From a virus, in IMG/VR virus record IMGVR_UViG_3300027806_000061, positions 1 through 44,499 of that record: a stretch of DNA of 44,499 nucleotides; one strand, 5' to 3'. Position numbers and translations under genes: made by a program. Positions within the stretch are counted from its first letter, which is position 1, and every line of letters begins with the position of its first letter. Positions 1 to 44,499 of the stretch are shown piece after piece. The notes beneath the pieces are model-generated. The model made no database searches. It was not told the origin of the DNA and saw nothing but the letters and a program-made list of their open reading frames with translations.

Positions 1-240
1 GCCCTCGCGCCCCGCGCGGGTGTCCGGGTCCACGCTGTAACCTAGGCTCTTGGCGTGGCGCTCAAACGCGGCGCGGTCTGCCACCGGCTTCTGCTCCGGC
101 TGCTCCAGCGCGGCCTCCAGGGCGTTGATGGCGTCAGTGCAAGGCAGGATTGCCATCGCTCGACCGCAGCGGCTCAGTTCATCCACGGCGTGGCGCAGGA
201 CTTCACGCGCCTGCTGGGCGGCGGTTCTCAGTTCAGTCAT
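1..240 (-). CDS. small phage protein, C-terminus cut by window edge
   Basis: Starts MTELRTAAQQAREVL and runs off the left edge of the window after 80 codons with no stop. The start ATG at 240 has AAGGAG about 7 bases upstream, a good ribosome site. The visible protein is helical, with an ALEAAL stretch around residues 40-47 followed by a Gln/Pro-rich linker. The next gene upstream has a similar build (a helix with an ALKAAL-type motif, then a Gln/Pro linker), so the two may be distant paralogues. I do not recognise a function. Proteins of this kind are common in phage accessory operons. Confidence 0.75.
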   Translation of the reverse strand, partial: MTELRTAAQQAREVLRHAVDELSRCGRAMAILPCTDAINALEAALEQPEQKPVADRAAFERHAKSLGYSVDPDTRAGREG

Positions 241-257
241 GTCTTGCTCCTTGGTGA

Positions 258-515
258 TCATCGAGGCTTGGCGTAGTACCACGCTTCTATGCCTTCATCT
301 TTGTATACGGCGGGCGGGTTTGACCTGCGGGGTTCTTTAGGTGCGTGCTGGACTCTCTTCACAGGCTCCTGTTGTTGCCCCGGCTGCGCCAGCGCGGCCT
401 TGAGGGCGGTGATGGCTTCACCCTCTGGGCTGTTTACGCAGCCGTCCCAATTACGATCCAACGCCTCCAGCGCCTGCTGCACCGTGGCGCGGGGCAGGGT
501 AATCAAATCGCTCAT
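258..515 (-). CDS. small hypothetical phage protein
   Basis: 85 residues starting MSDLITLPRATVQQALEAL. I chose the ATG at 515 because GGAGG lies just upstream; an in-frame ATG 33 bases earlier lies inside the upstream gene and has no such site. The start overlaps the stop of the membrane protein gene 512-637 as ATGA, which suggests translational coupling. The N-terminal half is helical with an EAITALKAALAQP segment. The C-terminal half is basic and rich in Pro and aromatic residues. No function recognised. Confidence 0.75.
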   Translation of the reverse strand: MSDLITLPRATVQQALEALDRNWDGCVNSPEGEAITALKAALAQPGQQQEPVKRVQHAPKEPRRSNPPAVYKDEGIEAWYYAKPR

Positions 516-637
516 GTCAGTGCCCTCCAAATCGCATAAATCGACCACCCCAGCACCGACACCATGCCAATGATGGCAAGCGTCAGCAGGGTGTGCCAGA
601 ACCTCTCAAGGCCCTGTCCTTCGTACTTCTGTTTCAT
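512..637 (-). CDS. 41-residue single-pass membrane protein
   Basis: A short gene beginning MKQKYEGQGLERFW, with AAGGAG well placed before the ATG at 637. After a charged N-terminus, residues 14-37 form one hydrophobic transmembrane segment (LLTLAIIGMVSVLGWSIYAI). The C-terminus is RALT. Both ends overlap their neighbours by four bases (ATGA), so it sits fully inside the operon. It could act at the host inner membrane during infection, for example as a superinfection-exclusion or small lysis-modulating peptide, but the sequence does not decide this. Confidence 0.7.
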   Translation of the reverse strand: MKQKYEGQGLERFWHTLLTLAIIGMVSVLGWSIYAIWRALT

Positions 638-861
638 GTCTTGCTCCTTTCCGGCCAATCAGCGGGCCGGTCGGTCCACTCGATGCCTTCTTGCCGAATG
701 GCTACTTTCCGGGCGAAGTGCGCGGCCTTTTTTGCTGTGTAACTTGGGTGGGCATCAACGCTCCACCAACCACCATCCCACCAGCGCAGCACATCCGCGT
801 TGCGCCCGTAGCTTGCAGGCCACCAGCCGATGCTGGGTGGCGGTCCTTTTCTCCAGTTCAT
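634..861 (-). CDS. Trp-rich small protein
   Basis: 75 residues beginning MNWRKGPPPSIGWWP, with GGGAGGA about 10 bases before the ATG. It is unusually rich in tryptophan: WW pairs near residues 13-14, 27-28 and 32-33, and more Trp near the C-terminus. It also carries the basic segment AKKAAHFARKVAIRQEGIEW. The C-terminal half resembles small phage proteins in which a helix of the AxxFARxxAxxQGIEW type is followed by WxDRP. I cannot assign a function. It overlaps the downstream membrane gene by four bases. Confidence 0.7.
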   Translation of the reverse strand: MNWRKGPPPSIGWWPASYGRNADVLRWWDGGWWSVDAHPSYTAKKAAHFARKVAIRQEGIEWTDRPADWPERSKT

Positions 862-862
862 T

Positions 863-1049
863 TCATGCTTCCTCCCCAGCCATCGTGGCCTTCAGACGTT
901 CGATGCGCTTGGTGTGGTAGGTCACCATGGCGTCCGCGTATTCACGGGCACTGTGGGCCTCCAGCAAGCGCCTCGTCGTACTCCTGCGCTGCCAACACTT
1001 CGGCAGCAGCGGGCTGGAACAGGGACTTGAACTTGATCCAGGCGCTCAT
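863..1049 (-). pseudogene. small helical phage protein, apparently frameshifted
   Basis: The ATG at 1049 overlaps the stop of the upstream gene (TGATG) and opens MSAWIKFKSLFQPAAAEVLAAQEYDEA. This frame then reads out-of-character residues and stops at 942. The +1 frame from about 970 continues as LLEAHSAREYADAMV and ends RLKATMAGEEA at 863, close to the next gene. The joined product would be a compact helical protein like the many phage proteins with an N-terminal aromatic segment, an Ala/Glu helix and YHxxRIxRL near the end. The break lies in a GCGC tract, so a 2-base deletion is the simplest explanation. A sequencing error or recoding are alternatives. Confidence 0.55.
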
Positions 1050-1756
1050 CAGATGACTCCCGCCAGACGCGCAGCGATGGCCGCAGCGGTGAGACCGTCC
1101 GAGTCCAACCCCTCGGTGACCTTCTCCCTGCGCACCACGACCTGCGAGCGCACGACCGCAGTCTCGACCGTGTCGATGTAGTGCTTGGGCACATACAGCT
1201 TGATCTGCGGCCAGAGCTTGATCGCCTCGTTGAGCGACTTGCACTTGTTGAGGAACTGCACGATCTGCGTCTGCCGGTCGTTCCAGACCTTCCTGATCTT
1301 TCGCTCGGCCTTCTCGCGCTCGACGACAGCCATGACGTGCCGAGCGACGGTGTGGTGGATGTGCAGGTCATCGGCTGCTGCGGCTTCGATGTCGGAGTAG
1401 GGAACCCGCACCACGATCTTGCCTTCCCACCCCACGGACGTGCCCGGGGGCACGGGGACGAGGGCTTTGGTGAACTTCACGTGCGCGGTCGTCTCGTTGT
1501 GCCCATCGTCGTGCCTGTACAGCGTCTCGAATGCAACGGCCGAGGCTTTGTTGACCCACGACGACGGCATCTGGGACTTCAGGTGCAGGTGCTCGCCCCA
1601 CAGGATCTGGGTCGCAAGCGACTCAACGCCGTCGCCGATGAAAGACTGGACCTCGAACGAGGGGGCAGGGGTTGCGTCGACTTCTGCTGCGCGCAGATGG
1701 TTGATTTGGCGCTCCACATCGGTGATGAGCTGCTTGGAGATGCGAACGAGTGCCAT
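1049..1756 (-). CDS. hypothetical protein, possibly Nmad5-like
   Basis: 235 residues starting MALVRISKQLITDVERQI, with AAGG ahead of the ATG. The layout is an N-terminal helix, a central part with many Val and Ala residues containing HVKFTKALVPVPPG, then a helix-rich charged segment. The C-terminal part contains CKSLNEAIKLWPQIKLYVP. A Cys-x-Ser-Leu-x-x-x-x-x-x-Trp-Pro-x-x-x-x-x-Pro pattern near the end is what I recall from Nmad5 phage proteins, a family linked by context to modified DNA nucleotides. That link is from memory and is not proven here. No catalytic motif is evident. It precedes the frameshifted gene and overlaps it by one base. Confidence 0.75.
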   Translation of the reverse strand: MALVRISKQLITDVERQINHLRAAEVDATPAPSFEVQSFIGDGVESLATQILWGEHLHLKSQMPSSWVNKASAVAFETLYRHDDGHNETTAHVKFTKALVPVPPGTSVGWEGKIVVRVPYSDIEAAAADDLHIHHTVARHVMAVVEREKAERKIRKVWNDRQTQIVQFLNKCKSLNEAIKLWPQIKLYVPKHYIDTVETAVVRSQVVVRREKVTEGLDSDGLTAAAIAARLAGVI

Positions 1757-1790
1757 GATGGCTTACCTTTCAATGATTGAGTGAGGAAGT

Positions 1791-1804
1791 GGCCCCGAAG
1801 GGCC
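1791..1804 (-). terminator. UUCG-loop hairpin
   Basis: Read on the minus strand, GGCCC-TTCG-GGGCC forms a perfect 5-bp stem capped by a UUCG tetraloop. It lies between the stop of the 46-residue gene (1810) and the start of the next gene (1756). There is no U tract, so it may be a weak terminator or an mRNA-stabilising hairpin. Similar hairpins occur at 10715-10740 and 19441-19460. Confidence 0.5.
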
Positions 1805-1809
1805 GGGGA

Positions 1810-1950
1810 TCATGCGCGAGACTTGAGCCAGTCGTTGATGACTGCTCGTGCCTCGCTCTTCTGCCGAGCCGTTGCCGTAGGTGACAGCGCCTCGTGGCAG
1901 ATCTGGAGTAGCCGCTCGAAGGCAGCCAGGAGTTCGTCGAGTTCTTTCAT
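1810..1950 (-). CDS. 46-residue helical protein
   Basis: Begins MKELDELLAAFERLLQICHEAL and ends DWLKSRA. It looks like two amphipathic helices joined by a Ser/Thr-rich turn (SPTATARQ). The ATG at 1950 overlaps the stop of the VWA protein gene as ATGA, so translation is probably coupled to it, and the two products may work together. The small size and acidic helix suggest a partner or adaptor protein, but no family is recognised. The intergenic UUCG hairpin follows the stop. Confidence 0.65.
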   Translation of the reverse strand: MKELDELLAAFERLLQICHEALSPTATARQKSEARAVINDWLKSRA

Positions 1951-3065
1951 GATGCGTCCATGGTGAAGTGGATGACGTCGCCGTACGGCGCCTCCACGTC
2001 AGTTGAGATGCACCACACGACAGGATAGGCGGGCTTGCTACTCGGGTCGAACGACGTGTAGCCGTCGGTCAGGCACACGAACACCTCGGGGTCGATGCCC
2101 TTGTCCTCGATGTACTTGAAACCAGCCTCCATGTCGGTGCCGCCGCCAGCGTAGAACTCCAGGGCGAACTCCTCACCGCGCTCGAAGGTGTCGTGCTTAC
2201 ACACCGAAGTGTCGACGTACAAGACGTGCACACGCTCCGGGCTGCACAGCTCGATGATGCGAGCGAGGTGGCCGTTGTAGTAGTTCAACTCACGCGGGCT
2301 GATGGAGCCGCTGACGTCGATCTGGATGACGACCTCGCCCATCTCGGCGACCTTGCCGGGGGAGGGCAGGTACTGCTCGAAGCGACGGTTGGGCCGCGCC
2401 CACGACACCTCGCCGCGCTTGAACGACGTCATGTAGCGCTCAAGGATCTCGTACCAGGGCGTGCCCGGGTCGATCAGGTCGGCGATGATCTTCTGGAGCG
2501 ATGCGGGCAGCTTGCCTTGCATCTTGGCAGCCTGGGCAGCCTGCGCGACTTCCACACGCGTCTCGGCGTCGATCTTGTCGGCCTCGTCGGCAGTGAGTGG
2601 TGCCCCACGCTCGATCAGGTCGTCGCCGATACCGCCGGGGCCGGGCACGCGTCCACTGCCGTCCTGCTCCTCGGGCAGCTTGTTGTAGATGGCGTCGACC
2701 GTGTCGTCCTTGGAGCCGGGCATGTCCACGCCGCCGGGGATGAAGTCACCGATCTTGGCGTCCTTGAGCATGTCGTTGATCCAGGCGTCGCCGGCGATGT
2801 TCCACCGCTTGGCCTGCCGGGCACCGCGCCGTGAGGCGTGCTGGCCGATGACGTGACCGACCTCGTGGGCGAGGAGGAACACGGCTTGGTCGACCGTGAG
2901 CTTCTCGATGAAGTCCGGGTTGTAGTAGATCTGACCGCGTTGGTCGACGGCGGCAGTCGGGATCGACTTGTCGGCGATCAGCTTGCGCTTCAACAGGATG
3001 GAGGCGAAGAAGGGGTGCTGTGTGACGATGGCGACCTTGGCCTTGTCGAGCTTGGTGATGGTCAT
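1947..3065 (-). CDS. metallopeptidase-like / VWA-like protein (DUF2201 type)
   Basis: 372 residues in two recognisable parts. The N-terminal part has a zinc-peptidase-like motif HEVGHVIGQH (HExxH at residues 67-71). The C-terminal part is a von Willebrand A-like domain: DVSGS at 250-254 is the MIDAS metal-binding motif, GGGTDM lies at 308-313 and LTDGYT at 332-337. This pairing is the layout of the DUF2201 family, whose members usually sit beside MoxR AAA+ ATPases. A MoxR ATPase is encoded 2.3 kb upstream in the same operon. Known MoxR/VWA pairs act in metal insertion or remodelling of target complexes; the role in phages is not established. The start ATG follows AAGGA at a good distance. Confidence 0.9.
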   Translation of the reverse strand: MTITKLDKAKVAIVTQHPFFASILLKRKLIADKSIPTAAVDQRGQIYYNPDFIEKLTVDQAVFLLAHEVGHVIGQHASRRGARQAKRWNIAGDAWINDMLKDAKIGDFIPGGVDMPGSKDDTVDAIYNKLPEEQDGSGRVPGPGGIGDDLIERGAPLTADEADKIDAETRVEVAQAAQAAKMQGKLPASLQKIIADLIDPGTPWYEILERYMTSFKRGEVSWARPNRRFEQYLPSPGKVAEMGEVVIQIDVSGSISPRELNYYNGHLARIIELCSPERVHVLYVDTSVCKHDTFERGEEFALEFYAGGGTDMEAGFKYIEDKGIDPEVFVCLTDGYTSFDPSSKPAYPVVWCISTDVEAPYGDVIHFTMDAS

Positions 3066-3089
3066 GGTGTTGTCCTTTCAGTGAGTGAG

Positions 3090-3650
3090 TTAGACGTTGG
3101 GTGGGATGGCGTGCAGTTCCATCGGCGTGTCCTCCATGAGGGCCCGCGCGGCTTGCTTGTGTCGGTGGTCAGTGACGGCCTGCTTGCGGTGGTACGCGAG
3201 GTTGATGACCATAGCCTCATTCATGCGGGCCGTTGAATGGAAGTGGGCCCAGTGTCTTTCCCCCGACAAAAGTTCGGCCACTCCAGCGCGGTGGTTGTCT
3301 TTGACTCTAGTCGGGTCGAAGTATTTGTCGTGGTCTTTCAGCAGGTACTGCACGAGGTCGACCTCCATGATGCGGACCACCTCAGCACGTACGTCGTCGG
3401 CCTTGGGGACGTCCATGTAGTGTTTGCTTGGCCGCACGCGGCCAAGCGAGATGCCGAAGTTCTCAGCGACGATCTGGGCGATCTTGGCCGACTTGGACGA
3501 CCAGCCGCCCACAGCCACACCGTCTTCGATCATGCGAGCTGCCATCTTGCGCAGCCGTGGGGGGATGCTCCTGGGGTCCAGGGTCATCGTGGTCTTGATG
3601 CCGGGCAGGGCCATTACCCGGGCTGTCTGGAACATGTCCGTTGTTTTCAC
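3090..3650 (-). CDS. hypothetical protein of the MoxR/VWA cassette
   Basis: 186 residues. I chose the GTG at 3650 because AAAGGAGAG stands about 7 bases before it; the next candidate, an ATG five codons in, lacks such a site. The protein is basic and His-rich, with SIPPRLRKMAARMIEDGVAVGGW near residues 25-47 and a helical region SAKIAQIVAENFGISLGRV that could be a DNA-binding helix-turn-helix. The C-terminal half carries several His residues (HWAHFH, HRHK). No family recognised. It lies between the VWA gene and the small gene 3655-3864 and is probably part of the same functional cassette. Confidence 0.75.
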   Translation of the reverse strand: MKTTDMFQTARVMALPGIKTTMTLDPRSIPPRLRKMAARMIEDGVAVGGWSSKSAKIAQIVAENFGISLGRVRPSKHYMDVPKADDVRAEVVRIMEVDLVQYLLKDHDKYFDPTRVKDNHRAGVAELLSGERHWAHFHSTARMNEAMVINLAYHRKQAVTDHRHKQAARALMEDTPMELHAIPPNV

Positions 3651-3654
3651 AGGG

Positions 3655-3864
3655 TTACTCTCCTTTGAGTTTGATGAGGGTGCCGTACCAGATGAAGGCT
3701 TCGGCGAGTGACACGTGCCCAGGCAATACGTGCGAGGACTCTGCGCGTCCATCGTTGAACACGTTGATGGCTGTCTCGTCGGGGTTGGTGAACTGCACGA
3801 CGTTGACGTAGAACGTAGGCGAGCGCCAACTGAGTTGGCGGAGCTTGCTACCCGCCGCATCCAT
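3655..3864 (-). CDS. 69-residue hypothetical protein
   Basis: Begins MDAAGSKLRQLSW and contains a probable beta-rich core (TFYVNVVQFTNPDETAINVF), then a helix ending LIKLKGE. The ATG overlaps the stop of the upstream DUF3150-like gene (TGATG), so translation is likely coupled. No strong ribosome site precedes it, which fits coupling. I do not recognise the family. Its place inside the ATPase/VWA cassette suggests an accessory subunit. Confidence 0.65.
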   Translation of the reverse strand: MDAAGSKLRQLSWRSPTFYVNVVQFTNPDETAINVFNDGRAESSHVLPGHVSLAEAFIWYGTLIKLKGE

Positions 3865-4742
3865 CAGAAGTACGCAGCCATCTTGTCCGCTGCCTCTGCG
3901 AGCTTGGCGCGTGCGTCGTGGCGCACCATGGCGCTGCCCTTGACCATCTCGACGTTGTCCAGGTAACGCTTGGCCAGCGTCTCCAGCTCGTCCATGTGGG
4001 CGGTCAGCTCAGGCGTCGGGAACAGCATCAGCGAGCGTGCCTCCTTGATGCCATCGAGCACGTTGGAGATCACGCTGTTGTGGAAGCGCTCACCCTTCTG
4101 GCCCTGGTACTCACCGAGCCGCTCCACCAGCGCACCTAGGGGCTTGAGCATGCGGTTGATGGTGTCGGCGTTGGCCGCAGCCAGCGCGTCGTTCTCGGCC
4201 TGCTCACAGGCTTGCAGGTCGGAGTCGGACAGGTCGAACAGGAAGTGCCTCGCGTCGGGCATGGGCTGGAACTTGTACTCCAGCGACATGCTGCGTCGGA
4301 AGGCATCAGCGCTCGGGTACTCGTCAACGTGTGCACGTCCAGCAGCCCGGCCCGAGTTGCGGTACGCGACGTCGTTGAGCACCAGTTGGTCGTAGTGCGG
4401 CATGTAGTGGTCGAGCATGTTGTCGACCTTGGCCGTGCGGTGCTTCACCTCCTGGGTGTAGGCAAAGTAGTTGGCGTTGGGGAGAATCCTCGGGCCAGCG
4501 TCCACGTAGGGCAGGGTGTGCGTCTTGTGGTACGTGTACACCTCGTTGACGGCCGCCATGATCCGGTTGATCGGGCTGTGCTTATCCTGGAACAGCTTGG
4601 TGAGCACGGTGATACCGGCGTCACCTTCGGCGGCCTGCACCTTGGCAGTCAGGGCGTTGTCGCGCTTGGTGAGTGCTGCGCGACGGATGGTGAGCTTGAC
4701 GAGAACGGCCTTGTCGGCCAGCTTGGAAACGCGAGTCAGCAT
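3864..4742 (-). CDS. DUF3150-like helical protein
   Basis: 292 residues, almost wholly helical. It starts MLTRVSKLADKAVLVKLTIRRAAL and has long charged helices in the second half (residues about 170-285). The ATG at 4742 has AGGAG upstream. From memory, the general layout and its place beside a MoxR/CobS-like ATPase recall DUF3150 proteins of phages and prophages, which are about this length. I see no catalytic motif, and the family match is tentative. It overlaps its downstream neighbour by one base and its upstream neighbour by seven, so it is embedded in the cassette. Confidence 0.8.
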   Translation of the reverse strand: MLTRVSKLADKAVLVKLTIRRAALTKRDNALTAKVQAAEGDAGITVLTKLFQDKHSPINRIMAAVNEVYTYHKTHTLPYVDAGPRILPNANYFAYTQEVKHRTAKVDNMLDHYMPHYDQLVLNDVAYRNSGRAAGRAHVDEYPSADAFRRSMSLEYKFQPMPDARHFLFDLSDSDLQACEQAENDALAAANADTINRMLKPLGALVERLGEYQGQKGERFHNSVISNVLDGIKEARSLMLFPTPELTAHMDELETLAKRYLDNVEMVKGSAMVRHDARAKLAEAADKMAAYF

Positions 4743-5068
4743 TTGATGCTCCTGAGAAATTCATTGAGTTCGCGGTTGATGAACTTGCCCATCAGGACCT
4801 TGTCCAGGTCGTCTCTCGTGATGGACTCTTCGGTGAAGATCTTGTAAAAACCTCCCCCTGGGGTGAAGCGGGCACGCAGCCAGATTCCGCTCGCCGCTTG
4901 GACCTTCGAGCGCAGGCTGTCCCCCGAGCCCGGCTCCAAGGTGTCGGCTACTTGGCACACAGTCTCGAAGGACTCGGGGGTGTGGCCTACCACGGCTGTG
5001 ACGTCGGCGAACCAGTCGACGAACCTGCCGTCCCTGTCTTGCTGCACTGTGAACAGGTAGGTGTTCAC
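4736..5068 (-). CDS. 110-residue hypothetical protein, GTG start
   Basis: Starts at GTG (5068), with AGGAGG five bases upstream, the strongest ribosome site in this part of the operon. The product (MNTYLFTVQQDRDGRFVDWF) has an N-terminal beta-like segment, an acidic middle, and a C-terminal helix FINRELNEFLRSIKC. The last codons overlap the start of the DUF3150-like gene. No recognised family. Its position within the MoxR-to-VWA cassette suggests a role alongside those proteins. Confidence 0.75.
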   Translation of the reverse strand: MNTYLFTVQQDRDGRFVDWFADVTAVVGHTPESFETVCQVADTLEPGSGDSLRSKVQAASGIWLRARFTPGGGFYKIFTEESITRDDLDKVLMGKFINRELNEFLRSIKC

Positions 5069-5079
5069 TTAGCCTCCTT

Positions 5080-5349
5080 TCAGTTAGTAAGTACGAGGAT
5101 GGCCAGGGCCGTGGCCTTCGCCTCTTCGACGCTCTTGGCCTCGATCATGGTGGGCGGGGGGTTGCCGCCCGGGCGGTCGATGCGCCACTGCTGCATCCTG
5201 TCGGCCCAGTTTGCAGCGCGGGTCAAGCCCAGGTACGTGATGCGCCCCCGGATGCGCCAGTTGATCAAGTTGGCGTCCATGTCGTGCAGGTCCCACACTT
5301 CGCCGTCGCCGGTGTTGTATCTGGGGCTTCGCCACTCCAGGCGAGTCAC
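5080..5349 (-). CDS. 89-residue hypothetical protein, GTG start
   Basis: The GTG at 5349 overlaps the stop of the MoxR gene, so translation is probably coupled. A longer reading from 5415 would run into the ATPase gene and is less likely. The product (VTRLEWRSPRYNTGDGEVWDL) has a beta-rich N-terminal half with many Trp and Arg residues (INWRIRGRITYLGL), followed by a helix ending in AKATALAILVLTN. No function recognised. Confidence 0.65.
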   Translation of the reverse strand: MTRLEWRSPRYNTGDGEVWDLHDMDANLINWRIRGRITYLGLTRAANWADRMQQWRIDRPGGNPPPTMIEAKSVEEAKATALAILVLTN

Positions 5350-6350
5350 ATCAGCACCTCGGCGTTGCGCGTCGCCCACTCGGAGAACGAGCGGGTGTTC
5401 TGCACGTCCTTGCACAGCTTGAGCGAGTCCTTGACGGTCATGACGTCGAACTCCTTGGGCAGGCGGGCCGTGTAGGTCGTGATGCGGTCGAAGTTGTCCT
5501 TCGTGGCCTTGCGGGCCAGCGCACCCGTGATGGCGAAGCGCACTGCCGGGTCATCGGGCACGTCGGCACCCTTGGGGTCGAGCAGCAGCGCGTCGATGTT
5601 GGGCAGCGCACGGAAGATCTTGCGAAAGCCCGTGTACTCGGCAGCCGCGCCCTCACCGACCTCGCCGGCCACGTTGTCGAAGTAGAGCTGCTCGGGCAGC
5701 GAGTCGGGGATGTAGGACGTGCGCTCCCACGAGCGCGGCGTCGGGTTGCAGAAGCGGTTGGGGTCGAAGTCGCTGATGAGCCCGGGCCGGAAGCGCAGGA
5801 ACTGGATCAACTCCACAGGCCAGCCGGCGTTCAGTGCGTACTCGCACAGGTCGTCGAGGTTCTCCGTGAAGTCGAAGCGCCGCGTGCGGTTGGCGAGCTT
5901 GCTGGTGATGCGGTTGGCGCCGGACTTGTCCTCGGTGCGGTTACCCGTGGCGATGATGAACAGTTGCTCGGTCAGCGAGAGCTGGCCAGCGTGGCGGTCG
6001 TAGATGACGCGGCACAGCGCGTTCTGCATGGCCACGCTGCCGTCGCTGAGTTCCTCCAGGATGAGTGCTGCGCGACCTTGGCCCTGGCGGATGGAGTAGA
6101 ACTCCTTGGAGGCCAGCCAGTCGCTGTGGTCGCCCTTGGCGGAGGGCAAGCCCAGAATGTCCACGGGATCGCGCAGGCTGGCGTTGAACTCGATGACCTT
6201 GCCGGGCTCGATGCCCAACTCGCTCACGATCTCGCGGGCACAGGCGGACTTGCCACCACCGGGGGCGCCCAGGATGAACGGCACGACCTTGTTGCCGTTG
6301 GGGGCCTTGAACTGCTCCAGGATGGAGGCCTTGATGTGTTGATAGCGCAT
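5346..6350 (-). CDS. MoxR-type AAA+ ATPase
   Basis: 334 residues. Walker A is GAPGGGKS at 28-35, the Walker B-like ALILEE at 95-100, and the sensor-1 region IIATGN at 132-137, followed by NRTRRFDF. This is the MoxR/CobS branch of AAA+ ATPases, which usually work with a VWA-domain partner; the VWA protein at 1947-3065 in the same operon is the obvious candidate. Known relatives drive metal chelation or activate enzyme complexes. In phages the target is unknown. A GTTAGCAT promoter-like motif stands about 45 bases upstream of the start, so the cassette may have its own transcript. Confidence 0.92.
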   Translation of the reverse strand: MRYQHIKASILEQFKAPNGNKVVPFILGAPGGGKSACAREIVSELGIEPGKVIEFNASLRDPVDILGLPSAKGDHSDWLASKEFYSIRQGQGRAALILEELSDGSVAMQNALCRVIYDRHAGQLSLTEQLFIIATGNRTEDKSGANRITSKLANRTRRFDFTENLDDLCEYALNAGWPVELIQFLRFRPGLISDFDPNRFCNPTPRSWERTSYIPDSLPEQLYFDNVAGEVGEGAAAEYTGFRKIFRALPNIDALLLDPKGADVPDDPAVRFAITGALARKATKDNFDRITTYTARLPKEFDVMTVKDSLKLCKDVQNTRSFSEWATRNAEVLM

Positions 6351-6393
6351 GTTAGTTCCTGTGTGAATGAATGAGAAAGGGAACGAGGGGTTA

Positions 6394-6403
6394 GATGCTA
6401 ACT
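6394..6403 (-). promoter_or_regulatory. GTTAGCAT promoter-like motif ahead of the MoxR gene
   Basis: On the minus strand the sequence reads AGTTAGCATC. The same GTTAGCA/TGCTAAC heptamer occurs in the gene-free gaps before 11937, 14260, 16387, 19503 and 34384. Read as a -10 element (TAGCAT), it would start a transcript about 34 bases before the ATPase ATG. No clear -35 is visible. Confidence 0.45.
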
Positions 6404-6406
6404 GAT

Positions 6407-6643
6407 TCAGATGTTAGGCGGCAAGAGTTCCTTGTAGGGGTTGGTGTTGAAGAGTTTGGCCACGGGAGCGAACTCCACGTTGCCCTCGGCGTCGCGGTTG
6501 ACCATGCACACAGTGGCCACGGGCTCGCCTGTACTGGCGTCGGTGCACTGCATGAGCGCGAGGTCTTGGTTCTTGGCTGCGCGCAGCAGGTTGTTGAAGT
6601 TGGCCTTGTGGCCAGCGGACAGGGCAGGGGATGCGTGTGTCAT
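6407..6643 (-). CDS. DUF6117-like small protein
   Basis: 78 residues. The pattern HKANFNNLLRAAKNQDLALMQC-TDASTGEPVATVCMVNRD followed by NPYKELLPP matches what I recall of DUF6117, a short family common in phages and mobile elements of Proteobacteria with no known role. The length fits the family. The ATG has GGAG upstream, and its first bases overlap the stop of the upstream gene (ATGA). It is separated from the MoxR gene by 56 bases containing the promoter-like motif. Confidence 0.8.
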   Translation of the reverse strand: MTHASPALSAGHKANFNNLLRAAKNQDLALMQCTDASTGEPVATVCMVNRDAEGNVEFAPVAKLFNTNPYKELLPPNI

Positions 6644-6987
6644 GCGGTCTCCGGTTGCGGGGTTGGGTTGAGTTTGTGTGCCACGAGGGGCACCATGCCC
6701 TGGATGGCGAGGGTCACCATGTCCTCACGCGACAGCAGCGTCGTGCCATCGTCGGGGTGCGGGTGGGTCTGGGAGCGGTGCTTGGATGTGGTCACGCTGA
6801 AGCGGTCCTGGTTCTCGTACCACCTACTGGTGGTGCAGTCGTAGACGAACAGCGGCCATGAGCCGTAGCTGTGCACCACGTAGCGCAGGTCGTCTTCGGT
6901 CCACCGTGCGTGCAGGTTGTTGCCGTTGAAGGGGCGGCGACGCCTGACGAAGGGTCGGGCGTCGCGGTTGGCGACGCGGTCGATCAT
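6640..6987 (-). CDS. conserved phage hypothetical protein
   Basis: 115 residues. A basic N-terminus (RPFVRRRRPFNGNNLHARW) is followed by a beta-rich core, YVVHSYGSWPLFVYD, and then WYENQDRFSVTTSKHRSQTHP. This core pattern, in which a SYGxWPLFVYD strand is followed by TTxxHRxQxHP, recurs in many phage small proteins as I remember them, but no function is known to me. The ATG has GGAGGAGC upstream and overlaps the NinX-like gene by four bases. Confidence 0.75.
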   Translation of the reverse strand: MIDRVANRDARPFVRRRRPFNGNNLHARWTEDDLRYVVHSYGSWPLFVYDCTTSRWYENQDRFSVTTSKHRSQTHPHPDDGTTLLSREDMVTLAIQGMVPLVAHKLNPTPQPETA

Positions 6988-7319
6988 GTCAGCTCCTCCG
7001 GGATGTCTACCTCGTCACCGAGGCGGGATGCGACAAAGCAGCGCATGGCTGCAATAAGCGGTGTGGGGCTATCCCATTCGCCGTTGGCACACCATTGCTC
7101 TCCGTTGATGTCCTCGAACGGCTCAGGGTTGATTCGTTCCCGCTCAAAGATCGGCCCACCTTGGGACCAGTTGGTTGATGGCGAAAACCGCATGGTGCGG
7201 TCGCGGTCAAAAAACAGCCCGTCTCGTGGGTCTTCCGCAGCCCACCATTCAATTTCCAGGCACTTTGCCACTGCCCAATCAAGCGCGGCTTCGGTCAGTT
7301 CACTTGTCTTGATCTTCAT
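6984..7319 (-). CDS. NinX-like phage protein (DUF2591 type)
   Basis: 111 residues. MKIKTSELTEAALDWAVAKC at the N-terminus and SPSTNWSQGGPIFERE and TPLIAAMRCFVASRLGDEV further on are the three conserved blocks of the P22 NinX/DUF2591 family. The length also fits. In lambdoid phages the gene lies in the nin region, but its biochemical role is not known. The ATG at 7319 overlaps the stop of the upstream gene (ATGA). An upstream extension to 7544 was rejected because it runs across the next gene. Confidence 0.85.
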   Translation of the reverse strand: MKIKTSELTEAALDWAVAKCLEIEWWAAEDPRDGLFFDRDRTMRFSPSTNWSQGGPIFERERINPEPFEDINGEQWCANGEWDSPTPLIAAMRCFVASRLGDEVDIPEELT

Positions 7320-7591
7320 GCGCCCACCCTGCGCAGGCTGCGGATGAAGGAGTCCGCTCTCGGGCTGTTGCGCTCCACGGTCTTGATGACGAAGCCCTGC
7401 GCCTTGGCGGCTTCGAGGAACACGGCTGCGTCGCAGTCCTCTTCGAGGTACAGCGTGTCCCCATCGTGGCTGCGGTAGCTGTAGCTGCTGATCTTCGGGA
7501 TGATGTGCAGGGCCACGGCGAGGGTGCGCGGGACTTCGAGCCATCCATGGCTCGGGTCGGAGTGGAAGTTGAGTTGGAGCAGGGTGCTCAT
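7316..7591 (-). CDS. 91-residue hypothetical protein
   Basis: Starts MSTLLQLNFHSDPSHGWLEV, with AAGGAGA just upstream of the ATG at 7591. The likely fold is a small alpha/beta unit: strand LLQLNF, helix RTLAVALHII, strands SSYSYRSHDGDTLYLEEDCD, and helix AAVFLEAAKAQGF. The segment GDTLYLEEDCDAAVFLEAAKAQG resembles phage proteins with a YLEEDxDA motif, whose function is unknown. It overlaps both neighbours by four bases. Confidence 0.75.
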   Translation of the reverse strand: MSTLLQLNFHSDPSHGWLEVPRTLAVALHIIPKISSYSYRSHDGDTLYLEEDCDAAVFLEAAKAQGFVIKTVERNSPRADSFIRSLRRVGA

Positions 7592-8073
7592 GGGGTCTCC
7601 TTGGTTGAGGGTTGGGGGTTGATTGCTATCGCTGCGGGCAGCAGCAACAGGGCGGCGTGGTTGTCTGGTTCGAGCCTGTAGAGGACTCTCACCGCTGTCG
7701 GGTCCATGTCCATGTATGGACCGCAGTCGTCCCAGCCGACCAAGGCTGCGATTGCGCCCGCGGCTGCGCCCGCGGCTGCGCCCCAGGCTGCGTCTCTGGC
7801 TGCGTCTCTGGCTGCGTCTATGACTGCTTCTCTGGCTGCGCCCGTGGCTGCGCCCCAGGCTGCGCCCCAGGCTGCGCCCCAGGCTGCGCCCCAGGCTGCG
7901 TCTCTGGCTGCGCCCGTGGCTGCGTCTATGACTGCGCCCGCGGCTGCGCCCCAGGCTGCGCCCCAGGCTGCGTCTCTGGCTGCGCCCCATCGGTCGGGGT
8001 GGTCTCGCAGGGACTTGAGGACTCTGTCTATCCTCGCAGCGTTGGGCAGGTGCGCCCATGGTGTGGCGGTCAT
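7588..8073 (-). CDS. alanine-rich tetrapeptide-repeat protein
   Basis: 161 residues. The first 35 (MTATPWAHLPNAARIDRVL, then RDHPDRWGAAR) are ordinary sequence. Residues about 30-110 are some twenty tandem four-residue units of the types WGAA, RDAA, AGAA, IDAA and TGAA. These would form a long alanine-rich helix or solenoid with Trp, Asp and Arg at regular spacing. The last 50 residues (GWDDCGPYMDMDPTAVRVL) are again normal. Similar AAWDAA-type repeat proteins are known in phages and actinobacteria without a firm function. The repeat DNA has a 12-bp period and could change copy number easily. Confidence 0.8.
   Translation of the reverse strand: MTATPWAHLPNAARIDRVLKSLRDHPDRWGAARDAAWGAAWGAAAGAVIDAATGAARDAAWGAAWGAAWGAAWGAATGAAREAVIDAARDAARDAAWGAAAGAAAGAIAALVGWDDCGPYMDMDPTAVRVLYRLEPDNHAALLLLPAAIAINPQPSTKETP
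7744..7992. repeat. 12-bp tandem repeat array inside the Ala-rich gene
   Basis: About twenty units of 12 bp read on the plus strand as GCTGCGCCCCAG, GCTGCGTCTCTG, GCTGCGCCCGCG, GCTGCGCCCGTG or GCTGCGTCTATG. Four identical GGCTGCGCCCCA units stand in a row from 7847 to 7894. Being a multiple of three, copy changes keep the frame. Confidence 0.9.
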
Positions 8074-8288
8074 GGACCCGGCTCTCCGGCGTGAGTGCTG
8101 CGCGTCCTGGCCAGGACCTCGTCGAAGGTGGGCAGGCGTTGCATGGTGTCGATGAACTTGTAGGACTGACACACGGCGCAGCCCGGCTCGAAGTCCGGGC
8201 ACCGAGGTCCTGCGATGCGTGCGAGGGTGTGCAGTCCCTCACGGATGCGCTGCTTGCGCAGCGCGTTGTTGCGGGTGCGGATGCTCAT
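8070..8288 (-). CDS. 72-residue protein with Cys cluster
   Basis: Begins MSIRTRNNALRKQRIREGL, a basic helix, then has Cys30, Cys37 and Cys40 in GPRCPDFEPGCAVC, which with a nearby His could bind zinc. AGGAG lies ahead of the ATG. It overlaps the start of the Ala-repeat gene and the end of the upstream gene by four bases each. A small nucleic-acid-binding protein is possible, but I recognise no family. Confidence 0.7.
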   Translation of the reverse strand: MSIRTRNNALRKQRIREGLHTLARIAGPRCPDFEPGCAVCQSYKFIDTMQRLPTFDEVLARTRSTHAGEPGP

Positions 8289-8512
8289 CGTGCGACTCCT
8301 CTCCAGTAGTAGCCCCTATGCTTGGGGTTGAAGCAGTTGAACTTAGGGGGCAGGTGCGACACCCCCTCCTCGAACCAGAAGAGGTCCGGGGTGTTGGCGT
8401 CGAAGTAGTGGAAGCGGGTCGATTCCCACCGCTTGAAGATGTCGGTGACCATGTACCAGCCTGAGCGCTTGGGCATGCTGTGCTTGCATGCGAACCATGG
8501 AGTGAGCTTCAT
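8285..8512 (-). CDS. 75-residue hypothetical protein
   Basis: Starts MKLTPWFACKHSMPKRSGWYMV, with AGAAGG upstream of the ATG at 8512. Rich in aromatic residues, with RFHYFDANTPDLFWFEEGV in the middle and FNPKHRGYYWRGVA at the end. The order W-F-x-C-x-x-S-x-P-x-R-x-G-W-Y, then a middle YFD strand and a C-terminal YYWRGxA, recalls small phage proteins thought to be beta-sheet modules. The function is unknown. An upstream extension to 8599 was rejected because it lies inside the neighbouring gene. Confidence 0.7.
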   Translation of the reverse strand: MKLTPWFACKHSMPKRSGWYMVTDIFKRWESTRFHYFDANTPDLFWFEEGVSHLPPKFNCFNPKHRGYYWRGVAR

Positions 8513-8820
8513 TGGTTGCCCTTCTGTTGGGTGAGGATGGCAGCGACGACTTTCGCCACGGACTTGGGGGTGTTGGGGATGAAGGCCATGCCCTCGCACG
8601 CAGGCAGTTGCTTACAGATGGGGAGGTTGCTTAAAACGGCGTGGCCGATGCAGCCCTCGCAGCGGATGTACTCGTCGCTGACTACGAGCACCTCCATGGG
8701 CTTGCGCTTGCGACTGCGACTGCGAAAGCTTGCGTCGGGCAGCCACGTGAACGTAGCGCCCACCTCCGTGTTGGCGTCACTGAACCACGTGAACGTGTCG
8801 AATACGCGTTGGGCGTCCAT
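8509..8820 (-). CDS. 103-residue protein with possible zinc-finger
   Basis: Begins MDAQRVFDTFTWFSDANTEV. A very basic segment (RSRSRKRK, residues 33-40) precedes a Cys cluster: Cys54, Cys57, Cys69 and Cys75 in the order CxxC, 11 residues, C, 5 residues, C, as in small zinc-binding modules. The C-terminus is helical and basic. DNA or RNA binding is a fair guess but only a guess. No strong ribosome site is seen before the ATG, so the start is less certain. Confidence 0.65.
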   Translation of the reverse strand: MDAQRVFDTFTWFSDANTEVGATFTWLPDASFRSRSRKRKPMEVLVVSDEYIRCEGCIGHAVLSNLPICKQLPACEGMAFIPNTPKSVAKVVAAILTQQKGNQ

Positions 8821-8826
8821 GGCGAT

Positions 8827-9087
8827 TCAGGAGTGGAACCCGTAGTGGGTGTTGTGCCAGACGGCACCGATGAGGTAGCCGATGCTGCCGTCCTCCTTGA
8901 GGTAGTGGGCGAACAGGTCCGGGCCGTCACCGTCGCGCATGATCTGGACCTTGGGGTAGGCGTGAGCCGACCACGTTGACAGGTAGCCGATGGCGACCCA
9001 CAGGGGTTTCCAGTCGCAGTTCGGGAGGCATTTGGCGATGTTGGCCATGTCTTCCGAGGTGAGCTGGAGTTCGATGGTGCGTGGCAT
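8827..9087 (-). CDS. 86-residue hypothetical protein
   Basis: Starts MPRTIELQLTSEDMANIAKC, with CAGGAG placed well before the ATG. The fold looks mixed: strand TIELQL, helix SEDMANIAKCL, a Trp-rich core (WKPLWVAIGYLSTW), then strands VQIMRD and DLFAHYL and a terminal IGYLIGAVWHNTHYGF. No family recognised. It may share ancestry with other short aromatic-rich proteins of the same operon. Confidence 0.7.
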   Translation of the reverse strand: MPRTIELQLTSEDMANIAKCLPNCDWKPLWVAIGYLSTWSAHAYPKVQIMRDGDGPDLFAHYLKEDGSIGYLIGAVWHNTHYGFHS

Positions 9088-9110
9088 GAGTGCTCCTGGT
9101 TGGGCTCGGG

Positions 9111-9200
9111 TCAGATGAATGCTGCGAGCAGCAGGCCGATGGCTGCGCCGAAGAACCCGGCGAAGAGGGCGTCGATGCGCCGGGTGGGTTGGTCTTCCAT
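9111..9200 (-). CDS. 29-residue membrane peptide
   Basis: A very short gene, MEDQPTRRIDALFAGFFGAA followed by IGLLLAAFI. AAGGAG stands before the ATG at 9200. A charged N-terminal third is followed by one hydrophobic segment (residues 12-29) reaching the C-terminus, so the peptide is probably inserted in the inner membrane. It lies in an otherwise empty gap between two larger genes, in the right orientation, which supports it being real. Function unknown. Confidence 0.55.
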   Translation of the reverse strand: MEDQPTRRIDALFAGFFGAAIGLLLAAFI

Positions 9201-9217
9201 GGGGGCTCCTTGGTTGG

Positions 9218-9838
9218 TTAGGTGTTGGTGAGGATGTGCTTGACCATCAGTGTGGTCTGGAGCACCTCCAGTGAGGTGTCCATCAGGGGGATGATGCGGT
9301 GCGCGGAGTCATCATCGGGGGAGGGGTAGTCAGTGACTACCCATGCGAACAACTCGCGGCTCAGGGTGATCTGGGCGAGCGTGCTGGTGTACCAGTCAGG
9401 ACCATCGCCGTCGTACCATGCGTCGGGCTCGGAGTAGCACACTCGGCACAGGGTCCAGGATTCTCGGCGCTCGGGCTGCCACACCAGGGTGCCTTCGCCC
9501 AGGCGCTTGAGCCACTGATCGTTCATGCGGACGCGGCGGCGGCGGTCCTCTTCATACTCGTCCTGCGCAGCCAACTCCTTTCGCACCCACTCGTACATCG
9601 CGGCGTATTCAGCCTCGCGCTTCTCCACCTGGGCGGAGTGCAACTCGGCCAGCAGGCCACGGTCCTGCTCACGCAGGAAGGACGCCCATTCACGCTTTCC
9701 GCCTTGACGGCGCAGGTACGTACGCACGTTGGCTAGGCGCCTGCGACCCGATCGGGGGGCGCAGCACGGGCACCCCATGCCGCCGGGACCGACGACTGCG
9801 TGGCGCTTGTAGACAGATGACTTGGCGCTTGTGTGCAT
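9218..9838 (-). CDS. 206-residue protein with two Cys pairs; first gene of the left operon
   Basis: Starts MHTSAKSSVYKRHAVVGPGG. Cys residues 23, 25 and 26 (GCPCC) and 131 and 134 (CRVC) could form one zinc site. The region between them, residues 30-115, is a long charged, probably coiled-coil helix with basic ends (RRRLANVRTYLRRQ, EEDRRRRVRMND). The C-terminal 70 residues are acidic and mixed. It is the first gene leftward from the repeat region, so it may be expressed early. A CTAACGT motif lies just upstream and no ribosome site is clear, so the mRNA may be nearly leaderless. Family unknown. Confidence 0.75.
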   Translation of the reverse strand: MHTSAKSSVYKRHAVVGPGGMGCPCCAPRSGRRRLANVRTYLRRQGGKREWASFLREQDRGLLAELHSAQVEKREAEYAAMYEWVRKELAAQDEYEEDRRRRVRMNDQWLKRLGEGTLVWQPERRESWTLCRVCYSEPDAWYDGDGPDWYTSTLAQITLSRELFAWVVTDYPSPDDDSAHRIIPLMDTSLEVLQTTLMVKHILTNT

Positions 9839-9871
9839 GGTGTGTATACCCACGTTAGGGTGTGGAGGGGG

Positions 9872-10215
9872 TAATAAGACAAGCAATTAGACAAACGGGG
9901 GGTGGGCTTGTCTTAATGCAAAAGGCCAAAACACACTAGCGGGTAGTGTGGGCTGCTACATTTTTGTGCAATTAGACAATTAGACAACTTTTGGCGGAGG
10001 ATCAGCGCCTTTTTGGGGGTCTCGGAATTTGCGCGGCGCGTGGCCGCTTTCAGACCCGTCGTCGTCTCACGTACACGTGGTCCTAAATGTTGTCTAATTG
10101 TCTAATTGTCTAATTACAAGATGGAAATCATCGTGACACACTAGCGGGTAGTGTGTTTTGGGGGTCTTGGTAATTAGACAACTAATAAGACAAAAACGGA
10201 TCTTGTCTTATTACA
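9872..10215. repeat. AATTAGACAA-type AT-rich iteron-like repeats
   Basis: In this GC-rich genome the gap holds many copies of AATTAGACAA or its complement TTGTCTAATT. They are at 9885-9894, a double copy at 9970-9987, a triple tandem TTGTCTAAT copy at 10090-10117, and 10171-10180. Variant TAATAAGACAA or TTGTCTTATT copies lie at 9872-9882, 10184-10195 and 10203-10213. Direct and inverted orders are mixed. Such AT-rich repeats are typical of origins or of operator arrays. Confidence 0.8.
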
Positions 10216-10301
10216 TGGGGGCACACTACCCGCTAGTGTCCCCGAAATTCAGCGCCCCGAAGGGCCCGACGACACACTACCCGCTAGTGTGTCACGATCA
10301 T
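10127..10301. repeat. 29-bp inverted repeat around the palindromes
   Basis: The stretch 10127-10155 and the reverse complement of 10273-10301 agree at 28 of 29 bases; each arm holds one full palindrome plus ATSATCGTGA. A third partial copy, ATGATCGTGA, lies at 10324-10333. The arms enclose 117 bases that include another palindrome and TTGTCTAATT-type repeats. Confidence 0.8.
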
Positions 10302-10382
10302 TTTCGGAAATCCGTCGGACTCCATGATCGTGACGGACTGGTGCGCGATGAGTGCTCCGCGGGCCCCTTTGCCCGCAACACA

Positions 10383-10661
10383 CTACCGGCTAGTGTTCCT
10401 GTCGTTCTTGGCGTTCCAGAACTTGCCGGGGCCGGGCTCGCGGAACTGGTTGGGGTATCGGAACCCGTTAGCGCATGCGGCCTGATAGATGCCGGGGCTC
10501 TTGATCTTGGAGCCCGGACGGGTGCCAGAGTAGCCCGGGCGTGCGCTGGTTTGGGGGATGCGGGCCGCTTGCACGGCGTTGAAGTCGAGCGCAGCGGGGA
10601 GTCTCGGGCCGCGCACACTAGCGGATAGTGTGCCGGCTGGTACTCTGTGGATTGTGGGCAT
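10383..10661 (-). CDS. basic 92-residue protein flanked by palindromes
   Basis: Starts MPTIHRVPAGTLSASVRGPR at 10661, with CAGGAGG just upstream, a good ribosome site. The protein is basic and rich in Pro, Gly and Arg, with SARPGYSGTRPGSKIKSPGI and then RYPNQFREPGPGKFWNAKN. One palindrome copy lies just upstream of the ribosome site, one encodes residues TLSASV near the N-terminus, and one supplies the TAG stop codon. This suggests self-regulation or a repeat that has spread into the gene. Family unknown; a small nucleic-acid-binding or virion protein is possible. Confidence 0.55.
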   Translation of the reverse strand: MPTIHRVPAGTLSASVRGPRLPAALDFNAVQAARIPQTSARPGYSGTRPGSKIKSPGIYQAACANGFRYPNQFREPGPGKFWNAKNDRNTSR

Positions 10662-10714
10662 GATGCCTCCTGGTTGGGACACTAGCGGATAGTGTCGGGG
10701 TTTGTAAACCTACT

Positions 10715-10740
10715 GGGAGGGCCCCCGAAGGGGCCTACCC
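10715..10740 (-). terminator. UUCG-loop hairpin after gene 10748-11278
   Basis: On the minus strand a 6-bp stem GGCCCC-TTCG-GGGGCC with an outer GGG/CCC pairing lies 8 bases past the stop of the gene. No U tract follows. Probable terminator or 3' end stabiliser. Confidence 0.6.
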
Positions 10741-10747
10741 GCTAGGC

Positions 10748-11278
10748 TCACTCGACGTCAGCGCCGTCGGTCTTGATCGAGGCCATCACACGCTGGGCGT
10801 GATAGATGGACACTTGCTGGTTGAGGATCTCCAGGAGTTCGCGGTTCCGCACGGACACGCTGGCGTCCTTGACCATGCCCTCCATGCGCTTCATGAACTT
10901 GTCGACCGCCTCGGACACGTCGAACACGGACACGATGGGCGCCTCGGGCTTGGCATCCTCCCAGGGCAGGGCGAGGAGGCGCTCACGCAGGGCGGCGCGG
11001 TCTTCGGCCTTCATACCCTTGGCGCGCTCGGAGTCGAACCCGAACTTGTCCTTGCCCTTGGGGATGAACATGCAGGTGTTCTTCTCGAACCAAGCCCGCA
11101 GGGAGGCCCGGCGCATGCCCTTGCCGATCGACTCCACGAGTTCGTTCGCCGGGGTGACGTTGCCGTGGTCGACGGCGTGCAAGGCGCACTCCACCGCCAC
11201 GGCTTGGACGTCTTTGGTCAACTTGGCCGCGGCCTTGCCGATGCGACCGATGGCTTGCATGAGTTGCTTGATATCCAT
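10748..11278 (-). CDS. hypothetical phage protein, 176 residues
   Basis: I chose the ATG at 11278 (MDIKQLMQAIGRIGKAAAKL) because GGAG lies about 9 bases upstream; an earlier ATG at 11335 has no site. The protein is helical and charged: an N-terminal basic helix, then NVTPANELVESIGKGMRRAS followed by LRAWFEKNTCMFIPKGKDKF, and an acidic C-terminus. The middle part resembles phage proteins of unknown role that carry a FEKxTxFIPKxKxKFGFD-like block. It stands alone between two control regions with its own terminator hairpin, so it is likely regulated separately, perhaps early. Confidence 0.75.
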   Translation of the reverse strand: MDIKQLMQAIGRIGKAAAKLTKDVQAVAVECALHAVDHGNVTPANELVESIGKGMRRASLRAWFEKNTCMFIPKGKDKFGFDSERAKGMKAEDRAALRERLLALPWEDAKPEAPIVSVFDVSEAVDKFMKRMEGMVKDASVSVRNRELLEILNQQVSIYHAQRVMASIKTDGADVE

Positions 11279-11597
11279 GATGAGGTTCTCCAGTAAGTGA
11301 ATGAGAGGGGATTCGGGCACCGCCCGGTAATGCACACCCCGTGTTTGCGAATGTGCATTGGCTGATGGTGCCGGGGTACTTGCGCCCCCCTAGTGGCGCG
11401 ACGGTCAGTTGCTTGGTCGGAACCGTCAGTCCGCGATATGAAAAGTTTTGTGGAAAATCCGGGAACGTGCCTTAGTCCAGACCATCGGAGCACGTACGGA
11501 AACCATCCTGCGAGGCAGGTTGCGACATGACGCCCGGCCATCACGGGGTTTCCCCCCTTTTGGCGTGCGACTATCCGCGGCGTCTCGGAATACAGTA

Positions 11598-11614
11598 CCC
11601 GTGGGACACACGGG
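11598..11614. other. hairpin in the divergent region
   Basis: CCCGTG and CACGGG form a perfect 6-bp stem around a 5-base loop. It stands free of genes and could be a protein-binding site or an RNA hairpin. Confidence 0.5.
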
Positions 11615-11675
11615 CGGAAACCTACCTTGCCCCCGGCTCTTCGCGTTGTTTCGCGCTGGACGCCGGGTCTCTCCA

Positions 11676-11700
11676 AGGGGGCTGTTAATCACTGCCCCCT
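11676..11700. other. AGGGGGC/GCCCCCT hairpin
   Basis: A perfect 7-bp stem with an 11-base AT-rich loop (TGTTAATCACT). There is no T tract after it on either strand, so it is not a standard terminator. A binding site for terminase or a regulator is possible. Confidence 0.5.
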
Positions 11701-11739
11701 GTACCATAGGCGGCGCTGATACTCGACCCCCCGGGGTGG

Positions 11740-11767
11740 CCCCACCCCCGCCCCCACCCGGCCCCCC
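11740..11767 (-). other. putative G-quadruplex
   Basis: On the minus strand five runs of 6, 3, 5, 5 and 4 G follow each other, with loops of only 1-2 bases. This is a textbook dense quadruplex motif. In the plus strand it is a C-rich tract. It lies about 460 bases upstream of the leftward gene 10748-11278 and 170 bases before the rightward operon. Confidence 0.7.
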
Positions 11768-11900
11768 TGGCTTACGGGCTGCGCTCACGACGACCCGACA
11801 CCCACGACATACACACGTTACGCAGTACCTACTACTCCGTCGCACCCCCCTCCCAACCAGAAAAACCCACCCAGACCACATACACACGTCGCGCACCACG

Positions 11901-11909
11901 TGCTAACAT
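11901..11909 (+). promoter_or_regulatory. TGCTAACAT extended -10-like promoter before the structural operon
   Basis: GTGCTAACATG is preceded by CAC, exactly as at 14217-14229 before the portal gene. Read as TGn plus TAACAT, it is an extended -10. The start would fall near 11916, about 21 bases before the first ATG, leaving room for GGAG. No -35 box is clear. Confidence 0.5.
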
Positions 11910-11936
11910 GTCCCGCATCACATGGAGATACCGCAA

Positions 11937-12062
11937 ATGCGTGTGCGTGGGGACTTCTGGAACGTCGGCGGCCTGATCGTGCTGTGGGCGGTGTGCTGCG
12001 TGGCCATCGGAGCCGCCTTCCGGCTCATGGCGTGGCTGTTCTGCCTGGGCTACGGCTGCTGA
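11937..12062 (+). CDS. 41-residue membrane protein, first gene of the right operon
   Basis: Starts MRVRGDFWNVGGLIVLWAVC at 11937, with GGAG 9-10 bases upstream. Residues about 10-38 are hydrophobic, possibly two short membrane segments broken by an Arg (AFRLMAWLFCLGYGC). Cys-rich (four Cys). It stands just after the promoter-like motif and before a ribbon-helix-helix regulator. No function recognised. Confidence 0.6.
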   Translation: MRVRGDFWNVGGLIVLWAVCCVAIGAAFRLMAWLFCLGYGC

Positions 12063-12071
12063 AAGCCCGTC

Positions 12072-12233
12072 GTGAAGCGCCACAACCTCTTCCTGCCCGA
12101 CGAAATGGTCGCTGAGGCCCGAAAACTGGCCCAAAAGCGTGGGGTTGCGCTCGCCGACGTCATCCGAACGGCCCTGGACAAGTACCTGCAAGCCGTCAGG
12201 CGCGCTGCGGAGGCGAAAAATGGGTCCCAGTGA
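12072..12233 (+). CDS. ribbon-helix-helix (CopG/Arc-like) DNA-binding protein
   Basis: 53 residues starting at GTG 12072 (VKRHNLFLPDEMVAEARKLA). The layout is that of a ribbon-helix-helix monomer: a short strand RHNLFLP, helix A (DEMVAEARKLAQKRG) and helix B (ALADVIRTALDKYLQ), then a basic tail. Such proteins dimerise and bind inverted repeats in operators. The phage palindromes at 9932-10695 are plausible targets, which is an inference only. The gene overlaps the small terminase start by 14 bases. The ribosome site is weak, so the GTG start is a best guess. Confidence 0.7.
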   Translation: MKRHNLFLPDEMVAEARKLAQKRGVALADVIRTALDKYLQAVRRAAEAKNGSQ

Positions 12234-12732
12234 CGACGAAATCGACGATTTCCCCCTCGAACCGGACTTTCGGCCGGTTTCGTTGCCCCCCGTACCCCCT
12301 GAAATGCTCTTCTACCTCGCCCTTGGGCGCGAGGACGAGCTGGTTGTGGCCTCCAGGTACGGTTTCTCGGTCGAGGACTACCACCGGCTGTGCGAATTGC
12401 GCCCCTTCCAGGTCGCGCTGGCCTCTCAGCGGGCCCAGTTGGACAAGGACGGCATCACATTCCAGGTCATGGCGGCCATGCAGGCTGCGGAGCTGCGCGA
12501 CAAGACGTGGATGCAGGCCATGGGCCCCGAAGTGCCCCTGCCGCAGCGCCTGGAGGCCCTGAAGACCTTCGCCAAGCTCGGCAACCTCGAACCCAAGGAG
12601 GTCAAGGGCCCGGTGGGTGCCGGCACGGGCTTCTCGATCCAGATCAACCTGGGCGACAGGAGCATCAGCATGACCAACAGCCCACGCCCCATCCAGGCCG
12701 TGCAGGATGTCAACGTGCTGGAGGCTGAGTGA
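12220..12732 (+). CDS. terS: probable terminase small subunit
   Basis: 170 residues starting MGPSDDEIDDFPLEPDF at 12220, with GGAGG seven bases upstream. The call rests on position directly before the large terminase, and on layout. An N-terminal acidic tail is followed by a helical unit with a turn (LALGREDELVVASRYGFS, then VEDYHRL) that could be the DNA-binding helix-turn-helix. Then come long helices for oligomerisation (residues 65-130) and a beta-like C-terminus (FSIQINLGD) that may contact the large subunit. Small terminases diverge strongly, so sequence identity alone would not show this. Confidence 0.75.
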   Translation: MGPSDDEIDDFPLEPDFRPVSLPPVPPEMLFYLALGREDELVVASRYGFSVEDYHRLCELRPFQVALASQRAQLDKDGITFQVMAAMQAAELRDKTWMQAMGPEVPLPQRLEALKTFAKLGNLEPKEVKGPVGAGTGFSIQINLGDRSISMTNSPRPIQAVQDVNVLEAE

Positions 12733-12736
12733 CTCC

Positions 12737-14206
12737 ATGAGCGTCTACGACCCGACCAAGACCCAGCGCGGCTTCATGCTCGATGAGGCCTACGTGCGCG
12801 TGCTCGCCGGGCCGGTGGGCGGTGGCAAGTCGGTGACCTGTGTGCACGAGCTGGTGCGCCTTGCCTGTGGGCAGGCCCCGAACAAGAACGGCGTCAGGAA
12901 GACCCGGGCGGTCATCGTGCGTAACACCGCCGACCAGTTGGCGCTCACGACGAGGAAGACCGTCTTCGACTGGCTGCCCCCGGGCGAGGCCGGGGTGTGG
13001 AAGGCGGTGGAGAAGACCTTCACGCTCATTGCCACGCTGCCGGACAACACCCGCGTGGAGTCGGAGTGGCTGTTCATCGCGCTGGACACCCCTGACGACG
13101 TGCGAAAGGCTCTCAGCCTTGAGACCACCTTCCTGTGGGGCAACGAGGCCCGGGAGCTGCACAGCGAGGTCGTGGACGGCCTGCTGGGCCGTCTGAACCG
13201 CTACCCCTCGATGAAGGACGGCGGGCCCACCAGGAGCTGCGCGCTCTTCGACACCAACATGCCCGACGAGGACACGTGGTGGCACGACAAGATGGAGAAC
13301 CCGCCGTCGAACTGGGCGATCTACAAGCAGCCGGCGGCCATCATGAAGCCCGAGGTCTACACGGAGCGCTTCGGCGAGGAGCCCGAGGAAGTCTTCGAGG
13401 ACAAGGACCTCAACGAGTGGGTGGTCAACCCGGAGTGCGACAACTACGACCACCTGCCCAAGGCCTACTACCCCAACCTGATCCCGGGCAAGACCGAGGA
13501 CTGGCTGCGCGTGTACCTGCGCTCGGAGTACGGCCGGTCCCTGTCCGGCACTCCCGTCTACGAGAAGACCTTCACGTACGACTTCCACGTGGCCAGGGAG
13601 CCGCTGAAGTTCATCCGTGGAGAGTCGTACCCGATCGTGATCGGCGTGGACTTCGGGCGCACGCCGGCGGCCGTCCTGAAGCAGCGCGACCCGCGTGGGC
13701 GCGTGCTGACCCTGGGGGAGATCACCGCTGAGAACATGGGCATCGAGACGTTCATCAGCACCAAGCTCAACCCGTTCATCGCCAACAACTTCGCCGGCGC
13801 CACGTTCGTGTGCGCCCCGGACCCGGCGGGCTTCGCCAAGCAGCAGATGAACGAGATGTCGCTCGTGGACGTGCTCAAGAAGGCCGGGTACAAGTGCGTG
13901 CGCCCGCCCACCAACGACCCCGAGCGGCGCATCCAGGCCGTCGAACGCTTGCTGGTTCAACAGTTGGAGGGTAAGGCGATGTACCTCATCGACCCCTCGT
14001 GTGAGACGCTGATCCGGGGGTTTCGCTACGGCTACCGCTACAAGATCAAGAAGAACGGCGAGCTGGAGGACCGGCCCGACAAGAACTCGTTCTCCCACGT
14101 GCACGACGCCAACCAGTACGCCGACAGCGTGATCGACATGAACGTGAGAGGGGTAGCTCTCCAGTCCGGCCGGCGCGAAGTCAAGAAGGTCGAGCGGGTG
14201 TACTGA
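12737..14206 (+). CDS. terL: terminase large subunit
   Basis: 489 residues, an ATP-driven DNA packaging motor with a nuclease. Walker A is GPVGGGKS at 25-32. A Walker B-like strand TTFLWGNEA ends at E137. The nuclease half has VIGVDFGRTP (D305), CAPDPAG (D362) and HVHDANQYA (D457), the three acidic positions expected of an RNase H-like terminase nuclease. I chose the ATG at 12737, just after the small terminase stop, because GGAGG of the terS tail precedes it; a longer reading from 12707 lies inside terS. The promoter-like motif and portal gene follow. Confidence 0.95.
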   Translation: MSVYDPTKTQRGFMLDEAYVRVLAGPVGGGKSVTCVHELVRLACGQAPNKNGVRKTRAVIVRNTADQLALTTRKTVFDWLPPGEAGVWKAVEKTFTLIATLPDNTRVESEWLFIALDTPDDVRKALSLETTFLWGNEARELHSEVVDGLLGRLNRYPSMKDGGPTRSCALFDTNMPDEDTWWHDKMENPPSNWAIYKQPAAIMKPEVYTERFGEEPEEVFEDKDLNEWVVNPECDNYDHLPKAYYPNLIPGKTEDWLRVYLRSEYGRSLSGTPVYEKTFTYDFHVAREPLKFIRGESYPIVIGVDFGRTPAAVLKQRDPRGRVLTLGEITAENMGIETFISTKLNPFIANNFAGATFVCAPDPAGFAKQQMNEMSLVDVLKKAGYKCVRPPTNDPERRIQAVERLLVQQLEGKAMYLIDPSCETLIRGFRYGYRYKIKKNGELEDRPDKNSFSHVHDANQYADSVIDMNVRGVALQSGRREVKKVERVY

Positions 14207-14216
14207 AACACCGAAG

Positions 14217-14229
14217 CACGTGCTAACAT
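14217..14229 (+). promoter_or_regulatory. CACGTGCTAACAT promoter-like motif before the portal gene
   Basis: Identical over 13 bases to the motif at 11897-11909. A start near 14236 would leave a leader of about 24 bases before the portal ATG at 14260. No -35 box is clear. Confidence 0.5.
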
Positions 14230-14259
14230 CGCCGCAGCCACCATCTAACCGGGCGATAC

Positions 14260-16338
14260 ATGACTCCGACCCTTGGTATCAGCGTGGGCGGGATTCTGCC
14301 CGCCATGTCGGCCAAAGACGTCGCCGACCAGGAGCGCAAGGCCGCGCAAGTTGCGCAGGCCCAGCCGCTCATCCGTGAGCTTGCAGGCCACGTTCGCCGC
14401 TGCTGGACCGAGGCTCGCAAAGCCAAGGAGCAGACGGTCGAGCCGCGCATGTTCAAGGCGGTGCGCGCCCGGCGCGGGGAGTACGACCCCGACGTGCTGA
14501 CCAAGATCCGCGAGCAGGGGGGCTCCGAGATCTTCATGATGCTCATGAGCAACAAGTGCCGTGGCGCCTCTGGGTGGCTACGTGACGTGATGCTCGGCCA
14601 GGGCAGCGAGAAGCCGTGGACGCTGCGCCCCACACCCTCGCCGGACCTGCCGCCCCCGTTGATGGAGGAGTTGCGCCAGCACGCCGTGCAGCAGGTGGCC
14701 ATGGTTATCCAGGCCACGGGGCAGGCCCTGCCGCCCATCCAGTTGCGCCGCTACCTCAACGAGTTGCGCCAGGAGTACGTCTACAACCTCCAGGATCAGG
14801 CGAAGTACAGCACCCGCCGCATGGAAGACAAGATGGAGGACCAGCTCATCGAGGGCGGGTTTCTCGCGGCGGTGGACGCCTTCATCGACGACCTGACCAC
14901 GTTCCCCTGCGCGTTCCTGAAGGGCCCGATCATCCGGCGCAAGCCCAGGCTGAAGTGGAACCCCGACGCGATGGGCGGCTTTCAGCTCTCGATCATCGAC
15001 GACCTTGTGCTGGAGTGGGAGCGCGTCGACCCGTTCATGGTCTACCCGAGCCCGGCATCCACCGGCATCCAGGACGGCTACCTCATCGAGCGGCACAAGC
15101 TGCGCCAAGCCGACCTGGAGGCGCTGATCGGCGTCGAGGGCTACGACGACGGCGCCATCCGCATGGTGCTTGAGGACTACGGTCGCGGCGGCTTGCAGGA
15201 GTGGCTCGTCGTTGACTCGACCAAGGCGCAGGCCGAGGGCCGCTCCACGACTGCGGTCATGAACAACTCCGAGCACCTGATCGACGCGCTCCAGTTCTGG
15301 GGCATGGTCTCGGGCCAGATGCTGCGCGACTGGGGGCTTGATGAGACCGAGGTGCCCGACACCGCCAAGCAGTACCCCTGCGAGGCGTGGCTCATCGGCG
15401 ACAAGGTCATCAAGGCGTCGCTGAACTTCGACCCGCTGGGGCGCAAGCCCTACTACAAGGCCTCCTACGAGGACGTGCCGGGGACCTTCTGGGGCAACTC
15501 GGTCTACGACCTCATCAAGGACTGCCAGGAGATGTGCAACTCCGCCGCCCGGGCCCTGGCCAACAACATGGGCATCAGCTCGGGGCCGCAGGTGTGGGTC
15601 AACATCGACCGCATGCCGGCAGGCGAGGACATCACGAACCTCTACCCCTGGAAGATCCACCAAGTCACGAGCGACCCGATGGGGTCCTCGGCTGCGCCGG
15701 TGGGCTTCTTCCAGCCCAACTCCAACGCCCAGGAGTTGATGATGGTGTACGAGAAGTTCTCCATCCTGGCCGACGAGTATTCGGGCGTGCCGCGCTACAT
15801 GACCGGCAGCTCGCCCACGGGCGGGGCGGGGCGCACGGCGTCTGGCATGAGCATGCTCATGAACAACGCCAACAAGTCGATCAAGCAGGTGGTGTCCAAC
15901 ATCGACCGCGCCATGAGCGAGCTGCTGGAGCGCCTGTACTTCCACAACATGAAGTACAGCGACGACCCGGAGCTGAAGGGCGACGCGCAGATCGTGGCTC
16001 GCGGCGTCAGCTCCGTGCTGGCCAAGGAAGCCGCCCAGGTGCGGCGCAATGAGTTCCTGGCCGCCACCGCCAACCCCATCGACATGCAGATCATGGGCCT
16101 GGACGGCCGGGCCACACTGCTGCGCGAGACGGTCAAGCAGCTCGATGTGCACCCCGACGAAGTGGTGCCGCCCCCGCAGCGCCTGCGCGTGCAGCAGCAG
16201 CTCCAGCAGATGATGCAGATGGGCATGCCGCAGGGCCCGCAAGCACTGCCGAACCCTGGCCAGCAGCCAGCTCCCGGCGGGCAGCAGTTGATGGATGGTG
16301 CACCCGTGACGGACAACTTTGAGCCCGCAGGGGCTTGA
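14260..16338 (+). CDS. portal protein
   Basis: 692 residues, placed directly after the large terminase. This is the length class of podovirus head-tail connector portals. The N-terminal 130 residues are helical (RELAGHVRRCWTEARKAKEQ), the middle carries the alternating strands and Trp-rich segments typical of portal clip and wing regions, and the last 60 residues are Gln, Pro and Met rich (LQQMMQMGMPQGPQ), as in portals with a long flexible barrel tail. The family call rests mainly on length, gene order and general character. It forms the dodecameric ring through which DNA passes. The start ATG has only a weak ribosome site. Confidence 0.88.
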   Translation: MTPTLGISVGGILPAMSAKDVADQERKAAQVAQAQPLIRELAGHVRRCWTEARKAKEQTVEPRMFKAVRARRGEYDPDVLTKIREQGGSEIFMMLMSNKCRGASGWLRDVMLGQGSEKPWTLRPTPSPDLPPPLMEELRQHAVQQVAMVIQATGQALPPIQLRRYLNELRQEYVYNLQDQAKYSTRRMEDKMEDQLIEGGFLAAVDAFIDDLTTFPCAFLKGPIIRRKPRLKWNPDAMGGFQLSIIDDLVLEWERVDPFMVYPSPASTGIQDGYLIERHKLRQADLEALIGVEGYDDGAIRMVLEDYGRGGLQEWLVVDSTKAQAEGRSTTAVMNNSEHLIDALQFWGMVSGQMLRDWGLDETEVPDTAKQYPCEAWLIGDKVIKASLNFDPLGRKPYYKASYEDVPGTFWGNSVYDLIKDCQEMCNSAARALANNMGISSGPQVWVNIDRMPAGEDITNLYPWKIHQVTSDPMGSSAAPVGFFQPNSNAQELMMVYEKFSILADEYSGVPRYMTGSSPTGGAGRTASGMSMLMNNANKSIKQVVSNIDRAMSELLERLYFHNMKYSDDPELKGDAQIVARGVSSVLAKEAAQVRRNEFLAATANPIDMQIMGLDGRATLLRETVKQLDVHPDEVVPPPQRLRVQQQLQQMMQMGMPQGPQALPNPGQQPAPGGQQLMDGAPVTDNFEPAGA

Positions 16339-16363
16339 CGTTAGCACCTACTTCGGATACAAC
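16335..16363 (+). promoter_or_regulatory. possible promoter between portal and 16387 gene
   Basis: TTGACG and TACAAC stand 17 bases apart, a passable sigma-70 pair. The same stretch contains GTTAGCAC (16341-16348), the recurrent heptamer seen at other gene starts. It begins inside the last portal codons and would serve the three small genes that follow. Confidence 0.4.
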
Positions 16364-16386
16364 CGCGACTGTTAGGAGCTGAACCC

Positions 16387-16545
16387 ATGAAGCGCTCGAT
16401 GCAATCACACGCCAACGAAGAGGCCAAGGCCTTGAAGCGCGGCGGTGCGTCGCCCCGGCTGATGGCCGAGGAGAAAGCCGAGTACGCCAAGAAGGGCGTG
16501 AAGTTCCCCGCCAAGACACCCGCAATGAAGCGAAAGGCCCGCTGA
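16387..16545 (+). CDS. 52-residue basic protein
   Basis: Starts MKRSMQSHANEEAKALKRGG, with TAGGAG upstream. Very rich in Lys and Ala, with VKFPAKTPAMKRKAR at the end. Two bases separate its stop from the next ATG. It is probably a small virion or DNA-associated protein made with the portal. The VKFPAKT-like ending resembles short proteins found after portals in other podovirus-like phages as I remember them. Confidence 0.7.
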   Translation: MKRSMQSHANEEAKALKRGGASPRLMAEEKAEYAKKGVKFPAKTPAMKRKAR

Positions 16546-16546
16546 A

Positions 16547-17086
16547 ATGAAGTCCCTGATGAAGACCAAGAAGGTCGGTCGCTTCTACGACGGCGGCGAA
16601 GTCGAGGCCATGGGCTCGGGCGATCTGCCCGCCAGCGTCGACACCAGCCGCGACTCCCCTGCTGCCGAGCCCAGCTCGTTCAAGGAGGCCTTCGCCTCTG
16701 CTCGTAAGGGCGGCGCCAAGACCTTCGAGTACAAGGGCAAGAAGTACACGACCGACACTGCGCCGGCGCGGTCCAGCGCCCCCGTTGCAGGACGCCCGCG
16801 TGGAGAGAGCGTCGGCGAACCGTCGACCCGACAGATGGCCGACCGCGCTGCGGGCGACGCCATGAACGCAAGGGCGGCCTCGGAGGCTCGCGCCGCCAAA
16901 GCCCGCGAGAGCGAAGCCGATATGCGCCGCGAGTCTCGCGGGCGCAGCGCGCCCGACACCACGGCGCCCAAGCGCAAGGTGCTGAGCACCGAAGGCGTGG
17001 ACTCCAAGACGCTGCTCCCCCAGAAGTACGCCTCCGGTGGACTGGTCAAGCGCGGCGCGCTGAAGTCCCACGGCAAGGCCTGCTGA
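16547..17086 (+). CDS. portal-linked structural protein
   Basis: 179 residues. A block FKEAFASARKGGAKTFEYKG followed by KKYTT (residues 45-69) is a recurrent motif in phage proteins placed after the portal. The C-terminal ASGGLVKRGALKSHGKAC is also of a type seen in those proteins. Between them lies a basic, Ala- and Arg-rich low-complexity region, probably unfolded (residues 75-145). The function is unknown; a minor virion protein is likely. It starts one base after the upstream stop codon. Confidence 0.8.
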   Translation: MKSLMKTKKVGRFYDGGEVEAMGSGDLPASVDTSRDSPAAEPSSFKEAFASARKGGAKTFEYKGKKYTTDTAPARSSAPVAGRPRGESVGEPSTRQMADRAAGDAMNARAASEARAAKARESEADMRRESRGRSAPDTTAPKRKVLSTEGVDSKTLLPQKYASGGLVKRGALKSHGKAC

Positions 17087-17087
17087 A

Positions 17088-17330
17088 ATGCTAACCCGGC
17101 CAGACGCCCACCAGTACCAAGCACTGGCGCGGCTGGTCCGCGACCCCGACGGAGAGGTGCTCCTGGCGCTGCTGGACACCGAACTCCGAAGGCTGCAACT
17201 GAACTTGCTGGACTCGTCCGGCGAAGCGACTCCAAGGCTGCAAGGCATGGCCAAGGAAGTCGCTGAGATTCTCGACCTTCTGCGGAACGCTCCGCAGGTG
17301 GCAGAGAAGGTCCGAGCGCCCAAGGCCTAA
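17088..17330 (+). CDS. 80-residue helical protein
   Basis: Starts MLTRPDAHQYQALARLVRDP and continues with helices EVLLALLDTELRRLQLNLL and MAKEVAEILDLLRNA. Short two- or three-helix proteins like this in podovirus-like genomes sit before the scaffold gene; the role is unknown. A 7-bp hairpin (17280-17297) lies inside the last codons and a terminator-like hairpin with five T follows the stop, so the transcript may partly end here. Confidence 0.75.
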   Translation: MLTRPDAHQYQALARLVRDPDGEVLLALLDTELRRLQLNLLDSSGEATPRLQGMAKEVAEILDLLRNAPQVAEKVRAPKA

Positions 17331-17348
17331 CGCCCGGCGTCGGTTTTT
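17330..17348 (+). terminator. weak terminator after gene 17088-17330
   Basis: ACGCCCGGCGT is a short hairpin followed by CGG and TTTTT. A second hairpin, GCCCC/GGGGC, lies at 17361-17378. Together with the in-gene stem CTGCGGA-ACGC-TCCGCAG (17280-17297) this is a cluster of three stems just before the scaffold gene. Confidence 0.4.
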
Positions 17349-17394
17349 CAACTTGCCCAAGCCCCATCCTTGCGGGGCCGGCGATGGAGTATTC

Positions 17395-18387
17395 ATGGCA
17401 TTGCCCAAACAGGTCCAGGCGCAGGCTGATGCGCTGGAGCAGTACGAACGTCAGGTTGCAGACGCCCTCAAAGCGAACGAACCCAAGCCGGACGACCCTC
17501 CACCCGATTCGCCCAAGGACCCGCAGGGAAGTGCTCCGGCACCAGCCCCGGCTCCTGCGCCGGCTGAGCCGCCGAAACCGGCTGACGATGACAGCAACAC
17601 GTGGCGTCAACGCTACCTGTCGCTGCAAGGTCAGTACAACAGCCAAGTGCCTGCGCTACAGCAGCAGGTGCAAACGCTCACGGAATCGGTGTCGCAGCTC
17701 ACGCAGCAGTTGAAGGCCAAGGAGGCTCCGCCTCCCGCGCCCGAAGCCGATCTGGTGACGAAAAAGGACGTTGACGCTTTTGGTGAGGACTTGGTGGACC
17801 TCGCTCGCCGTATCGCCAAAGAGGAATTTGGCAAGCGCGAGACGAAGTACGTCGAGCGAATCGAGGCGCTGCAAGGGCAGCTCGCCGAAGCCAAAGGTCA
17901 GGTCGGTGAAGTCGTGGAGTCCACGGCCAAGACGGCGAACGAACGCTTCTTCGAGGCGCTCGACGCTCGCCTTCCGGGCTGGGACAAGGTACAGGCTACA
18001 GCCGAGTGCCAGGAGTGGCTCGGCGCCCGGATTCCAGGGACCACGGTGACGTGGGATATGGCACTGAAGGACGCAGCCGGCCGCCGCGACGTGAAGACGG
18101 TTCTCGAAGTCTTCGAGAACTTCTTCGGCAAGCACCCGACGCTGGACCCGAACGCTAAGGCACCGGCCCCCGCACCCGCCAAACAAGAGCTGCAACGTCA
18201 GGTCGCGCCGAGCAAGTCGAGCGCCTCCACCCCCACTGCCAACACCAAGCGCACCTACACGGGCGCCGAGTATCAGACCGAGAGCATGCGGCTGATGCGG
18301 TTGATGCAGAAGGGGGCGGTGGACGAGGCTGGCTGGCTCGAAGCAGAACTGAACGCTGCTCTCGCGGAGGGACGGGTCACACCGTAA
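17395..18387 (+). CDS. probable scaffolding protein
   Basis: 330 residues starting MALPKQVQAQADALEQYERQ at 17395, with GGAG six bases upstream; an earlier ATG at 17353 has no such site. Pro/Ala-rich linker at 35-75, then a Gln- and Glu-rich coiled coil (about 80-200), a helical middle, and a basic Ser/Thr/Lys tail. An acidic, coiled-coil protein directly before the major capsid gene is the standard place and character of a phage scaffold. It would guide procapsid assembly and then leave. Confidence 0.8.
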   Translation: MALPKQVQAQADALEQYERQVADALKANEPKPDDPPPDSPKDPQGSAPAPAPAPAPAEPPKPADDDSNTWRQRYLSLQGQYNSQVPALQQQVQTLTESVSQLTQQLKAKEAPPPAPEADLVTKKDVDAFGEDLVDLARRIAKEEFGKRETKYVERIEALQGQLAEAKGQVGEVVESTAKTANERFFEALDARLPGWDKVQATAECQEWLGARIPGTTVTWDMALKDAAGRRDVKTVLEVFENFFGKHPTLDPNAKAPAPAPAKQELQRQVAPSKSSASTPTANTKRTYTGAEYQTESMRLMRLMQKGAVDEAGWLEAELNAALAEGRVTP

Positions 18388-18434
18388 GTCCCCGGGGGTG
18401 GTGAGTTGAAAACCGTGAACTAGGAGCTTCTCAC

Positions 18435-19424
18435 ATGTCTACCATCACCCCAGGCGCAGCCTATGCCGTACAGGCCCCGTTCAACACGAACCCGGCCTAC
18501 TCCGGCACCTTCATCCCGGCCGTCTGGTCGTCCAAGCTGAACGTCAAGTTCTACGCGAACACGACCTTCGGCGATGTCTCCAACACCAATTGGGAAGGCG
18601 ACATCAAGAACATGGGCGACAAGGTCATCATCAACAACATCCCGACGATCAGCATCAACGCCTACACCGTGGGCCAGTCGCTGACGTACGAGGTGCCGAC
18701 CCCGAACACGATCGAGTTGCAGATCGACAAGGGCTTCTACTTCGGCGTGAACGTCTCCGACGTGCTGGAGTATCAGGCTCAGCCCAATCTGATGGACATG
18801 TTCACCACGGACGCGTCCAACCAGATGAAGATCAAGGTCGACACCGACTGCTTCCTGGGCACGTTCAGCGACGCGGCTGCGGCCAACGTCGGCGCCACCG
18901 CTGGTGCGCTGTCCGGCCAGTACAACATGGGCACCGACGCGGCGCCCCTGGACTACGCGGCTTCTTCCAACGCCCCGCTGATCCTGAACACGATCGTGTC
19001 GATGGGCAACATCCTGGACGAGCAAAACGTGCCCGAGAGCGACCGCTTCGTGGTCCTCACGCCGTACGAGCGCCAGCTCCTGATGCAGTCCCCCCTGGCC
19101 CAGGCGTACGTCACTGGTGACAGCCAGTCGATCCTGCGCAACGGCAAGATCGGGCGCATCGACCGCTTCGACATCTACGTGTCGAACCTGCTGCCCAAGG
19201 CCGCCGCCAACCAGAACTACACGGGTGGTGCGGACGCCGGCAAGATCAAGCGGCACGTGATGATCGCCGGCCACAAGTCGGCCATGACCTTCGCCAGCCA
19301 GATCAACAAGGTCGAGAGCCTGCCCAACCCGAACGACTTCGGGACCCTGGTGCGCGGCCTGATGATCTACGGCCGCAAGGTCGTGAAGCCGGAGTCGCTG
19401 ACCTACGCAGTCGTCAAGGGCTGA
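18435..19424 (+). CDS. major capsid protein
   Basis: 329 residues starting MSTITPGAAYAVQAPFNTNP, with GGAGCTT upstream. The call rests on place (after scaffold), length and composition: Asn-, Thr- and Gly-rich beta segments, a long helical middle (residues 150-200), and the ending MIYGRKVVKPESLTYAVV, which is typical of HK97-fold capsid proteins of podovirus-like phages. It would form the icosahedral shell. It has its own terminator hairpin 20-30 bases after the stop, which fits high expression. Confidence 0.9.
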   Translation: MSTITPGAAYAVQAPFNTNPAYSGTFIPAVWSSKLNVKFYANTTFGDVSNTNWEGDIKNMGDKVIINNIPTISINAYTVGQSLTYEVPTPNTIELQIDKGFYFGVNVSDVLEYQAQPNLMDMFTTDASNQMKIKVDTDCFLGTFSDAAAANVGATAGALSGQYNMGTDAAPLDYAASSNAPLILNTIVSMGNILDEQNVPESDRFVVLTPYERQLLMQSPLAQAYVTGDSQSILRNGKIGRIDRFDIYVSNLLPKAAANQNYTGGADAGKIKRHVMIAGHKSAMTFASQINKVESLPNPNDFGTLVRGLMIYGRKVVKPESLTYAVVKG

Positions 19425-19440
19425 CAGCAGTAGCTGACGC

Positions 19441-19460
19441 GGGGGCCCTTCGGGGCCCTC
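19441..19460 (+). terminator. UUCG-loop hairpin after the major capsid gene
   Basis: A GGGCCC-TTCG-GGGCCC stem with two further outer pairs. It lies 17 bases past the capsid stop and just before the next promoter-like motif. The UUCG loop makes it very stable. No T tract follows. Confidence 0.65.
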
Positions 19461-19461
19461 G

Positions 19462-19470
19462 TGTTAGCAT
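19462..19470 (+). promoter_or_regulatory. TGTTAGCAT promoter-like motif
   Basis: GTGTTAGCATG follows the capsid hairpin directly. With TAGCAT as -10 the start would fall near 19477, leaving a leader of about 26 bases with GGAG before the ATG at 19503. Same heptamer as at the other gene-start gaps. Confidence 0.5.
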
Positions 19471-19502
19471 GTGGGTAGGTCCTAACTCAGCTCGGAGTCT
19501 TC

Positions 19503-20192
19503 ATGGCTGTCACCACTGTGGCGTCGCTGCTCGGGCGAGCAGCCGTCGTTCTCCAAGACCCGACGAACATCCGCTGGCCTCAGTCTGAGCTGCTGGACTG
19601 GCTGAACGACGGGCAGCGCGAGATCGCGCTCTACAAGCCCAACGCCTGCGCCAAGAACGTCTCGTTGCAGCTCGTGGCCGGCACCAAGCAGGTGCTGCCT
19701 GCTGACGGCGTATCTCTCGTGGACGTGGTGCGCAACATGGGCACCAACGGCAGCACGCCCGGCGACGCGGTCCGTGTGGTCACCCGCGAGATCCTGGACG
19801 CCCAGATCAAGGGATGGCACAGCTCCACGCCCAGCGCCGCGACGAAGCACTACGTCTATACGCCGCTGGACCCCAAGACGTTCTACGTGTACCCGCCGCA
19901 GCCGGCCTCCGGCATGGGGCAGGTCGAAATCATCTACGTGGCCGCGCCAACAGACGCGACGCTGGTAAGCACGATCTCCATCGACGACATCTACATGACG
20001 TCGCTGCTGAACTACATCCTGTTCAGGGCGTACACCAAGGACGCCGAGTACGCCAACAACGCGCAGCTCGCCGCCGCGTACTTCGCGCAGTTCCAGGGGG
20101 CCATGCAGGGTAAGACGGCGTCCGAAGTCGCCACGAACCCGAACGCCTCCATGGGGGGCTTCAACCCTAACTCGCCGGGCGGGACGAAGTGA
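19503..20192 (+). CDS. head-tail adaptor-like protein (DUF6682 type)
   Basis: 229 residues. The N-terminal block ASLLGRAAVVLQDPTNIRWP, then SELLDWLNDGQREIALYKPN, is the signature I recall from DUF6682 phage proteins, found directly after major capsid genes. It is helical at the start, beta-rich in the middle (KTFYVYPPQPASGMGQVEII) and helical again at the end, as head-to-tail adaptors are. It would sit under the portal ring and connect it to the tail. The ATG has GGAG upstream and its own promoter-like motif. Confidence 0.82.
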   Translation: MAVTTVASLLGRAAVVLQDPTNIRWPQSELLDWLNDGQREIALYKPNACAKNVSLQLVAGTKQVLPADGVSLVDVVRNMGTNGSTPGDAVRVVTREILDAQIKGWHSSTPSAATKHYVYTPLDPKTFYVYPPQPASGMGQVEIIYVAAPTDATLVSTISIDDIYMTSLLNYILFRAYTKDAEYANNAQLAAAYFAQFQGAMQGKTASEVATNPNASMGGFNPNSPGGTK

Positions 20193-20833
20193 CGCCAGTT
20201 CCGTACGAGTCCTTCTTGCCGCACGTGCTGCCGTACGCGCCGGCCTGCTTTGACGCGCAAGCTGTCATCGCGGTCCGCAACGCGTGCATCGACTTCTGTC
20301 GAGACACGCTCCTGCTGCAAGAGGATCTCGACCCGATCAACGTGAAGGCCGGGGAGAACGTGTACGACATCGACGTGCCTCGGGGCTACATCCTGGCCCA
20401 GGTGCTGTCGCTCTACTACGTCGGGCGCAAGCTGGAGCGCAAGAGCCAGCTCGAACTGGAGCGGCTCTACACGCGGGACTGGCAGTCGCTGGTCGGCGCA
20501 CCGCAGGTCTTCACGCAGTTCAACCAGGAAGAGGTCACCGTGACGCCCCGGCCCGCTGAGGCTGCGCAAGGGGCTATCACCGGACGAATCGCGCTCGTGC
20601 CCAGCCGCACCTCAACCGAAGTCGACGGCGTTCTGCTGGAGCGGTATCTGGACGACGTGGCCGCCGGCGCTCTGGCCCGGCTGCTCGTGACCCCCGACCA
20701 GCCCTACACCAACCTTGCCGCTGCTGGCATGTACGCATCCAGATTCCGCTCAGGCGTCGCGCAGGCGCGTGCCTTCGTCAACGGCGGCATGAACCACGCG
20801 CCCATGAGGGTGCGCTTTCAACGAATCACGTAA
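20189..20833 (+). CDS. second adaptor / tail connector protein
   Basis: 214 residues starting at GTG 20189, which overlaps the stop of the first adaptor, so translation is coupled. The pattern PYESFLPHVLPYAPACFDAQ, then IAVRNACIDFCRDT, then beta strands and a C-terminal helical segment (AAAGMYASRFRSGVAQARAF), is that of phage adaptor proteins next to the portal. It probably forms the next ring of the short tail. No catalytic motif. Confidence comes from order and general layout. Confidence 0.8.
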   Translation: MTPVPYESFLPHVLPYAPACFDAQAVIAVRNACIDFCRDTLLLQEDLDPINVKAGENVYDIDVPRGYILAQVLSLYYVGRKLERKSQLELERLYTRDWQSLVGAPQVFTQFNQEEVTVTPRPAEAAQGAITGRIALVPSRTSTEVDGVLLERYLDDVAAGALARLLVTPDQPYTNLAAAGMYASRFRSGVAQARAFVNGGMNHAPMRVRFQRIT

Positions 20834-20845
20834 CGGGAGCCCACC

Positions 20846-21226
20846 ATGGCTGTCATCTACCGCACCGCTACCAAGACCAACCGCATGAACGCGGTGGTCA
20901 CCGACATTGGCGCCAGTGGCAAGCTCAAGCTGTTCACGTCCGCCGACGTACTGCTGGCCACCTTCACCCTGGCTGCCACGGCCGGCACGGTCTCCGGCAC
21001 GGTGCTGACCTTCTCGGACGCCAACGGCGCCGCGGCGGGCATCCTGAGCACGACCGCAGTAGCGGCCGGCGTTGCGGCCAAGGCTACGGTCACGACCAGC
21101 GCGGACGTCGACATCATCACCGGCCTGACGGTGGGCGCCAGCGGCGCGGACCTGATCCTCGACAACCCGAACCTCGCGGCCAGCCAGTCGGTCACGATGA
21201 ACAGCGCGACGATCACGCACGCTTGA
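20846..21226 (+). CDS. small virion protein
   Basis: 126 residues starting MAVIYRTATKTNRMNAVVTD. Almost wholly beta, with many Ala, Thr, Gly and Val residues and few charges, as in decoration or minor tail proteins. GGAG stands before the ATG. Its YRTAxKTxRMNAVVxDI start is shared by small podovirus proteins in this position as I recall them. A capsid or tail surface protein is likely. Confidence 0.75.
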   Translation: MAVIYRTATKTNRMNAVVTDIGASGKLKLFTSADVLLATFTLAATAGTVSGTVLTFSDANGAAAGILSTTAVAAGVAAKATVTTSADVDIITGLTVGASGADLILDNPNLAASQSVTMNSATITHA

Positions 21227-21234
21227 GGTAGCGC

Positions 21235-21678
21235 ATGGCCGCATCACAACTTGGCTACACCCCCGGCTCAGGCGCAAACGTCGCCACCGACCAGGACGAC
21301 GGCGGAGCCCACCACCAGAAGGCGCTGATCGAGCACTTGCAAGGGGGCGTGCCAACGCCCGCATCGCAGACCAATCCGGTGCCGATGGCTCTTTACGGAG
21401 AGGCCATCGAGGCTCTGGAGGCCATGCGAATGGCCGTCCAGGCGCTCACGCGCACGATGGGCCAGATGCAGCCCGACACCGCAGCGCGCATGCGGGTCGC
21501 CATCGACGCGATCAGCGGCGGCCTGACGTTGGCCACGATCACCACCGTGGGCAGCGTGACAACTCTGGCCACTCTTACCAACCAAACCCAAATCGGGGGC
21601 CTGCCGGCTACCGAGCAGATTCCGTCTCTCATGAGACTCGGCGCCGACTCCCTGCGCCGCAACATTACGGTGAGCTGA
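21235..21678 (+). CDS. hypothetical virion protein
   Basis: 147 residues starting MAASQLGYTPGSGANVATDQ. A flexible N-terminus (residues 1-50), a helix (EAIEALEAMRMAVQALTRTM) and a Thr-rich beta-like region (ATITTVGSVTTLATLTNQTQ) that may form a triple-stranded fiber or shaft. The segment GANVATDQDDGGAHHQKALI is a pattern I recall from phage tail proteins in this position. It forms part of the run of minor virion genes between the adaptors and the kelch-like protein. Confidence 0.75.
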   Translation: MAASQLGYTPGSGANVATDQDDGGAHHQKALIEHLQGGVPTPASQTNPVPMALYGEAIEALEAMRMAVQALTRTMGQMQPDTAARMRVAIDAISGGLTLATITTVGSVTTLATLTNQTQIGGLPATEQIPSLMRLGADSLRRNITVS

Positions 21679-21679
21679 C

Positions 21680-23119
21680 ATGCCAACCACCAACGGAAAC
21701 CGCAAGCTCCTCGACCTCAAGCGCTGGGAGTTCTGCAACCCGGCGCCCCAAGCGACGGCCGCCGCGCACTTCATCATTTCCAGCCGCCACTACCGGCAGC
21801 AGCAGTTGCTGGTGTCCAGCAACACGTTGGCGCAGCTCTACAACCCCAACGAAGACGGCTTTATTGGGGTGCCTTCGCCCGCCCTGGCCGGCACGTTTGG
21901 CGCGGGCGCGTGCGGGGTGGCCGGCAGCTTCAGCACCGGCACCACGGTCGCCGCATCCAGCCTGACGGCAACCGCTGGTAGCACCACCAGCATCACGACC
22001 AACCAGAACTTGCAGCGCGACTTGCGCGGCTACTCGGTGTTTTTCACGGGCGGCGCCAACGCCGGCAAGCTCAAGACCATCGCCAGCAACACCATCGGGG
22101 CGAACGCGGTCATCACGTTCGAGGGCGCACCCGAGGCGGTAGCGTTCGACAACACCAGCCAGTACCGCCTCAAGACGCCGGTTTTCTACGTCCTGGGCGC
22201 CGGTACGCTGGCTGCGGGCAGCTTCCGAAAGTACGACTTCGCCACGAACACCTGGACGACGCTTTCACAGACGGGCCTTCCCGCATCGGTGGGCACCGAC
22301 GGCCGGCTGTGCAGCACCCCGGCATGGATCGACAGTGGGTTCAAGAGCTTCGCCACCGGCACCGCCACGGGTGGCACCAGCACCACACTGGCGAACACTG
22401 GCAAGACTTGGACCACCAACCAGTGGGCGAACTCGCAGGTGCGCATCACTGCCGGCACGGGCGCGGGGCAGATCCGCACCGTGGCAAGCAACACGGCCAG
22501 CGCCGTCACCGGCAGCGTGGCCTGGACGGTCACGCCCGATGCCACCAGCCAGTACAGCCTGGAAGGCAACGACGATTTCATCTACTTCATGGGCAACAAC
22601 GCGGTCACGATGTACCGCTACAGCATCAGCGCAAACACCTGGACCACGCTGGCGCCCACGGCGGCGCGTGGCGGTGCCCCTGGCGCGGGCATGTCGGGAC
22701 ACTGGATTCACAGCGTCGCTGCGGCGGACTGGAACAACGAGAGCGCCATCAAGAACGGCCGCTACCTATACTCCTTCCGAGGTGCTGGCGGCGCCCTGCT
22801 GGACCGGTATGACATCGCGGCCAACACCTGGGAAGCGGTGAGCTACGCGCCGGCTGTCGAAACTCTCACCACGGGCACCAAATACAGCTACTGCAAGGAC
22901 AGGCTCTACATCGCCAAGGAAGCTACCGGCCGTTGGTTCGCGTTCGACTTCGCCGAGCAGGCCATGCAGCCGTGGGGCGTGATGACCTACACGCAAGGCG
23001 CGGCCATCGTGGGCGACACCGCATTTGACTGCACGTACAAAGACGGCGCCACGGAGATCGACTACGTCTATATGTTGCTGAACACCTCAACCGTTCTGCT
23101 TCGCCAACAGGTGGTGTGA
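21680..23119 (+). CDS. kelch-like beta-propeller virion protein
   Basis: 479 residues. At least three kelch-like strands, YDFATNTWTTLSQTGLP, YRYSISANTWTTLAP and YDIAANTWEAVS, mark a beta-propeller in the second half. The first half holds two copies of a smaller repeat, TGGANAGKLKTIASNT and TAGTGAGQIRTVASNT, each ahead of a TSQYxL strand. Such propellers on phage particles often contact the host surface or other tail proteins. Its place between adaptors and fiber genes supports a tail role. Confidence 0.85.
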   Translation: MPTTNGNRKLLDLKRWEFCNPAPQATAAAHFIISSRHYRQQQLLVSSNTLAQLYNPNEDGFIGVPSPALAGTFGAGACGVAGSFSTGTTVAASSLTATAGSTTSITTNQNLQRDLRGYSVFFTGGANAGKLKTIASNTIGANAVITFEGAPEAVAFDNTSQYRLKTPVFYVLGAGTLAAGSFRKYDFATNTWTTLSQTGLPASVGTDGRLCSTPAWIDSGFKSFATGTATGGTSTTLANTGKTWTTNQWANSQVRITAGTGAGQIRTVASNTASAVTGSVAWTVTPDATSQYSLEGNDDFIYFMGNNAVTMYRYSISANTWTTLAPTAARGGAPGAGMSGHWIHSVAAADWNNESAIKNGRYLYSFRGAGGALLDRYDIAANTWEAVSYAPAVETLTTGTKYSYCKDRLYIAKEATGRWFAFDFAEQAMQPWGVMTYTQGAAIVGDTAFDCTYKDGATEIDYVYMLLNTSTVLLRQQVV

Positions 23120-23120
23120 C

Positions 23121-23285
23121 ATGAGCCTTGATGACCTGATCGCCATGTGTAAATCGCGGTTGGCTTACCTGAGCCAACTGCGCCCGTCTGCGGTATCGCT
23201 GGGCGACACGGCCCAGGTCGAACGCATCGACGCCGAAACGGCGCAGACGCAAACCACTCTGAACCGACTACTGACGCTGGCCTGA
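23121..23285 (+). CDS. 54-residue helical protein
   Basis: Starts MSLDDLIAMCKSRLAYLSQL one base after the upstream stop. Two amphipathic helices: residues 3-20 and about 28-54 (DTAQVERIDAETAQTQTTLN). The layout is that of a small coiled-coil hairpin, as in phage chaperones or virion bundle proteins. A protein like this follows similar tail genes in related phages as I recall. Function unknown. Confidence 0.7.
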   Translation: MSLDDLIAMCKSRLAYLSQLRPSAVSLGDTAQVERIDAETAQTQTTLNRLLTLA

Positions 23286-23286
23286 C

Positions 23287-24285
23287 ATGTTTCTGACCCT
23301 GCTCCAAAGCGGCGGGGCAGGGCCGCCGGCCATTACCGGCAACCTGTCGGCCGTCGAGTCCGGCGCCGATGCGTTCGCGGCCGGGGGCGTAGCCCTTGTT
23401 GCCGGTAGTCTGGCCGCAGCAGAGACTGGCGCTGACGTCTTCGCGGCCACTGGCGGCCAAGATGCGTCGGCACAAGGCTCTCTCGCGGCCGCAGAGACGG
23501 GCTCAGACGCGTTCTCCGGGGCTGGGGCGGCCCTTGTTCAGGGCTCCGGTGCGTTCGTCGAACCTGGGGCCGATACGCTGGCCGCAGCGGGTTCCGTCCG
23601 CGTCGTTGGGGCGCTGACCGCCGCCGAGACCGGCGCGGACACTCTTGCCGCTGTTGGCACCGCGCCTGCAACGGGTTCCCTAGCGGTCGCCGAAACTGGC
23701 TCGGACGCCTTTGCCGGCGCCGGCGCGGCGAGGGTCCAGGGCGTCTTGACTGCGGCCGAAGTCGGCCTCGACATGATGACTGCGGGCGGCAACGGCCCGG
23801 TCATCGGCGGCTACCTCGGAGCTACCGACTCTCCTGACACTGCGGCGCTCACCGGGCAGGTGTTCATCATCGCGCAGTTTGCCGCGACGGACTCCCCTGA
23901 TCTGTTCGCAGGTTCCGGGGTTGTTAGGGTCTCGGGCACCGCTGCTGCGCAGGAGCAAGAGGCCGACGTCTTCACCGGCAGCGGGGCAGTGGCCGTCGGG
24001 GGCTACGCGTCCTTGCAGGAAGCCGGGTTCGACATCCTGTCGGGCCAGGGCGCGATCCTGGTTTCTGGCTCACTTGCTGCGGTCGACGGCCTCGACGTCA
24101 TGTCGGGCACCGGCTTCGTTTTCACCTACAGCACCTCGCCGTCGGGGTACACTCTTGAGCCAGGGGCGCAGGACCGCTTAGTCGTCGTGCCGCACGCTGA
24201 CACCCGGTTGGCGGTGGAGGCGGAGATCAACAGAGTCATGATGGCGGCGTCGACCAACAAAGTCACGGTGGGTGTAAGGACCTGA
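23287..24285 (+). CDS. 22-residue-repeat virion protein
   Basis: 332 residues. Residues about 18-285 are twelve tandem units of about 22 residues with the consensus SLAAxExGxDxFAGxGxxxV-G (for example SLAAAETGADVFAATG and SLAVAETGSDAFAGAG). Later units drift. Such units alternate short strands and would form a long beta-helix or fiber. The last 45 residues (RLVVVPHADTRLAVEAEINR) look like a separate globular cap of a kind found in phage tail proteins. No catalytic motif seen. Likely part of the tail shaft or fiber. Confidence 0.82.
   Translation: MFLTLLQSGGAGPPAITGNLSAVESGADAFAAGGVALVAGSLAAAETGADVFAATGGQDASAQGSLAAAETGSDAFSGAGAALVQGSGAFVEPGADTLAAAGSVRVVGALTAAETGADTLAAVGTAPATGSLAVAETGSDAFAGAGAARVQGVLTAAEVGLDMMTAGGNGPVIGGYLGATDSPDTAALTGQVFIIAQFAATDSPDLFAGSGVVRVSGTAAAQEQEADVFTGSGAVAVGGYASLQEAGFDILSGQGAILVSGSLAAVDGLDVMSGTGFVFTYSTSPSGYTLEPGAQDRLVVVPHADTRLAVEAEINRVMMAASTNKVTVGVRT
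23338..24130 (+). repeat. twelve 66-bp coding repeats
   Basis: Each unit codes for one 22-residue block of the repeat protein. The first six are the closest to each other; the last six have drifted. The pattern indicates stepwise duplication in place. Confidence 0.75.
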
Positions 24286-24286
24286 C

Positions 24287-24568
24287 ATGAAAATCCTGGG
24301 CAAGTTCATCAAGCAGCCCGTCGAAGTTCAGGACTATGACGTCGACTTCAACGAGTACCTAACAGGGCATAGCGACACCGCAGCGACGGCCAACGTCGTG
24401 GCGGATGCTGGGCTCACCATCATGACGTCCACTCTGTCTGGCGGAGTTGTGAAGGTCTTCCTCTCTGGTGGTGTGGACGGCGTGGACTACAAGGTTTCGG
24501 CCACAATCACAACGACAGGGGGCAGGGTCAAACAAGGTGACTTCGTAGTCAAAGTCCGGGAGTTCTGA
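24287..24568 (+). CDS. fiber-tail adaptor-like protein
   Basis: 93 residues. FIKQPVEVQDYDVDFNEYL at the N-terminus, then a beta sandwich with VKVFLSGGVDGVDYKVSATI and ending GDFVVKVREF, matches what I recall of the phage fiber-tail adaptor family in which a KQPxEVxDYDVDF block is constant. It would link a fiber to the tail hub. It begins one base after the repeat protein and overlaps the next gene by one base. Confidence 0.8.
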   Translation: MKILGKFIKQPVEVQDYDVDFNEYLTGHSDTAATANVVADAGLTIMTSTLSGGVVKVFLSGGVDGVDYKVSATITTTGGRVKQGDFVVKVREF

Positions 24569-24843
24569 TGGAAGCCAGCTACAGCGATGCCATTCTCCGC
24601 TTGGAGAGTAAGGTGGACAAGCTAACAGATGCGGTGCAGCGCCTAATCCTCATTGAGGAGCGGCAGTCAAGCCAAGGCGAGCGCATAGGCAAGTGCGAGG
24701 CCAATCTCGCAGTCCACGACCAAGCAATCAGCAGAACCGACAGGAAAGTCGATCAGTGGATCAACCGAGGCATTGGCGTATGGGCTGCCGCTGCCGCCAT
24801 CTTCACCCTGGTGCAGTTTGGCGCCAAGTTCTTCGGGAAGTAA
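24568..24843 (+). CDS. coiled-coil plus membrane segment protein (DUF7201-like)
   Basis: 91 residues. Residues 5-65 form a coiled coil (LRLESKVDKLTDAVQRLILI, then QGERIGKCEAN), and residues about 70-88 a single membrane segment (GVWAAAAAIFTLVQFGAKFF). This layout is common for small phage proteins next to the holin and endolysin, and for accessory holins. It opens the lysis cassette (24568-25823) with a one-base overlap to the gene before and three bases to the holin. Confidence 0.78.
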   Translation: MEASYSDAILRLESKVDKLTDAVQRLILIEERQSSQGERIGKCEANLAVHDQAISRTDRKVDQWINRGIGVWAAAAAIFTLVQFGAKFFGK

Positions 24844-24846
24844 CGC

Positions 24847-25344
24847 ATGGTTGACCTCATCGGCGGTGGAATCCTGGGCTCACTTCTCGGTGGAGCATTT
24901 CGCCTCGCTCCCGAAGTCCTCAAATTCTTCGACAGGAAAAACGAGCGTCAGCACGAACTCAAAATGTTCGAGCAACAGTGCGCTCTTGAGGCTCAGCGCG
25001 GTGCGCAAAGGTTTCAGGAGATCGGCGCTCAGCACGGTATGGCCGTCGATGTCGGTGTGCTCGACGCATTCAAGTCGGCGATCGACCAGCAGACCGAGAT
25101 GGTCAAAGCGGCCGGTGGGTGGGTGGCCTCCCTGGCCGCATCGGTCAGGCCCATCGTCACGTACTGGATCCTCGGCCTCTGGTCGTTCATCCATGTCTGG
25201 TTCGCGTGGAACGCCTACCTTACTGGCGCATCGCCGAAAGAGGTCTTCCTGACCATGATGACCGCCGACTTCGCGGCCCTGGTCGCCGGCACGCTGAACT
25301 ACTGGTTCCTCGACCGGACGCTGAAGCAAAGGGGCCTTGCGTGA
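24847..25344 (+). CDS. holin, 3TM family
   Basis: 165 residues. An amphipathic N-terminus (LIGGGILGSLLGGAFRLAPE), a charged helix (residues 28-90), and then at least two membrane segments: VRPIVTYWILGLWSFIHVWF and a C-terminal one around ADFAALVAGTLNYWFL. The SVRPIVTYW block with the following segments is typical of the 3TM holin family (GTA_holin_3TM). It should form inner membrane holes that release the endolysin, whose GTG start overlaps the holin stop. Confidence 0.82.
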   Translation: MVDLIGGGILGSLLGGAFRLAPEVLKFFDRKNERQHELKMFEQQCALEAQRGAQRFQEIGAQHGMAVDVGVLDAFKSAIDQQTEMVKAAGGWVASLAASVRPIVTYWILGLWSFIHVWFAWNAYLTGASPKEVFLTMMTADFAALVAGTLNYWFLDRTLKQRGLA

Positions 25345-25823
25345 AGTTGGACATCGCTACCGTCCTGTGCAAGCGCTTTGAGGGCCTGCATCGCGTTGGC
25401 AGCGATGGGTTGATCTACCCCTACGTCTGCCCAGCCGGATACCCCACACAGGGCTACGGCACCGTCTGGCGCCCGGACGGTCGCAAGGTGACGATGGAAG
25501 ACCCCCCGGTCACCAAAGAGACCGCAGAGCAGTGGCTAAAAGTTGAGCTGCTGAACACCTACGCGCCGGGCGTTGTTCGTCAGTGCCCAGGGCTTCTGGC
25601 GCTGGCAGCTTCGTCCGGCGACTGGGCCAAGTTCAACGCCATCGTGGACTTCGCCTACAACCTGGGCGTGGGCCGGCTTCAGACCAGCACGTTGCGGCGC
25701 AAGCTCAACGCTCAGGACTGGGAAGGCTCCAAGGAGCAGTTGAAGCTGTGGGTGCGCGGCGGCGGGAGGGTGCTGCCCGGCCTTGTGAAGCGGCGAGACG
25801 CCGAGTGCGCGTTGCTGGGGTAG
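25341..25823 (+). CDS. endolysin, GH24 lysozyme
   Basis: 160 residues starting at GTG 25341, overlapping the holin stop. FEGLH (E14), CPAGYPTQGYGT (C30, T36) and the later FNAIVDFAYNLGVGRL are the active site and core of T4-type lysozymes. E14 is the acid. The place usually held by Asp is Cys30, as in many CPAG-type members, and T36 follows six residues on. About seven residues are inserted between E14 and C30. No signal or anchor precedes the enzyme, so it depends on the holin. It cleaves the glycan bonds of murein. Confidence 0.93.
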   Translation: MKLDIATVLCKRFEGLHRVGSDGLIYPYVCPAGYPTQGYGTVWRPDGRKVTMEDPPVTKETAEQWLKVELLNTYAPGVVRQCPGLLALAASSGDWAKFNAIVDFAYNLGVGRLQTSTLRRKLNAQDWEGSKEQLKLWVRGGGRVLPGLVKRRDAECALLG

Positions 25824-25826
25824 ACG

Positions 25827-27449
25827 ATGGGCGTCATCACCATCAAGGTCTTCGACGGGCTGCGGCCGATCCAGGATGCGCAGCTCCTGAAGGACACCGA
25901 ATCCACCGTCTCGCTCAACACGCGGCTGCTCTCGGGTAGCCTGTCCGCGCTCAAGGGTGTAACGACGCTGAAGGCCCTTACGAAGACAGCCCCGCAGACC
26001 ATCTGGCGCTACGGCAACGCGGCGGCCGAGACCGACTACTGGCTGGAGTTCCTGGCGGACACGGACGTGATGCGAACGCCCGTGGCCAACGACGCCTACG
26101 GGCGTGTGTACTGGACCGACGGCGGCGCACCAAAGTACGCGCCCAACACGTTGGTGCTGTCTGGGGCGAGCTACCCGGGCGGGTCGTACCTGCTGGGCGT
26201 ACCGGCGCCTGACACGGCGCCCACGATCACCGCGTCCTCAGCTCCGACGTCGACCCAGAACGAGTCGCGCACGTACGTCTACACCTACGTGTCGGCATAC
26301 GAGGAGGAAGGCCCGCCCAGCGCCGCGTCCGCCATCGTCGCGCTCGACCCCACTGCTGCGGTCACTGTGAGCCTGCCGTCCACTGGGCCCGGCGGCGCGT
26401 ACAACATCACCAAGAAGCGCATCTACAGGTCGTCTGCAACCGGCACAAGTGCTGCGTTCCAGTTCGTGGCTGAGGTGGCCGTCGCAGTCACGTCCTACAC
26501 CGACAACGTCACGCAGGCACTGCTCGGCGAGCCGATCCCCACCGACAACTGGTTCCCGCCGCCGACCGGGCTCAAGGGCCTGAAGCTCATGGCCAACGGC
26601 GCGGCCATCGGGTTCAAGGACAACACGGCGTACCTGTCGGAGCCCAACCTGCCGCACGCGTGGCCGCACCTGTACCCCATCGACGAGCCGATCGTAGGCA
26701 TCGGCGTGTTCCGCCAGTCTGCGGTGCTGCTGACCAACAGCTACCCGGTGGTGCTGTCCGGCGCGGACCCGCAGGCGATGAGCAAGGAGAAGATGGAGCT
26801 GCCGCAGGCCTGCGTGTCCAAGCGGTCCATCGTCGACACGGGCGATGGCGTTGTGTACGCGAGCCCCGACGGACTGGTGAGCATCAGCACTTCCGGCGTC
26901 AAGCTGCTGACGGCTGACTTCCTCACGCGGGAGCAGTGGCAGGCGTACAACCCGTCGAGCATCTCGGCTTACGTGCACGAGAACCGCTACCACATGCTCT
27001 ATACGACGAGCGGCGGGGCTCGGGGCATGTTGATCTTCGACTTCGCCGGGCAGGGCGCGGGCATGCAGGCCAGCGACTTGAACGCGGCCACGGCGGTGAC
27101 TGCGGCGTACTCTGACCCGCGCAGCGACACCCTGTACATGGCGCAGGGATCGAACATCGTGCGGTTCAACTCTGGGTCGGCCCTGACCTACACGTGGCGA
27201 TCGAAAAAGTTCCGCGTGCCGTTCCCCGCCAACTTCGGCGCCGCCCAGGTGCTGGCGACTTCGTACCCGGTCACGCTCAAGGTCTACGCGGACGGGGTGC
27301 TGCGGCACACGCAGACCGTGGCCAACGCCAACGTCTTCCGGCTGCCGGCCGGGTTCCGCGCCATCGACTGGGAGCTTGAGGCCACCGCCGGGGTCGACAT
27401 CACCCAGATCAGTATGGCCACGACTATCGACGAGCTGCGACAGGTATGA
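25827..27449 (+). CDS. large tail protein
   Basis: 540 residues. Starts MGVITIKVFDGLRPIQDAQL. After an N-terminal unit that includes WRYGNAAAETDYWLEFLADT, residues about 145-240 look like a fibronectin- or Ig-like domain (SRTYVYTYVSAYEEEGPPSA). The rest is beta-propeller-like (YPIDEPIVGIGVFRQSAVLL, then YASPDGLVSIST). Phage proteins of this layout and length are found between the lysis and fiber genes and build the tail tube or nozzle of short tails. It overlaps the next gene by four bases. Confidence 0.8.
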   Translation: MGVITIKVFDGLRPIQDAQLLKDTESTVSLNTRLLSGSLSALKGVTTLKALTKTAPQTIWRYGNAAAETDYWLEFLADTDVMRTPVANDAYGRVYWTDGGAPKYAPNTLVLSGASYPGGSYLLGVPAPDTAPTITASSAPTSTQNESRTYVYTYVSAYEEEGPPSAASAIVALDPTAAVTVSLPSTGPGGAYNITKKRIYRSSATGTSAAFQFVAEVAVAVTSYTDNVTQALLGEPIPTDNWFPPPTGLKGLKLMANGAAIGFKDNTAYLSEPNLPHAWPHLYPIDEPIVGIGVFRQSAVLLTNSYPVVLSGADPQAMSKEKMELPQACVSKRSIVDTGDGVVYASPDGLVSISTSGVKLLTADFLTREQWQAYNPSSISAYVHENRYHMLYTTSGGARGMLIFDFAGQGAGMQASDLNAATAVTAAYSDPRSDTLYMAQGSNIVRFNSGSALTYTWRSKKFRVPFPANFGAAQVLATSYPVTLKVYADGVLRHTQTVANANVFRLPAGFRAIDWELEATAGVDITQISMATTIDELRQV

Positions 27450-28666
27450 GCGTCACACGCGTCCCCGCGATCCCAGCGCCGACCGACACGAATCTGCGCG
27501 AGGTGACCCGCGCCCTGAAGGGCGTGGTGGAGGTGCGCGAGGGCCTCATCGGGGACCCGCTGGACAAGGGCGTCACGTTCCGCGATCTCGTGGATGGCAA
27601 GATCGCTGAGGCCACCGTCGTGGCGCGTGGCGGCGGCTCTGGTTCCATCGGCATCTCGCCTGCGCCCGGGCTGGGCTCTGGAGGCGGGGGCGGGGCTGCG
27701 CCCGAGCCGGACCTCACTCCTCCGCCGCAGCCGGCGGGGCTCACTGCGTCGGCTGGTCTGGCAGTTGTCATCCTGAGCTGGAACCAGTGGTCGTACGGCA
27801 ACCATGCGTACACGGAGATCTGGCGGTCTTCGACCAACGTCATCGGCAACGCCGTGTTCATCGGCAGCAGCGACAGCCAGTTCTACTCGGACGCCGTGGG
27901 TCAGACGGGCGTCAGCTTCTACTACTGGGTGAGGTTCCGGTCGCAGGCGGACGTTGCCGGCCCCTACAACGCGACCCTCGGAGTCTCGGCCACCACGGGC
28001 AAGATCGGCAACGTCGACCTCGGGCCCCTGATCGTTGAAGCGGCCAACCTCGCCAATGGCGCGGTGACATCCGGCAAGGTGGACTCTCGCGGCCTGGACA
28101 TCAAGGCCGCAGATGGCTCCGTGGTCTTTGGCCCCAACGGCTTCATCGGCAACAGTGCGTACCTCGTCGTTGACGGCAACAACGTCAACTTGTCGGCGCT
28201 CGCCGCCGCCCAGCTTGTCCCCAACCTGAACTTCGTGGGCGCCTTCTCCAGTGCTCCGACGCAGGGGCAACTCGGCAACAAGTGGCTCCAGAATGCGGTC
28301 TACCGCAACACCACCGACGGCTACCTCTACGTCCTGACCGGCTCGCCTCTAGGCTGGGTGCTGTACCTGGAGGATGGCGTGTCGTTCGTGCTGACGGTGG
28401 AGTCCACCAATGGCACCACGTTCCGGGTCGGGCAGAACACCAGCACGCTCCTGAAGGGCCGACTGTTCAAGAACGGCGCGGAGGTCACCGACGTGACGCC
28501 GGCTGGATGGTTCCGCTGGCGCCGCGTGTCTGCGATCCCGCAGGCAGCGCCTAACGACGACGCCACCTGGAACGCTTCGTACCAGACCGGATACAAACAG
28601 GTGTCCATCAGCGTTGACTCGGTGTACGCACGAGCGACGTTCTTCTGCGACATCATCAGCTCGTAA
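27446..28666 (+). CDS. tail fiber / tip protein with Fn3-like and J-tail-like parts
   Basis: 406 residues. The N-terminal 60 residues are helical (REVTRALKGVVEVREGLIGD), then a Gly-rich linker, then a fibronectin-like domain (GLTASAGLAVVILSWNQWSY). After it stands NLANGAVTSGKVDSRGLDIK with AADGSVVFG, a pattern of the C-terminal region of lambda J-type tip proteins. The last 130 residues form a separate beta domain (DGVSFVLTVESTNGTTFRVG). A receptor-contacting tail part is likely. Confidence 0.8.
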   Translation: MSVTRVPAIPAPTDTNLREVTRALKGVVEVREGLIGDPLDKGVTFRDLVDGKIAEATVVARGGGSGSIGISPAPGLGSGGGGGAAPEPDLTPPPQPAGLTASAGLAVVILSWNQWSYGNHAYTEIWRSSTNVIGNAVFIGSSDSQFYSDAVGQTGVSFYYWVRFRSQADVAGPYNATLGVSATTGKIGNVDLGPLIVEAANLANGAVTSGKVDSRGLDIKAADGSVVFGPNGFIGNSAYLVVDGNNVNLSALAAAQLVPNLNFVGAFSSAPTQGQLGNKWLQNAVYRNTTDGYLYVLTGSPLGWVLYLEDGVSFVLTVESTNGTTFRVGQNTSTLLKGRLFKNGAEVTDVTPAGWFRWRRVSAIPQAAPNDDATWNASYQTGYKQVSISVDSVYARATFFCDIISS

Positions 28667-28677
28667 GGGAAAGCATC

Positions 28678-30141
28678 ATGCCCATCGTCTCAACTGGTCA
28701 GATCACCATCGTCGACACCAACGACGCAAGGTCTATCACCGCATTCCTGGCGGCCAACCAGGGCGCCCAGCAGGTCTACAACAAAGACGAGTCCACGGTC
28801 AGCTACACGCCCTCGTGGTTCTCGACGCCCATCGTCATCACGCCGCAGATTTCCGTCGGCGGCTTGTCGGCCTCCCAGGCATGGGCGGCGCTGACCAACA
28901 AGACGTTCGCCCTGACGGCGGGGGGTGCGGCCCTGACATCGGCCTCAACCTCGACGAGCTTCGTCAACAACGCCGACGGGCAACTGACCACGCCATTCAC
29001 TGTCAGCCACGCGGCCAACGGCTCCACCACGGCCTCCACGTTCACGATCACGGGCAACCTGAAGGACAGCGTGGCGGTCTTCACGCTCTTCTTCGAGGCC
29101 GACTTCGTCGACCCGACCACGGCGCTGACGACGCGCATCGCCGCGCAGATCACGCTCAACACGGTCAAGACCGGCACCAACGCGGTATTCATCGCGCTGC
29201 GCGGCCAGACGGCCATCGAAGAGGCCACAGGCTCGACCAAGAACAACATCGCCATAGCGGCCGATCTGGTGCGCTCTGGCGGCATCGACACCAGTGGCCT
29301 GACGTACAAGTGGTACGAGGGCGGCGGCGGCACCCAGATCACGACGGGCCTGCCATCCGTGGCGACCAAGTACGGCATGAAGACGGTCGCGGCTCCGACG
29401 GTGCCAACTGGCGCCGGCTCCGACCTGAACGTCAACATCCCGACGGCTGCCGGAAACGCCCAGAACACGCTGGTCATCAACGAGACGGCGGTGGCCGACC
29501 TCGGGGTGTACCGGGTTGACATCACTGACGGCGACAGCAAGACCTACACCGCGTACTTCACGATCTACGACATCAGCGACCCGTACGAGACGATCATCAT
29601 TTCGTCCACTGGTGACAAGCTCCAGAACGGCCAAGGCAGCACGGCCCTGACGCCCCGCGTCTACTACGGCTCGTCCGAGGTTACGCCACTGACCGGGTGG
29701 TCCTTCACTTGGACCTTCTTCGACAAGAACGGCAAGCGCGGGGCCTTCATCGACACGGCCAAGATCAGCGTTGCAGGCGGCGCCCCGATCACGGCCAACG
29801 GCACGGGCGCGTCCGCGACCATCGCCTACAGCGGCACCAGCTTTGCTTTTGCGGCCGGCGACATCGTCAAGGCGGTACGACCCAACGGCGAGGCGTCGTT
29901 CTACGAGGTGGCATCGAGCGTGGCCAACCAAGTCACGATCCGCACGCCCTCGACGAATACGTTCCTGAACTTCACCGACTTCCCGGCGCCTTCGGCTTCG
30001 ACCGACTTCGTGGGCGGCAGACTCTACGGCTGCGTGGGCTCCTTCGGGCGGCGCACCACTTCGGCTGGCGCCTCCGTGACGCTGACCGGCGACGAGGTCG
30101 ACGTGAAGACCCGCATCTTGTGCGAGGCCGACCGGCCGTAA
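28678..30141 (+). CDS. tail fiber protein A, shared N-terminal anchor
   Basis: 487 residues. The first 16 residues, MPIVSTGQITIVDTND, are nearly the same as those of the next gene. Beyond them come beta-sandwich or Ig-like domains rich in Thr, Ser and Gly, with a middle part (SGLTYKWYEGGGGTQITTGL) that resembles Ig-like folds and a C-terminal domain ending VTLTGDEVDVKTRILCEADR. GGGAAAG stands before the ATG. Likely a fiber or a fiber-linking protein; the common start suggests both proteins dock at the same place. Confidence 0.78.
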   Translation: MPIVSTGQITIVDTNDARSITAFLAANQGAQQVYNKDESTVSYTPSWFSTPIVITPQISVGGLSASQAWAALTNKTFALTAGGAALTSASTSTSFVNNADGQLTTPFTVSHAANGSTTASTFTITGNLKDSVAVFTLFFEADFVDPTTALTTRIAAQITLNTVKTGTNAVFIALRGQTAIEEATGSTKNNIAIAADLVRSGGIDTSGLTYKWYEGGGGTQITTGLPSVATKYGMKTVAAPTVPTGAGSDLNVNIPTAAGNAQNTLVINETAVADLGVYRVDITDGDSKTYTAYFTIYDISDPYETIIISSTGDKLQNGQGSTALTPRVYYGSSEVTPLTGWSFTWTFFDKNGKRGAFIDTAKISVAGGAPITANGTGASATIAYSGTSFAFAAGDIVKAVRPNGEASFYEVASSVANQVTIRTPSTNTFLNFTDFPAPSASTDFVGGRLYGCVGSFGRRTTSAGASVTLTGDEVDVKTRILCEADRP

Positions 30142-30150
30142 GGAGCGACC

Positions 30151-31452
30151 GTGCCGATTGTCAGCACCGGCCAGATCACCATCGTTGATGTCAACGATGG
30201 CCTGGATGTCAACCTGTCCGCGAACGGCGTTGTGCTGGCTGCAAACACGGCTGGCGTGGTGTCGTCGTTCTCCACTGCCGAGACGACGCTCTCCATCCGC
30301 GAGGCCGGGGCGGACACGAGCGCAAGCTGGACCTTCTTCGTCTCGGCCACGGGCGGTGGCATCGGCTACCGGGACAGCGACGACACGGCAGACCGCACGG
30401 GCACGGGCATCGTCAACGGCCTACTGACCGGCACCGCGGGATACGTGAAGGTTGTTGCCCTGAGCCAGGACCTGTCGTACCTGGACATCACCGCGACCAA
30501 GGGCACGCAGACCGTCGTTCGGCGCTTCAGTGTGGCCAAGGCCCGCCAGGGCGCGACGGGCGGACCCGGCCCGGCCGGTACACGCGGCACCATCACCACC
30601 GCAGCGGCCACGACAGGGACCTCCTGGGTCGATTCTGAGGCTACGGCGGCCATCTCCGCAGCCGGTGGCGGCTCGCCCCTCCAGGGCGACGTGGTGACGC
30701 TCTACAACACCACGGTTTCGTTCTCGCAGACCCGAGTGCGCTCAAGCGGGGGAACGTGGTCCCCATTGGCCGCCTTCTTCGGCGGCGATGTACTTGTCGA
30801 TGGCACCATTCAGGCGCGTCATCTCGCGGCCAACTCCATTGCAGTGGGCACGGCGGCCATCGAAAACGGCGCTATCACGACCGCGATGCTGGGGAACGTG
30901 ACGATCACGAACGCCCAGATTACCAGCCTGGAGGCCACCAAGATCACTGCCGGTCCGTTGCAGGCCACCGCATACATTGAGTCGAGCAACTACGCATCGA
31001 GCAGCGGCACGCAGGGCTGGCGCATCAACGCCGACGGCACGGCGATCCTAAACAACGTCCAGGCCCGGGGCAACATCGACGCCATCAGCGGCACGATCAC
31101 GGGCGCGACGATCACGGGCGGCCTGCTGCGCACTGCGGCCAGCGGGCAGCGCATCCAACTGGACTCGCAGGGCCTTCTGTTCCTCACCGGGGCTTCGTCG
31201 GGCAAGCACGGGACTTTCAAGTACGGCGCCAGGAAGTACGGCTCTGGCGTCCTGGTCTACTTCAACAACGCGACCAAGCGCGTCCCGTTCTACGTCTCAG
31301 GCGAGCAGAACGTGGCCGACATCCACCTATACAACCGGGGCGCAAACCCAACAGGGGCCACCTACGAAGACGGCGACATGATCGTCGTCAACGGTCGCCT
31401 GAGAATCTACGTCACGGCGCTGGGCGGCTGGAAACAGGTCGCCCTCGAATAA
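30151..31452 (+). CDS. tail fiber protein B, GTG start, shared N-terminal anchor
   Basis: 433 residues from GTG 30151, with AAGGAG upstream. Begins MPIVSTGQITIVDVNDGLDV, a near copy of the start of the previous gene. A short collagen-like segment (GATGGPGPAGTRG) lies near residue 135. Then come triple-coiled fiber patterns (AIENGAITTAMLGNVTITNA, then ISGTITGATITGG), and a globular tip with RVPFYVSGEQNVADIHLYNR. This is the layout of a long trimeric fiber with a receptor-binding tip. Confidence 0.83.
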   Translation: MPIVSTGQITIVDVNDGLDVNLSANGVVLAANTAGVVSSFSTAETTLSIREAGADTSASWTFFVSATGGGIGYRDSDDTADRTGTGIVNGLLTGTAGYVKVVALSQDLSYLDITATKGTQTVVRRFSVAKARQGATGGPGPAGTRGTITTAAATTGTSWVDSEATAAISAAGGGSPLQGDVVTLYNTTVSFSQTRVRSSGGTWSPLAAFFGGDVLVDGTIQARHLAANSIAVGTAAIENGAITTAMLGNVTITNAQITSLEATKITAGPLQATAYIESSNYASSSGTQGWRINADGTAILNNVQARGNIDAISGTITGATITGGLLRTAASGQRIQLDSQGLLFLTGASSGKHGTFKYGARKYGSGVLVYFNNATKRVPFYVSGEQNVADIHLYNRGANPTGATYEDGDMIVVNGRLRIYVTALGGWKQVALE

Positions 31453-31461
31453 GGAACTCAC

Positions 31462-32244
31462 ATGCCAACCAGTTTTCCGGGCGCAATCGACTCATACACC
31501 ACCAAGACTGACGGTGTAACAGACGTCCTGGCCGCCGACACCAACAACCTGCAAGACGCCATGGTCGCGGTGCAGAACCGCATCGGAACGACCGCAGCCC
31601 CGACGTTCCTGCCGCGTGCTGGCGGGACAATGACGGGGGTATTGACGACCAGCGTCGTTCCCGGCGCCGCTTACGGCGCTTTTCACACCACCGCGGATTT
31701 CGGTGGAAGCTACGCGTCGTGGAACAACACTCGCGCACCCGCGCTACAGGTTGACGCTGCGGGCAACACCAGCGCCTACATGATCTGGAGAGCCACCAAG
31801 TGGGGCGAGAGGCACCTCGCCGCGATGGACGCATACGCGGGGGGAAGCAACGTTTCCTCGCCCGTCGTCGACCTGCATGTCGGGACGACGACCAACGCCT
31901 TCCGGTTTGCACAGGGCGGGGACTTCACCGCAGTCGGCAACGTCACCGCCTACTCCGACGAGCGCCTGAAAACTAACTGGCGCCCGCTTCCTGCGGACTT
32001 CCTGACCCGCTTCGCGGCCGTCAAGTACGGAGCCTACGAGCGCACCGACAACGGGGTCCAGCAGGTCGGCGTTAGCGCGCAGAGCCTGCGCGAAGTGATG
32101 CCAGAAGCCGTGATGGAGAACGACGAGGGCATTCTGTCCGTGGCCTACGGCAACGCCGCCCTGGCCGCGTGCGTGGCCCTGGCCAAAGAGGTCATGAGCC
32201 TGCGCGATGAAGTGCGCGCACTGAAGCAGAAGCTGGGTGAGTAA
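31462..32244 (+). CDS. tail fiber with S74 self-cleaving chaperone domain
   Basis: 260 residues. The first 160 residues include AADTNNLQDAMVAVQNRIGT, a pattern of phage fiber N-termini, and a beta-rich shaft. AYSDERLKTNWRPL (S165, K170) opens an endosialidase-type intramolecular chaperone. The Ser and Lys pair five residues apart is the known cleavage dyad, so the last 96 or so residues should be released after trimer folding. GVSAQSLREVMPEAV and the C-terminal coiled coil (LRDEVRALKQKLGE) also belong to that domain. It would help fold the fiber into a trimer. Confidence 0.88.
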   Translation: MPTSFPGAIDSYTTKTDGVTDVLAADTNNLQDAMVAVQNRIGTTAAPTFLPRAGGTMTGVLTTSVVPGAAYGAFHTTADFGGSYASWNNTRAPALQVDAAGNTSAYMIWRATKWGERHLAAMDAYAGGSNVSSPVVDLHVGTTTNAFRFAQGGDFTAVGNVTAYSDERLKTNWRPLPADFLTRFAAVKYGAYERTDNGVQQVGVSAQSLREVMPEAVMENDEGILSVAYGNAALAACVALAKEVMSLRDEVRALKQKLGE

Positions 32245-32696
32245 TGGGAACCGTCACCCTGCGCAATCTTTCTCACGTCCAGGCCCAACTGGGCGGGTCC
32301 AACCCGATCTCGCTCAGTGAGTATTACCGAGGCGGGGCGTTCGTGCCGAGTCTGCGCAACGTCACTGTGTTCGAGCCGGCTGGGGGCGGGTGGACTTACC
32401 AGAACCCGCCAGCGACGCTTTGGGCCGATTTGTATGCAGATGACGGCAAAGGCGCCTCCTACTGGAAAAGCCAAATTTACTGGGAAGGTCCGGTAATACA
32501 TGAATTTGTCGGTGTGGCCGTCACCACGGTGACAGTGGGCTCGTTTACCTATTACAAGGGCCCCGGCGTGTCTTCCGGGCTTTTTGACCAGTACCAGATT
32601 CGTCGCACGTCCCCAGGCCAAATCTCAATCAACACCGGAGTGCCCAGCAGTGGCCCCATTTCCCTGAACCAGCTTCTCGGAGCGGAAAACCCATGA
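32244..32696 (+). CDS. tail-associated protein with ISLSEYY motif
   Basis: 150 residues that overlap the S74 fiber by one base. The phrase NPISLSEYYRGGAFVP (residues about 20-35) and the end GPISLNQLLGAENP are like each other and like the recurrent ISLSxYYRGG motif of phage tail proteins. The middle is beta-rich and aromatic (YWKSQIYWEGPVIHEFVGVA). Probably a small tail or fiber tip component; no enzyme motif. Confidence 0.75.
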   Translation: MGTVTLRNLSHVQAQLGGSNPISLSEYYRGGAFVPSLRNVTVFEPAGGGWTYQNPPATLWADLYADDGKGASYWKSQIYWEGPVIHEFVGVAVTTVTVGSFTYYKGPGVSSGLFDQYQIRRTSPGQISINTGVPSSGPISLNQLLGAENP

Positions 32697-33073
32697 ACCA
32701 CACATTCAAAATCACATCGGTGCGGGTGTTTCCGCAGCGCGGGGAGTACGAGAACGTCATCGCCAAAGTCGGCTGGGCCATCGAGTTCGAGCGCGACGGC
32801 TTCAAGTCGCTGGGCCTGGGCGAGACCTCCTTCGACGTTGACGGCATCCAGGGGTTCACGCCGTTCGAGCAGGTCACCAAGGAGCAGATCGTGGCCTGGG
32901 TCATCGAGCGCGAGGGCGGCCCAGCCTTCATGGCGATGCTCGCCCAGGTGCACGGCGCAGCCATCGACGCAAAGGCCCTGGACGCCGAGACGCAGAGCAT
33001 GACGCTTCCGTTCGTGGAGCCGCCGCCCGCGCCGGGGCCCATCGTCTACGACCTTGAGCAGATCGCCGAATGA
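32693..33073 (+). CDS. hypothetical tail-region protein
   Basis: 126 residues starting MNHTFKITSVRVFPQRGEYE. Beta strands at the start, then helix TKEQIVAWVIEREGGPAFMA, and an unstructured Pro-rich end (EPPPAPGPI). The pattern recalls phage proteins that accompany fibers, in which an N-terminal strand pair is followed by a VTxEQVVAWVxxxxG helix. Could be a fiber assembly chaperone. The start overlaps the previous stop by four bases, as does its stop with the next gene. Confidence 0.72.
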   Translation: MNHTFKITSVRVFPQRGEYENVIAKVGWAIEFERDGFKSLGLGETSFDVDGIQGFTPFEQVTKEQIVAWVIEREGGPAFMAMLAQVHGAAIDAKALDAETQSMTLPFVEPPPAPGPIVYDLEQIAE

Positions 33074-33624
33074 CCGCGCTGACTGACGTGCCCACCCGCC
33101 AGCAGTGGCGAGCACACGAAGAGGCCCGGCAGGGCCAGATCGTCGTTCAAGCAATGACGGCCTTCGGCTGGAAGGTGCATCGCCACGTCATGCCGGTGGG
33201 CAGCAAGCTGGTCACGCAGGCGGCGGCACCGATACCCAGGTCCAAGTCCAGCAACCTGACGCTCTTCGTCCGTGGACGGGCCACGCTGACGCACGAGGAC
33301 GGCACCGTGTACCCGGATCGGGTCCCAGGCATGTTCTCCGGCGACCGGCCCGACACACCAGCCGGCAGACTCACTCACTTCGTGGTCGAGGAACTGGAGT
33401 TCTGGTGCTTCAACTGGCACGCCAACCGTGGTGCGCTCCCAGAACTGTCGGTGCTTCGCGTCGATGACGGCGGCACCTTCTCGCCTTTGCCTGGGCAGCG
33501 GGTAATCACGTGTGCGGGCGTCCTTGGGTCGCGCCCGGCTGGCACCGCTTTCGTCAGCGATGGCGCCGCCCTGGTGGCGTCAGGTCAGGTCTACGGTTTC
33601 TTGATAGGGGGTGCCCGTGTTTAG
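33070..33624 (+). CDS. cupin-like protein
   Basis: 184 residues. Its central part, KSSNLTLFVRGRATLTHEDG then YPDRVPGMFSGDRPDTPAGR then LTHFVVEELEFWCFNWHANR, has the strand-turn-strand rhythm of a small cupin barrel, with His residues at H-x-D-G, LTHF and WHAN positions that could bind a metal. From memory, similar proteins stand near tail genes in other phages; function unknown. It may be a virion protein or an enzyme acting on a small substrate. It lies directly before the fatty acid desaturase, with an 8-base overlap. Confidence 0.75.
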   Translation: MTALTDVPTRQQWRAHEEARQGQIVVQAMTAFGWKVHRHVMPVGSKLVTQAAAPIPRSKSSNLTLFVRGRATLTHEDGTVYPDRVPGMFSGDRPDTPAGRLTHFVVEELEFWCFNWHANRGALPELSVLRVDDGGTFSPLPGQRVITCAGVLGSRPAGTAFVSDGAALVASGQVYGFLIGGARV

Positions 33625-34357
33625 ACATGCTTGGTGGCATATCGGCTTTGGCTACGTGATCGGCGTCATCGGCATCGCCGTCGGACTGGCTTTCGTTGCG
33701 GCGGGCCACGTCAGCCCGTGGTGGCTTCTGGCGTGGTTCGTCATGCACCACTTCAACACGGCTGTCGTGTCGGGAGGGATGCACCGATATTTCGCGCACG
33801 GGGCCTATAAAACCTCCCGCTTCTGGCACAACTTCATCGCGCTCTACAGTGCGCCCCTGCTGTACGGATCGCCCTACATATGGGCTACCGCGCACACCAC
33901 GCACCACGTTCACTCCGATACCGACCTCGACCCCCACGAGAACAACTGGAAGTACCTGCTCTTCAAGAAGTTCCGCAATGTCCCCATGGTCATGAGCCGC
34001 GTCAAGAAGATCGCCGGGGACCCGGTGCTGGACTTCGTTCACCGATACGGCCTTGCGATATGGGCGGTCTACGCAGGCGTCCTGTTCTACGTCTCGCCGA
34101 CGGTGTTCCTGTTCGCTTACCTGATGCCGATGGGCACCGCGCAGGTCTTCGGCGTCGTCCACCAGTTTCTGAGCCATCGGCAGCACACCGGCGCCCGGGA
34201 CCTACCCTGGCTTGAGTTTGTCTTCCCGCTGGGCGGGGAGTGGCAGCACAAGGTTCACCACGACCACCCGGGCCGGGCCGACTTCCGCACCCGCTGGTGG
34301 CACCTGGACATGGGCGCGGTGTTCATCCGCCTGATTCAAACTCGGCCCTTGCAGTGA
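33617..34357 (+). CDS. fatty acid desaturase (membrane, three His boxes)
   Basis: 246 residues. The three His boxes of acyl-CoA or acyl-lipid desaturases are all here: HRYFAH (56-61), HTTHH (93-97) and HKVHH (211-215), in the right order and spacing. DTDLDPHENN after box 2 and HPGRADF after box 3 also fit the family. Membrane segments lie at about 8-30, 36-48, 150-180. This is a host-like lipid enzyme in a phage: it would put double bonds in membrane fatty acids using O2 and a diiron centre. I chose GTG 33617, which has GGGGG five bases upstream; GTG 33611 is the alternative. Confidence 0.9.
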   Translation: MFRHAWWHIGFGYVIGVIGIAVGLAFVAAGHVSPWWLLAWFVMHHFNTAVVSGGMHRYFAHGAYKTSRFWHNFIALYSAPLLYGSPYIWATAHTTHHVHSDTDLDPHENNWKYLLFKKFRNVPMVMSRVKKIAGDPVLDFVHRYGLAIWAVYAGVLFYVSPTVFLFAYLMPMGTAQVFGVVHQFLSHRQHTGARDLPWLEFVFPLGGEWQHKVHHDHPGRADFRTRWWHLDMGAVFIRLIQTRPLQ

Positions 34358-34362
34358 GCACC

Positions 34363-34371
34363 TGCTAACGT
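34363..34371 (+). promoter_or_regulatory. TGCTAACGT promoter-like motif after the desaturase
   Basis: CCTGCTAACGTACAAT lies in the 26-base gap between desaturase and next gene. With TAACGT as -10 the start would fall near 34378, only about six bases before the ATG at 34384, giving a nearly leaderless mRNA. TTGCAG 16 bases before TACAAT is an alternative -35/-10 pair. Confidence 0.4.
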
Positions 34372-34383
34372 ACAATGCCAGCC

Positions 34384-34830
34384 ATGCGTGACTCGGACAC
34401 CGTTGACAAGTTCCGCCGCTTTTTCCAAGGCAACGAGGACGCGGTGGGCTTCGCAATGATGCTCATCCACGTCTGCGATGTCTGGGATGACCTGTTCGAC
34501 AAGGACTGCGAAGTCCGGGACCCCGACCTGCACAACGCGTTCATGTTCGCCCTGTGCGCGATGCCACGCAACAGGTTCTACCGCCAGCACATGGATGAGC
34601 TGATGCCGCTCATCGAGCTGGGGGTGGTCAACTGGCTGACGGCCAACCGCTTCGAGGCGTCGAAGGACAGGAAGAGTCTTGAGATCGCCAACGTGATCCG
34701 GCACAGCATCGGGGACGTTTTCATCCACATGGCTCGCCTCATCGGCGGCATGCAGTGGGGCATCGAGGTAGCACCTGAGCTGAAGCTCCTGGTGCAGAAC
34801 GACACCTTGGAAGAGTACCTGGAGAAGTAG
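34384..34830 (+). CDS. conserved phage protein, function unknown
   Basis: 148 residues starting MRDSDTVDKFRRFFQGNEDA; an ATG nine bases earlier is possible. It is wholly helical, with VGFAMMLIHVCDVWDDLFDK, then FALCAMPRNRFYRQHMDELM and VVNWLTANRFEASKDRKSLE. The pattern of a D-x-W-D-D-L-x-D-K-D block, then an NxFY block and a central NW helix, is one I recall from podovirus-like phages near internal virion genes. No ribosome site is seen. Function not known; an assembly or ejection accessory protein is likely. Confidence 0.75.
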   Translation: MRDSDTVDKFRRFFQGNEDAVGFAMMLIHVCDVWDDLFDKDCEVRDPDLHNAFMFALCAMPRNRFYRQHMDELMPLIELGVVNWLTANRFEASKDRKSLEIANVIRHSIGDVFIHMARLIGGMQWGIEVAPELKLLVQNDTLEEYLEK

Positions 34831-34832
34831 CC

Positions 34833-36077
34833 ATGGGATGGTCAGGAAAACCCCCGCCGCCGGACCCTAACATCGGCCTTGCGGCCCGAGAGAACGCCGC
34901 CATCGCTCGTGAGCAGATGGACATGGCGCGGCAGCAGTTCGACTGGTCGAAGGACCAGTACGAGCAGTTCTCGCCTTTGCTGAAGCGTTCCTTTGAGCTG
35001 GAAGAACTAGCGCAGAACAAGCAGTTCGAAGCCCTGGACCGCGACGCTGCGCTGCGCCAGGAGTTGCAGAACGCCTACCTCGGGTCGATGCGCAAGCAAG
35101 ACGAGTACGCCGACTACCAGTTCGGGCGCTACCGCGACACCTTCGCACCGATTGAAGACCAACTGGTCGCAGAGGCCAAGCGCGGAATCGACGTCGACGG
35201 TCGTGTGGGCCGGGCCGTGGCGGACTTCAGCCAGCAGAGCGGCATGCGCAACCAGCAGATGGCCCGCGAGGCCAACCGCAACAACATGGGCAACGGCTCG
35301 GCCATGGCCTATGCGATGGCTGCCAACAAGAACGCGGACGCACTGGGCGCCGCTGGCCTGTCGACAAACATCCGGGCCGCGTCCGAGGGTGAGGACTTCG
35401 CCCGCAGGGCGGCTGTGGCCAACATGGGCCGTGGGCTTGTCGCGGACACGAGCAACTTCATGCAAGGCGCCAACGCCGCCGGGGGCGCTGCGGGCAACAG
35501 CTCGGCTCAAGGCATGGGGCTCATCGGTGGGGTCAGCGCGTCGGCCCGGCAGGGCATCGGCCAAGGCACGGACTTCATGCGCGGCGGCTACGGCATGACC
35601 AACAGCATGATGGGCAGCGCCGGCAACTCGTGGAACAACGTCGGCCAGCTCGGGGTCCAGCAGTCGAACCTTGCGATGCAGGGCTATCAGGCGCGTCAGA
35701 AGCTCTTCGGGGACATCGCAGGAGCCTTCGGCACCTTTGCGGGGTTGAAGTTCGCTGACGGTGGCGAAGTCGATTCCGACGAAGCCTATGACCCGCAGAC
35801 GCTCGCCGAAGCGCAGGTCAACGCTGTCATGGGGTACAAGAACGGCGGTCATGTGGCCCGTCGTCCGCCCAAGGTGCGCCCGGGGTCCACGACCCAGCGC
35901 GGCGGCAAAGTATCAGGCCCCGGCGGCCCCAAGGATGACCGTGTGCCCGCGCTGCTGTCGGACGGCGAGTTCGTCATGCCGGTGGGTACGGTTAGGAAGT
36001 ACGGCCTCGACAAGTTGGAAAAGATGCGTCAGGACGGACTACAGTTCGAGAAGCAGTTAGGCATTGGAAGGGCTTGA
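34833..36077 (+). CDS. internal virion / ejection protein
   Basis: 414 residues. MGWSGKPPPPDPNIGLAARE at the N-terminus, a coiled coil (residues 20-110), a Gly-, Ala-, Asn- and Met-rich middle (residues 130-310) that could cross membranes when released, and the C-terminal KVSGPGGPKDDRVPALLSDG followed by EFVMPVGTVRKYG. The last LLSDGEFV block is constant in a set of podovirus-like internal proteins. It would leave the capsid with the DNA and help build the channel across the host envelope. It starts two bases after the upstream stop. Confidence 0.82.
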   Translation: MGWSGKPPPPDPNIGLAARENAAIAREQMDMARQQFDWSKDQYEQFSPLLKRSFELEELAQNKQFEALDRDAALRQELQNAYLGSMRKQDEYADYQFGRYRDTFAPIEDQLVAEAKRGIDVDGRVGRAVADFSQQSGMRNQQMAREANRNNMGNGSAMAYAMAANKNADALGAAGLSTNIRAASEGEDFARRAAVANMGRGLVADTSNFMQGANAAGGAAGNSSAQGMGLIGGVSASARQGIGQGTDFMRGGYGMTNSMMGSAGNSWNNVGQLGVQQSNLAMQGYQARQKLFGDIAGAFGTFAGLKFADGGEVDSDEAYDPQTLAEAQVNAVMGYKNGGHVARRPPKVRPGSTTQRGGKVSGPGGPKDDRVPALLSDGEFVMPVGTVRKYGLDKLEKMRQDGLQFEKQLGIGRA

Positions 36078-36080
36078 AGC

Positions 36081-36344
36081 ATGGACATCAACGCATTGGC
36101 AGACAAGGTGGGCGGCGAGATCGTGGGCGGGCGGCTGCTCGCCGTGGTCGACGGCAAGAAGGAGTACCTCACGGGTGTGGGTGACGACGGCGCGCCGTTC
36201 CTCAACGAGCTGGGCCTGAAGATCAGCAACGAGCTGTCGTTCGAGGCCCCCGAGCCCGAAGCCCCCGCCCCCAAGCGTGGTCGCCGCAAGGCTGAAGCTG
36301 CCGAGGTGGATGTCATCCCCGAGCAGCTCGAACTCGACGTCTAA
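36081..36344 (+). CDS. 87-residue hypothetical protein
   Basis: Starts MDINALADKVGGEIVGGRLL, a small alpha/beta unit (residues 1-50) followed by a Pro/Glu-rich and basic linker (EPEAPAPKRGRRKAEAAEVD). It stands between two internal virion protein genes and is translated just after the first one. A virion or morphogenesis role is likely. No recognised family. Confidence 0.72.
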   Translation: MDINALADKVGGEIVGGRLLAVVDGKKEYLTGVGDDGAPFLNELGLKISNELSFEAPEPEAPAPKRGRRKAEAAEVDVIPEQLELDV

Positions 36345-36354
36345 GGAGTGAATC

Positions 36355-37689
36355 ATGGCAGCAGGAAGCATCGCCGCCGGGCTGGTTGACGGCTACGTGC
36401 GCGGGTTGGGCCTGCGCCGCCAGATGGATCGTGAAGACGAAGAGAAGAAGGCCCGCGAGGAAGAGCGCGCCTACATGCGCGAGCAGCGCGATTTTTTGCG
36501 CCAGCAGCAGCAGGCTGACGCCGAAATCGACCGCAGGCTGTCCGCCGTGCCCACCACGACCGAGAAGTGGGGCCAGGACTACGAGTGGGCTGCGAAGAAC
36601 AACGCGCCCATGCGCGACGACGAGGGCAACGTCATGCCGGGGGCGGTCTCTACACCGCGCTCCTACAGAGACGTTGCCGCTGACCAAGCTGCTGCGGTTC
36701 GTGGCATCCATGGTCGCCGTGGTGTGGCCATGGCCAACCAGCTCCAGCAGTTCGTCAACTCTGAGGACGACCGGCGCGAAGCCGGCATCGACCGCGAGCG
36801 CACCCGCAAGCTTGGCGACCTTCAGTTCTCAGCCGCAGAGATCGCCAACCGGCAAGCGGTGGCGCGAGAGGCTTTGCAGCGGGCTCGCATGGCGTTCACC
36901 CGCGGGGATCTCAATGGCGCGTTGAAACTCATGTCCAACGGGTACAAGGCGATCCCCGACGGTATGGATCTGGTCATCACCAACGACGGTATGGTCGGTC
37001 GCGCAGGCCCCGACGCCAAGTGGGTGGACCGCCCTGTTCCCATCACCAAGGAGGCCGTCGGAGCCATGCTCGACGGCGCGTTGGAGATCCTCGACCCATC
37101 CACCTGGGGGCAGCGGAAGAAGATCGAACAGGACGCCCTCAAGATCACCAACGACAGCACATACCAGACGGGAATGTTGGGGATCTATGGCGCCAGGAAC
37201 GCTTTGGACCGCGACGTGTTCAACGCGCAGAACGCCGGCGGCATGTTCAAACGGCCGCCCACGGCAGCGGAGTCCAATCCCGCGCTGCGTACGCAGGGCG
37301 AACTCTTGAGCAAGTTTCTCGCGCTCCCCGAAGACCAGAAGAGCGGTCCTGTCGGTCGGGGGCTGCTGCGCGACATTTCCGTGGCTCGCGGGCAGATGGA
37401 GCGCATCAACCTGGACGGCGAAAACCGCCCACGCGACCAAGTCAAGAAGGAGTGGGCGGCCGTGGAGCTGGAGCTTCTGAAGCAAGGCGCTAGGCCCGAA
37501 GAGATCCGTCAGCAGCAGTCGGCGTTCTACGCCCGCCGTGGGGTCGCACCTTCTGCGGCCGAGGACGCCCTTCGCGCCGGCAAGGACACCAAGGGGAAGC
37601 CGCTCACAGCAGCCGATGTCGCGGAGTTCAACCGGCGCTACCCCGCCAGTGCGGTCGACCCTGCGGAACTGTCTTGGCTCAAGAGATAA
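36355..37689 (+). CDS. internal virion protein
   Basis: 444 residues starting MAAGSIAAGLVDGYVRGLGL, with AAGGAG upstream. A short hydrophobic start, then a strongly charged coiled coil (DREDEEKKAREEERAYMREQ), helical middle and C-terminal domains. This pattern of a short amphipathic N-terminus, coiled coil and all-helix body, right before a giant ejection protein, is that of phage inner-core proteins. It probably stacks on the portal inside the capsid and is ejected with the DNA. Confidence 0.8.
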   Translation: MAAGSIAAGLVDGYVRGLGLRRQMDREDEEKKAREEERAYMREQRDFLRQQQQADAEIDRRLSAVPTTTEKWGQDYEWAAKNNAPMRDDEGNVMPGAVSTPRSYRDVAADQAAAVRGIHGRRGVAMANQLQQFVNSEDDRREAGIDRERTRKLGDLQFSAAEIANRQAVAREALQRARMAFTRGDLNGALKLMSNGYKAIPDGMDLVITNDGMVGRAGPDAKWVDRPVPITKEAVGAMLDGALEILDPSTWGQRKKIEQDALKITNDSTYQTGMLGIYGARNALDRDVFNAQNAGGMFKRPPTAAESNPALRTQGELLSKFLALPEDQKSGPVGRGLLRDISVARGQMERINLDGENRPRDQVKKEWAAVELELLKQGARPEEIRQQQSAFYARRGVAPSAAEDALRAGKDTKGKPLTAADVAEFNRRYPASAVDPAELSWLKR

Positions 37690-37698
37690 GGGTCTGAT

Positions 37699-40600
37699 AT
37701 GGCCAGCGTCTGGGACGAGTTCGAGGGGCCGACCAGGGCCAAGCGTGGCGCTGAGCGCCCTGTCGCCCGCAGCGTCTGGGACGAGTTCGAGGGGCCTGTT
37801 GCCAAGCCCAAGTCCACGACTCGCAACCCACTGGAGTTCGCCAACGACTTCGTCGTGACCGGGGTGAACTCGGCGCTTGGTATCGGCAAGGCTGTCAGCG
37901 ACTTCGTCAGTGTTGACAACCCCGTTTCGCGGGGCCTTCAGTACGTCATCGACGAGGGCGAGAAGACCTACTCCGACTCGGTGCGACAGGCCCGTGAGGA
38001 CCGCAGCCGGGCTATTGACGCGGGTGGCTGGGACGCTGTCGGTGGTGTGGGCCGGTACGTGTTGGAGAACCCCCTCCAGACGGTGGCTGAGATCGGGGGC
38101 AACTTCGGTCCGTTCGGTGCGGCCATCAAGGGCACCAAGGCTCTGGCCACTGCGGCCAAGCTCGGTGAGAAGGGTGTAGCGCGATCCGGTGTCGGCGCGG
38201 GTGTGGTTCTGGGGGGTGCAGCCGCAGGTGGAGACGCCGCCGGCGACGCGTATGAGCAAGTCATGCGCAGCCCCAACATCGACCCGGCGGTCAAGGAAGA
38301 GCTGGCTCGGCGAGCAGCTCGTGAGGCTTCGGTCGTGCCCGCGCTGGTCGGCGGCGCAACGGGCGCTCTCGGTATCGAGCGAATCCTTGCGGGCACTCGC
38401 GGCTTGCGCAACGCGCCCGTGCTGCGCACCGGCCTCTACGAGGCGACGCAAGAAGGCCTTGAAGAGGCCATCACCAAGGGATCCGCCAACCTCGCAGCCC
38501 GCCAGTACGACCCGACCATCGACCCGATGAAGGGCGTTGTGGGCTCTGCCGCCATGGGTGCCGTCATGGGCGGTGGCACCGGCCTTGGTGTGGGCTACCT
38601 GAACAACCGCGCCGTCGAGTCTGACTTGCTGCGCAGGGACAAGGCCATCGCCGACGCAGAGCGGGTGCGGCAGGAACAACTCGCTCCGATCCTCGGCATG
38701 ATCCGCCCGGACTCGGGGCTCGGCACGCAGGAAGTCATCGACCAGCAACTGGGTATCTCCCCGGCGCTTGCTGCCAAGGAGCTGGAGAAGCAGCGCAAGG
38801 CCCGCGAGGCCGACATCGCAGCAGCGTTCGACGCCCCGTCGGGTACCCGTGTCGCAGGCGAAGATGGCGTGGAGCGCGAGCTGACTGCCATCGAGGCCTC
38901 GCTACTGGCCCAAGGGCTGCCCACCACGCCGACTCCGGCGCCGGCTCCGCCGCCCGCTGCCTCCAAGGTCTTCAGCGCCGAGGAGATGGAGCTGATCGAA
39001 ATGCGCGTCCCGCCCACCGGCAAGGCGTTGGATCTCCTCGCCGACATCAGGGCACTAGGGCTGGACCTGGAATCGCTTCCGGGGGTCACCGCAGCGATGG
39101 CCGATCGCAGATACAAAGAGGCCAAGAAGCTGCTGGGCGCCGCTGCTGCCGAGTCCAACCGGGCGCCTGTTGCGCCTGTTGCGCCTGTTGCGCCTGCGGC
39201 TCCCGCCGTTACGCCTGCTGCGCCTACGCCCACTGTTGCCCCCACCCCTGCTGGTGGGCTGCGTGTCGTCAAGGGCACCCCGCCTGCGGCTGCCCCAACC
39301 CCATCCGTGGCCCAAGCGCCCGGAGTCACGTCCCTGCCTGTACTGGAGGCCCCCGCCGATGTCCAAGCCCCTCAAGCCGTCCAAGCAGAAGCGCCGGCAG
39401 AAGCTGCCGTGGCAGCCACCGCCGCACAAGGCGCCGCGCCCGCAGCCGAGCCTGTAGTCCAGCGAAAGCGCCGAGTCGACCCGGCCGCCCTGGCACAGTC
39501 GCAGGCCTTCGTTGCTCCTGAGCCTGTTGCTGAGGAAGAGCAGACTGCCGAGGCTCCGGCCAGCCAGGGGTTCGCTGAAGACGAAAACGTCAGCTTGGAC
39601 GTTGCCCGGCTGACGGGCCAGCGAGGGGTGGCCGACGCCATCACCGGCGAGCTTGAAGGCACCCGCACCGACACCCAAGTGGACCTGACCCCGGAGGAGT
39701 TCGAGCAGCTTCTGTCTGAGCGGTTCAAGGATTCCAAGGACCCGAAGCGTGACCGCGAGATCATGGCGGCGTATACCGCCCAGCTCAAGGGGGGCAAGAA
39801 GGGCGTCCGCGAAGAGATCGCGCTGAAGATCGCCGCCCAGTTCGGCATCACGCCGGGGGCAGTGCGCAAGGTGGGCAACCCGCAGGAGTTGGTGCGCGTC
39901 GGCGAGTCTCTGGGGTTCTCTCCGGAGCAGGTGCTGTCTACCTTGGGGGTGGTCAGCGACTCAAAGAAAGCTGCGGGCGCTTCTGAAGATGAGGCCCCAG
40001 ACCCTACTGTCGCGGCGCTCAAGAAAGCCCAGAAGCTCGCCGAGGCGAGGCTGCAAGCAGCCATCGCCGACCCGACCAGGAAGCAACTGCGCGATGCAGT
40101 GGCGGCCATCGACGCTCAAATGGCGAAGGCGCCCGCTGCCCAGCAAGCAACGCTCAAGCAGCAGCGTGATGAGCTGCAAAAGCAGCTCCAGGCCAAGTTC
40201 GACTCCCAGCTTCAAATCGAAGAGGAGGTCGAGGGCATCAAGCAGGAACTCGCCTCCATGGCGGAGTCCCGCGCCACCGCTTCGGAGTCCAAGCTGTCAG
40301 GTGCTGTGCGCGAGCTTGGTGTAGAGACCGCGGAGGGTGACACCCTCGGGTTCGGCTACGACGACAACCGTGAATGGGAGAAGTCCAGCTCTCGGGGCAA
40401 CCGTGACGGCGATGTCCTGCTGGCCATCCAGAAGCGGGTGGACGCGATGCGCGACACCATCGCGGCCCTGGAAGCCCAAGGGCAGGCCGAAGCGGCGCAG
40501 GCGATTCGTGAATCGCTGGTCGCGGAGACCGAGAAACTCAATGCTGCGGTAGCTAGGCTCAACAAGCCCGCCGCCGCGCCTGCGCGGGAACTCAGCGAAG

Positions 40601-43600
40601 ACCTGAAGGCCGCCAAGGCGAAGTTCAAGGCTGCGGGCCTCGACGTCACCAAGATGGAGCCCGATGAGCTTCAGCTCCTGCGGGGCGAGGCTGAGCGGTT
40701 CAAGAACCAAGCACTCATCAGCAAGATCGACGCCCGCCTGCGCGACGTCGGGGTGGAAGTACCTGCCCCCGCAGCGGCCCCGGCTCCAACGCCGGCAGCC
40801 GCTCCCGCTCCCGCTCAAGAGCCCAAGGTCCGGGTGGTCAAGAAGGCCGCGGCCGCAGCCCCCACGCCGGCTGCGCCCGTTGACAAGATCCTGACGCCCA
40901 CCGAGCAGGCCGGGCAGGCGTGGGACCGAGCCGCCAACTCCATCCCCGGCGCACCCAAGTGGGCCGACTTGCCGCCGGCTACACGCAAGGAGTTCGTGGC
41001 GTTCGGCGAGAACAACTGGACCCGCCAGGATGTCGTGACGTTGATGCAACGCAGTGCGCCGCGAGCCATGCGCTCTCCGGGCTTCACGGGCATGGACGGC
41101 GACGGCAATCGGTTCACGACTCAGTCAGTGAACTTCAACGATCTGCTGAAGTTCGACGGCATCGGCCGCGCAGTGCGGCACTTGACCAACAACGGGTTGC
41201 AGGACTCCATCAAGGCAGTCCAGGCTTGGTACATCACCAATGACCTCGTAAGCTGGGACGCGATCTTCGCGGAGATCGACGGCAAGCCTGCCGTGGTGTT
41301 CAGCGCCGACGCACTGGCGCAGACCTCCCGCGCCCTGATCAGCTTCACCCACGAGATCGGCCACGCAGTCGATGAGACGCACCTGGGCAACTGGACGTTC
41401 TCCAGCGAGCCCGAGATGAACCTGTCGCTGCGCGGCGGGGTGGTGCGCCCAATGGGAGCTGTGGCTACCGAGCTGCTGGATCACTTCGAGAACGGCGACT
41501 CTGCGCTGTCGGAGCTGCTGCAATACCCGCTGGACCTCGACGGCGAAGTCGGTCGCAGCGCCTCTCGCATCCGAGAAGAGCTGTTCGCCCAGCTCTGGGC
41601 GTTCTCCTCGCTAGGCCCGGGGATGCAGTTCCTGCGTGATAACCTGCCCGCATCCGCGGCATTCATGGAGTCTGTGCATGCGCAAGTCCGACAAACCTAC
41701 GCCGCCCAAGCCGGCGCGAACCAAGGTGCTCAGCCAGGACAAGTTCAAGGTGGGCCCCAAGCTGGATCAGTTCCTCAAGCAAGAGCCTCCCGCCAAACCC
41801 AAGCAGGGCTGAGCCGGCTGCCGGCGGAGCTGGAAAAGCCCGTCAGCACCATCACCAACACGCTGCGCGACGTCGGGAACACGGCGCTCAACCTGCTGAC
41901 GTTCACCGAGGACGTCATCAACCGCGCCATCGAGCTGGGCGTCAACGCCGCAGGCGATCTGCGCCGGGTCTACCAGGAGCGGGCTGCCCTCACGGGCAAG
42001 CTGGAGCGCGAAGTCGAGCGCGTGGCCGACCTGTACAACAAGGTGCCCGAGGCCGAGCGCGGCACGGGGCCTGCGTCCGTCAACCAGTTCCTCTACGACG
42101 CCACCCGCGAGGGCAAGTGGGGCTTCAAGCCCGACTGGCGCAAGGGCGCGAGCGCCAACGTCAAGATCGACGCCGAGACGAAGCAGCGCTTTGATGCGCT
42201 GTCCAAGGAGTCTAAGGCCCTGGTGCGGGCGGTCTTCACCCATGGCGACGAGGTGCTGTCGCTCAAGAAGCAGACCGTCATCGACGCGACCAACTCCGAG
42301 TACGACGCCCTGATCGCGGCGGCCAACAAGGCTGGGGACTCCAAGAAGGCTGCCCGTCTGACGGCGGACAAGACCGACCAGCTCAAGCGGTTCACGTCGC
42401 TCTTCGAGTTGCAGGAGTTCCGCCCATACGCGCCGCTCAAGCGCTTCGGTGACTACGTGGTCATCGCCAAGTCCCAGGCTTACCTGGACGCTGACGAAAA
42501 GGCCCGAGCCAAGCTGGAGAACTCGGGCGACGACTACCATGTCTCATTCGCCGAGTCGGCCGCTGCCGCCCGCGAGTTGGTGGGCCAGCTCCAGAAGCAG
42601 GGCGCCTTCGCCGAGGTGGTGTTCCGCCAGAAGGAAGCCGTCCAGCAGACGATGTTCGGCGGCATGCTCTCGGCTTTCAACAAGCTGCGCTCGGAGCTGG
42701 ACTCTGAACTCGCCGACGCCGCCCCGGGCGAGAAGAACGCACTGCGGGCTGCCCGCAAGGTGGTGGGCGAGCTGTACCTGTCGTCCCTGGCCGAGACCTC
42801 GGCCCGCAAGTCCGAGATGCGCCGCCGTGGCGTGGCTGGCGAGATCGACATGCTGCGCTCCTTCACCTCCCAGGGACGGGCGGACGCGCAGTTCATCGCC
42901 GGGGCCAAGTACAACAGCCAGACCCTGGACGCATTCAACGCCATGCGCAAGGAGGTGAAGTCGGGCGACGCCGAGACGCAGAACACCAAGTCTGGTGTGT
43001 TCAACGAGCTGCTCAAGCGTCACACGCAGTCCATGGACTACGACCCGACGCCCATCGCCTCCAAGCTGGCGCGGCTGTCCTCTGTCTGGTATCTGGCCAC
43101 GAGCCCGGCGTACTACTTCCAGAACCTGACCCAGCCGTTCATGATGTCCATGCCGATCATGGCCGGGCGGCACAACTACCTGAAGGTGGGCAACGCTCTG
43201 GTCAAGGCCTACATGGACTTGGCTCCCATGTTCAAGACGGCCAAGCTGGGAGAGCAGTTCAACTACGCGGCCGCGCCCCAGGATGTCCAGGTTGCCATCT
43301 CCAAGCTGGTGGACCGTGGGCGCATCGACATCGGCATGGACACCGACCTGGGCCAGTTCCGCCTCGAAGGCGAGGGCCCGGTCAAGGACCGCTGGAACAA
43401 GATCGACCGCGGCATCAGCAACGTCGCCCAGAAGCTCGAAGCCGTCAACCGGCTGGCCACGGCCATCGCGGCCTATCGCATGGAGCTTGCCAAAGAGGGC
43501 AACGTCGACAAGGCGCTCCAGTACGCCGACGACATCATCACGCAGACCCACGGCGACTACACGACAGGCAACGCGCCCAGAGTGTTCAACACCGCCGGCG

Positions 43601-44499
43601 GCAAGGTGGCCTTGCAGTTCCGCAAGTTCCAGCTCATCCAGCTCACGCTGCTGGCCAAGCTGGTGAACGACTCCGAGTTCCTCAAGCAGGGCTTGTTCGC
43701 AAAGACCGAAGACGCCAAGGCCACCCGGGCGGCGCTGCGATTCCTGCTGGGCCACACCGCTGTCATGGCCGGCGCCATCGGCCTGCCCGGGTTCGCTGCC
43801 ATCTCCTGGGCGCTCGGTGCGATGTTCGGTGGGGGCGATGATGAGCCGTTCAACACGGAAGAGAAGCTGCGCGAGTGGATCGGCAACGATCAAGTGGCCA
43901 CCCTCATCACCCGTGGCGTGCCCGCTGCGCTCCCTTGGAACCTCGGTGTGGACTTGTCCGGCAAGCTCGGTATGGGCAACACGCTGTCGCTGCTGCCGTT
44001 CAACGACCTGGACCTGTCCAGCCGCTCAGCAGCGGAGTCGGTCTTGGTGTCTGCTTTCGGCGGGCCGGCGGGCGGGCTGGGGCTGCGGGCTCTGGACGGG
44101 CTGAACCTCATGCGCGACGGGCAGTACCACCGGGGCTTGGAGCAGCTACTGCCCACGGGCTTTTCCAATTTCCTGAAAGCGTACCGGCTCAACAACGAGG
44201 GCTTGACGCGGCGCAACGGCGACGAGCTGATCTCCCCGGACGAGATCTCCGGCATGGAGCAGTTCTGGCAGGCCATCGGCTTCCAGCCCACCCAGCTCGC
44301 CGAGCGCCAGTTCCGCGACCGGGTCAAGCGCGAGGCGGACGACAAGTTCCAGGGCAAGGCGGAGAAGATCCGCAACGCCTACCTGCGGGCCAAGGATGAC
44401 CCGGACGCCCGGGCCGAGGCTCGGGAGCGTTGGATGGCGCTGCAAGACGCCCGCGAGGAAGCCGGCTACCGGCGCCAGCCCCTGTCGTCCCTGATGAGG
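37699..44499 (+). CDS. giant ejection / polyvalent protein, PLxRFG type, C-terminus off window
   Basis: At least 2267 residues, no stop before the window edge. It opens with two SVWDEFEGP copies (residues 3-11 and 26-34), a Gly/Ala-rich hydrophobic region (110-310) that may enter membranes, an Ala/Pro linker (485-590), coiled coils (750-1010), a second linker (1020-1055), a zinc peptidase-like HEIGHAVDE (H1218, E1219, H1222), and PLKRFG (1579-1584), the mark of PLxRFG phage proteins. Hydrophobic GAIGLPGFAAISWALGAMFG lies near 2020-2040. Giant proteins of this kind are packed in the capsid and ejected; the peptidase may act on the host envelope. Around residues 1327-1371 the codon bias switches to another frame (see 41678-41812). 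Confidence 0.88.
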   Translation, partial: MASVWDEFEGPTRAKRGAERPVARSVWDEFEGPVAKPKSTTRNPLEFANDFVVTGVNSALGIGKAVSDFVSVDNPVSRGLQYVIDEGEKTYSDSVRQAREDRSRAIDAGGWDAVGGVGRYVLENPLQTVAEIGGNFGPFGAAIKGTKALATAAKLGEKGVARSGVGAGVVLGGAAAGGDAAGDAYEQVMRSPNIDPAVKEELARRAAREASVVPALVGGATGALGIERILAGTRGLRNAPVLRTGLYEATQEGLEEAITKGSANLAARQYDPTIDPMKGVVGSAAMGAVMGGGTGLGVGYLNNRAVESDLLRRDKAIADAERVRQEQLAPILGMIRPDSGLGTQEVIDQQLGISPALAAKELEKQRKAREADIAAAFDAPSGTRVAGEDGVERELTAIEASLLAQGLPTTPTPAPAPPPAASKVFSAEEMELIEMRVPPTGKALDLLADIRALGLDLESLPGVTAAMADRRYKEAKKLLGAAAAESNRAPVAPVAPVAPAAPAVTPAAPTPTVAPTPAGGLRVVKGTPPAAAPTPSVAQAPGVTSLPVLEAPADVQAPQAVQAEAPAEAAVAATAAQGAAPAAEPVVQRKRRVDPAALAQSQAFVAPEPVAEEEQTAEAPASQGFAEDENVSLDVARLTGQRGVADAITGELEGTRTDTQVDLTPEEFEQLLSERFKDSKDPKRDREIMAAYTAQLKGGKKGVREEIALKIAAQFGITPGAVRKVGNPQELVRVGESLGFSPEQVLSTLGVVSDSKKAAGASEDEAPDPTVAALKKAQKLAEARLQAAIADPTRKQLRDAVAAIDAQMAKAPAAQQATLKQQRDELQKQLQAKFDSQLQIEEEVEGIKQELASMAESRATASESKLSGAVRELGVETAEGDTLGFGYDDNREWEKSSSRGNRDGDVLLAIQKRVDAMRDTIAALEAQGQAEAAQAIRESLVAETEKLNAAVARLNKPAAAPARELSEDLKAAKAKFKAAGLDVTKMEPDELQLLRGEAERFKNQALISKIDARLRDVGVEVPAPAAAPAPTPAAAPAPAQEPKVRVVKKAAAAAPTPAAPVDKILTPTEQAGQAWDRAANSIPGAPKWADLPPATRKEFVAFGENNWTRQDVVTLMQRSAPRAMRSPGFTGMDGDGNRFTTQSVNFNDLLKFDGIGRAVRHLTNNGLQDSIKAVQAWYITNDLVSWDAIFAEIDGKPAVVFSADALAQTSRALISFTHEIGHAVDETHLGNWTFSSEPEMNLSLRGGVVRPMGAVATELLDHFENGDSALSELLQYPLDLDGEVGRSASRIREELFAQLWAFSSLGPGMQFLRDNLPASAAFMESVHAQVRQTYAAQAGANQGAQPGQVQGGPQAGSVPQARASRQTQAGLSRLPAELEKPVSTITNTLRDVGNTALNLLTFTEDVINRAIELGVNAAGDLRRVYQERAALTGKLEREVERVADLYNKVPEAERGTGPASVNQFLYDATREGKWGFKPDWRKGASANVKIDAETKQRFDALSKESKALVRAVFTHGDEVLSLKKQTVIDATNSEYDALIAAANKAGDSKKAARLTADKTDQLKRFTSLFELQEFRPYAPLKRFGDYVVIAKSQAYLDADEKARAKLENSGDDYHVSFAESAAAARELVGQLQKQGAFAEVVFRQKEAVQQTMFGGMLSAFNKLRSELDSELADAAPGEKNALRAARKVVGELYLSSLAETSARKSEMRRRGVAGEIDMLRSFTSQGRADAQFIAGAKYNSQTLDAFNAMRKEVKSGDAETQNTKSGVFNELLKRHTQSMDYDPTPIASKLARLSSVWYLATSPAYYFQNLTQPFMMSMPIMAGRHNYLKVGNALVKAYMDLAPMFKTAKLGEQFNYAAAPQDVQVAISKLVDRGRIDIGMDTDLGQFRLEGEGPVKDRWNKIDRGISNVAQKLEAVNRLATAIAAYRMELAKEGNVDKALQYADDIITQTHGDYTTGNAPRVFNTAGGKVALQFRKFQLIQLTLLAKLVNDSEFLKQGLFAKTEDAKATRAALRFLLGHTAVMAGAIGLPGFAAISWALGAMFGGGDDEPFNTEEKLREWIGNDQVATLITRGVPAALPWNLGVDLSGKLGMGNTLSLLPFNDLDLSSRSAAESVLVSAFGGPAGGLGLRALDGLNLMRDGQYHRGLEQLLPTGFSNFLKAYRLNNEGLTRRNGDELISPDEISGMEQFWQAIGFQPTQLAERQFRDRVKREADDKFQGKAEKIRNAYLRAKDDPDARAEARERWMALQDAREEAGYRRQPLSSLMR
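41678..41812 (+). CDS. 44-residue overlapping reading frame inside the giant gene
   Basis: In the +1 frame relative to the giant gene, MRKSDKPTPPKPARTKVLSQ continues to a Lys/Pro-rich end and a TGA at 41810-41812. GGAG stands about eight bases before the ATG. In this stretch the third bases of the overlapping frame are mostly G or C, as in real genes here. In the giant frame they are mostly A or T, and its product is a Gln/Ala/Gly string with many CAA codons otherwise rare in the window. So the selected frame here seems to be the small one, or the giant gene was once two genes. Confidence 0.5.
   Translation: MRKSDKPTPPKPARTKVLSQDKFKVGPKLDQFLKQEPPAKPKQG

Follow-up and report, generated by a model that had tools for sequence, protein, structure and literature searches.

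The NorQ/NorD and CbbQ/CbbO systems combine a MoxR AAA+ ring with a VWA protein, and structures of NorQ/NorD have led to a proposed way in which such a ring and its partner act on a client (PMC13036017, PMC9976466). The client of NorQ/NorD is known to be nitric oxide reductase. Neither system includes a metallopeptidase domain or DUF3150 in its described architecture; NorD comprises an N-terminal domain, a linker, and a VWA domain. An ATPase/VWA pair is also already known in phages. Bacteriophage N4 gp24 and gp25, which are core genes of N4-like phages without known function (PMC4193335), encode an ATPase and a DUF2201 protein with HExxH and VWA parts, adjacent to each other in a non-structural region. 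Similarly, group 2.2 jumbo phages encode a MoxR ATPase together with a vWA protein that carries a metallopeptidase at its N-terminus; the available text of that study describes them as a pair, assigns them to virion assembly, and mentions neither a third component nor plasmid copies (PMC7824862).

Here, we analyzed a 44,499-nt viral record (hereafter, the window) encoding homologs of the N4 pair with a DUF3150-like gene between them. The third gene sets the window apart from N4, in which no DUF3150-like gene was detected between gp24 and gp25 or within 35 kb around them. The MoxR ring and VWA protein are shared with NorQ/NorD and CbbQ/CbbO, and the metallopeptidase–VWA fusion with the jumbo phages. 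A three-gene version with DUF3150 common to phages and plasmids is not described in the literature searched (one collection, whose silence is not proof of absence), and the same collection contains no mention of DUF3150.

Layout of the cassette in the window

All eight open reading frames that a sequence-only reading had named between 1810 and 6350 were confirmed at their assigned positions, all on the minus strand, and its central observation holds: genes for a MoxR-like AAA+ ATPase (5346–6350; 334 aa), a DUF3150-like helical protein (3864–4742; 292 aa), and a DUF2201 protein with an HExxH metallopeptidase-like part and a VWA domain (1947–3065; 372 aa) lie together at 1947–6350. The four small genes were likewise found packed between the three larger ones, encoding products of 89 aa (5080–5349), 110 aa (4736–5068), 69 aa (3655–3864), and 186 aa (3090–3650). 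A 46-aa gene (1810–1950) overlaps the stop codon of the VWA gene. Junctions throughout the cassette are short or overlapping, several of them overlapping by a few bases. The operon had been drawn to end at the 46-aa gene; its listed genes stand, but it continues into a 235-aa gene on the same strand (1049–1756), which was missing from that list and is kept in 74 of the 80 relatives with room for it.

Upstream of the ATPase gene, a small gene at 6407–6643 matches DUF6117 (PF19612, 1.1e-16) and is conserved only in the nearest relatives, and an alanine-rich ORF at 7588–8202 lies on a 12-base/72-base tandem repeat (7753–7988), in which the 12-mer recurs approximately 20 times. The record seems to be part of a phage genome of roughly 60 kb: it lacks the polymerase A gene found downstream of the cassette in relatives, and the strand encoding the cassette continues past its left end. 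A DNA-level search found no relatives among named phages, and promoter and terminator scans were uninformative.

The conserved unit and its accessory genes

Viral contigs were fetched with three seeds (the DUF3150-like, VWA, and ATPase genes), and linkage was scored using profiles of the window's own proteins. Gene order and strand were identical in 161 of 161 loci carrying all three genes, the DUF3150-like gene lying between the ATPase and VWA genes each time; with order and strand fixed to this extent, the conservation of the trio is not due to chance. Because some of these loci share a contig, we also give cluster counts, which were 73, 26, and 13 at 95%, 70%, and 50% identity of the DUF3150-like protein, respectively. 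The trio in this order was seen in viral contigs, Burkholderiales plasmids, and metagenome-assembled genomes. Reciprocal seeding gave the same picture: VWA-gene loci with at least 3 kb upstream contained the ATPase gene in 72/72 and the DUF3150-like gene in 68/72 cases, and of the loci seeded with the ATPase and extending 4.5 kb or more downstream, 25/25 contained both other genes. In one locus (L059), the three core genes stand back to back with nothing between them, separated by gaps of 32 and 21 bases. The pattern that the sequence-only reading had named as refuting a single system, relatives with the ATPase or VWA gene alone and unrelated genes in between, was borne out by half: neither gene occurred alone where this was tested in the group, but the genes separating them are unrelated ones that are gained and lost. 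The vequintavirus EmilHeitz (L225:1-5811) carries its MoxR ATPase and metallopeptidase genes on opposite strands, approximately 4 kb apart.

The small genes between the core genes are mostly interchangeable passengers outside the conserved unit. The 110-aa gene at 4736–5068 is private to the window, being absent from the locus of every relative, including the near-identical L002 and L003, whose DUF3150-like proteins are 97% identical to that of the window; alignments of both jump cleanly from window position 5074 to 4753, which marks a one-gene indel. The 186-aa gene at 3090–3650 is common (65 loci), fast evolving, and dispensable, as it is cleanly missing from L003, in which the alignment is otherwise 95–97% identical. 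Its product has no family match, and Pfam searches on its family returned only scattered matches at chance level. The remaining two are patchy: 5080–5349 occurs in 21 loci and evolves quickly (dN/dS 0.5–0.86), and 3655–3864 occurs in 32 loci at two different positions. The proposal of one multi-part system thus stands for the ATPase, DUF3150-like, and VWA genes, with their fixed order and reciprocal recovery, and falls for the four small genes, with their patchy distribution and indels.

Including the 46-aa gene in that system is supported by linkage (kept in 63 of the 80 relatives with room; dN 0 with dS 0.13 against L002), and the same kind of linkage supports 1049–1756. The latter family has an invariant core CK..NEA and a weak match to Nmad5 in 7 of 27 members (best, 2e-4). 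A fold search of the PDB with this protein returned nothing at E ≤ 0.001, and no protein relative was found among named phages.

Features of the three core proteins

The ATPase matched phrog_1297 (E 1e-59), and its Pfam match was a weak one to AAA, with AAA/AAA_5 below cut-off. All the features of an AAA+ module (Walker A, Walker B, sensor 1, and arginine finger) are present: Walker A (GAPGGGKS), a Walker-B-like ALILEEL, sensor-1 N137, and R155 are conserved, G31, K34, and N137 being invariant and R155 near-invariant among 17 diverse sequences. Walker B reads ILEE, with E-E instead of the usual D-E. Profile comparison with the PDB returned the AAA modules of NorQ, CbbQ, CobS, and Midasin; Midasin modules ranked first, NorQ was matched at E 3.7e-10, and Clp ATPases scored similarly. 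The VWA partner of a MoxR ATPase was identified here through gene linkage, the two genes occurring together in every locus long enough to show both. The dN/dS of the ATPase was approximately 0.25.

The DUF2201 protein matched PF13203 (DUF2201_N; E 1.8e-48, 165.9 bits against a cut-off of 23.2) and PF09967 (DUF2201; E 4e-20, 72.6 bits against 26.4), in both cases above the curated cut-off. Among 21 phage, plasmid, and metagenome-assembled sequences, the residues of the HExxH part (H67, E68, H71, H76, and D93) and the full MIDAS motif of the VWA domain (D250, S252, S254, T310, and D334) were invariant, which suggests that the zincin-like site and the putatively client-gripping VWA domain are probably both in use. 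Among solved structures, the peptidase part matched a single relative, MJ1213 (PDB 4QHF; residues 28–68, E 9.5e-4), an active metallopeptidase called selecase. MJ1213 is a stand-alone protein of 110 aa without a VWA domain or an ATPase, unlike the DUF2201 protein of the window. Despite their HExxH and VWA/MIDAS motifs, phrog_1314 in PHROGs and N4 gp25 (L101:6165-7304) in RefSeq are labelled "HNH endonuclease", a label repeated in many phage records.

Assignment of the third protein was less direct. The product of 3864–4742 had no direct Pfam or PHROG family match, and scores against PF11348 were below the cut-off of 24.9 bits for both the best phage member (19.0 bits) and the plasmid member (22.1 bits). 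Using hhalign, the phage family aligned at E 1.8e-51 with a family from plasmids to which cyanophage MinM2 had led. A mixed phage and plasmid profile matched curated DUF3150 proteins (E 1e-8) over the N-terminal half only, and the phage-only profile matched neither curated DUF3150 alone nor one pCAR1 protein; the link from phage to curated proteins therefore relies on intermediates and needed an alignment in which members from phages and plasmids were combined. In an AF2 model (pLDDT 87.9), the second-best structural match was a viral protein named DUF3150 (TM 0.76). A weaker match was to a Mycobacterium phage Dylan protein that, judging from protein length, is Dylan gene 94, which adjoins an AAA ATPase gene. 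Against PDB folds, the model gave nothing significant, matching only a generic helical bundle at its C-terminal half. Because the Pfam cut-off was not reached, we refer to the protein as DUF3150-like and do not file it as a family member. Its gene is under purifying selection among the nearest relatives (dN/dS 0.13–0.29). Planctomycetes and further metagenome-assembled genomes contain distant DUF3150-like loci (L159–L182) that show neither DUF2201 nor the cassette-type ATPase; a different, larger AAA protein lies nearby in the three examined, and DUF3150-like proteins may therefore be general AAA+ companions.

Genomic context and proposed function

Seeding genomes with the plasmid DUF3150-like family yielded 80 loci. 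The same trio was found on Burkholderiales/Rhodovastum plasmids and on contigs of metagenome-assembled genomes (L103–L158), where the VWA gene follows the DUF3150-like gene in 56/56 loci (median gap between the two, 28 bp) and the ATPase gene is present in 54/56, the other two loci starting near a contig end. Plasmid copies adjoin type IV secretion genes or sit on plasmids typed as conjugative. A second MoxR/VWA lineage occurs on conjugative plasmids, including the IncP-7 plasmid pCAR1, for which conservation of ORF100-103 was noted earlier (PMC2642839). Its genes for MoxR, an annotated DUF3150, and a long NorD-type VWA protein have the same order and orientation as in the window, whereas the ATPase is distant (18% identity), the NorD-type VWA protein replaces DUF2201, and DUF3150 is longer. 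This lineage mostly adjoins RecT/Bet or lambda-exonuclease genes. Two exceptions to its order, an IncC plasmid region with no ATPase listed before DUF3150 and a Vibrio plasmid with no VWA listed after it, come from plasmid gene tables that are incomplete. In phages, 7/7 relatives encode a polymerase A on the strand of the cassette, 3.5–7.2 kb downstream of VWA, and the terminase is on the strand opposite to the cassette in 6/6 relatives with a match, as in the window. The polymerase gene is not in the window, and a DnaB-type helicase was not found in the relatives.

Taken as a whole, these data are best explained by a three-subunit AAA+ remodelling machine whose client belongs to the DNA replication/recombination apparatus, or is a host complex of that phase, an explanation to which we give an even chance of being correct. 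The MoxR-like ATPase would form a hexamer, as is typical of its family. By analogy with NorQ/NorD, the VWA domain of the DUF2201 subunit would dock on the ATPase, its intact MIDAS gripping the client, and ATP cycling would twist or pull that client. The HExxH domain, invariant across the family, may then clip the client or handle a metal. The fixed linkage of the DUF3150-like protein points to a dedicated third subunit, either an adaptor or itself a client. This mechanism is supported by the fixed gene order, the invariance of the catalytic HExxH and MIDAS residues, the retained ATPase motifs, and purifying selection. A client in the element's own replication/recombination apparatus, or a host complex met in that phase, seems most likely because phages carry the module in a replication operon and plasmids carry it next to recombination genes. 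Against the explanation, not every such system needs the third protein: in the stretches covered, N4, Presley, and CRP-7 showed the ATPase/VWA pair but no detectable DUF3150. The intermediates needed to reach curated DUF3150 and the atypical Walker B also count against it.

Among the alternatives, a counter-defence or anti-restriction machine acting against host complexes that attack incoming DNA is unlikely. In its favour, the trio is common to phages and conjugative plasmids, which alike arrive in cells as foreign DNA; it adjoins recombination genes on plasmids and encloses small genes that turn over quickly in the manner of accessory genes. The core itself evolves slowly, and N4-like phages have the pair in their core genome, unlike most anti-defence genes; furthermore, none of the PADLOC models of known anti-phage defence, a library that does not target anti-defence, matched the cassette at E ≤ 0.01. 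A related and rather unlikely idea is that the MoxR–DUF3150–VWA set, spread across unrelated mobile elements that include both phages and conjugative plasmids, would be an ATP-driven machine for dismantling or cleaving a host complex that acts on DNA as it enters or replicates, DUF3150 serving to recognize the target.

A virion-assembly chaperone with protease activity, in which the pair processes or folds structural proteins, was proposed for the same MoxR and metallopeptidase–vWA pair in jumbo phages (PMC7824862), and in S-TIM5 the second gene further along carries a structural annotation. The phage cassette shares its strand with the polymerase and is oriented against the terminase, the neighbours of N4 gp24/gp25 are mostly non-structural genes, and plasmids carrying the homologous trio make no virions; such a role is accordingly improbable here. 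On the same evidence of strands and plasmid copies, a viral cobaltochelatase (CobS/CobT) boosting host cobalamin synthesis via host CobN, as claimed for viral cobST gene pairs (PMC8651126), is very improbable: the ATPase profile matches CobS, but CobS is no closer to it than NorQ or Midasin, and the partner is a DUF2201 protein with no CobT Pfam match and with an invariant HExxH, a motif absent from the description of CobT. The described cobaltochelatase also has no DUF3150 subunit. The suggestion that everything in 1810–6350 forms one eight-part complex, prompted by the continuous overlapping packing in the window, is largely refuted by the clean one-gene gains and losses in L002 and L003 and by the uninterrupted core of L059, and can hardly be correct.

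The trio is thus probably a general ATP-driven remodelling machine of mobile-element DNA metabolism, and not a phage-assembly or vitamin gene set. The annotation of phrog_1314 and N4 gp25 as "HNH endonuclease" is an error that can now be corrected. Given the occurrence on plasmids and the constant third gene, fewer options are left: a role limited to virion assembly or cobalamin becomes unlikely, and a role in the DNA metabolism of mobile elements becomes testable in E. coli using N4 and conjugative plasmids.

Follow-up and report, generated by a model that had tools for sequence, protein, structure and literature searches.

The question raised by this locus is what a tight cluster of palindromes does among the early genes of a phage, and which protein might read it. 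The window, meaning the whole stretch of DNA analyzed, is the 44,499-base IMG/VR virus record IMGVR_UViG_3300027806_000061. This record is incomplete, and the full genome is about 59-60 kb. Two related contigs, G004 (58.7 kb) and G001 (47.9 kb), align to the window in reversed, permuted order and add about 14 kb encoding DNA polymerase A, a PD-(D/E)XK exonuclease, an SNF2 helicase, a Gam-like protein and a DUF927 primase/helicase.

The genes form two arms that run apart from about 11.3-11.9 kb of the window. The late arm, on the plus strand, carries the genes for a ribbon-helix-helix (RHH) protein, terS, terL, portal, capsid and tail, and the early arm lies on the minus strand. The palindrome array is inside the early arm, about 1 kb from the divergence point, in a large non-coding gap past the first early genes. 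The first early gene (10748-11278, minus strand) encodes a 176-aa protein of PHROG 1448, a family of unknown function. A small basic ORF of 92 aa without a family lies at 10383-10661 on the minus strand, with a 61% homolog in G004, and the next early gene downstream of the array (9218-9838, minus strand) has a TACACAC-type site directly upstream of its ATG. A long C-rich tract at 11680-11800, ahead of the late promoter, is present upstream of the RHH gene in every relative, and in most of them it is preceded by two TAGGCnnCCTTGATA-like elements. Elsewhere in the window, a 12-base tandem repeat encodes an Ala/Trp-rich repeat protein with DAAWGAA units (7588-8202, minus strand). A MoxR-like ATPase and VWA/metallopeptidase (DUF2201) pair at 1947-3065 and 5346-6350 (minus strand) is kept in all near-complete IMG/VR relatives compared and was not detected in Pseudomonas phage Rollin. 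The last late gene (37699-44499) is very large; it is open to the end of the record and reaches 2608 aa in G004 (L122:258-8084).

A scan of the whole 44.5 kb record found seven copies of ACACTA-nCSGn-TAGTGT, all within 9933-10695, and no further copy outside the array at one mismatch. The first-pass annotation had described seven near-identical palindromes in about 760 bases, and this description held: the 17-bp core ACACTA-N5-TAGTGT is exact in 7/7 sites, and the random scatter across the genome that would have spoken against a functional array was not seen. The corresponding 19-mers start at 9932, 10137, 10222, 10273, 10379, 10614 and 10678. At up to three mismatches, the 19-mer gave 7 matches compared to 0.81 expected, and 0/100 shuffles reached 7. 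The largest dyad family per 1 kb, counted with 6-bp arms and a gap of 0-12 within 1 kb, had 7 members versus 1-2 in 50 dinucleotide shuffles. The three center types reported earlier are correct, strand apart: GCGGG/CCCGC occurs four times, GCGGA twice and CCGGC once. Together with the sites of relatives, these centers reduce to n-C-S-G-n, a hidden symmetric core, and the whole site is therefore a 17-bp palindrome with an odd center. The distances between the centers of the window sites are 51-235 bp.

The sites were compared with those of close relatives. Palindrome arrays in the viral scans were confined to four related IMG/VR contigs (G001-G004), at a single locus in each and with up to nine sites per record; the remaining matches in these scans were mostly single and chance-like. 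In G004, all nine sites, one of them with a mismatch, are at one locus. A scan of a genome-contig collection gave one single match and no array, and a DNA search of a phages collection gave no match. Site 1 (ACACTAGCGGGTAGTGT, 9933-9949) is conserved in position in L008/G004, as are site 2 (ACACTAGCGGGTAGTGT, 10138-10154), site 3 (ACACTACCCGCTAGTGT, 10223-10239) and site 4 (ACACTACCCGCTAGTGT, 10274-10290) in G004. These four keep their spacing between the window and G004 (51/52, 85 and 205/208 bp). Site 5 (ACACTACCGGCTAGTGT, 10380-10396) overlaps the stop codon of the small ORF in the window and is found at the homologous stop codon in G004. Site 6 (ACACTAGCGGATAGTGT, 10615-10631), inside the small ORF, has been lost by substitution in G004. 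Site 7 (ACACTAGCGGATAGTGT, 10679-10695) lies just upstream of the small ORF, ahead of its RBS, and an indel of about 30 bp removes its G004 counterpart.

The conservation of these sites is selective. When the window is compared with G004, the dyad core matches at 70/70 positions and its free n positions at 8/15, compared to 208/397 (52%) in the rest of the array region. Across 16 sites, the arms and the central C.S.G were near-invariant, agreeing in 31/32 cases at one arm position and in 32/32 at all others. This is what a dyad core under selection looks like, and the pattern is that expected of a protein-binding site. The earlier proposal of a clustered multi-site target for a symmetric DNA-binding protein is supported by this pattern, with the palindromes as putative binding sites.

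A second repeat, not mentioned in the first-pass annotation, accompanies the palindromes. Ten TTGTCT[A/T]ATT iterons (TTGTCTAATT) at 9873-10212, in both orientations, are intermingled with the palindromes on the left side of the array and have an 8-bp period in the tandem blocks. They comprise two copies, TTGTCTAATT-GC-TTGTCTTATT, at 9872-9894 (minus strand), two tandem copies with the 8-bp period at 9969-9987 (minus strand), three tandem copies of TTGTCTAAT with the same period at 10090-10115 (plus strand) and three copies at 10171-10212, two on the minus strand and one on the plus strand. The A+T fraction at the iterons is up to 0.54-0.62, compared to 0.36 record-wide, and the iterons are identical at 66/88 positions between the window and G004. 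Just beyond them, at 9840-9853, is GTGTGTATACCCAC, which differs by a single change from the GTGTGTATACACAC dyad seen in relatives.

Searches with the primase and TerL found about 25 further relatives (primase 54-60%; TerL 82-86% where present). The PHROG 1448 protein was tried as a synteny anchor, and it was present in just 2/28 relatives; TerL was used instead. The 12 relatives whose region could be read have an array at the syntenic position that is built from different iterons and sites; they include those with TerL at 82-86%, whose arrays combine other iteron variants with GTGTGTATACACAC or ACATACACAC. Their iterons drift in sequence (TTAGACAA, TTATCCAA, TAATCCAA, ATATCCAA and TTAATCCA) and often occur as three tandem copies with an 8-bp period, and this three-copy block is at the same place in many relatives. 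The window dyad is replaced in the distant relatives by (GTGTG)TATACACAC or CATACACAC sites, and G009 has diverged ACATAC-type sites instead. No such array was seen in two TerL relatives, G031 and G032. The array is common in the group, which is not to say universal. In G033, the corresponding non-coding region (L274:7220-8030) contains inverted groups of a 24-bp repeat, AATCTACTCAxTCAAACATACCCG.

A third version of the array was found in Pseudomonas phage Rollin (OR577172; TerL 37-38%), in which four AAAAGGTAGnAACTTnCTACCTTTT palindromes and 8 of the 9 genomic TTGCATA repeats lie within 700 bp. The gene beside this array encodes an N-terminus that is RHH-like by eye. The circular Rollin record opens inside its own palindrome array (L128:1-497), probably because the repeats broke the assembly, and the approximately 9 kb around the array have almost no annotated genes. 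We found no literature on phage Rollin and, among open-licence papers, no description of such a region in this phage group.

Taken with the conserved layout, these repeats are best explained by a bipartite control region that combines a replication origin with early-gene control, the array being its dyad half. We give this reading a probability of about one half; it is the most likely one, with a purely transcriptional operator array ranked next. The phage would be a podovirus-like virus of about 60 kb, with the array between its first early genes and near the early/late divergence. One component would be the iteron set, the 8-bp-period TTGTCTAAT copies in tandem and inverted arrangement in AT-rich DNA, whose reader is probably a phage DNA-binding protein, for example a winged-helix protein that co-occurs with the iteron type. 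The other would be the 17-bp ACACTAnCSGnTAGTGT dyads; a symmetric dimer encoded by the phage would contact the ACACTA of both halves and the C.S.G at the center. Such a dimer, on 7-9 sites over about 760 bp, may fold the region or coat it and control the timing of iteron use; when bound, it may also repress or time the neighboring early genes. We infer the dimer binding, the origin function and the identity of the binder from the arrangement and conservation of the repeats. The earlier interpretation thus stands in part: a symmetric multi-site target and an operator cluster or part of an origin are supported as a reading, but the RHH protein as binder and a partition site are not.

Phage theta-type origins with repeated initiator sites include the lambda ori with its O iterons and the P4 ori and crr octamers; the P4 iterons are also octamers, and the P4 initiator is a primase/helicase. 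The window array resembles these origins in its clustered short tandem repeats in AT-rich non-coding DNA among early and replication genes, a layout shared by the relatives, and the same arm of a relative encodes PolA, the SNF2 helicase, the DUF927 primase/helicase and exonucleases. Unlike them, it mixes two unrelated repeat classes and has no recognized initiator gene adjoining it. The repeats of iteron origins are in or next to the initiator gene, but the DUF927 primase/helicase is about 19 kb away in G004; a closer initiator may have gone unrecognized. A 322-aa conserved protein adjoining the primase was considered as an initiator, and no family of known function matched it. DnaA boxes were not found at up to one mismatch. 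The GC-skew extremes were inconsistent between relatives as a marker of the array and are confounded with gene direction.

Another possible explanation is that the dyads are plain transcriptional operators that silence or time the early genes, with the iterons as a separate element and no origin. In relatives, the syntenic dyad GTGTGTATACACAC immediately precedes ATG codons and, at the late promoter, adjoins TANAAT; the window site at 10679 is just before an RBS, and the G004 site at 36827 is about 31 bp before a start. However, most window sites are not close to a start codon, a consensus scan found no sigma-70 promoters that would place the sites as operators, and the positionally conserved core sites sit among the iterons in non-coding DNA. 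We therefore regard operators alone as possible, but less probable than an origin with early-gene control.

Known families of phage regulatory repeats were also compared with the array. The SAS/ESAS elements of Cluster K mycobacteriophages occur at translation starts in many places of the genome (PMC3203893). Like the repeats described here, they form two classes, one of them inverted, that are kept within a phage group and vary in sequence by subcluster, but the window sites are packed in one locus and are mostly not at starts. Only the site at 10679 is just before a called start, and this reading was rejected. In Cluster A mycobacteriophages, stoperators lack symmetry and are spread across the genome (PMC6550527, PMC9283540). 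They too occur in each genome as many copies of a site for one phage regulator, but the window sites are symmetric and confined to one locus. The arms ACACTA...TAGTGT resemble those of NrdR boxes. A pair of NrdR boxes consists of 16-bp boxes with a 4-bp center, 15-16 or 25-26 bp apart (PMC12051234). The window sites are 17 bp long with GC-rich 5-bp centers at center distances of 51-235 bp, and the NrdR reading was discarded.

A further reading, which we hold more tentatively still, is that the region is a module with two repeat classes and swappable winged-helix readers that is exchanged between lineages while its position is kept. Here, the TTAGACAA iterons would go with an HTH_28-like protein and the CACACTA dyads with a MerR-like protein. 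The winged-helix protein that goes with the iterons, encoded outside the window at L124:5662-6021 (AlphaFold2 mean pLDDT 78), is found in six records, all with TTAGACAA iterons, and five near-complete records have neither. G019 is the supported sister of the window lineage, and the two lineages with the winged-helix protein are not sisters, so this association has some independent support. The MerR-like protein, also encoded outside the window (L124:4814-5233), is 139 residues long and combines a winged helix with an extended C-terminal helix, and its gene is about 8 kb further along the early arm from the array. Outside G001 and G004 it was seen just once, in an 8.8-kb fragment that does not include the array region. 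Since both the palindrome and this protein define a single lineage, their co-occurrence counts as one event. If the swappable module is right, each lineage would have a private address for replication or control, in effect an incompatibility or immunity type.

The identity of the putative dyad reader can be considered separately. The first-pass annotation had proposed the RHH protein, a 53-aa CopG/Arc-like core gene product at the start of the late operon (12072-12233, plus strand), and its RHH identity is supported by matches to an Arc-like PHROG (2.8e-5) and to CopG in the PDB (0.0013). RHH proteins bind short inverted or tandem repeats, dyads with about 11 bp between half-sites are possible targets of the CopG and Arc type, the gene is conserved about 1.4 kb from the array, and strand position 4 is H in the window lineage and W in others. 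Nevertheless, the strand residues K2, R3, N5 and F7 are invariant in nine orthologs of an aligned set with 48-98% identity to the window protein, and six of those nine are from phages without the palindrome. We take R3, N5 and F7 to be the contact side by analogy with CopG R4/T6/T8 and Arc Q9/N11/R13; the reading residues therefore do not covary with the site. The RHH promoter region also has a different site. It contains no ACACTA palindrome, and instead carries (GTGTG)TATACACAC, with ATACACAC at 11809-11816 and 11880-11887 on the plus strand. Nearly every genome, the window among them, has at least one TACACAC site at the late promoter region ahead of the RHH gene, and in several relatives such a site abuts a TANAAT box. 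The invariant residues and the TACACAC sites at its own promoter suggest that the RHH protein more likely reads TACACAC than the dyad, and we consider it an unlikely binder of the palindromes.

For the origin and early-control reading, the best available candidate for the dimer would instead be the lineage-specific MerR-like protein, with its winged helix and predicted coiled coil. This is a guess, and the structural model of the protein is weak (mean pLDDT 66), with its nearest solved folds in the MerR family (Foldseek E 0.017 at best). A PDB sequence search with this protein gave only repeat or coil noise.

Three other readings are improbable. Multi-copy dyads at one locus resemble parS or RacA-type clusters, and the weak Foldseek matches of the MerR-like candidate include RacA, but the partition-like, centromere-type site suggested earlier is disfavored: Pfam and PHROG scans of nearly all early and large late proteins found no ParA/ParB, and there is no sign of a plasmid-like prophage, with no integrase or lysogeny repressor recognized. 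A pac site for the start of packaging, close to terS and comparable with the repeats of P1 pac, would fit with terS/terL at 1.5-3 kb and with the mutually permuted contigs of the group; the array, however, is beyond the first early gene, among early genes, and iteron arrays are unlike known pac sites. Least probable of all are RNA hairpins in early transcripts since, although each palindrome could fold into a stem of 6-7 bp capped by a 5-nt loop, the arms are near-invariant with no compensatory changes, the C.S.G of the loop is invariant too, which pairing does not require, and scans for terminators and Rfam families gave no match.

Clustered origin repeats and clustered operators are already known kinds of element. 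What appears new here is that two repeat classes are paired in one place and that, from lineage to lineage, their sequences change while the position stays. Since the dyad sequence is lineage-specific, the array has probably changed its sites together with the cognate protein. If the origin and early-control reading is right, the array would mark the control center (probably the origin) of a group of phages that have scarcely been annotated by function, and such centers would keep their place and layout while the vocabulary of binding sites swaps between lineages.
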